From a bacterium (GTDB taxonomy: Bacteria; Myxococcota_A; UBA9160; UBA4427): a stretch of 36,259 nt of DNA. The stretch covers positions 1 to 36,259 of the forward strand of contig JANSYR010000012.1 in assembly GCA_024742285.1 (NCBI GenBank). Reading direction: 5' to 3'. The notes under the pieces are model-generated. The model did not search any database. It was not told the DNA's origin and saw only the letters and a list, made by a program, of their open reading frames with translations. The position numbers and the translations under genes were made by a program. Positions 1-36,259 of the stretch are shown here, in pieces. Numbering within the stretch: the first letter of the stretch is position 1; every line of letters starts with the position of its first letter.

Positions 1-240
1 CAGGAGGTGGAACACGTCCTCGAGGAGATCTCCGCGTCTCAGCCAGTAGGACGGAGAGAAGGTCTGTGAACTGAAGTAGCGGCCGCAGTGGGTACAGCGG
101 TACCGCTGAATCCTGCGCGGCCGGGCCTCGCGTTCGTAGAAACCCTTCTTCTGAAAGCGCCAACCGGTTGGATCTGAATGGAAATCGCAGTCGGGGTTCG
201 GGCAGTGGGGTGGTCGTCGAGGGAAGTGAAGCGTCGGCAT
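1..240 (-). CDS. Zinc-ribbon protein, N-terminal 80 residues, transposase-like (truncated by window edge)
   Basis: The frame is open from an ATG at 240 to the window edge, giving 80 residues with no stop. A four-cysteine zinc ribbon is visible: CPNPDC at residues 13-18 and CTHC at 49-52, the second followed by GRYFSSQTF. The pattern of a paired-cysteine knuckle, a basic linker (REARPRRIQRYRC) and a C-x-x-C-G-R-x-F-S segment resembles the DNA-binding zinc-ribbon at the N terminus of IS1/IS1595-type transposases and related proteins. I infer a DNA-binding protein, perhaps a transposase, whose catalytic part lies outside the window. No terminal inverted repeat is visible in the 50 bases upstream of the start. 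The cysteines are clear; the transposase call is tentative. Confidence 0.6.
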   Translation of the reverse strand, partial: MPTLHFPRRPPHCPNPDCDFHSDPTGWRFQKKGFYEREARPRRIQRYRCTHCGRYFSSQTFSPSYWLRRGDLLEDVFHLL

Positions 241-290
241 GAAGCCCGACATCGCAGGATGCGTGCCGGGTGCAGACTACGGTCCACGTC

Positions 291-1259
291 TCAGGGGAAG
301 ACGAGCTCGCCGTCCTCCGCGATCACCACTTCGCCACCGAACGTGTTTCCCACGAGGCGCGACATCTGGATCTCGAAGAACGGCGGCGGGCGGAGTCGGA
401 CCAACACGAGTCGGTCCACCTGTGCGTCCGTCGCGAGACGCCCCGCATCGTCGATCAGCGTGTGCAGCGCGCGATCCCGGTCGATTCGCTCCGCATCCTC
501 GACGATCGCGCCGGTCCCCTCGAGCTCGGCGACCGTCGGGAGATAGGCGGCCTCGTGGATCAACACGTCGGCGCCGCCGGCGAAGCTCGCGAGCTCCTCG
601 TGACCCCAGCCGGCGCCGGAGATCACGATCCGGGACCGACCGTCGGTGAAGCGCCAGGCGAGGGTCGGAATCGGACCGCCCGGGAGGGCGCGCGCCTCGA
701 TCGTGAGCGGGCCGACTGCTTCGGCGTATCCGTCGCCGACTTCCTGGACGTCGATCCGGCCGCCGTCCTCCGGGAGGCCCAGCGCCTCTCCCATCGCGGC
801 GTTGCCGGCGGCGTGGGCAGCACTGATCCCCTCGACGAGGGCGCGGGTTCCCGTCGGTCCGACGACGCGGAGGGGCGCTTCGCGGTCCGTCAGCCAGCCG
901 TTCACGAGGAGGTCGTCGAGGCCGACGGTGTTCCAGGGCAGGAGGTTGGTCAGGAAGACGACCGCTGGCTGGTCGACCGGGATCTTCGCGAGGCGCAGCC
1001 CCTCGGCGATCCCGCGGCCCGCATCGACGAGCACGACCGTCGTTCCGAGGCCGACCGCGGTCGCGGGGCCGCGGCGTTCGGGGTTCTCGAACTCGCTCCC
1101 CGTTCCGACGGTCACGACGGACAGCTCGTCGTAGTCCGCTGGATCGAGCGGCGCGACGATCTCCGCCATCTCCGCCGCACGCCAGAGCACGCCGGCGCCG
1201 ACCCAGGCGAGGATCAGGATGAGGAAAACGATTCCGAGAAAGGCGAGTCGTCCGTCCAT
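291..1259 (-). CDS. Membrane-anchored metallo-beta-lactamase-fold protein with degenerate metal site
   Basis: 322 residues. A single hydrophobic segment at about residues 6-26 is followed by an RNase Z/MBL-type fold: VGTGSEFENPERRG (51-64), VVLVDAGRG (75-83), and ADVLIHEA (230-237) all match the family framework. The position that should carry the zinc motif T-H-x-H-x-D-H reads TNLLPWN (104-110), so all three histidines and the aspartate are replaced. The GDT-type aspartate position reads SGAG (214-217), and the last histidine before the C terminus reads LVLVRLRPPP. The protein is therefore probably not a zinc hydrolase in the usual sense and may be a binding or structural derivative. It lies 3 bases downstream of purU on the same strand, so the two are probably co-transcribed. 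Confidence 0.8.
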   Translation of the reverse strand: MDGRLAFLGIVFLILILAWVGAGVLWRAAEMAEIVAPLDPADYDELSVVTVGTGSEFENPERRGPATAVGLGTTVVLVDAGRGIAEGLRLAKIPVDQPAVVFLTNLLPWNTVGLDDLLVNGWLTDREAPLRVVGPTGTRALVEGISAAHAAGNAAMGEALGLPEDGGRIDVQEVGDGYAEAVGPLTIEARALPGGPIPTLAWRFTDGRSRIVISGAGWGHEELASFAGGADVLIHEAAYLPTVAELEGTGAIVEDAERIDRDRALHTLIDDAGRLATDAQVDRLVLVRLRPPPFFEIQMSRLVGNTFGGEVVIAEDGELVFP

Positions 1260-1262
1260 GGA

Positions 1263-2147
1263 TCAGTCGAATACTACGGTCTTGTTGTCGTACACGAGGA
1301 CGCGACCGTCGAGATGCCAGGAGACGGCGCGGGAGAGCACGGTCCGCTCCACGTCTCGCCCCTTGCGCACGAGATCCTTCGGCGTGTCCCGATGCGAGAC
1401 GCGGACCACATCCTGCTCGATGATCGGTCCTTCGTCGAGGTCGAGGGTCGCGTAGTGGGCGGTCGCGCCGATCCGCTTCACGCCGCGTCCGTACGCCTGA
1501 TGGTAGGGGCGGCCTCCCTGGAAGGCGGGCAGGAAGGAGTGGTGGATGTTGATGATGCGCATCGGAAAGGCGTCGATCATCTGCTTCGACAGGATCTGCA
1601 TGTACCGCGCCATCACCACGAGATCGATCCGATACTCGCCCAGGAGATCGATCTCCTTGCGCTCCTGCTCCGCCTTCGTCTCCTTCGTGATCGGATAGAT
1701 GCGGTAGTCGATGCCGAACTGCTCCGCGATCGGTTCGAGATCCGGGTGGTTGCTCACGATCAGCGGGATGTCGCAGTGGAGCTCGCCCGAACGGTGGCGC
1801 AGGAGGAGGTCGTAGAGGCAGTGGTCGGTCTTCGAGACGAAGATCGCCATCCGCGGGACGTCCCGGTCGAGGCGAAGGGTCCATTCCATCTCGAAGCGGT
1901 CGGCCACTTCACGGATCGCGCCCTGCAGGGTCTTCTCGTCGATCACGGAGCCGCCGTTGCCGGTCGCGAGATCGAATCGGATGCGCTGGAAGAACTTCCC
2001 CGCGACGGAATCGGTGTGCTGGTCCGCGTCCAGGATGTTCAGGCCGAGGGCGAAGAGCAGTTGCGAGAGGGCGGCCACCAGCCCCGGGCGATCGTCGCAG
2101 CTCACCAGGAGCGTGGCGGTCGTCGAGTCTTTAGGGGGGGTCGGCAT
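1263..2147 (-). CDS. purU: Formyltetrahydrofolate deformylase PurU
   Basis: 294 residues, the usual length for PurU. It hydrolyses 10-formyltetrahydrofolate to formate and tetrahydrofolate, balancing one-carbon pools and supplying formate to purine synthesis. The N-terminal ACT regulatory domain (about residues 10-90, DDRPGLVAALSQLLF) is followed by a formyltransferase fold (about 98-290). Formyltransferase hallmarks are SNHPD (132-136), N190 and H192 in NIHHSFLPAFQGG, and D228 in TLDLDEGPIIEQD. The ATG at 2147 has AGGAG eight bases upstream. The degenerate MBL-fold gene follows after 3 bases. Purine-linked genes purE and purK are about 22 kb away, not adjacent. Confidence 0.95.
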   Translation of the reverse strand: MPTPPKDSTTATLLVSCDDRPGLVAALSQLLFALGLNILDADQHTDSVAGKFFQRIRFDLATGNGGSVIDEKTLQGAIREVADRFEMEWTLRLDRDVPRMAIFVSKTDHCLYDLLLRHRSGELHCDIPLIVSNHPDLEPIAEQFGIDYRIYPITKETKAEQERKEIDLLGEYRIDLVVMARYMQILSKQMIDAFPMRIINIHHSFLPAFQGGRPYHQAYGRGVKRIGATAHYATLDLDEGPIIEQDVVRVSHRDTPKDLVRKGRDVERTVLSRAVSWHLDGRVLVYDNKTVVFD

Positions 2148-2660
2148 CGGGGTTCTCCTGCGGGAATCCGGGCGAGGAGCGTAGCCGAGGGGGGCGATCT
2201 GGCGAGGTTCGTCGTTCAGCTGGCCATGGAGCTATGGCCGCACCCGGATCGCTCCGATAAGTTCCTCAGCAGGGAATTCACTCATTCCCGAGTTCACCGC
2301 GGCCCGTTCATGGGGGCGAGTCGTGGGAGCGGCCCGGAGGGGCGGTTACGGCGACCACCTGAGCCCGGGAACCAGGCATGCGCTTTGGGGCGCATGCCCA
2401 TCCATACCATGCCGACTTTGGGAGGTAAGAATGGACCAACGTAGCACTACGGCGAGTGAGGTGGTGGCGTCCTAGCAACGCTGAACCGTTTCGTCGAAAT
2501 AGCTAGGTGCTGCGTGGGACGCAGGTTCCCAACGCCGCCGCCCCTGGGATCGCGGATGTCGTAGCCGCTTCGGGGCCTGATGGCCTGATCCCAGGGACTT
2601 TCTCGTTCTGGGCCCCGGAATGTGAATCATCCGGGCCGAACGTGATGACGCGTCCGCTCT
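2148..2660. other. Gene-free stretch of about 510 bases with small hairpins
   Basis: No convincing coding frame is present between the purU start and the PEP-CTERM stop. Short reading frames here lack a ribosome binding site and recognisable composition. The stretch contains a perfect 8-bp stem at 2375-2398, GGCATGCG and CGCATGCC around an 8-base loop. It also has a smaller inverted repeat GGCCAT/ATGGCC at about 2221-2238 and a compact CGTAG-CA-CTACG element near 2439-2450. Whether this is an untranslated leader of purU, a small RNA or decayed sequence cannot be told from the bases alone. Confidence 0.4.
2375..2398. repeat. Perfect 8-bp inverted repeat (hairpin) in intergenic region
   Basis: GGCATGCG at 2375-2382 and CGCATGCC at 2391-2398 are exact reverse complements, separated by CTTTGGGG. 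There is no T-run on either side, so it does not look like an intrinsic terminator. It could be part of a structured RNA or a protein-binding site. Confidence 0.5.
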
Positions 2661-3308
2661 TCAGCCGTGCGTCGCTCGAGGCCGCCGGGCCAGGAGGCCC
2701 AGGCCGAGCCCGAGCAGGATCGCCGTGCCCGGTTCCGGCACGAGATTCCAGGTCAGCCGGTCGGCGATGAAGAAGGCCGAGCCGCCGGAGTCGTGGCTGA
2801 TGCGGAGCGTGTCGAACTCGATGTCCCGCAGGCCGTAGACCGCGGCCGCGCAGCACGTGCCGTGGCTGAACACGGTGGTCTCGACCACCGAGCCCGCGCG
2901 CAACGCCGTGAACTCGAACGCGTTGCCGTCGTTGGCGGCGAACTCCATCGCGACGGCCGTGACCGTGCCCGAGAAGATGATCTCGATCGTCGCGTTGACG
3001 GTGCCGGTTCCGGTCTGGAAGTTCGCGAAGTTGTTCCCGTCCCAACCGAGCGCGCCGCGGTTGTTCTCGTACCAGACGTTCGGCGAGAACGTCACGCCGT
3101 AGCCGGCTTCGTACTGGTTCGTGATGACCGTGCTCTGGCTCATCGCGATCTCGTCGAAGTCGAGGGAGAGCGTCGAGGCGTCCGCGAAGGAGAAGTCCGT
3201 CGCGGGAAGCGCCAGGGCACGCGTCGACCCGAGAAGGAGCCAGAACGTCGCGAGGAGGAGGATTCGTCCGGCGGACCGGTGGCATCGCGCGAAAGAGCGT
3301 CGGGACAT
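2661..3308 (-). CDS. PEP-CTERM sorting domain protein
   Basis: 215 residues. There is a signal peptide with hydrophobic core (ILLLATFWLLLGSTRALA, about residues 16-33), a beta-rich secreted body, and a C-terminal sorting tail: VPEPGT, then a hydrophobic stretch AILLGLGLGLLA, then basic RRPR. That tripartite tail is the PEP-CTERM signal recognised and cleaved by exosortase, which by family knowledge targets the protein to the cell surface or exopolysaccharide matrix. The body includes a Cys-Cys pair in SHGTCCAAA, echoed by a CC-G-G motif in the second PEP-CTERM protein of this window. The function of the body is unknown. No exosortase gene is in the window. Confidence 0.85.
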   Translation of the reverse strand: MSRRSFARCHRSAGRILLLATFWLLLGSTRALALPATDFSFADASTLSLDFDEIAMSQSTVITNQYEAGYGVTFSPNVWYENNRGALGWDGNNFANFQTGTGTVNATIEIIFSGTVTAVAMEFAANDGNAFEFTALRAGSVVETTVFSHGTCCAAAVYGLRDIEFDTLRISHDSGGSAFFIADRLTWNLVPEPGTAILLGLGLGLLARRPRATHG

Positions 3309-3476
3309 CTTGAGGATCTCGAGGAAAGAAGGTGGATTCCTCGGGACTCATCGACCGGGACCGCCCAGGGCTCGATCGGGAACGGTCCGAATCGCGGCGC
3401 ATGCGGCGGAGTTGCCGCCGCGTTGCCGGTCGCTTTGGGGGTGCCGCTTCGTTCGACCGGACGTGTCGGCGTGATC

Positions 3477-4562
3477 TCAGCCGTCGGCCATCTTCCACAT
3501 GATTCGTACGGCCGGGAATCGGATCGGATCCCGTCCGTCGTCGTGCGCCTCGATCCAGCGATCGAACGCTTCGCGGTCCAGATCGGGCGGAAAGGTCCAC
3601 CAGGGCTGGCCGAAGGCAGCGCGGACGTACTCACGGAAGAGTCCGGCCGCGTCGACACGGTCGGCCGTGGTGAAGTTCGTCTCGCCGCAGGGAGTGCCCT
3701 CTGCCGCGAGGCTCGAGGCCCGTTGGCGCCAGGCCTCGAGAGCGCCGTGGCGCGCAGCGTACTCACGCTCGAACGTGTCGAGATAGCGCCCTTCGAGGAT
3801 CTCGTTTCGGTGGAATGCACCGTAGACGATCCATGCCGCGAGGGCGCATGCGTCCGCCGGAGAGCCGGCGGCCTGGGTGTAGATCACGACCTGCACGTCC
3901 GGAGCGGCGATGGACCCGGGTCGAACGCCGACCTGCGCGTGGAGGGCTTCGACGAGACCGACGATGTGATCGTCTGCGGTCGGGTCGCCGTGGAACTCGC
4001 CCGTGATTCGTACCTTGAAGAACAGGTGGTTCTTCACGTTCACGAAACCGAAGCTGCGCGCGCGGAGGCGTTCGGAATCGGCGAGGACGAGACTGCGTTC
4101 GATCAGGACACCCGCCGACTCGGCCGTTCCGTCGGGGGAGAGCTGGCGGAAGGTCGGAGGGCCGTACGCGAGACGGTCGCGACGGGCGGCGATGTCCATC
4201 CCGTCCAGGATGGACTGGGCTTCGATCGAGAGGGCGGCGGAGAGGGTCGATTCCTCGTGGATCGTGATCGGGTAGACGTAGACGTCGATCTTGGCGTCGG
4301 GGTAGCTGTCGTCGCGATAGCTGATCATGTGTCCGAGCTCCGGTTCGGGGAAGGAGCGGATCCCCACGCGTCGGAGGTCGTCGATTCGCTCGGGGGCCAC
4401 GAGGTCGGCTCGGTCGACGCGGTGCAGGGTGACGAACCCCTGTTCGACCAGGGAGACCGGTCCCGTCGTCGGGGCACAGCCGGGCGCTGCGAAGAGCATC
4501 AGGGCGAGGCTCAGGAAGAGCGACCCTCTCGGACGAGCCGTTCGAGCGCCGAGTCTGGTCAT
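3477..4562 (-). CDS. Putative lipoprotein of unknown function
   Basis: 361 residues from an ATG at 4562, preceded by GGGAGG eight bases upstream, which decides the start although the frame stays open further upstream. The N terminus RTARPRGSLFLSLALMLFAAPGC is a lipoprotein-like signal, with the cysteine of APGC as the likely lipidated residue. The body is alpha/beta, with ISYRDDSYPDAKIDVYVYPI and FFKVRITGEF strand-like stretches, and a C-terminal part rich in W and charged residues (AFGQPWWTFPPDLDREAFDRW). I do not recognise the family. It lies 62 bases downstream of the cyclase gene, possibly in the same transcript as kdsB and the cyclase. Confidence 0.75.
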   Translation of the reverse strand: MTRLGARTARPRGSLFLSLALMLFAAPGCAPTTGPVSLVEQGFVTLHRVDRADLVAPERIDDLRRVGIRSFPEPELGHMISYRDDSYPDAKIDVYVYPITIHEESTLSAALSIEAQSILDGMDIAARRDRLAYGPPTFRQLSPDGTAESAGVLIERSLVLADSERLRARSFGFVNVKNHLFFKVRITGEFHGDPTADDHIVGLVEALHAQVGVRPGSIAAPDVQVVIYTQAAGSPADACALAAWIVYGAFHRNEILEGRYLDTFEREYAARHGALEAWRQRASSLAAEGTPCGETNFTTADRVDAAGLFREYVRAAFGQPWWTFPPDLDREAFDRWIEAHDDGRDPIRFPAVRIMWKMADG

Positions 4563-4624
4563 GCGATTCCTCCCGATCTCGAGGGCTCGACCCCGCCGGG
4601 TCCGCCTTGGTTCATCGAGTCCGC

Positions 4625-5581
4625 CTAACGGATCGCCAGGGGATTGATCGGCGAACCGACCGCGCCGGTGATCGGGAGCGGGGGGGCCGTGAAGAGGAAC
4701 GCGTATCGGAGGTCCTCGGCGCAGGCCTCGGCGAGCGCGTCCAGGTTGAAGATCTCGCCGAAGAGCACGCCGGTGTTCCGGAGCGAGATCATGTGGAGCG
4801 GCTGGAAGCAGTCCTCGGTCTCGTTCGGGATGACTTCGATTCCCCAGGTGTCGGTGCAGACCGCGGCGATCTCCCGGTCGTAGAGCCAGCTCGCGCAGTG
4901 GACCGAGAGGCCCGGCGCGCTTCCTCCGCAGTACCCGTCCCAGGAGCCCTCGTCGAGGCAGCGAGTCATCATGCCCGTGCGAACCAGCACGATGTCGCCG
5001 CTCTCGATCGCGACGCCCTGCGCCTCCGCGCAGGCGTCCAGGTCGTCGGGCTTGATCGCGAACCCGTCCTCGAGCCAGAGCTCGCCGCGATGGCGCGGGA
5101 TGTCGAGGAGGACGCCGCGGCCGACGACGCCGTTCTTGGCGGCCTCGATCCCGTTCACGCGCGCGCCACGGCTCGTCACGAGTTCGATGTCGCGGTCGTT
5201 GTACATCTTGCCGTCGTAGAAGACGTGGCTGAGCGCATCCCACTGGGTTCCGCACTGGAGCGGCATCGTCACCGCGTCGTCCGCATAGCGAAAGCCGCCG
5301 GGGATCCCGTCCTGGGCGCCGGCGAGCACGTCTCCGCCGTCCTGCAGCATGAAGTGGATCGGGTTGTGGCGACCGCCGGCGCCGCTCTGCGGGCCCTTGT
5401 GGTCGAAGTCGAGGCCGCAGGAGATGACCTGACCGCGGCGGGGCAGGGCGGTCGCCGCGAGGATCCGCCCCGGTGTGATGAAGTTCAGCGCGCCGAGCTC
5501 GTCGTCGGGACCCCAGCGGCCCCAGTTCGAGTAGCGCCGGCCCCATTCGCGGACGGTGTCGGCGGTGATCCGGGCGCTCAT
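4625..5581 (-). CDS. Cyclase-family protein (kynurenine formamidase-like fold)
   Basis: 318 residues, the usual length for the longer bacterial members of the cyclase family (PF04199), which includes metal-dependent kynurenine formamidase and isatin hydrolase. The diagnostic motif is CGTQWDALSH at 110-119. The canonical metal motif is H-x-G-T-H-x-D-x-x-x-H. Here the first two histidines are Q109 and Q113, while D115 and H119 remain, so metal binding differs from KynB. The ATG at 5581 overlaps the kdsB stop in an ATGA tetranucleotide, which signals translational coupling. The substrate is not predictable; coupling to KDO activation is not an obvious pathway link. Confidence 0.85.
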   Translation of the reverse strand: MSARITADTVREWGRRYSNWGRWGPDDELGALNFITPGRILAATALPRRGQVISCGLDFDHKGPQSGAGGRHNPIHFMLQDGGDVLAGAQDGIPGGFRYADDAVTMPLQCGTQWDALSHVFYDGKMYNDRDIELVTSRGARVNGIEAAKNGVVGRGVLLDIPRHRGELWLEDGFAIKPDDLDACAEAQGVAIESGDIVLVRTGMMTRCLDEGSWDGYCGGSAPGLSVHCASWLYDREIAAVCTDTWGIEVIPNETEDCFQPLHMISLRNTGVLFGEIFNLDALAEACAEDLRYAFLFTAPPLPITGAVGSPINPLAIR

Positions 5582-6315
5582 GCAGCGCCTCCGCTTCGGG
5601 CGAGGGCGGCTTCGACGACGGCGACGTCTTCGGGCACGTCGACGGGCACGCTCGTCCATCCCGCGATCTCGGCTGCCCGGATCCGGTAGCCGTTCTCGAG
5701 GGCGCGAAGCTGCTCGAGCTCCTCCGTCCGTTCGGCGGGGCTTCGTTCGAGCTTCACGATTTCGAGCAGGAAGTCCTTGCGGTAGACGTAGAGCCCGACG
5801 TGCTGGAGCGGTGCGATCCCGGTGTCCTTGCGGCGGAATGGGATCGGAGCGCGGGAGAAGTAGAGGGCGAAGCCCGCGGAGTCCAGCACGACCTTCACCC
5901 GGTTCGGGTCCTCTGCGGCCTCGGGCTCGGCGCGATGGACGATCGTCGACATCGCGGCGCGCTCGTCCTTCAGGAGTGCTTCGACCGCGGCGTCGACGAC
6001 GAAGCCTTCGATCAGCGGCTCGTCCCCCTGCACGTTGACGATCACGTCGTGATCCCGGCGCGCGGCGACCTCGGCGAGGCGATCCGTCCCGGTCGGATGG
6101 TCGTCCCGGGTCATCTCCACCTCGGCGCCGAATCCTTCGCAGGCCTCGCGGATGCGTTCGTCGTCCGTCGCGACCACGACCGCGTCGACGCATTTCGCTG
6201 CCCGCGTCCGCTCCCAGACGTGTTGGATCATGGGCTTGCCCGCGATCGGCGTCAGCGGCTTGCCGGGAAAGCGGGTCGAACCGTATCGAGCGGGCAGGAT
6301 CGCGAGAGTCGACAT
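5578..6315 (-). CDS. kdsB: 3-deoxy-manno-octulosonate cytidylyltransferase KdsB
   Basis: 245 residues, standard KdsB length. It transfers CMP from CTP to KDO, activating the sugar for lipopolysaccharide inner-core assembly in the cytoplasm. Motifs seen: ILPARYGSTRFPGKPL (6-21, nucleotide-binding loop), HPTGTDR (73-79), and VNVQGDEPL (93-101). It is direct evidence for a Gram-negative envelope. The gene starts the minus-strand run kdsB, cyclase, lipoprotein, and is divergent from the MFS transporter across 125 bases. Confidence 0.95.
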   Translation of the reverse strand: MSTLAILPARYGSTRFPGKPLTPIAGKPMIQHVWERTRAAKCVDAVVVATDDERIREACEGFGAEVEMTRDDHPTGTDRLAEVAARRDHDVIVNVQGDEPLIEGFVVDAAVEALLKDERAAMSTIVHRAEPEAAEDPNRVKVVLDSAGFALYFSRAPIPFRRKDTGIAPLQHVGLYVYRKDFLLEIVKLERSPAERTEELEQLRALENGYRIRAAEIAGWTSVPVDVPEDVAVVEAALARSGGAA

Positions 6316-6346
6316 GGAACCATCCTACCCGAATCGGCCCTTCGGT

Positions 6347-6361
6347 ACGAAGCGCGTTCGT
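6347..6361. promoter_or_regulatory. Inverted repeat in the kdsB / MFS divergent promoter region
   Basis: ACGAA at 6347-6351 and TTCGT at 6357-6361 form a 5-bp dyad around GCGCG. It sits in the 125-base gap between two divergent genes, a position typical for a shared operator. The dyad is short and could arise by chance in GC-rich sequence. Confidence 0.25.
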
Positions 6362-6440
6362 TCGCGGGAAGGCCCCGAACGCCTACGAACTCGCGGTCAG
6401 GAAGCGCACCGGCCGCTCACCCGATTGCTAGGATCCGCGC

Positions 6441-7775
6441 GTGCAGGAAACCGGCCGTGACGGCGGCGCCGCACACGACTCCGATCAAACGCTTCGACGT
6501 GTGGCGCGGCCCTGGTGGCTGCCTCATTTCCTCGGACGCGTCCCGCTCGGCCTGAACGAGCGGCACGTGGCGCTGGTCGGTGTGGTGGCGCTGGCGGCGC
6601 TCTTCGAGAACTACGACCAGTCGATGCTCACGTCTGCCTTCAAGCAGATCCGTGAAGACTTCGTGCTTTCACAGTCGGAGGCCGCGACCTGGTTCGGGTG
6701 GATCCGCCTCGGCGCCATCCCCGCGATCCTGGTCCTGCCTCTCGCCGATCGAATGGGCCGCCGGATCGTCTTCCTGGTCGCGATCGTCGGGATGAGCGTC
6801 GGGACCCTGCTCTCGGGCTTCGCGCCGAACGTCGAGAGCTTCGTCGCGATGCAGACGATCACGCGAACCTTCATCGTCGCCGCGATCTCCTGCGCGATCG
6901 TGATCATCGCCGAGGAGCTGCCGGCCGCGAATCGGGGCTGGGGAATCGGGATCCTCGGCGCGATCGGTGCCTTCGGCTATGGCCTCGGCGCCATCCTCTA
7001 CGCATTCATCGACGTCTTGCCCTATGGATGGCGCGCCATGTACATGGTCGGCGGCGTCCCGCTCCTGCTCATGCCGCGCTTCATTCGCAACATCCCCGAG
7101 ACCGCGCGCTTTCTGGAGGAGCGCGCCGAGCGGATCGCCGGTCGGCGCCCCGAGAGCGGATGGATCTCCCCGCTCGTCGAGCTCGTGGGGCGCTATCCCG
7201 GGCGCGTCGTGGGCGTGGCCGCGATGGCCCTCTTCTTCGCGACCGGTTCGTCTCCGGCCTTCGGTCTGCTCTCGGACTTCGTGCAGACGACCCATCAATG
7301 GACGCCCGCCAACTACTCGTTGATGGCGCTGGTCGCAGGGACCTTCGGGATCGTCGGGAACTCGGCGATGGGATGGGCCGCGGATCGCTGGGGCCGGCGC
7401 CCGGTCGCGATCTTCGGCTTCGGCTTCTTTCCGTTGACCGCGTTCGCGCTCTATTTCGGTCCCGAGACGACGCTCCCCCTGGTCTGGATTCCCTTCGTGT
7501 TCCTGCTGACGGGTGGCAACGTCCTGATGCGCATCATCGTGACGGAGCTCTTCCCCACGTCCAGTCGGAATACGGCCATGGGCTGGGGAACCCTCATGGA
7601 GACCGTGGGGGCGGCGGCCGGGTACTGGCTGGTCGGTGGTTTCACGACCGTCGGTGCCTCGATCGCGCCCGCGGCGGTGGGTGTCAGTGCGCTGACCCTC
7701 GTCGCCGTCTTCGTCATGCTCTTCATCCCCGAGACCGCGGGGCGGGAGCTTGAAGAGACCAGCCAGAACGCCTAG
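6441..7775 (+). CDS. Major facilitator superfamily transporter
   Basis: 444 residues with about twelve hydrophobic segments. The first loop carries DRMGRR after TM2, and the matching loop in the second half carries DRWGRR, the MFS loop signatures of the sugar-porter/metabolite-H+ symport branches. SLMALVAGTFGIVGNSAMG and FFPTSSRNTAMG-like segments (here ELFPTSSRNTAMGWG) fit that branch. The substrate is unknown. The proposed GTG start at 6441 has no clear Shine-Dalgarno, and a weak TAGGAT -10-like hexamer lies at 6429-6434, so the transcript could be leaderless. No in-frame ATG lies near the N terminus, so the start is uncertain. Confidence 0.85.
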   Translation: MQETGRDGGAAHDSDQTLRRVARPWWLPHFLGRVPLGLNERHVALVGVVALAALFENYDQSMLTSAFKQIREDFVLSQSEAATWFGWIRLGAIPAILVLPLADRMGRRIVFLVAIVGMSVGTLLSGFAPNVESFVAMQTITRTFIVAAISCAIVIIAEELPAANRGWGIGILGAIGAFGYGLGAILYAFIDVLPYGWRAMYMVGGVPLLLMPRFIRNIPETARFLEERAERIAGRRPESGWISPLVELVGRYPGRVVGVAAMALFFATGSSPAFGLLSDFVQTTHQWTPANYSLMALVAGTFGIVGNSAMGWAADRWGRRPVAIFGFGFFPLTAFALYFGPETTLPLVWIPFVFLLTGGNVLMRIIVTELFPTSSRNTAMGWGTLMETVGAAAGYWLVGGFTTVGASIAPAAVGVSALTLVAVFVMLFIPETAGRELEETSQNA

Positions 7776-7880
7776 GCCGGCGGCCACCGCGACGCGCCCG
7801 CGGCGGGCCCATTCGCTACCGTGGCGCGCGAACCCTGCCGCCGGTGAAGCGGGCGACGCCTCTTCCCGACACGAGATTCG

Positions 7881-8351
7881 ATGGATCCCAAGATCATCTT
7901 CTGGGCCGCAGCCCTCCTGAACCTCGGTGTGCTCTGTGGCTTCGGCCTCTTCGGCGTTCGCTACGCGCGTCGGGGAGAGATCGCTCGCCATCGACGCAGC
8001 ATGAAGATCGCGTCGCTCCTGATCGTGGCCTTCCTCGCGGCGTACCTCTTGAAGGTCGTCTTCCTCGGTCGCGAGGATCAGTCGGTCTGGTCGAGCCTCG
8101 ACGTCTGGGTGCTCCGGATCCACGAGGTGTTCGTCGTCTTCATGCTCGGCGGCGGGATCGTCGCCTGGCTCCAGGCCCGCAAGCTCGAGGGGACCCAGCT
8201 CGTGACCCGGGATCCCGGGGATCCCGCGCCGGATCCGAAGGTCGCCCGAACCCACCGACTCGCCGGCCGGACCTCCGTGATCGCCGGTGTGCTCGCCTTC
8301 CTGATGGCGATCGGCGTGCTCGCCGGGATGGTCGCGCGCTCGGGAAGCTGA
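7881..8351 (+). CDS. DUF420-family membrane protein
   Basis: 156 residues with four predicted membrane segments (about 5-25, 45-65, 83-101 and 130-150). Conserved-looking histidines sit at segment ends: ARHRRSMK, RIHEVFVV and RTHRLAGR. That arrangement matches the DUF420 family, which is related to proteins near cytochrome oxidase genes, and histidine placement suggests heme or metal binding. The exact role here is unknown. It lies 105 bases after the MFS gene on the same strand and converges on the LLM oxidoreductase, with 26 bases between stops. Confidence 0.75.
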   Translation: MDPKIIFWAAALLNLGVLCGFGLFGVRYARRGEIARHRRSMKIASLLIVAFLAAYLLKVVFLGREDQSVWSSLDVWVLRIHEVFVVFMLGGGIVAWLQARKLEGTQLVTRDPGDPAPDPKVARTHRLAGRTSVIAGVLAFLMAIGVLAGMVARSGS

Positions 8352-8377
8352 CGGCGCGACCGTTCCCCCGCTCCCCC

Positions 8378-9316
8378 TCAGACGATCGAGCGCAGCTCCC
8401 GGACCATGTCCGTCGAAGCGCGTTCGATGATCTCGTCGGGGTCGGAGAGCGCGGACATCACGAAGTGGCGACAGCCCGCCTTCGCGAAGGCGCGCATCTG
8501 CTCGAGGCAGTCTTCCGGCTTGCCGAGCAGGCAGTAGCGCTTGGACGCTTCGGTGAAGTCGGTGTTGTAGATCGTTCCGAGCATCTCCGAGGCCCGCTTG
8601 TGGGCGGCTTCGTAGCTGTCGTCGAGGACGGTGAAGAGGAGCGCGGCCGTGTGGAAGGGCAGGCCGTCCCGGCCCGCTTCCTTCGCGTGTCCGCCGATCG
8701 CCTTCATGTTGGCGGTGTAGGTCTCGACGTCGCACATGTGTGAGATGTAGCCGTCGCCGAGGCGTCCGGCGCGCTTCATCGACACCGCTTTTCGGCCGCC
8801 GACGATGATGGGCGGCGTTCGAACCGGCTTGGGCTCGATCTTGACGGGGTCGAACTGGTAGTACTCGCCGTCGTAGCCGGCCTTTCCCTCGGCCCAGTGG
8901 GCGCGCAGGATCTCGATGGCCTCGTTCGTCCGCGGGCCTCGCTCCTCGATCGGGGAGGCGACGGCCTGGAACTCCGGCGGAAATTCGCCGCCGACGCCGA
9001 CGCCGCAGATGAAGCGGCCGTTCGACAGCATGTCGATCGTCCCGGTCATCTTGGCGGTCAGGGTCGGGTTGCGCAGGGGCAGCAGCAGCACGCCGGTCGC
9101 CAGCTCGATCCGCTCGGTCGCGGCGGCGCAGAACGACAGGAGCGAAAGGCTCTCGATCACCGGGATGTGGAAGGCGATGTGGTCCCCGACCCAGATCGAG
9201 TCGAGGCCGCTTTCTTCCATCTTGCGCGCCCGCGCCAGGACCGAGTCGCGGTCGTTGGCCGCGAGCATCATCCCCATCTTCACTTCGTCGACGACGTTCA
9301 GTCCTTCGATTTCCAT
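8378..9316 (-). CDS. LLM-class flavin/F420-dependent oxidoreductase
   Basis: 312 residues with the luciferase-like monooxygenase TIM-barrel. Recognisable parts are KMEESGLDSIWVGDHI near residue 32, the ATGVLLLPLRNP strand-turn, MLSNGRFICGVGVGGEFPPEF, and PPIIVGGRKAVSMKRAGRLGDGY. These are hallmarks of the LLM family, which uses reduced FMN or coenzyme F420. Sequence alone does not separate the two cofactors. The substrate is unknown. It is a single gene in a minus-strand run; the stop faces the DUF420 stop. Confidence 0.85.
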   Translation of the reverse strand: MEIEGLNVVDEVKMGMMLAANDRDSVLARARKMEESGLDSIWVGDHIAFHIPVIESLSLLSFCAAATERIELATGVLLLPLRNPTLTAKMTGTIDMLSNGRFICGVGVGGEFPPEFQAVASPIEERGPRTNEAIEILRAHWAEGKAGYDGEYYQFDPVKIEPKPVRTPPIIVGGRKAVSMKRAGRLGDGYISHMCDVETYTANMKAIGGHAKEAGRDGLPFHTAALLFTVLDDSYEAAHKRASEMLGTIYNTDFTEASKRYCLLGKPEDCLEQMRAFAKAGCRHFVMSALSDPDEIIERASTDMVRELRSIV

Positions 9317-9351
9317 GAAGCGAGTCTAGTGCGCCGACGCCGAGAAGGTCA

Positions 9352-9423
9352 GCGCCCGCCGGATCAGCGCCTGCAGCCCAAGGGCGCTCTGCGCCCGCCG
9401 GATCAGCGTCTGTGCCCGCCGGG
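9352..9423. repeat. Short GC-rich direct repeats between LLM gene and SH3 gene
   Basis: A 22-bp unit starting GCGCCCGCCGGATCAGCG occurs at 9352-9373 and again at 9391-9412, differing only by C/T near the end. A third, partial copy (GCCCGCCGGG) follows at 9414. The spacing is 39 then 21 bases. They lie between the LLM start and the SH3-protein stop. Similar GC-rich repeats, of different sequence, occur at 11251-11357. Confidence 0.7.
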
Positions 9424-10002
9424 TTACAAGCGGATGCGGGAGGACGGGCGCCGCGTCGAGTTCCGGTGGAGGAACGCGCCGAGGATCATGCCGCCGGCCA
9501 GGATCAGGGCGCCGGTGATCCACTCCTGATAGCGGCTGCCCGCGCGGAGCTCGTAGTTCTCGATCTTGAGCGACTCGATCTCGGCGCGCTGGCCGGAGTC
9601 GGTCGAGGCGAGCGTGGCGTTCGACTCGCGGAGCTGCGCCGCCTCGGAGCGGATCTCCTCGAGCTGGCTTCGGAGGCTCGCGGTCTCGCTCTCGAGCATC
9701 TCGAGGCGAAGGGTCGGCGGAGGCTCGGTCTCGAGGTAGCCGGCGGGGATCCAGCCGGTCTTGCCGTCGCTCGTGCGCACCCGCGTCCAGCTCTCGCCGC
9801 GGGCCAGGACGTCCATCTCGTCGCCCGTCTCGACGGCGCCCAGGATCTTGAACTGGGTCCCGGCGCCGGCGCGCAGGTTGAGACGGATGTTGCCACGGAC
9901 CCAACCGGTGTCGGCGGCCGCGGGTGGGGCGATGGCGATCGTCGCGAGGGCGACCAGGGCCACGAAGGTGAAGGTGGCGGGGAGGATTCTCGAGGGACGC
10001 AA
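9424..10002 (-). CDS. SH3-domain coiled-coil envelope protein (TIGR04211/YgiM-like)
   Basis: 192 residues if the TTG at 10002 is the start. That start has GGGAG seven bases upstream and places a signal peptide at the very N terminus. Order: signal peptide (1-30, core FTFVALVALATIAIAPPAAA), bacterial SH3 domain (34-92, with LNLRAGAGTQFKILG and WTRVRTSDGKTGWIPAGYL), coiled coil (about 97-155), one membrane helix (160-178), basic tail. That architecture matches the YgiM-type SH3 family of the periplasm and inner membrane; its function is not well defined. The frame is open further upstream but the extra residues look non-coding. Confidence 0.75.
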   Translation of the reverse strand: MRPSRILPATFTFVALVALATIAIAPPAAADTGWVRGNIRLNLRAGAGTQFKILGAVETGDEMDVLARGESWTRVRTSDGKTGWIPAGYLETEPPPTLRLEMLESETASLRSQLEEIRSEAAQLRESNATLASTDSGQRAEIESLKIENYELRAGSRYQEWITGALILAGGMILGAFLHRNSTRRPSSRIRL

Positions 10003-10336
10003 ACGGGTACTCCCGGGACTGCGGGCGAGTCCTTTGGGGGGAGGATTTCGGACGGTAGTCGACGGCCCAGGGCGATCTTGTGATCCTCGGCACCGGAATC
10101 GGCGCCCGGAATCCCCCCGAGATGGACGACGCTCGGCGGCCAGCATATCGCCCGAAGCGCCCCGGCGGGAGTCATCCGGTCGCGGGATTGCACGGAGAAG
10201 TGCATCGAACTCGCGTCGCCCGCCGCAACCGTCGACGGGACGACCGGCCGCGCGCGCCACGGGGCGGATCGAATGAGGCTGAAAACACTCAGGTAAGCGC
10301 GCGTGCCCGCGTCGACCCCCCGGTGCTCTGGGGCCG
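10003..10336. other. Intergenic region, nothing recognised
   Basis: About 330 bases between the SH3-protein start and the PEP-CTERM stop. No recognisable gene, terminator with T-run or repeat was seen. It should contain the promoter of the SH3-protein gene. Confidence 0.4.
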
Positions 10337-10999
10337 TCAGGCCGAGTCGCGCTCGTCCCGCCGGCGCGTCGTCGCGAGTCCCGCCAACCCGAGCGTGACC
10401 AGCACGCCGGTCGAAGGCTCCGGCGTCAGCACGTAGGGATCGAAGTTCGTCGACGTCAGATCGGCGAAGCCACCCCCGTCGACGGAGAAGCGGAGGGTCG
10501 TGGAGCCGCCACAGCATCCTTCGAAACCGACCCAGGCGAGCGTGTAGGAATCGCCGGCCGCGAAGTCGAAGGTCGTCTCGAAGACGTCGGGATTGTTCCA
10601 GTCGTAGTCCCACCAGACGTCGTCGGTGATCACGCGTTCGTAGACGACGGAGCCCGTCGTGTTGTCGATCAGCGCCGTAGCGCCGCCGCGCCCCCAGTCG
10701 GTCCCGACCTGGAACGTATATCGCCCCTCGACGCCGATCGTCACGTCCGTGGTCATCAGGATGCTGTAGTTCGAGCTGACGCCGCCGCCGTGCACCGCGG
10801 TCGAGACGTTCTGCAGCGAATCGATGACGTTGCTCTGGATCAGCGTCTCGCCTTCGTGCTGCGCGAGCAGATCCGAGAACGTGTCCCCCGCCGTTACCTG
10901 GAAGGTCGACTGGCGGAAGTCCGCACGGAACTCGAGCGCAGTCGCCGTTCCAGCGGACGCAACCAAGGACAGGAGCGACGAGAGCACGGCACGAAACAT
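10337..10999 (-). CDS. PEP-CTERM sorting domain protein with CC-G-G motif
   Basis: 220 residues from an ATG at 10999 with GAGG about seven bases upstream. The signal peptide is MFRAVLSSLLSLVASAGTATA. The body is beta-rich, with GRYTFQVGTDWGRGGATALI and DSYTLAWVGFEGCCGGS; it looks like a carbohydrate-binding or PA14-like sandwich, but I cannot name it firmly. The tail is TPEPSTG, then hydrophobic VLVTLGLAGLA, then TTRRR, a complete PEP-CTERM exosortase signal. The Cys-Cys pair before two glycines recalls the CC pair of the PEP-CTERM protein at 2661-3308. The frame is open upstream of the chosen ATG, but that part encodes the repeat region and has no signal peptide. Confidence 0.85.
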   Translation of the reverse strand: MFRAVLSSLLSLVASAGTATALEFRADFRQSTFQVTAGDTFSDLLAQHEGETLIQSNVIDSLQNVSTAVHGGGVSSNYSILMTTDVTIGVEGRYTFQVGTDWGRGGATALIDNTTGSVVYERVITDDVWWDYDWNNPDVFETTFDFAAGDSYTLAWVGFEGCCGGSTTLRFSVDGGGFADLTSTNFDPYVLTPEPSTGVLVTLGLAGLATTRRRDERDSA

Positions 11000-11419
11000 C
11001 GGAAACCTCGCGGCCCCCAAACCCGGCCGTGACGCTCTCATCGGTCCCGTTGCACCCCACCTTGAAGAGCTGCCACCAACCCGCCCGTGACTTGCCCTTC
11101 GAAATGCCCCACCCGCAGCCCACCGGCAGAACGCACGCGCGAGGCTCTGCCCCAAATGACGCCAAGAGATCCGCAGGCGCGGCGGAACGAAGACGCTCCA
11201 ACGGCGCGCGGAGCAGAACGCCTCATCGCCCGGATCGGCACAAGCGGCAAGCGCCCGCGGCCCAGCGAAGCGCGCCGAAAAAGCGCCTGCGGCCGAAACG
11301 AAGCGCGCCTTCGGCGCAACGAGCTCAAAAAGCGCCTGCGGCCCAGCGAAGCGCGCCGAAGGCGCGCGAAGCGAAAAAAGGTTCCGTTTCGTTCCGCACG
11401 CGTCGTGCGCGGAACGAAT
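11000..11419. other. Intergenic region holding a GC-rich repeat cluster
   Basis: About 420 bases between the PEP-CTERM start and the tRNA. No gene is supported: frames are open only because of base composition. The right half holds the direct repeats described at 11251-11357, and the left half would hold the PEP-CTERM gene promoter. Confidence 0.5.
11251..11357. repeat. Cluster of three GC-rich direct repeats beside tRNA-Asn
   Basis: Three imperfect copies of a 26-27 base unit beginning GCGCCYGCGGCC and ending CGAAGCGCGCC lie at 11251-11276, 11283-11309 and 11332-11357. Copies 2 and 3 are each preceded by a short A-run. Units are spaced 32 and 49 bases start to start. Between them are additional short inverted motifs such as GCGCCTTCGGCGC. 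They could be mobile palindromic intergenic elements or recombination remnants beside the tRNA. Confidence 0.65.
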
Positions 11420-11495
11420 TGGCTCCCCGGGCAGGACTCGAACCTGCGACAAGGCGGTTAACAGCCGCCTGCTCTACCAGCTGAGCTACCGGGGA
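11420..11495 (-). tRNA. tRNA-Asn (anticodon GTT)
   Basis: Read on the minus strand from 11495: acceptor TCCCCGG pairs with CCGGGGA, the D arm is GCTC-AGCTGGTA-GAGC, and the anticodon stem is GGCGG/CCGCC around CTGTTAA, giving anticodon GTT (Asn). The T arm contains the standard GGTTCGAGTCC. The discriminator is G, as usual for tRNA-Asn, and CCA is encoded at 11422-11420. The mature body is 73 nt plus CCA. Confidence 0.95.
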
Positions 11496-11514
11496 ACGGA
11501 AACTCGGGGGGCGG

Positions 11515-11542
11515 AGTTTACGCGTTGGCGGGGCGACCGCAA
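11515..11542 (-). promoter_or_regulatory. Candidate sigma70 promoter for tRNA-Asn
   Basis: On the minus strand TTGCGG (11542-11537) and TAAACT (11520-11515) are separated by 16 bases, and the tRNA begins 19 bases after the -10 element. The match is 4 of 6 for the -10 and weak for the -35, but the location suits a tRNA promoter. Confidence 0.35.
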
Positions 11543-11624
11543 CGCTCTCGCACCGGCAGTTTCGGTGCGCCCTCCGGGTCGGATCGGGGGCCGGGGATGC
11601 GCCAGAACGGGCGCTGCCGACCGA

Positions 11625-12107
11625 TCAGAGCGCGTCGAAGCGGATTTCGAGGACCTCGAACTCGCGGATGCCCTTGGGCACCTTGACCGAGACGTCGTCG
11701 CCGACTTCCTTGCTCATCAGCGCCTGGGCCACGGGCGACGTCACCGAGATCATGCCCTGCTTGGCGTCCGCCTCGTCCTCGCCCACGATCGTGTAGGAGA
11801 CCTCGTCCTCGGTCTCGATATCCGAGAGAAGGACGGTCGCGCCGAATCGAACCTTGTCGGGGTCCTGGCCCGAGGTCTCGATGACCTGGGCCCGGGCGAT
11901 CTTGTCGTCCAGCATGGCGATCCGGCCGGCGATGTGGGCCTGCTTCTCCTTGGCGGCGTGGTATTCGGCGTTCTCGGAGAGGTCGCCGTGGGCGATCGCC
12001 TCCTCGATGTCCTTCACGTTGGCGGGCCGCTCGACCGTCTTCAGGTGCTTCAGCTCTTCCTTGAGGGCCTCGTAGCCACGGGGAGTCATCGGGACTCGCT
12101 CGTCCAT
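11625..12107 (-). CDS. greA: Transcription elongation factor GreA
   Basis: 160 residues, the standard GreA length. It binds the RNA polymerase secondary channel and stimulates cleavage of backtracked transcripts. The N-terminal coiled coil includes MTPRGYEALKEELKHLK and the loop region DIEEAIAHGDLSENAEYHAAKEKQ; the acidic D and E there are the family's catalytic-tip residues. The C-terminal FKBP-like part contains VSYTIVGEDEADAKQGMISVTSPVAQALM. An AAGGGA lies upstream of the ATG. The gene sits 130 bases upstream of tRNA-Asn on the same strand and is divergent from the CPBP protease gene. Confidence 0.95.
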   Translation of the reverse strand: MDERVPMTPRGYEALKEELKHLKTVERPANVKDIEEAIAHGDLSENAEYHAAKEKQAHIAGRIAMLDDKIARAQVIETSGQDPDKVRFGATVLLSDIETEDEVSYTIVGEDEADAKQGMISVTSPVAQALMSKEVGDDVSVKVPKGIREFEVLEIRFDAL

Positions 12108-12361
12108 TCCATTCCCTTCGTTCCGACGTGCGCGCGAATCGCTCGCGGCGCCGTTCGAACCTCGTACTGCGATCGTGAACCTGACGGATCGGGGCCTCGA
12201 GTCTCATCCCAGGAGTCGGGATCGGTCGCGCGGGGGGTGCGCGCTCGGTCTGCGTGGCCGGCCAGGCGGGGATCTCTCGACGAAATAGGCTACCCAGAGC
12301 GTTCGGTCGCATCAACCGGTGGGCCGTATCGGGGCCTTTTGCCCTCGATTTTGGAGCGCAG

Positions 12362-13006
12362 ATGTTCGGCGAAGAGCCCGACGACGAGGACGATCGCGCG
12401 CGCGAGGAGGCGCCGATCGAGGACGAGGGCGCGGACCGCACGGCCTTCGTTCGGGGTGCGCTCTTCTTCTACGGCGCGCTCGGGTGCATCGCCCTGGTCT
12501 GGCGGATGTCGACGCCCGGCGCCTCGATCCTCCACCCGCCCGGGCGGGCCGAGTCGTTCGAAGGGCTCGGCACCGCGCTGCTGGCCGGTCTCGCCCTGGG
12601 CCTCGTCTCGCTGGGGCTCTCCGAGCTGATGACGCGCTTCTCGACCCTGGGCGAGGCGCTGGCGGACACCCTCGGCGATGGCCTGATGGGGATCACCACC
12701 GCGGACGGGATCCTGCTGGCCTTCGCGAGCGGCATCGCCGAGGAGATGTTCTTTCGCGGGGCGCTGCAGCCGGCCGTCGGGCTCGTCTGGGCGAGCCTCC
12801 TCTTCGGCGCCTGTCACTTCCTGCCGCGCCGGGAGCTCGCGCTCTGGAGCGTGTACGCCGTCGCGATGGGTTTCGCGTTCGGTTGGCTCTTCGAGGCGAC
12901 GGGGCACCTGCTCGCGCCGATCGCCGCGCACGTCCTGGTGAACGCGGTCAACCTCCCACGGCTCGCACGCCGCGCCGAGGCACGGACGGAGGATCGCCCG
13001 GGCTGA
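12362..13006 (+). CDS. CPBP-family intramembrane metalloprotease
   Basis: 214 residues from the ATG at 12362, chosen because GGAG lies six bases upstream; a longer frame is open before it. An acidic cytoplasmic N terminus (EEPDDEDDRAREE) precedes several membrane helices. The CPBP/Abi (Rce1-like) catalytic motifs are present: EEMFFRG with E127, E128 and R132, then H152 in FGACHFLP, then H190 and N194 in AAHVLVN. Family members cleave membrane-associated peptides or prenylated proteins. The substrate is unknown, and no bacteriocin-like peptide gene is adjacent. Confidence 0.88.
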   Translation: MFGEEPDDEDDRAREEAPIEDEGADRTAFVRGALFFYGALGCIALVWRMSTPGASILHPPGRAESFEGLGTALLAGLALGLVSLGLSELMTRFSTLGEALADTLGDGLMGITTADGILLAFASGIAEEMFFRGALQPAVGLVWASLLFGACHFLPRRELALWSVYAVAMGFAFGWLFEATGHLLAPIAAHVLVNAVNLPRLARRAEARTEDRPG

Positions 13007-13021
13007 CCGGCCGACGCCGGC

Positions 13022-13414
13022 TCAGCCGACCAGCGCGATCGCGTCGATCTCGACCTGGGCACCCAGGGGCAGAGCGGCCACGCCGACGGTCACCCGAGCG
13101 GGAGCGGGATCCGCATCGAAGGCTTCGGCATAGACGGCGTTCACGCGCGGGAAGAGCGAGAGGTCCGTCAGGTAGACGGTCGCCTTGACGACCCGATCCA
13201 TGCCGCTGCCGGCGGCTTCGAGGACCGCCTTCAGGTTCGCCAGGACCTGGCGTGCCTCGTCCTCGATCTCGCCTCCGACCTTCTCGCCGGTCGCGGGGTC
13301 GAGGGGGATCTGCCCGGAGGCGTAGACGACGTCTCCGGCGCGGATCGCCTGGGAGTAGGGACCCACCGGCGCGGGCGCGTCGGCGGTACGGATTTCCTGG
13401 CGTGCTTCGCTCAT
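13022..13414 (-). CDS. RidA-family enamine/imine deaminase
   Basis: 130 residues, standard length for the Rid (YjgF/YER057c) family. It hydrolyses reactive enamine/imine intermediates such as 2-aminoacrylate, forming trimers. Seen: PYSQAI (19-24), YASGQIPLDP (31-40), R107 in PARVTV, which in RidA salt-bridges the substrate carboxylate, and E122 in VEIDAIA. The presence of the arginine supports an active RidA-type enzyme rather than an inactive Rid subfamily. The stop is 15 bases from the convergent CPBP stop. Confidence 0.93.
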   Translation of the reverse strand: MSEARQEIRTADAPAPVGPYSQAIRAGDVVYASGQIPLDPATGEKVGGEIEDEARQVLANLKAVLEAAGSGMDRVVKATVYLTDLSLFPRVNAVYAEAFDADPAPARVTVGVAALPLGAQVEIDAIALVG

Positions 13415-13560
13415 GGCGCGGGAGCATACCGCGCAAGCCGTCCGCGAGAAGCACCGGGCGTGACATCACACCCCGCGCCGCGAACACGAGCCGACGGCCC
13501 TTTCCGCTCTGCGTCGCCGACCTGCACGGCGCCTCGAAGTCGAGCCGCCGTGCCCCCGAC

Positions 13561-13821
13561 TCAAGAAAGCGGGGTGCTGTCGTCGTCCGGGAGCAGGCGC
13601 TCTTCGAGGACGCGGATCAGGTAGCCGAAGAGAAGGAGGTTCGGCAGGCGGCCGCGCGCGTCGCCGTGGATTCCGGCGCCGTCGGCGAAGGCTTCGGCGT
13701 ACTGCGAGAAGAATTCGATGGTCTCGAAGGGGATGTTCTTCGCGAGCATCTCGTTGATCTGCTCGGACGGGAGATCGTCGAAGATCTCCGCGAACTCGAC
13801 TGCAATCTCTTCCGGGGTCAT
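13561..13821 (-). CDS. Small acidic protein of unknown function
   Basis: 86 residues from the ATG at 13821, which has GGAG seven bases upstream; the frame extends to 13962 but the extra residues are arginine-rich and look non-coding. The sequence begins MTPEEIAVEFAEIFDDLP and continues as predicted helices (SEQINEMLAKNIPFETIEFFSQYAEAF, split by turns), with no membrane segment or motif I recognise. Composition (rich in E, D, F, I, low in R) is that of a real soluble protein. Confidence 0.6.
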   Translation of the reverse strand: MTPEEIAVEFAEIFDDLPSEQINEMLAKNIPFETIEFFSQYAEAFADGAGIHGDARGRLPNLLLFGYLIRVLEERLLPDDDSTPLS

Positions 13822-14219
13822 TTCCGTCTCCGTGAAACGAATGCGACCCGGGCGCTTGCCCCGTACGTCACGCGTCTCGGCATGTTCAGCTTCGCGATGG
13901 GCCCGCGCAGGGCCGCTTCGACGGGGCCGATCTTCACCCGACGACCCCATCGTGTCAAGCATCGCGGGAAGGCAAGAGTCTCGAAAACGGCCGCGAGAAG
14001 CGCTGTCGCGGCCGATCTACGTTCGACCTGCCGGGCGCCTTCGCGTCGGGCCCGCGCGGGATTCCCGTTCGCCTTCGCCGGCGCAGCGCGGGAGTTGCCG
14101 GTTGCCGATCCGGCCTTCGCCGCGGCGACGTCTCGGTTCGTCGGATCGGAAGTGCGCATCCCAGCCGTCGCACGAACTCGAGACGGGGCCCGCAGGCCCG
14201 TGCCGGCTCGTGCCGCGCT
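13822..14219. other. Intergenic region, nothing recognised
   Basis: About 400 bases between the small acidic-protein gene and the RarD stop. Frames here are arginine- and alanine-rich and lack ribosome binding sites. I see no repeat, terminator or RNA. Confidence 0.4.
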
Positions 14220-15137
14220 TCACTCCGCCGCCATCAGCGCGTTGCGCAGGTTCGCGCGGCGCACCGAGTCGAACGTGAAGACGACCAGCCCGATCCAGAC
14301 GAAGCCGAAGCCCGTCGCGTGGGCGGTCGTGAAGGCCTCGCCGTAGATGAACGTCGCCAGTGCGAGCGTGATCGTCGGCGCGATGTACTGGAACATGCCG
14401 ACCGCGGCGAGGGGGAGGCGCCGCGTCGACGCGTGGAAGAGCAGCAAGGGGCCCGCGGTCACGACGCTCGTGAGCGAGAGGTAGGCGTGCTCGCCGGCGC
14501 TCGCGGCGAGAAGCGGCGAGTGGTCCTTCGCGGTCAGCGCCAGGACCGCGAGCAGGCTGAGGGGCGTCAGTACGAGCATCTCGCGTGCGAGTCCGCCGAG
14601 CGGAGGCTGCGGCCTGACCTTGTGGATCAGTCCGTAGAGCGCGAAGGAGCTGGCGAGGGCCAGCGAGATCCACGGCAGCCCGCCGGCGCGGACGGTGAGA
14701 GTCGCGACGCCCAGGGCAGCGACCACGACGGCCACGGTCTGCGCGCGGTTCAGGCGCTCGCCGAGCACGACGAGTCCGAGCAGGATGCTCATCAGCGGGT
14801 TGATGTAGTAGCCGAGACTGGTCGCGACGATCTGCCCGGACTGCACCGCGTAGATGAAGATCAGCCAGTTGGTTGCGAGCAGCAGCGCGGCGAGCAGGTT
14901 CCAGCCCCACTCCCGGGCCTTCGCGGGGCGGAGCTCGCCGAGCTTGCCGGTCGCGGTGGCGGCCGCCATCAGCAGCAGCATCGTCCAGAGGATCCGCGGA
15001 ATCAGCGCCTCGTCGGAGGGGATGTGCTCGATCGCCTTCCAGTAGATCGGGACGAGGCCCCACGCGAGGTAGCAGGCCGTCGCGAAACCCATCCCGCTCG
15101 GAGAGAGCGCTTCGTCACGTGAGGGATCGCCGGCCAT
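14220..15137 (-). CDS. rarD: EamA-family transporter RarD
   Basis: 305 residues with about ten membrane segments. The N-terminal GFATACYLAWGLVPIYWKAIEHIPSDE-type region (split here by the first helix), LLLATNWLIFIYAV, SLGYYINPL and LVVLGERLNRAQ are RarD hallmarks of the drug/metabolite transporter superfamily. The substrate is not established for the family. It stands alone, 72 bases from the DinB-like gene stop on the same strand. Confidence 0.9.
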   Translation of the reverse strand: MAGDPSRDEALSPSGMGFATACYLAWGLVPIYWKAIEHIPSDEALIPRILWTMLLLMAAATATGKLGELRPAKAREWGWNLLAALLLATNWLIFIYAVQSGQIVATSLGYYINPLMSILLGLVVLGERLNRAQTVAVVVAALGVATLTVRAGGLPWISLALASSFALYGLIHKVRPQPPLGGLAREMLVLTPLSLLAVLALTAKDHSPLLAASAGEHAYLSLTSVVTAGPLLLFHASTRRLPLAAVGMFQYIAPTITLALATFIYGEAFTTAHATGFGFVWIGLVVFTFDSVRRANLRNALMAAE

Positions 15138-15209
15138 CGCGGGAGCCTAGCGGGTCGGCTCCCGGATTCCGCGACCTCGCGAATCGGCCTTGGCTCCGGG
15201 TGTAACGAA

Positions 15210-15770
15210 TCAGCCCTCGGTCTCGGCGCGATAGGCGAGGGTCGAAGGCGCGACGCCGAACTCCGGAGGCGCCTCGACCCCGCGCACCGCGAGGGTCAGT
15301 CGGATCAGCGCGTGGTGATGGAGGACGTGGGTGGACACGAACTGCAGCTCGCGCGAGAGGGAAGAGCGGGTCCAGCCCTGACCCGGCTCCGGGCGGACCT
15401 CGATCGGCGTGCGTCCGGCCAGCTCGCGGATGCGTTCGAGACCGTCGATCGCGCGTTCGATCTGCTGGCGACCGAACTCGCGATGGGTCTCGACCTCCGA
15501 CCGGCGCTTGCGGGCGGTGTAGTCGATCCGCTGGGCATCGATCCCGGCGAGCAGGCAACCGACGAAGTCGAGCAGGTGGCGCGTGTGCGCGCCGGGGCTG
15601 GCCCAGGCCGCGTCCGCTGCCTGCGTCGTCGTCTCGAGGGAGGCGGCGTAGTCCTCGTCGGAGAGGGCGTCGATCAGAGCGTGCCCCTGCCGGAGCAGGT
15701 CGATCAGGGCGTCGGCGGCGCGGCTCAATTCGCTGCCCCGAACGGGGTGCGGGGTGGAGGCCCGGCCCAT
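15210..15770 (-). CDS. DinB-like four-helix bundle protein
   Basis: 186 residues. Predicted helices and two histidine clusters fit the DinB/YfiT metal-binding superfamily: SPGAHTRHLLDFVG in the second helix region and THVLHHHALI in the third. Those histidines form the nickel/zinc site in family members, which act as small-molecule thiol transferases or have unknown roles. The ATG at 15770 lies inside the end of the acyltransferase gene (46-base overlap in another frame), so the two are probably co-transcribed. No strong Shine-Dalgarno is seen, so the start could be a little different. Confidence 0.72.
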   Translation of the reverse strand: MGRASTPHPVRGSELSRAADALIDLLRQGHALIDALSDEDYAASLETTTQAADAAWASPGAHTRHLLDFVGCLLAGIDAQRIDYTARKRRSEVETHREFGRQQIERAIDGLERIRELAGRTPIEVRPEPGQGWTRSSLSRELQFVSTHVLHHHALIRLTLAVRGVEAPPEFGVAPSTLAYRAETEG

Positions 15771-16630
15771 TCCGAGGATGCCGGAGGGGTCGTGGGAATG
15801 AACTTCTTCTGTACGGCTTCGTAGGCTCGGCGACACAGTTCCTTGCGCTTCCTCGCGTGGTTGGGGGTCGAAGGGATTCGGCCCGCTCTTTCCTCTATCG
15901 GCAACTCGGCCGCAGATCCTTCGCTCGACGAGTCCAGGACCGGTGAGAACCGGACCCGGGCCTCGATCGAGGGCAGGGTGAGCAGGCGTCGTACGTGGGG
16001 CAGGAACGTCATGTCGCCCCACCAGCATACGCATTCGCGAGCCGGTTGGTTTCGATCGTTCGTCTCGTATTGCAGGCTCGCGGCGACGACGGGGGCGCCG
16101 GTTCGCACGGAAGCCTCGAAGAGCGAGCTCTTGAAGGGCAGGACGTCGGCTCCGCGCGTGCTGGTCGCTTCCGGGAAGAAGACGACGGCCTCGCCGCTTC
16201 TCAGGGCGTCCGTCATCCGGGGAAGGACCTCGAGCAGCGAACGCCGGCGCGCCCGATCGAGGAAGATCGTGCCCAGGGTTCGCGAGGCAGGGCCGACGCC
16301 GGGCCAGTCGGCCACGTCCGCGCGCGCGACGAAACGACCCGGGACGAGCGACCAGAGGAGCGGGATGTCGAGGTAGCTCAGATGGTTCGCGACGAGCACG
16401 ACCGGGCCGCTCGGGATCTCTCCCTCGACGTGGATGCGGAGTCCGAGGCTGCGCGTCGTCTTCGAGGCCCAGCGACGCAGTCTCGTCTCGACGTCTTCGG
16501 GCCGCCCGAGCGCGCGCGCGAGCCAGAGGCCGACGACGAGCCGGACGGAGCGGGTCACGAGCATCGCCGCCCGCCGAATCGCGATCGCGCGCCGGCGCCC
16601 GGTCGATGCGAAGGTCCGTGGTCGGCTCAT
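15725..16630 (-). CDS. olsA: PlsC-family 1-acyltransferase, OlsA-like
   Basis: 301 residues. The acyltransferase motifs are NHLSYLDIPLL (catalytic H and D of the NHxxxxD box), LGTIFLDR, and FFPEATST. Family knowledge: PlsC/OlsA enzymes transfer an acyl chain to a lyso-lipid. The immediately upstream gene is a GNAT of the OlsB type, and its stop overlaps this ATG in ATGA (16627-16630). I therefore infer lyso-ornithine-lipid O-acyltransferase, the second step of ornithine-lipid synthesis. An alternative is a general 1-acylglycerol-3-phosphate acyltransferase. A basic C-terminal tail (NHARKRKELCRR) may contact the membrane. Confidence 0.8.
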   Translation of the reverse strand: MSRPRTFASTGRRRAIAIRRAAMLVTRSVRLVVGLWLARALGRPEDVETRLRRWASKTTRSLGLRIHVEGEIPSGPVVLVANHLSYLDIPLLWSLVPGRFVARADVADWPGVGPASRTLGTIFLDRARRRSLLEVLPRMTDALRSGEAVVFFPEATSTRGADVLPFKSSLFEASVRTGAPVVAASLQYETNDRNQPARECVCWWGDMTFLPHVRRLLTLPSIEARVRFSPVLDSSSEGSAAELPIEERAGRIPSTPNHARKRKELCRRAYEAVQKKFIPTTPPASSEWAGPPPRTPFGAAN

Positions 16631-17616
16631 CGCTTCCCGCAGTAGCGCGCGTAGGTACGCGGATCGACGCGCTCGAGGTCGAGGAGCACGAAGAAGTCGA
16701 GGGTCCGGAAGTCGGGATCCCAGGCGGGGGCGCACGCGAGCCGCGCGCCGATCGCGCAGTAGGCGTAGAGCAGCGCCGGAATCTCCGGCCGCGCGCCCGC
16801 CTGCGACTCGGGCCACGCGGGGCGATACGCGGGGGTCGGCGCCACGGCGAGATCCGGGTCGAGCCAGCCCTCGGCCTCGATCTCGGCCAGGGCGAGCCGG
16901 GACTGGGCCTCGTCCTTCAGGCCGACCGAGCCACATCCGAAGGCGAAGCGCTTTCCGGCGTGGACGAGGTAGGCACCGATCCCGCGGAGCAGGAGCTGGA
17001 GCACGCCGCGGTTGCGGTGGGCCAGCGCGACGCAGGCGCGACCGAGCTCGACGCCTTCGTGTCGGACGTCGGGCGGCAGGCGGTCGAGCTCGAAGATGCG
17101 CTCGGTGTAGAAGCCCTCGTCCGCGACCTGCTCGAGGGTCGCGAGGCGATAGCTGCCGACGCACTCGCTGCTCTCGCGGTGGACCACCATCAGATGGTCC
17201 GCCCGTTCGTCGAGCGGGTCGAGATCGAGCCCCCGGTCGGCGCCTTCGACGCGGGCACCCAGCTCGCGGGCGAAGACCTCGTAGCGAAGCGCCTGCACGC
17301 TCCGTCGATCCGCTGCGTTCCGGGCGAAGCGAACGGCGTAGGCGCCCCGCTCTTCGAGCCAGGTCCGGAGTCCGCCGTCGTCCCGCGGCGTAACCGGATC
17401 TCGTCCGATTTCGTTCTCTCTCGTGTCGGGCGCATCGCCGTTCCGGCACGCCGTCCCGGCCGCGAGCGCGAGGCCCGACCGCGGCGCGCCGGATTCGGCT
17501 CGGTCCGAGGAAGGAATGGGTCGATGGAAGGCGATCAGCGGTTCGTTCTCCTCGACCGGTCCTACGCATCGCTCCGACGACTGGTTGCCATCTCCTCGTG
17601 AATTCCCGCGCGCCAT
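16627..17616 (-). CDS. olsB: GNAT acyltransferase, OlsB-like (ornithine lipid synthesis)
   Basis: 329 residues. The OlsB/hemolysin-like GNAT (Acetyltransf_5) core starts near residue 92: YAVRFARNAADRRSVQALRYEVFARELG, DRGLDLDPLDERADHLMVV, CVGSYRLATLE, FYTERIFELDRL, GVELGRACVALAHRNRGVL. OlsB acylates the alpha-amino group of ornithine with a 3-hydroxyacyl group from ACP, giving lyso-ornithine lipid. The olsA-like gene is coupled by ATGA. The first 85 or so residues are low-complexity and unlike the family, and there is no clear ribosome binding site at 17616. No in-frame ATG, GTG or TTG was found closer to the core, so the start is unresolved. Confidence 0.78.
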   Translation of the reverse strand: MARGNSRGDGNQSSERCVGPVEENEPLIAFHRPIPSSDRAESGAPRSGLALAAGTACRNGDAPDTRENEIGRDPVTPRDDGGLRTWLEERGAYAVRFARNAADRRSVQALRYEVFARELGARVEGADRGLDLDPLDERADHLMVVHRESSECVGSYRLATLEQVADEGFYTERIFELDRLPPDVRHEGVELGRACVALAHRNRGVLQLLLRGIGAYLVHAGKRFAFGCGSVGLKDEAQSRLALAEIEAEGWLDPDLAVAPTPAYRPAWPESQAGARPEIPALLYAYCAIGARLACAPAWDPDFRTLDFFVLLDLERVDPRTYARYCGKR

Positions 17617-17673
17617 TGGTTCGAACCGACGGAGGATCCGCTCCCGGATCCCGCACGGTCTCAGGCAGGTCCC

Positions 17674-20196
17674 TTGTTTCGATCCCGAAGATTCTGGTCC
17701 TTCTATCTACTGGCCCTCGTCGGGTCGCGCTTGTGGCTCACGTTCGGGGAGGGCGAAGGGCTCGGTCCGCTTCCGGAGGGCATGCAGCGGACGGCGGTCG
17801 AGGTCGCTGGGATCGAGCGCACGATCGCTTTCCGCGATCTGGGCCCGTCGGTCGACGAGGCGGTCGTCCTGCTGCACGGGAGCCCGGGCTCGCTCCAGGA
17901 CTTCGCGGCCCTCGCGAATCGACTGGGCCCGACGCGGCGCGTGCTCGTCCCCGACCTGCTCGGCTTCGGCCGGTCTTCGAGGAGCGTGCCCGATCACTCC
18001 TTCGTGGCGCAGGCCGACGCGCTCGCGCAGCTGCTCGACGCACGCGGCGTCGCCCGCGCCCACGTCGTGGGCTTCAGCTGGGGCGGGGGCGTCGCGATCG
18101 AGCTCGTCCGGCGCGCGCCGACGCGCATCGCCTCCCTCGTCATGGTCTCGGCGCTCGGGGTCCAGGAGCACGAGCTGCTCGGTCGCTTCGAGCTGAATCG
18201 CCTGGTCCATGGCTTCCAACACGCGATCGTCGTGGGGCTGGACTGGCTGACGCCCCACTTCGGTGTCTTCGCGGCGAGCCCTTTCGGTCGCGGTTTCACC
18301 CGCAGCTTCCTCGACTCCGACCAGCGCCCGCTCCGCGGAGCGCTGGCCGCGTTCGAAGGGCCCATGCTCGTGATGCACGGGCGGGAGGACTTCCTGGTCC
18401 CGCCCGCCGCAGCCCGCGAGCACCATCGGATCGTGCCCCAGAGCGAGCTGGTCTGGATCGAAGGGGGCCACCTCGTGCTGTGGAGCGCTCCGCATCGCGT
18501 CGCGGACACGCTCCGGGACTGGCTCGAACGAGCGGATCGTGGTGCCCTCCCGGCGCGCGCCGAGGCGACGCCGGCGCGTCTCGCCATCGCCGCCCGGCCC
18601 TTCGATCCCGGGGCATCCGGCCCGCAGAGCGGCCTCGGCTGGCTCGTCTTCGCTCTGCTCGTCTTCGCCGCGTCGATGGTCAGCGAGGACCTGACCTGCG
18701 CCGGCGTCGGGCTGCTCGCGGCGACCGGACAGGTCGCTCTGCTTCCGGGCATCGCCGCCTGCGGCGTCGCCCTCGTGCTCGGGGATCTGGTCCTCTACGG
18801 GATGGGCCGCGCGCTGGGGCCGCCGGTGCTCGCGCGCTTCGGGCGGGGACCGGGGGAGGTCGGGCCCCTGGGTCGGGGTCTCCAGCGATCGGCGGGCGTC
18901 GCGGTCCTGCTCGGGCGCTTCGTTCCCGGTGCCCGGCTGCCGACCTACGTCGTGGCGGGGATCGTGCGGATGTCGATCCTCCGCTTCACCGGATGGCTCG
19001 TGCTCGCGGCGGCGATCTGGGCGCCCCTGCTCGTCGGGGCGACCGCGTTCGGGGGACGCCTGCTCGATCTCGAACGAGCGTCACCGCGGACCGCGCTGTT
19101 TGCCGGGGTCGTGCTCGTGCTGGGGATGGCGATCGCCGCGCGGCTCGCCCCGCGGCTCACGAGCTGGCGCGGACGGCGGCACCTCCTCTCCGCCTGGCGG
19201 CGGCTGTGTCGCTGGGAGTTCTGGCCGATCGCCGCGATCTACGCGCCGCTCGTGCCGGCTGTCCTCGGAATGGCGATTCGCGCGGGTTCGCTCCGGGCAC
19301 CGACCCTCGTCAATCCGCCGATCGCGGGTGGCGGACTCGCGGGCGAGTCGAAGGCGGCGATCGATGTGCTGCTCTCGCGGATGCCCGCGCACGCGATCCC
19401 GACCCGCGTCCTCGAGCCGGGACCCGACGACGAACGGCGCGCCGCGCTGCGCGCGTTCCTCGAAGAGCACGACGACGGGCCCGTCGTCCTGAAGCCGGAC
19501 GTGGGCGAGCGCGGGCGCGGCGTCACGATCGCGCACGACGAAGCCCGGGCTCAGGCGGCCCTCGAGGCGAACCCGGGTCGCCTGCTGGTCCAGCGCTTCG
19601 TTCCCGGCGACGAGTTCGGACTCTTCTACGTCCGGCGCCCCGACGAGGACCGGGGCGAGCTCTTCTCGATCGCGCGAAAGACGCCGCGCTTCGTGATCGG
19701 CAACGGGCAGGACCCGCTCGAGCGGCTCATCCTGACGGATCCGATCTGCCTGCCGATGGCGCCGCGGCTCCTCGAGCAGAACGCGGACCGGCTCGCGGAG
19801 ATCCCCGCCGAAGGCGAACGCGTGCAGGTGACCGAGATCGGGACCCACTCCCTCGGCTGTCGCTTCCTCGAAGGGGAGGACCTTCGAAGCGAGGCGCTCG
19901 AGGCCGCCGTCGATCGAGTGAGTCGGGAGGCCGGGCTCGACTTCGGTCGCTACGACGTCCGTGCGGCAGACGAAGCGGCCCTTCGTCGCGGCGAGTTCCG
20001 GGTGATCGAGTTCAACGGGCTGACCGGCGAGGCCGCCCACATGTACGACCCGCGTTACGGCCTCTTCGCGGGGCTCGCCATCCTGCGAGAGCAGTGGCGG
20101 CGCGCCTTCGAGATCGGCGCGGCCCATCGCGCTGCCGGTCGGACCCCGCTCGGATGGGCGGCGCTCTGGCGCCTCGTTCGCGATTCCCGCGACTGA
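17674..20196 (+). CDS. Three-domain fusion: alpha/beta hydrolase - DedA/VTT membrane domain - ATP-grasp
   Basis: 840 residues in one uninterrupted frame; start TTG at 17674, weakly supported. A hydrophobic N terminus (8-22) precedes an alpha/beta-hydrolase domain (about 45-290) with LLHGSPGS (66-73), nucleophile S135 in GFSWGG, acid D239 in HGRED and H266 in GGH. Next comes a DedA/SNARE-associated membrane domain (about 320-490) with the signature LGRFVPGARLPTYVVAG (413-429). The C-terminal part (about 510-835) starts WEFWPIAAIYAPLVP and contains VVLKPDVGERGRGV (604-617), EIGTHSLGCRF and FRVIEFNGLTGEAAH (775-789), as in an ATP-grasp membrane-associated family. It is divergent from olsB. I infer an envelope lipid or polymer enzyme; the substrate is unknown. 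Confidence 0.85.
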   Translation: MFRSRRFWSFYLLALVGSRLWLTFGEGEGLGPLPEGMQRTAVEVAGIERTIAFRDLGPSVDEAVVLLHGSPGSLQDFAALANRLGPTRRVLVPDLLGFGRSSRSVPDHSFVAQADALAQLLDARGVARAHVVGFSWGGGVAIELVRRAPTRIASLVMVSALGVQEHELLGRFELNRLVHGFQHAIVVGLDWLTPHFGVFAASPFGRGFTRSFLDSDQRPLRGALAAFEGPMLVMHGREDFLVPPAAAREHHRIVPQSELVWIEGGHLVLWSAPHRVADTLRDWLERADRGALPARAEATPARLAIAARPFDPGASGPQSGLGWLVFALLVFAASMVSEDLTCAGVGLLAATGQVALLPGIAACGVALVLGDLVLYGMGRALGPPVLARFGRGPGEVGPLGRGLQRSAGVAVLLGRFVPGARLPTYVVAGIVRMSILRFTGWLVLAAAIWAPLLVGATAFGGRLLDLERASPRTALFAGVVLVLGMAIAARLAPRLTSWRGRRHLLSAWRRLCRWEFWPIAAIYAPLVPAVLGMAIRAGSLRAPTLVNPPIAGGGLAGESKAAIDVLLSRMPAHAIPTRVLEPGPDDERRAALRAFLEEHDDGPVVLKPDVGERGRGVTIAHDEARAQAALEANPGRLLVQRFVPGDEFGLFYVRRPDEDRGELFSIARKTPRFVIGNGQDPLERLILTDPICLPMAPRLLEQNADRLAEIPAEGERVQVTEIGTHSLGCRFLEGEDLRSEALEAAVDRVSREAGLDFGRYDVRAADEAALRRGEFRVIEFNGLTGEAAHMYDPRYGLFAGLAILREQWRRAFEIGAAHRAAGRTPLGWAALWRLVRDSRD

Positions 20197-20224
20197 GGTC
20201 CTCGGCGCCGCCCGTCTCCCGGGA

Positions 20225-20707
20225 CTACTCGTCGCGGAGTCCCGGCCAGTTCGCGTCGGCGCGGTCGATCAGCGCGTCGCGGTCGGCCAGCCAGGACTTC
20301 ATCACGCTCTCGTCGTAGTTCAGGTAGAGCTTGCCCTCGACGATCGTCCAGGCGTCCGGATCGATTCCGGCGGTGTAACCCTGGGAGACGGCCCAGGCGC
20401 AGTAGCCCCCGTACTGGGGCGCGTACTTGTCCGGATCGGCCTCGAAGGCCGCCTTGTTCTCGGCGCTCGCGAAGCGCCAGGTCGCGCCCATGTACTCCAG
20501 GCTGTGCGCCTTGGTGCCCTCGACGGGGCGGCCTTCGGTGAAGTAGGCGACCGGGTCGGTCCCCTCGATCGCGACGTCGCCGAAGAACGTCGCGTTGATC
20601 GGGTCGAGGGCGAGGGCGGATCCCGGTAGGCCGGCGAAGGCGGTCAGGGTGAGGGCGGCGAGCAGGGCGCCCAGGCGGGCGCGGCGGATTCCGGGCGAAC
20701 GGAACAT
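20225..20707 (-). CDS. Secreted YHS-domain protein
   Basis: 160 residues. The signal peptide is at about 1-33 (GALLAALTLTAFAGLPGSALA). The YHS domain follows: VAIEGTDPVAYFTEGRPVEGTK, EYMGATWRFASAENKAAFEADPDKYAPQYGGYCAW (spread over about 45-105). YHS domains occur in metal-handling proteins, and this exported single-domain form (sometimes annotated YHS or tlpA-neighbour protein) has no proven role. The ATG at 20707 has AAGGAG eight bases upstream, and that site is buried in a hairpin (see 20715-20757). The gene runs convergent to the fusion gene and is downstream of the CaiB/BaiF gene. Confidence 0.88.
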   Translation of the reverse strand: MFRSPGIRRARLGALLAALTLTAFAGLPGSALALDPINATFFGDVAIEGTDPVAYFTEGRPVEGTKAHSLEYMGATWRFASAENKAAFEADPDKYAPQYGGYCAWAVSQGYTAGIDPDAWTIVEGKLYLNYDESVMKSWLADRDALIDRADANWPGLRDE

Positions 20708-20714
20708 GGTCTTT

Positions 20715-20757
20715 CTCCTTCGTTCGGGCGAGCTACCCGACTACACGAACGAAGGAG
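20715..20757 (-). promoter_or_regulatory. 5' leader hairpin sequestering the YHS gene ribosome binding site
   Basis: On the minus strand CTCCTTCGTTCG (20757-20746) and CGAACGAAGGAG (20726-20715) are exact reverse complements separated by 19 bases. The downstream arm contains the AAGGAG Shine-Dalgarno of the YHS gene, and the upstream arm is its perfect anti-Shine-Dalgarno. Folding this 12-bp stem would block initiation at 20707. This could be an RNA thermometer, a ligand- or protein-responsive leader, or the binding site of a regulator at DNA level. Confidence 0.6.
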
Positions 20758-20785
20758 GGATCCGGTTACGCGCGGGCCGGCCGGG

Positions 20786-23224
20786 TCAGGTCACGACGCC
20801 GCTGGCCATCAGGTCGGCGACGGCCTCGGGGCTGAATCCGAGCTCTTCCGCGAGGACCTCGAAGCTCTCGCCGCCGATCAGCGGGGCGGCGAAACGCGGG
20901 CCGTTGTCGTAGCCCGACACCCTGAACTGGTGGCCCGAATAGGGGATGTGGCCCATCTCGGCGTGGTCGAAGTGGCGGTAGAACCCGCGGTGGGCGTATT
21001 GCGGATCGTGCTGGAGGTCGCTGCTCCGCTGGACGTGGCCCGCCGGCACGCCCGCTTCGAGCAGGATCGACATCGCCTCCCGCGGCTTGCGTTCGCGGGT
21101 CCAGGCGGCGAGCTGCTCGTCGATCGCGTCGTGGGCGGCCAGCCGGCCGGCGACGCTCGCGAGACCCGGTTCCTGCGCCCAGGCCGGATCGTCGAGCACG
21201 CGGCGGAGCGCCGACCACTGCGCATCCGTCTCGACCGCGATCGCGACCCACTCGTCCCGGCCCGCGCAGGGGTAGACGCCCTGGGGTGCCGCGTCCCGGG
21301 AACGGTTGCCGTTGCGGGCGATCGGGAGGTCCGTCGCCTGACGTGCGAGGATCTCGGGGGCCAGGAAGTGGAGGGCAGCCTCCATCTGGCCGAGGTCGAT
21401 GTGCTGCCCTTCGCCGGTCCGGCGGCGATGGTCGAGGGCGGCGAGGAGCGTCGTCGTGAGGAACCGCGGGGCGACCGTGTCGGTATAGGCGTTCCACGGT
21501 CCGACCGGTGCGCGGTCCGGCCAGCCCGTCAGGTCGAAGAAGCCGGCGACGGCGGCGGCGTGGTAGCCGTAGCCGGCCATCCTCGAAATCCGCCCGGTCT
21601 GCCCCATCAGGCACGTGCTGACCATCACGACGCTCGGGTTGACTGCGCGCGCGGCCTCGTAGCCGATCCCGAGTCGGTCGACGGCGCCCGGCGTGAAGCT
21701 CTCGAGGATCACGTCCGCCCACTCGAGGATCCGCCCGGTGATCTCGCGGGAGCGCTCGTGCTTCATGTCGACGGTCAGGCTGCGCTTCGACGTGTTGAAC
21801 TCACCGAAGAACTGCGAGCGGTTCCAGCCGTCCTCGTCGTCCTTGTAGGGACCTGCCGTGCGCAGGTTGTCGGCCTTCACCGTCGACTCGATCCGGATCA
21901 CGTTCGCGCCGTGATCCGCGAGGTACTTGCCCGAGATCGGCCCGACGCCGACCCAGGAGAAGTCCGCGACCTTGAGACCTTCGAGGGGGAAGGTGGGCTC
22001 GGGGTCGCTCGCTCGGAGCGGGATCCGCTCGCGGGGCGATTCGTCGAGCTCGCGCAGGATCTCGTCCGTGTGTTCCCCGAGCTTCGGCGCGCGGTGGCGG
22101 ATCTCGAAGGGCTGGCGGCTCGAGCGGGCGAAAGGGCCGGGGGCGCGCACGCGGCCGCCGCCCGGGAGATCGACCTCGTGGAAGTAGGCGCGGTCCTCGA
22201 GCTGCTCGAAGCTCAGCATGTCGTCGAGGGTCATGACCGGGGCGATCGTGAGGCCGAGATCGAGGCCCGGGAGGAAGTGCTCGCGCTTCGTCCTGCTCGC
22301 GAAGTAGCGGTCGACCGTCTCGGTCAGCTCCTCGAGCGAAACGTCGAACTCGCCGCCGCGGAAGATCCGGTAGTCGTAGCTCTTCCAGTCCTCGCGCAGG
22401 ACGAAGGCGGCGTCGACGATCCCTTCGGCTTCGAGGGTCGACTGGAGGATCCGGAAGGTCTTCCCCTGGACGAGGGTGACGACGTGGCCGTCCTTCGCGG
22501 GATGGGCGAGCTGGAGATCCTTCGGCCCGATCTGGAGCATCGCGGCGTTCCGCTCGTAGTCGAAGCCCTGGATCGGCGCCGCCGTCAGCCCGTTGAGCAT
22601 CGTCCAGGTGAGTGCGCTCTGTGCAGACACGTCGACGAAGACGCCGCGGCCCGTCGTGCGCGCGCGGGCATGGCCGATCATCGCCGCGACGGCGGCCTCG
22701 GCGCCGGCGTGGCGCCACGCCTGCGGCACGGACAGCCGGAGCGGCGCGCGGTCCCTGTCGCCCTGGAGCGACATCGGCCCGGCCAGCGCCGCGATCGAGA
22801 GATCCGCGGCCGGCCAGTCGGCGGCCGGCCCGTCCGTGCCGAAGGGCGTCACACGAACCTGGACGAGCTGCGGGTTCGCCTCCCGGAGCGTCGCGGGATC
22901 GAGGCCGGCGTCGTCGAGGAGACTCGGCGGGCCGGAATCGAGGACGAAGTCGGCGCCTCGGACCAGCTCGAGAAAGCGCGCACGGCCTTCAGGGCTCTCG
23001 AGCGCGAGGACGACCGATCGCTTGTTCCGGTTGTAGGCCGCGAACGAGAGGCTGCGCTCGGATTCGGGGCCCCCCTCGAGGAGCGGACCGGTCCGGCGCG
23101 CGTCGCTTCCGTCCGTCGGCTCGACGCGCACGACGTCGGCGCCGAGGTCGCCGAGCATCATGCCGGCGATCTGGCCGCGGACGTCGGTCAGGTCGAGGAC
23201 GCGGTAGGGAGCGAGCAGGTCCAC
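20786..23224 (-). CDS. Tandem-domain CaiB/BaiF CoA-transferase
   Basis: 812 residues, about twice the usual 400 for class III CoA-transferases, with two complete family III domains. Domain 1 (about 1-395) starts LAPYRVLDLTDVRGQIAGMMLGDLGADVVRVE and carries the family aspartate D198 in GRGVFVDVS. Domain 2 (about 412-812) starts LEGLKVADFSWVGVGPISGKYLADHGANVIRIE and carries D610 in GEGQHIDLGQ. Both candidate catalytic aspartates, which form the acyl-glutamyl/aspartyl-CoA intermediates, are retained, so both halves may be active, or one may be structural. It probably transfers CoA to a carboxylic acid entering beta-oxidation-like catabolism. The SnoaL gene lies 16 bases upstream. Confidence 0.92.
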   Translation of the reverse strand: MDLLAPYRVLDLTDVRGQIAGMMLGDLGADVVRVEPTDGSDARRTGPLLEGGPESERSLSFAAYNRNKRSVVLALESPEGRARFLELVRGADFVLDSGPPSLLDDAGLDPATLREANPQLVQVRVTPFGTDGPAADWPAADLSIAALAGPMSLQGDRDRAPLRLSVPQAWRHAGAEAAVAAMIGHARARTTGRGVFVDVSAQSALTWTMLNGLTAAPIQGFDYERNAAMLQIGPKDLQLAHPAKDGHVVTLVQGKTFRILQSTLEAEGIVDAAFVLREDWKSYDYRIFRGGEFDVSLEELTETVDRYFASRTKREHFLPGLDLGLTIAPVMTLDDMLSFEQLEDRAYFHEVDLPGGGRVRAPGPFARSSRQPFEIRHRAPKLGEHTDEILRELDESPRERIPLRASDPEPTFPLEGLKVADFSWVGVGPISGKYLADHGANVIRIESTVKADNLRTAGPYKDDEDGWNRSQFFGEFNTSKRSLTVDMKHERSREITGRILEWADVILESFTPGAVDRLGIGYEAARAVNPSVVMVSTCLMGQTGRISRMAGYGYHAAAVAGFFDLTGWPDRAPVGPWNAYTDTVAPRFLTTTLLAALDHRRRTGEGQHIDLGQMEAALHFLAPEILARQATDLPIARNGNRSRDAAPQGVYPCAGRDEWVAIAVETDAQWSALRRVLDDPAWAQEPGLASVAGRLAAHDAIDEQLAAWTRERKPREAMSILLEAGVPAGHVQRSSDLQHDPQYAHRGFYRHFDHAEMGHIPYSGHQFRVSGYDNGPRFAAPLIGGESFEVLAEELGFSPEAVADLMASGVVT

Positions 23225-23240
23225 GGCGACGCGGCCCGGA

Positions 23241-23627
23241 TCAGGCGTCGGCGGTGTAGATGCGCTCGGTGAAGCGCCAGCCGTCGGCGGTCTTCGTGAG
23301 CTTGTCCTGGTAGCGGCCGGTGGTGATCACCTTGTGGTCGGCGCCCGCGAGGTAGCCGATCAGGAAGGCGGAGCCGGTGGCGGCGTCGCCTTCGCCGTCG
23401 ATCACGATGTTGGTCGCGTTGTGACGCATGAGCGGCATCATCTCGTGGGTCTTGGCGCCGAACTCGGCGATCGCGTCGCGCCCTTCGCAGAGGGTGTGTC
23501 CGGGGTTGAACACGCCGTCCGGGACGAAGAGGCCGCCGAAGGTGGCGCCGTCGCCGGTGTCGATCGCCGTGTTGTAGCGGGCGTAGAGCATCTGGATCTC
23601 GATCACGTCGTCGGTCGTGAGGGGCAT
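23241..23627 (-). CDS. SnoaL-like (NTF2-fold) protein
   Basis: 128 residues, the usual size for the SnoaL-like alpha+beta cone family (PF13577). Seen: [56 protein letters not shown]. An AAGGAAG precedes the ATG at 23627. Family members are dehydratases, isomerases, cyclases or ring-hydroxylating accessory proteins, often with steroid or polycyclic substrates. The adjacent CoA-transferase suggests a shared degradation route, which is an inference from position only. Confidence 0.85.
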
Positions 23628-23832
23628 GGAGCTTCCTTCTCTTGCGGGCCGCCAGGTGGAATGGGAGGTGCGGCCCGCCGGGAGGCGAGACGCTACGGCA
23701 TGGGGGCCGGGTCGCAAGCGAACGCGCACCCGGGCCGCTTCTCGGGGTGTCTCGGCGACCGGGGCAGCGCCGCGCTATAACCCCGACTTCGCGACCTCCG
23801 GCGAGGGGCGGTCGCGGGCTCGGGAGAAGCGC

Positions 23833-24357
23833 ATGGCCGACGAAACGACGGAAGCCGAGGACGTCCTGGTCGGGATCGTCATGGGCTCGACCTCCGACTG
23901 GCCGACGATGAAGAACGCGGCCGACGTCCTCGAGGCCCTCGAGATTCCCCACGAGACCCGGGTGGTCTCGGCCCATCGGACGCCGGATCTCCTCTTTCAA
24001 TATGCGGAGAACGCCGCCGACCGTGGGCTGCGCGTGATCATCGCCGGCGCCGGTGGTGCGGCCCACCTGCCCGGGATGCTGGCGGCCAAGACCTGGGTGC
24101 CCGTGCTCGGCGTGCCGGTCCAGAGCAAGGCCCTCTCCGGGATGGATTCGCTCCTCTCGATCGCCCAGATGCCGGGTGGCATCCCGGTCGGGACGCTCGC
24201 GATCGGAAACTCCGGCGCGAAGAACGCCGGGCTGCTCGCGGCCGCGATGATCGCGACGACCGACGAGGGGGCGCGCAAGCGGCTCGAGGAATGGCGGGCG
24301 CGGCAGACGGCGGACGTGCTCGCGACGCCGGATCCGAGCGTCGACGAGCGGCTCTAG
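23833..24357 (+). CDS. purE: N5-carboxyaminoimidazole ribonucleotide mutase PurE (class I)
   Basis: 174 residues from the ATG at 23833, with GGGAG six bases upstream. It converts N5-CAIR to CAIR in purine synthesis. Motifs: MGSTSDW (17-23), SAHRTPD (46-52) and [11 protein letters not shown], the standard class I PurE signatures. purK follows 24 bases downstream, so class I PurE acts with the PurK product. Frames upstream of the ATG are open but lack family sequence. Confidence 0.95.
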
Positions 24358-24381
24358 AGCGACACGGAGACAGAGCAAGAG

Positions 24382-25485
24382 ATGAAGGTCGGGATCCTCG
24401 GCGGCGGGCAGCTCGGGCAGATGCTCGCCCAGGCGGCGCAGCCCCTCGGCGTCGAGACCGTCGTCCTGGATCCGGCGAAGGACGCGGTCGCCGGCCGGGT
24501 CACGACCCTGCTGACCGCGGACTGGGTCGACCCGACGGCCCTCCAGGAACTCGCCGCGACCGACGTCGTGACCTACGAGTTCGAGAACGTTCCGGCGGAG
24601 GCGGTCGAGAAGCTGGTCGCCGACGTGCCGGTCCATCCGGCGCCGGAGGCCCTCGTGAAGAGCGGCGACCGGATCGTCGAGAAGAATCTCTTTCACGCGA
24701 TCGGGATCGAGACGGCTCCCTTCGCCCCGGTGGACTCGCGGGAAGACCTGGACCGCGCGGTCGAGGCGATCGGACTACCGGCGATCCTCAAGACCCGCCG
24801 CTTCGGCTACGACGGCAAGGGGCAGGTCGTGCTCCGCGAGCCGGCGGACGTCGAGACGGCCATCGACGCCATCGCGGGCCAGCCCGCGATCCTCGAGGGT
24901 TTCGTGCCCTTCGATCGCGAAGTCTCGGTCCTCGCCGCCCGCGGACGCGACGGTGAGCTCAAGTACTGGCCCGCGACCGAGAACGTGCACGTCGGTGGGA
25001 TCCTCCACATCTCTCGCGCGCCGGCGCCCGAGGTCTCCGAGGCGTTGCTCGCCGAGGCCGTACGGGGTCTCGAGGCGATCATGGCCCACCTCGACTACGT
25101 GGGTGTCCTGGTCGTCGAGTTCTTCCAGGTCGGCGACCGCCTGATCGCGAACGAGATGGCCTGCCGCGTCCACAACTCCGGCCACTGGACGATCGAAGGT
25201 GCGGAGACCAGCCAGTTCGAGAACCAGATCCGCGCGGTCGCGGGACTGCCCCTGGGTGAGACCCGCGCGGAAGGCTTCTCGGCGATGATCAACCTGATCG
25301 GGGAGGTGCCGCCTCTCGGTGCGCTGGCAGGTCGGGACGACGTGTTCCTCCACGTCTACGGCAAGGCGCCTCGCGACGGGCGGAAGCTCGGGCACGTGAC
25401 CGTCGTGGCCGAGTCCCGAGCGGCCCTCGAAGCGAAGATCGACGAAGTCCTCGCGGTCGTCGGGGATCGATCGAAGTCGGCCTAG
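24382..25485 (+). CDS. purK: 5-(carboxyamino)imidazole ribonucleotide synthase PurK
   Basis: 367 residues, an ATP-grasp ligase. It makes N5-CAIR from AIR, bicarbonate and ATP, feeding PurE. Order: N-terminal Rossmann-like part (GILGGGQLGQMLAQAA, 4-19), ATP-grasp central part (ILKTRRFGYDGKGQ, EGFVPFDREVSV), C-terminal part with NEMACRVHNSGHWTIEGA. The last segment is a strong PurK signature. An AAGAG precedes the ATG. The stop shares a CTAG tetranucleotide with the convergent sulfotransferase stop, so the two genes overlap by 4 bases tail to tail. Confidence 0.95.
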   Translation: MKVGILGGGQLGQMLAQAAQPLGVETVVLDPAKDAVAGRVTTLLTADWVDPTALQELAATDVVTYEFENVPAEAVEKLVADVPVHPAPEALVKSGDRIVEKNLFHAIGIETAPFAPVDSREDLDRAVEAIGLPAILKTRRFGYDGKGQVVLREPADVETAIDAIAGQPAILEGFVPFDREVSVLAARGRDGELKYWPATENVHVGGILHISRAPAPEVSEALLAEAVRGLEAIMAHLDYVGVLVVEFFQVGDRLIANEMACRVHNSGHWTIEGAETSQFENQIRAVAGLPLGETRAEGFSAMINLIGEVPPLGALAGRDDVFLHVYGKAPRDGRKLGHVTVVAESRAALEAKIDEVLAVVGDRSKSA

Positions 25486-26627
25486 CGTCCGGTCGCGTCG
25501 ACCGAGGGCCAGTCGAAGCGGGCGAAGAGGGGCGCGAGCTCGTCGCGGATCTCGTCTTCGTCGAGACCGAACTCCTGGAGCGAGTAGCGGTGCTTCGTTT
25601 CGTGGGTGCCCGCATGCGCCTGCGCTTCGTCGAGGGTGCGCCGGAAGGACGGGTCGATCGTGTATCCGAAGTCGCGATACACGCGTTCGACGACGTCCCT
25701 CGGTCGCGCGATCAGCTCCCGGTAGTCGATCTCGGTCGCGGGGATCTCCGGATGGCGCGCGAGCACCGCGGCGGGATAGGTGTAGCTGTGGAGCGACTGC
25801 TCGATCAGCCGCGCGAAGCCGGCCTCGATGCGCTCTTCGGGGACGCCCCGGATCTCCCAGAAGCCGCGCATCAGCTTCAGCAGGCTCGGCATCGTCTCCA
25901 GGGGGTTGCGGTAGGGCACGATGAACTTCGCGTCGGGGAAGAACTCGATCAGCGACTCGACGCGGCCGGTGAAGGTCGGGTTCTTCGAGAGGTGCGTCTT
26001 GCCCGGTCCGTTCAGATAGAGCTGGCGCCGGATGCACTCGCGATAGAAGCGCATCAGGCGTCGACGCTTCCGCTCCGGCATCTCGTCGACGTAGTGGAAG
26101 CTCACGACCGAGAGGTCGGGCACGCGCAGCGCCCAGGAGCCCGACGAGCAGGAGTAGGTCAGGATCCCGTCGTCCTCTTCCGGGTAGTCCGCCGCCTGGT
26201 GGTGGGCATCGCGGGTCTTCGAGTAGCGCGCGTCACTCCGGGCCCGGGCGCGGCGCGCGAAGAACCCGCCGAGGCGTTCCTCGTCGAAACGCGCGCTCCA
26301 GCGGATCAGCACCTTGGGCAGGAGCGCCGGCCAGAAGAGCTCGTACATGAGGAAGCACGAAAAACGCTCGTCCCGGTAGAGCAGGTCGTGCAGGTGGGTC
26401 GTTCCGCTCCGGCCGTGGCCGATCACGAAGACGGGCTCCTCGATCCTGGTCTTCCGGAGTCCCGGGAAGAAGAGGGGGTCGAGGGCGAAGCAGATCGCAT
26501 TCAGGCCGGCGATCAGCGGCACCCGCAGCAGGAGCAGCGAGAAGAGCTTCCTCGATCGGCGCGGGTCGCTCTCGTTCCACGCGTACCGCAGCATGCGGCC
26601 CCAGCAGGCCCAGTCGAAGTAGAACAC
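25482..26627 (-). CDS. PAPS-dependent sulfotransferase
   Basis: 381 residues. The 5'-phosphosulfate-binding loop is GHGRSGTTH (70-78), and a 3'-phosphate-binding segment appears as FIVPYRNPLETMPSLLKL. A C-terminal YSLQEFGLDEDEI tail is common in this subgroup of the sulfotransferase 3 family (PF13469). It transfers sulfate from PAPS to an alcohol or amine, here of unknown identity; a lipid or sterol-like acceptor is possible. Start is GTG at 26627 with GGGA upstream. A hydrophobic stretch (about 28-52) suggests membrane association. Same strand as the DUF3237 gene 19 bases upstream. Confidence 0.88.
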   Translation of the reverse strand: MFYFDWACWGRMLRYAWNESDPRRSRKLFSLLLLRVPLIAGLNAICFALDPLFFPGLRKTRIEEPVFVIGHGRSGTTHLHDLLYRDERFSCFLMYELFWPALLPKVLIRWSARFDEERLGGFFARRARARSDARYSKTRDAHHQAADYPEEDDGILTYSCSSGSWALRVPDLSVVSFHYVDEMPERKRRRLMRFYRECIRRQLYLNGPGKTHLSKNPTFTGRVESLIEFFPDAKFIVPYRNPLETMPSLLKLMRGFWEIRGVPEERIEAGFARLIEQSLHSYTYPAAVLARHPEIPATEIDYRELIARPRDVVERVYRDFGYTIDPSFRRTLDEAQAHAGTHETKHRYSLQEFGLDEDEIRDELAPLFARFDWPSVDATGR

Positions 26628-26646
26628 CGCGCCGTCCCGCTCGCCG

Positions 26647-27102
26647 TCAGCCGTTCACGAGCTCGTAGACGCCGTACTCGACGCAGTCCGGATGCATGCG
26701 CCCCTCGCCGACGGCGACGGTCGTCGAAAGCCATGCGTAGCGCTCGTCTGCGCACTCGAAGCGGACGTGGGTGAGGAAACGATTGTCCCCGTACTCCGTC
26801 GACTTCCCTGCGGCGAGCTTGCCACCCACGACCTCGTTGAAGTCCATGATCCCCGAGTAGCGCATGTAGATCGGGACCTCGTCCTCCGTTCGCAGCATCA
26901 GCCGGACGTCGACCTGTCCGAAGCCTTCTCCCGCGTCGAGCAACCACTCGCCGCCGGGGGGGAGGACGGTGCCGCGGAGGCGCTCGCCTTCGAAGGTCCC
27001 TCCGGTCACGGCGAAGATCCGTCGCGTCCCGTTCGGCATCGGTCCGATCTCGACCGGCGCGCCGACGGTGGCCTTCATCTGGAAGAGGTGTTCGAGCTGC
27101 AC
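26647..27102 (-). CDS. DUF3237 protein
   Basis: 151 residues from a GTG at 27102 that has GGAGG seven bases upstream, the decisive argument for this start. The sequence matches the DUF3237 pattern: LEHLFQMKATVGAPVEIGPMPNGTRRI (split by a turn), GERLRGTVLPPGGEWLL, VDVRLMLRTEDEVPIYMRYSGI, and THVRFECADERYAWL. The fold is a small beta-barrel; function is unknown, although neighbours in many genomes are catabolic enzymes. It is likely the first gene of an operon with the sulfotransferase. Confidence 0.85.
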   Translation of the reverse strand: MQLEHLFQMKATVGAPVEIGPMPNGTRRIFAVTGGTFEGERLRGTVLPPGGEWLLDAGEGFGQVDVRLMLRTEDEVPIYMRYSGIMDFNEVVGGKLAAGKSTEYGDNRFLTHVRFECADERYAWLSTTVAVGEGRMHPDCVEYGVYELVNG

Positions 27103-27195
27103 GAGAGATCCTCCGGCCCACCAGGGCCTCGACAGGGAATCCCAGAAGGGGCGGGGCGACAACCCGCGATCCGGCCCCCGGGCTAGGCTGTCGCG

Positions 27196-28041
27196 ATGCG
27201 CTTCACCGACTTCGACCACCACATGGCCTTCGTGAACGGACAGCAGATCCACTACGTCCGCGCGGGCGCGGGGCCCGCCGTCGTCCTCCTGCATGGCTGG
27301 CCGCAGACCTGGTACATGTGGCGCAAGATCATCCCGGCGCTCGCGGAGCACTACACCGTCCTCGCGCCGGACCTGCGCGGGTTCGGACAGTCCTCGAAGC
27401 CGCTGGACGGCTACGACAAGCGGACGGTCGCGGTCGACATCTGGGAGCTGGTCGAGTCGCTCGGGTTCGAGGACGTGGCGCTCGTCGGTCACGACATGGG
27501 TGGGCCGACGGCCTACGCGTACGCCTGTGCCCACCCGGCGGCGGTCCGTCGCCTGACGATCCTCGACGTCGCCGTCACGATCGACGAGGCGGAGCAGGCC
27601 GAGTACTACAAGCGACTCTTCCATCTCTCGTTCAACGCCGAGCCGGACATCGCGATCCAGCTCGTGACCGGGCGCGAGCGCGAGTTCCTCACCCACTTCT
27701 ATCGACGTTGCTACAACCCCGGCGCCTTCAGTCTCGAGGACATCGACGAGTACGTCGCGGCGTTCTCCGCGCCGGGGGCGATGCGTGGGAGCATGGCGCA
27801 CTACGGGGCGCTGCCCCTCGACCTGAAGCACAACCAGGAGAACGCGAAGACGAAGCTCGAGATGCCGGTGCTCGCGCTCGGCGGCGCGATGAGCTTCGGG
27901 GCCGGGGTGAAGAAGAGCCTCGAAGCCGTGGCCAACGACGTGCGTGGGGGCGTGATCGAGGGGTGCGCGCACTGGGTCGCGGAAGAACAACCGGAACGCC
28001 TGCTCGAGACGTTGCTGCCTTTCCTCGACGAGGACCGCTGA
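27196..28041 (+). CDS. Epoxide-hydrolase-type alpha/beta hydrolase
   Basis: 281 residues. The oxyanion-hole motif HGWPQTW (33-39) and the Asp nucleophile D100 in VGHDMGGPTA assign it to the epoxide hydrolase / haloacetate dehalogenase branch. A catalytic histidine is H259 in GCAHWVAEEQP. The usual acid after the sixth strand is not evident: the segment reads VLALGGAMSFG (225-235) where an Asp is normally found. The residue may be relocated as in some epoxide hydrolases. The substrate is unknown. Start ATG at 27196, 93 bases from the divergent DUF3237 start. Confidence 0.88.
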   Translation: MRFTDFDHHMAFVNGQQIHYVRAGAGPAVVLLHGWPQTWYMWRKIIPALAEHYTVLAPDLRGFGQSSKPLDGYDKRTVAVDIWELVESLGFEDVALVGHDMGGPTAYAYACAHPAAVRRLTILDVAVTIDEAEQAEYYKRLFHLSFNAEPDIAIQLVTGREREFLTHFYRRCYNPGAFSLEDIDEYVAAFSAPGAMRGSMAHYGALPLDLKHNQENAKTKLEMPVLALGGAMSFGAGVKKSLEAVANDVRGGVIEGCAHWVAEEQPERLLETLLPFLDEDR

Positions 28042-28162
28042 CCCGGCGCCGGTTTCGGCGATCGCCTAACCTCGGGATTCCCGCGATGATGCGGGAATCA
28101 TGGAGTCGGGCGTCGCGCGATGGAGATCGCGTCGGGGCCCGCTCCGCCAGCAGGAGCCAACC

Positions 28163-28639
28163 ATGCTTGCAGTCGGGAGCGATGCGCCCGACTTCTCGGC
28201 GCAGGACCAGGACGGGAACACCGTCTCGCTGTCCTCGCTGGCCGGGAAGTGGGTCGCCATGTGGTGGTATCCGAAGGCCTCGACGCCGGGTTGAACGCGT
28301 CAGGGCCACGGGTTCCGTGAGCAGAAGGACGCGTATGAAGGAGCGAACGCCGTCGTGATCGGCGTCTCCTTCGATTCGGTGGCGGACCAGAAGACGTTCG
28401 CCGAGAGCGAGGGCTTCCCCTATCCGCTCCTGTCCGATCCGGACAAGGCGATGGGAGCGGCCTACGATGCTTGTCGCCAGGAGGGCGAGAAGTACTTCGA
28501 GGCCGGGATTCCGAGGCGGATCAGCTACCTGATCAGCCCGGACGGCAAGGTCGCGAAGGCCTACGACGTCGAGAACGATGGACTCGACCTCGATGGTCAC
28601 GCTGCGGCGGTCCTCGCCGACATCCGGGCGGGGAGCTGA
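28163..28639 (+). CDS. Selenocysteine-containing peroxiredoxin (PrxQ/BCP-like), TGA at codon 44
   Basis: The frame starts at an ATG at 28163 (AGGAG eight bases upstream) and runs to TGA at 28637-28639, with one in-frame TGA at 28292-28294. Reading that TGA as selenocysteine gives 158 residues. The site lies in PKASTPG-U-TRQ, exactly where PrxQ/BCP proteins have the peroxidatic cysteine (TPGCT). Upstream VGSDAPDFSAQDQDG and LAGKWVAMWWYPK, and downstream GVSFDSVADQKTFAE, FPYPLLSDPD and YLISPDGKVAKAY, are normal peroxiredoxin. The PrxQ resolving cysteine five residues later is a His (H49). A SECIS-like hairpin follows the TGA. It should reduce peroxides; without Sec machinery it would be a broken gene. 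No sel genes are in the window. Confidence 0.85.
28292..28334 (+). promoter_or_regulatory. SECIS-like hairpin immediately after the in-frame TGA
   Basis: Directly after TGA (28292-28294), ACGCGTC (28295-28301) pairs perfectly with GACGCGT (28328-28334). Inside, GC (28305-28306) pairs with GC (28321-28322), A320 is bulged, and CACGG (28307-28311) pairs with CCGTG (28315-28319) around a G-U-U apical loop. The loop lies 17 bases after the TGA, close to the 18 of the E. coli fdhF SECIS, and carries the G-U that SelB recognises there. The fold is drawn by hand. Confidence 0.7.
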
Positions 28640-28670
28640 TCGCGTTCGCGCGAGGCGCTTCCCGTCGGAA

Positions 28671-28715
28671 AAACGAAGACGCCCGGAGGATCGATCCTCC
28701 GGGCGTCGTTCGTTT
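28671..28715. terminator. Bidirectional intrinsic terminator
   Basis: A perfect 30-base palindrome at 28678-28707 (half GACGCCCGGAGGATC) is extended by AAACGAA on the left and TTCGTTT on the right, with a single unpaired G at 28708. It lies between the convergent selenoprotein gene (stop 28639) and the minus-strand exported-protein gene (stop 28732). A-rich and T-rich flanks make it usable in both directions. Confidence 0.85.
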
Positions 28716-28731
28716 CGGATCCGGGGTCGGC

Positions 28732-29232
28732 CTAACGTCGGCGAGCCGCGAAGGTGCCGTTGAAGGCGACGACCCGGTTGCCGATCCGGTCGCTCCGGCC
28801 CGCGAAGTCGGCGCCGAGTCCCGATTCGACCAGCTCGGCGTGGAGGGGGAGGGCGGTCTCGACGCCGGCGTAGTCGAGGCGGATTTCCGCCTCGATGCCG
28901 TCGGGGCGCGCGCGTCCGACGATCTCGAAGCGCACCCGCGCGTCGTCGTGCTCGCAGACGCCGGTCCCCATGCGGGTCGTTCCGGCACCGTCCGCGACGG
29001 TGAGGGTGACGTCGGTGATGCAGTCGAAGGTCCGCTCCTCGACCGCGGCGCCTGCGTCGAAGCGCGTCTCCGTCACGAGCAGGAGGAACGCGTCGTCGCC
29101 TTCGTAGCGGCCAGCGGCCGCATGCGAGATCGTCTGGCCGCTGGCAGCGGTGGCGATCGTGCTGGCCTGGGTCGCGAGTCCCGTGAGCGCGAGGAAGATC
29201 GTGAGGCTGCAGACGACGAGGCGACGGATCAT
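28732..29232 (-). CDS. Exported protein of unknown function
   Basis: 166 residues from the ATG at 29232, with AGGAG eight bases upstream. The signal peptide is at about 1-24 (RRLVVCSLTIFLALTGLATQA). The mature part is beta-rich: GRYEGDDAFLLLVTETRFD, FDCITDVTLTVADG, RMGTGVCEHDDARVRFEIVGRARPDG. Two cysteines (CITD and CEHD) could form a disulfide. I do not recognise the family. Its start codon is within one base of a possible plus-strand ATG at 29231. Confidence 0.75.
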   Translation of the reverse strand: MIRRLVVCSLTIFLALTGLATQASTIATAASGQTISHAAAGRYEGDDAFLLLVTETRFDAGAAVEERTFDCITDVTLTVADGAGTTRMGTGVCEHDDARVRFEIVGRARPDGIEAEIRLDYAGVETALPLHAELVESGLGADFAGRSDRIGNRVVAFNGTFAARRR

Positions 29233-29830
29233 GGGGTGGCTCCTGGCTAGGCGAGGGGGACGCGGGCTCGCGTCGCCCCTCATCGAGCAAGGCGCAGACG
29301 GGGCGCGAATCGGGCAAACATCTCGTCTAGACGGCCCAGAGGGGATTCCCCTCGGGGAAAAATGGCGTCGGGCGCGCGCGGCGACCTCGGCCTGCCTGGC
29401 CCTCGCCCTCGGCTGCGCCAGCCCGACCCGCCACGTCCCCGAGCCGTGGGCCAGTGATCCCGTGGCCGGCGCGGCCCTGACGGAACGGGCGGCGACGACC
29501 TGCGTGGCCTCGGGGCGCAACGGCGGAATCCAGCCCGTACGCCCCTTCGTGACCGACGGCTGCTCACGCTTTCCCGACGCCGAGTGGAATACGTCGTGCT
29601 GCGTCGAGCACGACATCGCCTACTGGTGCGGCGGAACGGCGGAGGATCGCGAGGACGCGGACGCGACCTTCGGCGCCTGCGTCGCCGCGAAGGCCGGCGG
29701 CTTCATGGGATGGTTCATGGAGACCGGCGTCCGGGTCGGCGGCCACCCGATCTTCCCCTCGTCCTACCGGTGGGGCTACGGCCATCCCTACGCGGGCGGG
29801 TATCCGTCGGCGGAGGCGACCGAGCGCTGA
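29231..29830 (+). CDS. Phospholipase A2-like lipoprotein (start unresolved)
   Basis: 199 residues if the ATG at 29231 is used. The recognisable part begins with a lipoprotein-type signal, RRARAATSACLALALGCASP, whose lipobox cysteine is C62. Then comes VTDGCSRFPDAEWNTSCCVEHDIAYWCGG (split: DGCSRFP at 109-115, CCVEHDIAYWCGG at 123-135). The CC-x-x-HD-x-x-Y arrangement (H127, D128, Y131) matches the phospholipase A2 catalytic helix. A signal peptide fifty residues in is implausible. A better placed ATG with GGGG upstream at 29362 is in another frame, so a one-base error or mutation near 29371-29380 is possible. The enzyme would act on outer-membrane or external phospholipids. Confidence 0.65.
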   Translation: MGWLLARRGGRGLASPLIEQGADGARIGQTSRLDGPEGIPLGEKWRRARAATSACLALALGCASPTRHVPEPWASDPVAGAALTERAATTCVASGRNGGIQPVRPFVTDGCSRFPDAEWNTSCCVEHDIAYWCGGTAEDREDADATFGACVAAKAGGFMGWFMETGVRVGGHPIFPSSYRWGYGHPYAGGYPSAEATER

Positions 29831-29849
29831 GCCGAGGACGCGTCCGTCT

Positions 29850-30284
29850 TCAGGCGAGGCGCCACTGCACCAGCGTGTAGGCGGGCTCGCCCTCGTGGTG
29901 CTCGAAGACGGGCTCGACCTTCGCGCCGATCGGGATGTCGCCTTCGGGCGGGTCGACGAGATTGCCGACCATGCGGATTCCGTCGGCGTCCGCGAACTCG
30001 ACGAGCACGACGACGTAGGGACATGCTTCGACGAGGACCGGGTGGACCGGATGATGAGGGCGCTGCCAGCTGAAGATGCGCGCCTCGCCCGGGATCGGCT
30101 CGAAGCCGAGGTCGAAGGAGTGACACTGGTGGCAGATGTATTCCGCCGTCCACTGCCAGGTACCACACGCGCTGCAGCGTTGGGCGACGAGCTCGCCGCG
30201 CGCGGCTGCTGCCCAGTAGGGACCGTCGAGGTCGTCGGCGATCGGCTTCGGGAGCCCTTCCGGAAGGACGAAAGAGTCGCTCAC
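29850..30284 (-). CDS. DUF35 / Zn-ribbon OB-fold protein
   Basis: 144 residues. The rubredoxin-like zinc ribbon has C37, C40, C51 and C54 (CSAC and CHQC), followed by an OB-fold with IFSWQRPHHPVHPV, VVVLVEFADADGIRMVGNLVD and GAKVEPVFE. DUF35 proteins pair with thiolase-like partners: the DUF35 domain of ChsH2 and Ltp2 form the retro-aldolase of steroid side-chain degradation in actinobacteria. Here the partner gene lies directly upstream. Start is GTG at 30284 with GGAGG seven bases upstream, overlapping the stop of a mini-ORF in GTGA (see 30281-30402). Confidence 0.92.
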   Translation of the reverse strand: MSDSFVLPEGLPKPIADDLDGPYWAAAARGELVAQRCSACGTWQWTAEYICHQCHSFDLGFEPIPGEARIFSWQRPHHPVHPVLVEACPYVVVLVEFADADGIRMVGNLVDPPEGDIPIGAKVEPVFEHHEGEPAYTLVQWRLA

Positions 30285-30389
30285 GACGTGGCCTCCGGGG
30301 TCCGGTCGTGCCCGCTCACAGCGTGGCCTCCGGGGTCCGGTCGTGCCCGCTCACAGCGTGGCCTCCGGGGTCCGGTCGTGCCCGCTCAC
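30281..30389 (-). other. Chain of three 12-codon mini-ORFs linking the thiolase-like and DUF35 genes
   Basis: On the minus strand the reading frames GTG...TGA at 30389-30351, 30354-30316 and 30319-30281 encode MSGHDRTPEATL, the same again, and MSGHDRTPEATS. Each GTG overlaps the previous stop in GTGA: the first overlaps the thiolase-like stop, and the last stop overlaps the DUF35 GTG. Each start has GGAGG seven bases upstream. The sequence is exact; whether ribosomes translate them is not known. Confidence 0.6.
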
Positions 30390-30402
30390 AGCGTGGCCTC
30401 CG
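30288..30402. repeat. Tandem array of three perfect 35-bp repeats plus a 10-base partial copy
   Basis: Exact copies at 30288-30322, 30323-30357 and 30358-30392, each beginning GTGGCCTCCGGGGTCC and ending CGCTCACAGC, then a 10-base partial copy at 30393-30402 inside the thiolase-like gene. Each unit contains, on the minus strand, the GGAGG, the GTG and the TGA of a mini-ORF. The array lies across the 3' end of the thiolase-like gene and the leader of the DUF35 gene, and appears to be a duplication of that junction. Confidence 0.97.
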
Positions 30403-31573
30403 AGCCGAAGATCGAGTTGGTGGCGGGCACGACCATCGGGCCCGAGTTCACGAAGGCGACGTCCGCCCCTTCCACGGGATTGGGCGACGTGCCGCGAATC
30501 TGCCGGACGGCTTCGATGTTCAGCTCGAGGCCGTGCATGTAGCACTCGGCGAGGTTGCCGCCGCTCGTGTTGAGCGGCAGCTTGCCCTTGGGCGCGATCA
30601 GGTTCTCGAAGGCGATCACTTCGTTGGCGTTCTCGTAGGTGCAGAAGCCGTGCTCGATCAGGCTCATCACGACGCCGCCCGTGAAGTTCTCGTAGCTCTG
30701 GACCACGTCGACGTCCCCCGGTCCGAGCTCGGCCATCGAGAAGAGGTCGGGGGCGACCGTCTTGAAGCTCGACGTCGCATAGTCGGGGTTGTTGTGTCCA
30801 CCGGCGCCCGCGCGGTACTCCGCGCCCTGCGCCGCGCCGAGCAGGTAGACCGGCTTCTGCTTGAGGTCCTTCGCGCGATCGGCGGGGACGAGTATCAACG
30901 CGGCGGCGCCGTCGTTCTCGAGACAACAGTCGAAGAGGCGGAAGGGCTCGGTGATCCAGCGCGAGTTGTCGTAGCCCTCCTCGTCGAGGGGGCGCCCGCG
31001 CATCACGGCGCGAGGGTTGTTCTGGGCGTGGTGGTACGAGGCCATCGAGACCGCGCGCAAGGTGCTGCGCGAGATCCCGTGCTCGTGCATCAGCCGCGTG
31101 GTCCGCATCGCGAACATCTGCGCCGGCGACATCACGCCGTACGGGATGGACGTCGCATAGGAGCCGGTGATCGCCGTCGGGTAGTGTGCGCCCGATCCGA
31201 AGCGCGCGCCTTGCCCCTGCGCGAGTCCTCGGTAGACGACGACGCAATCCGCCACGCCGGCGTGGATCGCCATCGCGGCATTGCCGATCGCGCCGGAGCC
31301 GCCGCCGCCCCCGCCTCCCCAGACCATGTTCGCGAAGCGGAGCGACTTCATGCCGAGGGCCGCTGCGACGCGGTCGGCCGGATTCTTGTCGTCGGCGTAC
31401 GAAGCGATCCCGTCGATCTCGCGCGGGTCGATCCCGGCGTCTTCCGCGGCGGCGAGGATCGCCTCGAGCGTCAGCTTGAACTGCGCGTCCGGCGACTGCC
31501 CGTGCTTGTAGTAGGTCGTCTCGCCGATCCCGGCGACCGCGACCTGGCCGCGCATCGTTCGCTTCGAAGGCAT
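30386..31573 (-). CDS. Thiolase-like protein (Ltp2/SCP2 type), probable DUF35 partner
   Basis: 395 residues from the ATG at 31573; a TTG six codons upstream is also open. The thiolase fold is recognisable: VAVAGIGETTYYKHG, IDGIASYAD, MFAMRTTRLMHEHG, RPLDEEGYDNSRWITEPFRLFDCC (spread), NTSGGNLAECYMHGLE. The segment where thiolases carry the nucleophilic cysteine (NxNCxxGS) reads MVWGGGGGGGSG (83-94), with no cysteine. Ltp2-type aldolases also lack it, so a retro-aldolase or related C-C lyase with the downstream DUF35 protein is more likely than thiolysis. The tail SEATL resembles the repeated PEATL of the array. Confidence 0.85.
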   Translation of the reverse strand: MPSKRTMRGQVAVAGIGETTYYKHGQSPDAQFKLTLEAILAAAEDAGIDPREIDGIASYADDKNPADRVAAALGMKSLRFANMVWGGGGGGGSGAIGNAAMAIHAGVADCVVVYRGLAQGQGARFGSGAHYPTAITGSYATSIPYGVMSPAQMFAMRTTRLMHEHGISRSTLRAVSMASYHHAQNNPRAVMRGRPLDEEGYDNSRWITEPFRLFDCCLENDGAAALILVPADRAKDLKQKPVYLLGAAQGAEYRAGAGGHNNPDYATSSFKTVAPDLFSMAELGPGDVDVVQSYENFTGGVVMSLIEHGFCTYENANEVIAFENLIAPKGKLPLNTSGGNLAECYMHGLELNIEAVRQIRGTSPNPVEGADVAFVNSGPMVVPATNSIFGSEATL

Positions 31574-31651
31574 CGCCCGCTCTCCCTGCAAGGGTGGCTC
31601 CGAGCGCCGACGATACGTGGACGTCGAAGCGCTCTCAACCGCAAGCCGCGA

Positions 31652-32077
31652 CTAGGGAAGGCAGGGGGTCGTGCCCGCGCAGGCGAGACCGGAGGGGCCG
31701 GGGGCGTCGCCCGTCTGGAAATAGAAGAAGAAGACACCGAAGTCGGCGGTCGTGGTCGCGCCGTTCGCATCCGGATCGACGCAGGCGCAGACCTCCGGCG
31801 TGACGCTCACGAACGTGCCCGTGAAACACTCGAAGAAGATGCCGAAGTCGGCGGTCGTGGTCCCGCCGTCGTTGTTGTAGTCCGCGTCGCAGGCGTCCCC
31901 GAAGCCGTCCGGATCGCAGTCGAGCTGGTTCGACGCTTCGTTGGGCCCGTTCGCGGTCGTCAGGCAGTTGTCGTACGCGTCGGGGACGAGGTCGGAGTCC
32001 TGGTCGCTGACGCTTCCCGCGAACGCGGGCGACGCGACGAGGAAGACGAGGAAAGCGAGGAGGGGTCGTATCGGCAT
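31652..32077 (-). CDS. Exported protein with calcium-binding type repeats
   Basis: 141 residues. The signal peptide is MPIRPLLAFLVFLVASPAFA (1-20). Then comes a thrombospondin-type-3-like acidic stretch (DQDSDLVPDAYDNC, LDCDPDGFGDACDADYNNDGG). Two similar segments follow, GGTTTADFGIFFECF (71-85) and GATTTADFGVFFFYF (106-120), each preceded by a D/N-rich loop (DYNND and DPDAN). The pattern recalls dockerin or EF-hand-like pairs that bind calcium outside the cell. No enzyme domain is fused to it. Start ATG at 32077. It is divergent from the molybdenum hydroxylase operon across 157 bases. Confidence 0.75.
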   Translation of the reverse strand: MPIRPLLAFLVFLVASPAFAGSVSDQDSDLVPDAYDNCLTTANGPNEASNQLDCDPDGFGDACDADYNNDGGTTTADFGIFFECFTGTFVSVTPEVCACVDPDANGATTTADFGVFFFYFQTGDAPGPSGLACAGTTPCLP

Positions 32078-32234
32078 GTGTCCATTGACGCCCGGGCGGC
32101 CCGCGAGGTCAAGCGAATTCTCGCGGTGAAGCGGATTCGGTTCACGAAATGCGCCCGAGAGAGCCCAGAGACGGCGTTGTGGGTCGACCCCAGAACGCGC
32201 CATAATCGAGCTTTCCGATCCGAAGGGAGATCCC

Positions 32235-33107
32235 GTGTCCGCACCCGTGTCCCGGTTCGAAGCGCCGACGGAGGTCGACGCAGCCGTCGCGCTGCTCGCC
32301 GGAGAAGAGGGCGCTCGCGTGCTCTCCGGCGGAACGGATCTTCTGGTCCAGATGCGGCTCGGCGCCGGTGCGCCGCCGCTCTTCGTCGACGTCAAGCGCA
32401 TCCCTCGGCTCTCCGCGGTGCAGCTCGACTCGAAGGGGCTCCGGATCGGGGCCGCCGTACCCGCCGCGGAGATCTACGAGAACGAGTCGATCCGATCGCT
32501 CTGGCCCGGACTCGCCGAGGCGACCGACCTGATCGGCTCCACGCAGATCCAGGGGCGCGCGACCTGGTCCGGCAATCTCTGCAACGCGTCCCCCGCCGCG
32601 GACTCGGTTCCGGCGCTGATCGCCTGTGGCGCGACCGCGGTGATCGCGGGGCCCTCCGGCGAGCGTCGGGTCGCGGTCGAGGACTTCACGACCGGCCCCG
32701 GCAAGACCGTCCTCGAACGCGGGGAGCTGGTCGTCGAGTTCGAGGTGCCGGCTCCGGCACCGCACGCGAGCGATGCCTATCTCCGTCTGATCCCGCGAAC
32801 CGAGATGGACATCGCCGTCGTCGGCGCGGGTGTCGCACTCACCCTGGACGACGCAGGAACCGTGACCGAAGCGCGCGTCGCGCTCGGCGCCGTCGCGCCC
32901 ACCGCGATCCGCGTCCCGGAAGCCGAGGCGGCGCTCGTGGGCTCCTCCGTCGACGACGATGCGCTGACCGCGGCCTCCGCGGCGGCGACGGCAGCGGCGA
33001 GCCCGATCGACGACAAGCGGGGCACGGTCGCCTACCGGAAGAAGATCGCGGGGGTCCTCACGACCCGCGCAGCGAAGATCGCAGCCGAGCGGGCGCGGGC
33101 GCGTTAG
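32235..33107 (+). CDS. Molybdenum hydroxylase FAD-binding subunit (CoxM-like)
   Basis: 290 residues, normal for the FAD subunit of the xanthine dehydrogenase / CO dehydrogenase family. Seen: FEAPTEVDAAVALLAG, VLSGGTDLLVQMRLG (FAD-binding loop), STQIQGRATWSGNLCNASPAAD, and the C-terminal part RTEMDIAVVGAGVALTL. It passes electrons from the iron-sulfur subunit to the acceptor. Start is GTG at 32235 with GGGAG upstream. It heads a three-gene operon: FAD, 2Fe-2S, molybdopterin. Confidence 0.93.
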   Translation: MSAPVSRFEAPTEVDAAVALLAGEEGARVLSGGTDLLVQMRLGAGAPPLFVDVKRIPRLSAVQLDSKGLRIGAAVPAAEIYENESIRSLWPGLAEATDLIGSTQIQGRATWSGNLCNASPAADSVPALIACGATAVIAGPSGERRVAVEDFTTGPGKTVLERGELVVEFEVPAPAPHASDAYLRLIPRTEMDIAVVGAGVALTLDDAGTVTEARVALGAVAPTAIRVPEAEAALVGSSVDDDALTAASAAATAAASPIDDKRGTVAYRKKIAGVLTTRAAKIAAERARAR

Positions 33108-33143
33108 GCGCGTCCCGCACGGACAAGGAAGAAGAGAGACGAC

Positions 33144-33626
33144 GTGGCGAAGATTCGAGTCGAGACGACGATCAACGGCGAAGAGACCGAGTTCCTCTGC
33201 AACGGTCAGGAGAGCCTGCTCGAGGTCCTGAGGGACGGGATCGGCATGACGGGCACGAAAGAAGGCTGCACGACCGGCGACTGTGGTGCCTGCTCCGTCG
33301 TCGTCGACGGACGGCTGGTGCCCTCGTGCCTGGTGCTCGCGGCCGAGGCCCAGGGCCGGAACGTCGAGACGATCGAGGGCGTCGCCGACGGACAGAAGCT
33401 GACGCCGATCCAGCAGCAATTTCTCGAACACGGCGCGCTGCAGTGCGGAATCTGCACGCCCGGATTCATCGTCGCGGCCGAGAAGCTGCTCGAGAAGAAC
33501 CCGGATCCGACGGAGGCCGAGGCGAGGTACTTCCTCGCCGGCAACCTCTGTCGGTGCACCGGTTACGACAAGATCATCAAGGCCGTCCTCGATGCGGCGG
33601 CCGTGATGCGGGAGGAACGGGCATGA
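33144..33626 (+). CDS. Molybdenum hydroxylase [2Fe-2S] subunit (CoxS-like)
   Basis: 160 residues. Cysteines for the plant-type cluster are C42, C47, C50 and C62 (GCTTGDCGAC), and for the second cluster C101, C104, C136 and C138 (CGIC and CRC). The order ferredoxin fold then helical bundle is standard. It relays electrons between the molybdenum site and FAD. Start is GTG at 33144; its TGA overlaps the next ATG by 4 bases. Confidence 0.95.
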   Translation: MAKIRVETTINGEETEFLCNGQESLLEVLRDGIGMTGTKEGCTTGDCGACSVVVDGRLVPSCLVLAAEAQGRNVETIEGVADGQKLTPIQQQFLEHGALQCGICTPGFIVAAEKLLEKNPDPTEAEARYFLAGNLCRCTGYDKIIKAVLDAAAVMREERA

Positions 33627-35899
33627 GCGCAGCTCCGGACACTTCGGATCGCAAGTTCAAGCAGGTCGGCAGCCGACCGATTCGCCACGACGGCCTCGAC
33701 AAGGTCACGGGGCGCGCGCGCTTCGGTGCGGACTTCACGCTGCCCGGAACGCTCCAGGGCGTCTTCGTCCGCAGCCCCCACGCCCACGCGAAGATCCTCG
33801 GGATCGACACGAGCAAGGCGGAGAAGGTGCCGGGCGTGAAGGCGGTGATCACCGCCGCCGACTTCCCGGAACTCCCCATGCACTGGATCACCCAGGGCCC
33901 CGCCGGCGTCGACGCCGGGGCGAACCAGCGCGTGATCCTGGCGAGGGAGAAGGTGCTCTACCACGGCCATGCCTTCGCCGCGGTCGCGGCGGCGACCCGC
34001 GAGATCGCGATCGAGGCGGGCAAGCTGATCGAAGTCGAGTGGGAGGTGCTCCAACCGGTCCTCTCGATCGACCAGGCGCTCGCCGACGGTGCGCCGATCC
34101 TCCACGAAGGGCAGGCGACCGAGGGAATGGGGCCGCCGGTCGAGGGCGATACGAACATCACGAACCAGATCGTCTTCGAGGGCGGCGACCTCGAGGCGGG
34201 CTGGGCCGAGGCCGACGTCGTCGTCGAAGGCGTGTTCGAGACCCCGATGGTCCACCAGGGCTACATCGAGCCCCACGCCTGTCTGGTGAACGCCCGCGAG
34301 GACGGCACGTCCGAGATCTGGTGCGCGACCCAGGGGCCCTTCGGCGTGAAGAACGAGACCGCGACGCTCACCGGGAGCGATCCGGCGTCGGTCAAGGTCA
34401 CGCCCTCCGAGATCGGGGGTGGATTCGGCGGCAAGATTCCGGTCTACCTGGAGCCCGCGGCGCTTCTGCTGTCCCGCAAGGCGGGTCGGCCGGTCAAGAT
34501 GACGATGACCCGTGAAGAGGTGTTCCGGGGAACCGGGCCGACCTCGGGCTCGAAGACGCACATCAAGATCGGCGCGAAGAGCGATGGGACCCTCGTCGCC
34601 GCCGAGTGTCAGCTCGACTTCGAGGCGGGCTGCTTCCGGGGCTCGCCGGTCGGCGCGGCATGCATGACGACGCTCTCGCCCTACGTGATCCCGAACTTCC
34701 GGGTGCTCGGCCGGGACATCGTGCTGAACAAGCCGCGGGTCGCCGCCTACCGAGCGCCGGGCGCCCCGGTCGGTGCCTTCGCCGCGGAGAGCCTGCTCGA
34801 CGAGCTGGCTCGGAAGCTCGGTCGGGATCCGATCGAGTTCCGGCTGCAGAACGCGGTCGAGGAGGGCGATCGCGCGAGCTACGGACCGAAGTTCGGCCCG
34901 ATCGGCTTCAAGGAGACCCTCGAAGCCGCGAAGGCGCATCCGCAGTACAAGGCGGAGCTCGGCGAGCACCAGGGGCGTGGCGTCGCTGCGGGCTTCTGGT
35001 TCAACGCGGGCATGCAGTCGAGCGCGACCGTCAGCGTGAACTCGGACGGCTCCGCCGTCGTGCGCACGGGCAATCCGGACATCGGCGGCAGCCGCGCGAG
35101 CATGGCGCTCATGTGCGCGGAGGAGCTCGGGATCGACGTGACGCGGGTCCGACCGATGGTCGGCGACACCGACTCGGTCGGGTACTGCGATGCGACCGGC
35201 GGCAGCCGCGTGACCTACGCGACGGGCATGGCGGTCATCGACGCGACCCGCCAGGTGATCGATCACCTGCGCGCTCGTGCGGCGACCATGCTCGACGTGG
35301 AGCTCGACAGCATCGAGTGGCAGGACGGGAACGCCGTCGCGGTCAACGGATCCGCGGACAAGGGCTCGCTCTCTCTCGAGGAGATCGCGAAGAAGATGGG
35401 CGCCACGGGCGGTCCGGTCGTCGCGAGCGCTTCGGTCAGCCCGCCGGCGGCGGGGCCGGGCTTCGGCGTGCACGTCTGTGATCTCGAGGTCGATCCGGAG
35501 ACCGGCGTGACGCGGGTGCTGCGCTACCTCGTGGTGCAGGACGCGGGAAAGGCGATCCACCCGACCTACGTCGAAGGGCAGTTCCAGGGGGGTGCCGCGC
35601 AGGGCATCGGTTGGGCGCTCAACGAGGAGTACATCTGGGACGCGGACGGGAAGGTCGAGAACGCCGGCTTCCTCGATTACCGCGTGCCGGTGGCCAGCGA
35701 TCTGCCGATGATCGACACGGTGATCGTCGAGGTGCCGAATCCGCTCCATCCCTACGGTGTGCGTGGCGTCGGGGAGACGCCGATCGTGCCGCCCCTCGGC
35801 GCGGTCGCGAATGCGATGCGCGACGCGACGGGCGTGCGCTTCCATTCGCTGCCGATGTCGCCGCCGCGGGTACTCGAAGCCCTCGAAGAGGCCGACTGA
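33623..35899 (+). CDS. Molybdenum hydroxylase molybdopterin-binding subunit (CoxL-like)
   Basis: 758 residues from the ATG at 33623, GGAGGA eight bases upstream. Seen: RPIRHDGLDKVTGRARFGAD, IGGGFGGK (264-271, cofactor binding), AAYRAPGAP (374-382), and GVGETP with E718, the conserved glutamate base. The loop is not AYxCSFR, which marks true form I CO dehydrogenase, nor AYRGAGR of form II. It is therefore a xanthine dehydrogenase/aldehyde oxidase-type hydroxylase of unknown substrate, not CO oxidation. The enzyme hydroxylates an aldehyde, heterocycle or acyl-CoA using water. A very long open frame upstream, back to about 30308, is a composition effect and not part of this protein. Confidence 0.95.
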   Translation: MSAAPDTSDRKFKQVGSRPIRHDGLDKVTGRARFGADFTLPGTLQGVFVRSPHAHAKILGIDTSKAEKVPGVKAVITAADFPELPMHWITQGPAGVDAGANQRVILAREKVLYHGHAFAAVAAATREIAIEAGKLIEVEWEVLQPVLSIDQALADGAPILHEGQATEGMGPPVEGDTNITNQIVFEGGDLEAGWAEADVVVEGVFETPMVHQGYIEPHACLVNAREDGTSEIWCATQGPFGVKNETATLTGSDPASVKVTPSEIGGGFGGKIPVYLEPAALLLSRKAGRPVKMTMTREEVFRGTGPTSGSKTHIKIGAKSDGTLVAAECQLDFEAGCFRGSPVGAACMTTLSPYVIPNFRVLGRDIVLNKPRVAAYRAPGAPVGAFAAESLLDELARKLGRDPIEFRLQNAVEEGDRASYGPKFGPIGFKETLEAAKAHPQYKAELGEHQGRGVAAGFWFNAGMQSSATVSVNSDGSAVVRTGNPDIGGSRASMALMCAEELGIDVTRVRPMVGDTDSVGYCDATGGSRVTYATGMAVIDATRQVIDHLRARAATMLDVELDSIEWQDGNAVAVNGSADKGSLSLEEIAKKMGATGGPVVASASVSPPAAGPGFGVHVCDLEVDPETGVTRVLRYLVVQDAGKAIHPTYVEGQFQGGAAQGIGWALNEEYIWDADGKVENAGFLDYRVPVASDLPMIDTVIVEVPNPLHPYGVRGVGETPIVPPLGAVANAMRDATGVRFHSLPMSPPRVLEALEEAD

Positions 35900-35939
35900 T
35901 CCGCGCCCGGCGCGCGGCCCTGCGGTACGGGAGATCCGA

Positions 35940-36259
35940 TTGGCGACCGTCCTCTTCTCGTCGGCGCAGCAGCGCTTCACGGACGGCGAGGAGCGCGTCG
36001 AGATCGAGGCGAGTCGCGTCGACGCGCTGATCCGGGCGCTCTACGCGCGGTACGCGGCGCTCGACGGCCAGCTCGAGAACGCGGCGGTCGCGATCGACGG
36101 TGTGATCCACAACGAGGCCGAGTTCGTCGCGATCCCGCCGGATGCCGAAGTCCAGTTCGTGGGCCAGGTCGCCGGGGGCTCCGGCGAGGCGGTTCGCGAG
36201 CCGCTCGGGGGTGTCGCGGGAGACCCGCTCGCGGTCGCGCGGGCGTGGCGCGACGCGGG
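35940..36259 (+). CDS. MoaD/ThiS-like ubiquitin-fold protein, truncated by window edge
   Basis: 106 codons from a TTG at 35940 (GGGAG six bases upstream) to the window end, no stop. The first 80 residues read ATVLFSSAQQRFTDGEERVEIEA, DALIRALYARYAALDGQL, AVAIDGVIHN and FVGQVAGG, the layout of a MoaD/ThiS beta-grasp sulfur carrier, whose C-terminal Gly-Gly is thiocarboxylated. The frame does not stop at that GG but runs on (SGEAVREPLGGVAGD). It is therefore an extended or fused protein, or one whose true C terminus lies later. It follows the molybdenum hydroxylase operon by 40 bases, consistent with molybdenum cofactor supply. Confidence 0.6.
   Translation, partial: MATVLFSSAQQRFTDGEERVEIEASRVDALIRALYARYAALDGQLENAAVAIDGVIHNEAEFVAIPPDAEVQFVGQVAGGSGEAVREPLGGVAGDPLAVARAWRDA

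Follow-up and report, generated by a model that had tools for sequence, protein, structure and literature searches.

A TGA codon interrupts a peroxiredoxin gene at the position of its catalytic cysteine, which raises the question of whether this triplet marks a damaged gene, ends a short product or is read as selenocysteine (Sec). The gene lies in a window of 36,259 nucleotides, meaning the whole stretch of DNA that was analysed (contig JANSYR010000012.1), taken from an assembly of a Myxococcota_A bacterium of 6.5 Mb and 95% completeness (GCA_024742285.1). Based on the analyses described below, we consider it almost certain that the gene encodes a Sec-containing peroxiredoxin of the PrxQ/BCP type, in which UGA44 would be decoded via SelB and a SECIS element and the oxidized selenium would probably be resolved by an external thiol. 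The coordinates of the relevant features are summarized in Table 1.

Table 1. Features of the peroxiredoxin locus, in window coordinates.
Feature	Position	Strand	Basis or detail
Shine-Dalgarno-like AGGAG upstream of the ATG (28163)	28152..28156	+	read directly from the sequence
Predicted PrxQ/BCP-type peroxiredoxin selenoprotein gene	28163..28639	+	158 codons, then a TGA stop; Sec assigned to UGA44
Internal TGA (codon 44) where PrxQ/BCP has its peroxidatic Cys (TPG-U-T)	28292..28294	+	translation, structure alignment
Bacterial-SECIS-like stem-loop starting directly after the TGA	28295..28334	+	folding energy, covariation
Inner stem of the hairpin	28305-28311 with 28315-28322	+	apical loop GUU at 28312-28314, 17 nt after the TGA
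Codon 49, His; resolving Cys (+5) in typical PrxQ/BCP	28307..28309	+	alignment
Terminator-type hairpin downstream of the gene, 13 pairs	28678..28707	+	found on both strands

Translation of 28163-28639 (+) gives MLAVGSDAPDF...WWYPKASTPG*TRQGHGFRE...ADIRAGS* (stops as asterisks) with one internal stop and no frameshift, confirming the earlier note's description of a single frame that is intact from ATG to stop except for the TGA at codon 44. Read through, the protein scores 119 bits against Pfam AhpC-TSA (residues 4-132), and its residues 17-156 align with solved BCP/PrxQ structures. The homology thus continues in frame on both sides of the TGA, and codon 44 stands opposite the catalytic Cys of TPGCT in these structures, both as the note had proposed. 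An AlphaFold model with Cys substituted for Sec was confident throughout (pLDDT 96.4, pTM 0.91). The active-site motif PxxxTxxC/U is present as PKASTPGU together with the conserved Arg, and P37, T41, residue 44 and Arg119 are invariant across 17 sequences, which is consistent with the established chemistry of the family, in which Sec or Cys attacks the peroxide with the help of Thr.

Cys-type PrxQ/BCP proteins such as Xanthomonas BCP (5iph/3gkn) share with the query the fold family, the motif YPKxSTPGxT and the conserved Arg, with a clear sequence match, but the Xanthomonas protein carries Cys in place of Sec44 and the Cys of FCAKQGF where the query has Ala80. Since the query also lacks the resolving Cys at +5 of the Cys-type enzymes, we did not file it as a typical (atypical 2-Cys) PrxQ/BCP. 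Its PRK09437 score of 97.6 bits, below the equivalog cut-off of 140, places it in a divergent PrxQ/BCP subgroup. PrxU from Eubacterium acidaminophilum (cited in PMC9312934) is likewise a peroxiredoxin with a catalytic Sec but belongs to a different and longer subfamily (233 positions); given this length and a score of 49 bits against a cut-off of 270 for NCBIfam NF040737 (PrxU), the query is not a member of that subfamily.

A gene with an internal stop could be a pseudogene, in which a nonsense mutation or a sequencing error hit the Cys codon and the downstream half is decaying, and a single third-position base change is indeed enough to turn TGT or TGC into TGA. However, the identical TGA at codon 44 was found in 25 distinct sequences, the one in the window included, from the genus out to Actinomycetota, and these span several bacterial families as well as Acidimicrobiia contigs. 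The closest loci, in MAGs labelled “Deltaproteobacteria” or Myxococcota, are 92, 84 and 88% identical and carry the TGA at the same codon, as do two Acidimicrobiia/Acidimicrobiales contigs at 57% identity and further homologues in the genus, order, class and phylum. Across homologues, codon 44 is either TGA (n = 25) or TGT/TGC (n = 23), with no other residue or stop, so that the Sec/Cys exchange looked for in the alignment was found, and at this codon only. Among PLSDB plasmids, matches reached less than 60% identity.

Purifying selection also speaks against a decaying gene. The window gene and three close relatives align without indels. In all six pairs, dN/dS after the TGA lies between 0.05 and 0.13; before it, most of the defined values fall within 0.03-0.12, and one pair reaches 0.43, a value based on six changes. 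The low values after the TGA and the lack of indels indicate that the downstream part is translated in frame, and together with the conservation of the TGA in 25 sequences they form a pattern beyond chance. Decay in sister genomes, which the note had named as a possible sign of a broken gene, was absent from the genus: the gene occurs in four of nine genomes, always with the TGA and never decaying (one copy, L031 in G002, is truncated on its 5' side, where the contig ends ahead of residue 15, and is otherwise intact), and the other five have no close copy. The full Sec machinery in the genome and eight other paralogues with the same pattern also speak against a pseudogene or sequencing error, which we regard as very improbable and as refuted by the conservation of the TGA and by dN/dS.

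In the tree, Sec sequences form one group except for a single nested Cys sequence (2 label changes versus 16 in shuffles). This sequence (L040, genome G184, 1501-1884 on the minus strand) shows a hairpin of -10.0 kcal/mol at the SECIS position after its TGC; it probably exchanged Sec for Cys recently, the SECIS-like hairpin being a relic. Two weaker homologues reported with one TGA each (in G121 and G145) were rejected as TGA homologues; they are Cys forms, and the TGA is their normal stop.

All four components that the note had suggested searching for, selA, selB, selC (tRNA-Sec) and selD, are present in the same genome, spread over separate contigs. The tRNA-Sec on contig C13 scored 67.8 bits, above the cut-off, and was independently called by ARAGORN as SeC with anticodon TCA; selB (C1) reached 283.9 bits in an ORF of 655 residues and selA (C4) 522.9 bits. 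The match to selD (259.4 bits) is a Cys-type SelD in a fusion of NADH dehydrogenase (NDH) and SelD, domain names that were assigned by reading the sequence (L102, C16:123000-125500; active site Cys, not Sec). Fusions of selD to an NDH domain have been reported for marine bacteria (PMC2398784). Among the best matches, selA was detected in 14/14 genomes with the TGA form versus 125/178 others (Fisher p 0.012), which is modest evidence, given how widespread selA is among these relatives. One genome with a TPG-TGA-T peroxiredoxin (L098, G063, 85% complete) yielded no selA, most simply owing to an assembly gap.

Several genes of the genome contain an in-frame TGA, as would be seen if the codon had been reassigned genome-wide, for example to Trp or Gly, instead of being read as Sec depending on context. 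Such a reassignment is excluded, since TGA is the terminal stop of the peroxiredoxin gene, of the upstream alpha/beta hydrolase gene and of selA and selB; as a normal terminator of core and neighbouring genes it refutes this alternative, to which we assign even less weight than to a pseudogene. The internal TGAs observed, moreover, sit at catalytic Cys positions, and tRNA-Sec(UCA), selA, selB and selD are all there to serve them.

A context-dependent reading in bacteria calls for a SECIS element, and a candidate hairpin directly follows the TGA. The 42 nt after the codon fold at -20.8 kcal/mol (z -3.84; 0/200 shuffles as stable), compared to z +1.39 for a control of 42 nt at the true stop of the gene. 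Scanned against Rfam, the window gave a tRNA as its sole hit and no SECIS match; therefore, we tested the hairpin by our own covariation analysis. Over the 25 Sec sequences, 82% of the cells of an eight-pair helix are paired, versus 28-48% in slid versions, and the helix shows 15 two-sided changes where 4.1 were expected from shuffles, with a covariation score reached by 0/500 shuffles, counts that are inflated by the near-relatedness of the sequences. Most Cys homologues are without such a hairpin, and 51% of their helix cells are paired; for the inner five pairs the Cys forms reach 65%, versus 31-47% for most slid controls, suggesting that coding constraint on the FRE/FRD motif adds to the pairing. 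The query hairpin fits the straight eight-pair helix of the family only with a bulged A (at the two lowest inner-stem positions), and several Sec homologues have a weak or different fold by free energy. The apical loop contains a G in 19/25 Sec sequences and is AUU in six. Bacterial SECIS elements have been described as carrying a small apical loop containing G (PMC1088965), and the loop of the query, with its distance from the TGA, is in keeping with that description.

Termination competes with Sec insertion in bacteria, and the TGA might accordingly act as a regulated stop, the real product being a peptide of 43 residues, a C-terminal fragment made by re-initiation, or both, with Sec readthrough minor or absent; a downstream GTG ORF of 94 aa (28355-28639) would be available for the fragment. 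Such a fragment, however, would lack both the catalytic residue and the N-terminal portion of the thioredoxin fold; selection does not break off at the TGA, and the hairpin is positioned as in bacterial SECIS elements. We thus consider a regulated stop highly unlikely, if slightly less so than a pseudogene. Decoding of UGA44 as Sec is the reading we prefer: these sequence comparisons strongly support selenocysteine insertion at this codon, and they support the predicted decoding, fold and catalytic position. That Sec is in fact inserted, that the protein acts as a peroxidase and which reductant serves it are inferred.

In the proposed mechanism, SelB carrying Sec-tRNA(Sec) would decode UGA44 after recruitment by the SECIS stem-loop, which starts immediately after the UGA and lies within the coding sequence. 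The selenolate of Sec44, held in the PxxxTxxU pocket, would then attack the hydroperoxide and become a selenenic acid. With His49 at +5 instead of a resolving Cys, the selenenic acid would probably be resolved from outside by a reducing thiol, be it thioredoxin-like, glutathione-like or another low-molecular-weight thiol, giving a one-selenol cycle. The earlier note took the replacement of the resolving Cys by His to be what a one-site selenium enzyme should show. His49 holds for this lineage, but the rule does not extend to Sec-PrxQ as such: at +5, the Sec sequences have Cys in 5/25 and His in 5/25 cases, and Cys is found there in 5/25 Sec versus 13/23 Cys sequences (Fisher p 0.016, a test that ignores relatedness). 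The one-site reading is hence reasonable for the lineage. Cys104 is conserved only within the genus. That the subclade dropped its resolving Cys and became a one-selenol peroxidase which an external thiol reduces without an intermediate step, and in which His49 may take part near the selenolate, is a tentative proposal that we hold at slightly below even chances, the one basis of the one-selenol step being the absence of Cys at +5. If true, it would amount to glutathione-peroxidase-like chemistry on a PrxQ scaffold.

Selenium-containing members of this family have been on record for about two decades. Among the previously known selenoprotein families of the Sargasso Sea set, the TxxU Sec-Prx (COG1225) ranked second in abundance (PMC1088965); Sec-Prx was also found in deltaproteobacteria, where Anaeromyxobacter has three copies (PMC1794560), and current reviews list it as COG1225 (Bcp) (PMC9312934) or TxxU Prx (PMC13188914). 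Literature searches on Sec with PrxQ and on selenoproteins with Myxococcota returned nothing specific, the known family being filed under COG1225/Prx TxxU. The query agrees with the catalogued Sec-Prx (TxxU, COG1225 (Bcp)/Pfam AhpC-TSA) in fold family, TPGU, peroxidatic Sec and a SECIS 3' of the UGA, whereas its subclade, made up of the window genus, related genera and Acidimicrobiia, is set apart by the motif WWYPKASTPGUT and the missing +5 Cys. There is no known difference in kind, and as the TxxU Sec-Prx has already been described, the gene adds no new kind of system. Several comparisons within the lineage can help to date Sec-to-Cys exchange and to establish its direction: Sec and Cys forms can be aligned as pairs, the resolving residue is repeatedly present or absent, and one Cys member has retained a SECIS-like hairpin.

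Within its own genome, 9/17 matches to the AhpC/TSA fold, the window gene included, have a TGA in frame, in every case at the position of the catalytic Cys. Three of the nine show TPGU; the other motifs are WUPPC, WUPYC, WUPFC, WUPFT and FGULFC (HFGULFC). The eight further loci (L074, L075, L078, L080, L083, L084, L086, L087) are likely peroxiredoxin-like selenoproteins, one of which, L080, is separated from selB by about 1 kb at most. The genome also encodes a Cys-type PrxQ (L072), and its matches to the formate dehydrogenase family have no internal stop. It appears to be rich in selenoproteins, above all in enzymes with a peroxiredoxin fold. Standard gene calling and annotation would split or drop the window gene, and an antioxidant selenoenzyme would be lost together with eight likely selenoproteins of the same genome.

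Elsewhere in the window, a very long GTG frame (30308-35899, +) matches in its C-terminal part the molybdopterin-binding subunit of xanthine dehydrogenase/aldehyde oxidase. As its N-terminal part of about 1100 residues has no Pfam match, the start probably lies much further downstream, or the frame represents a fusion.
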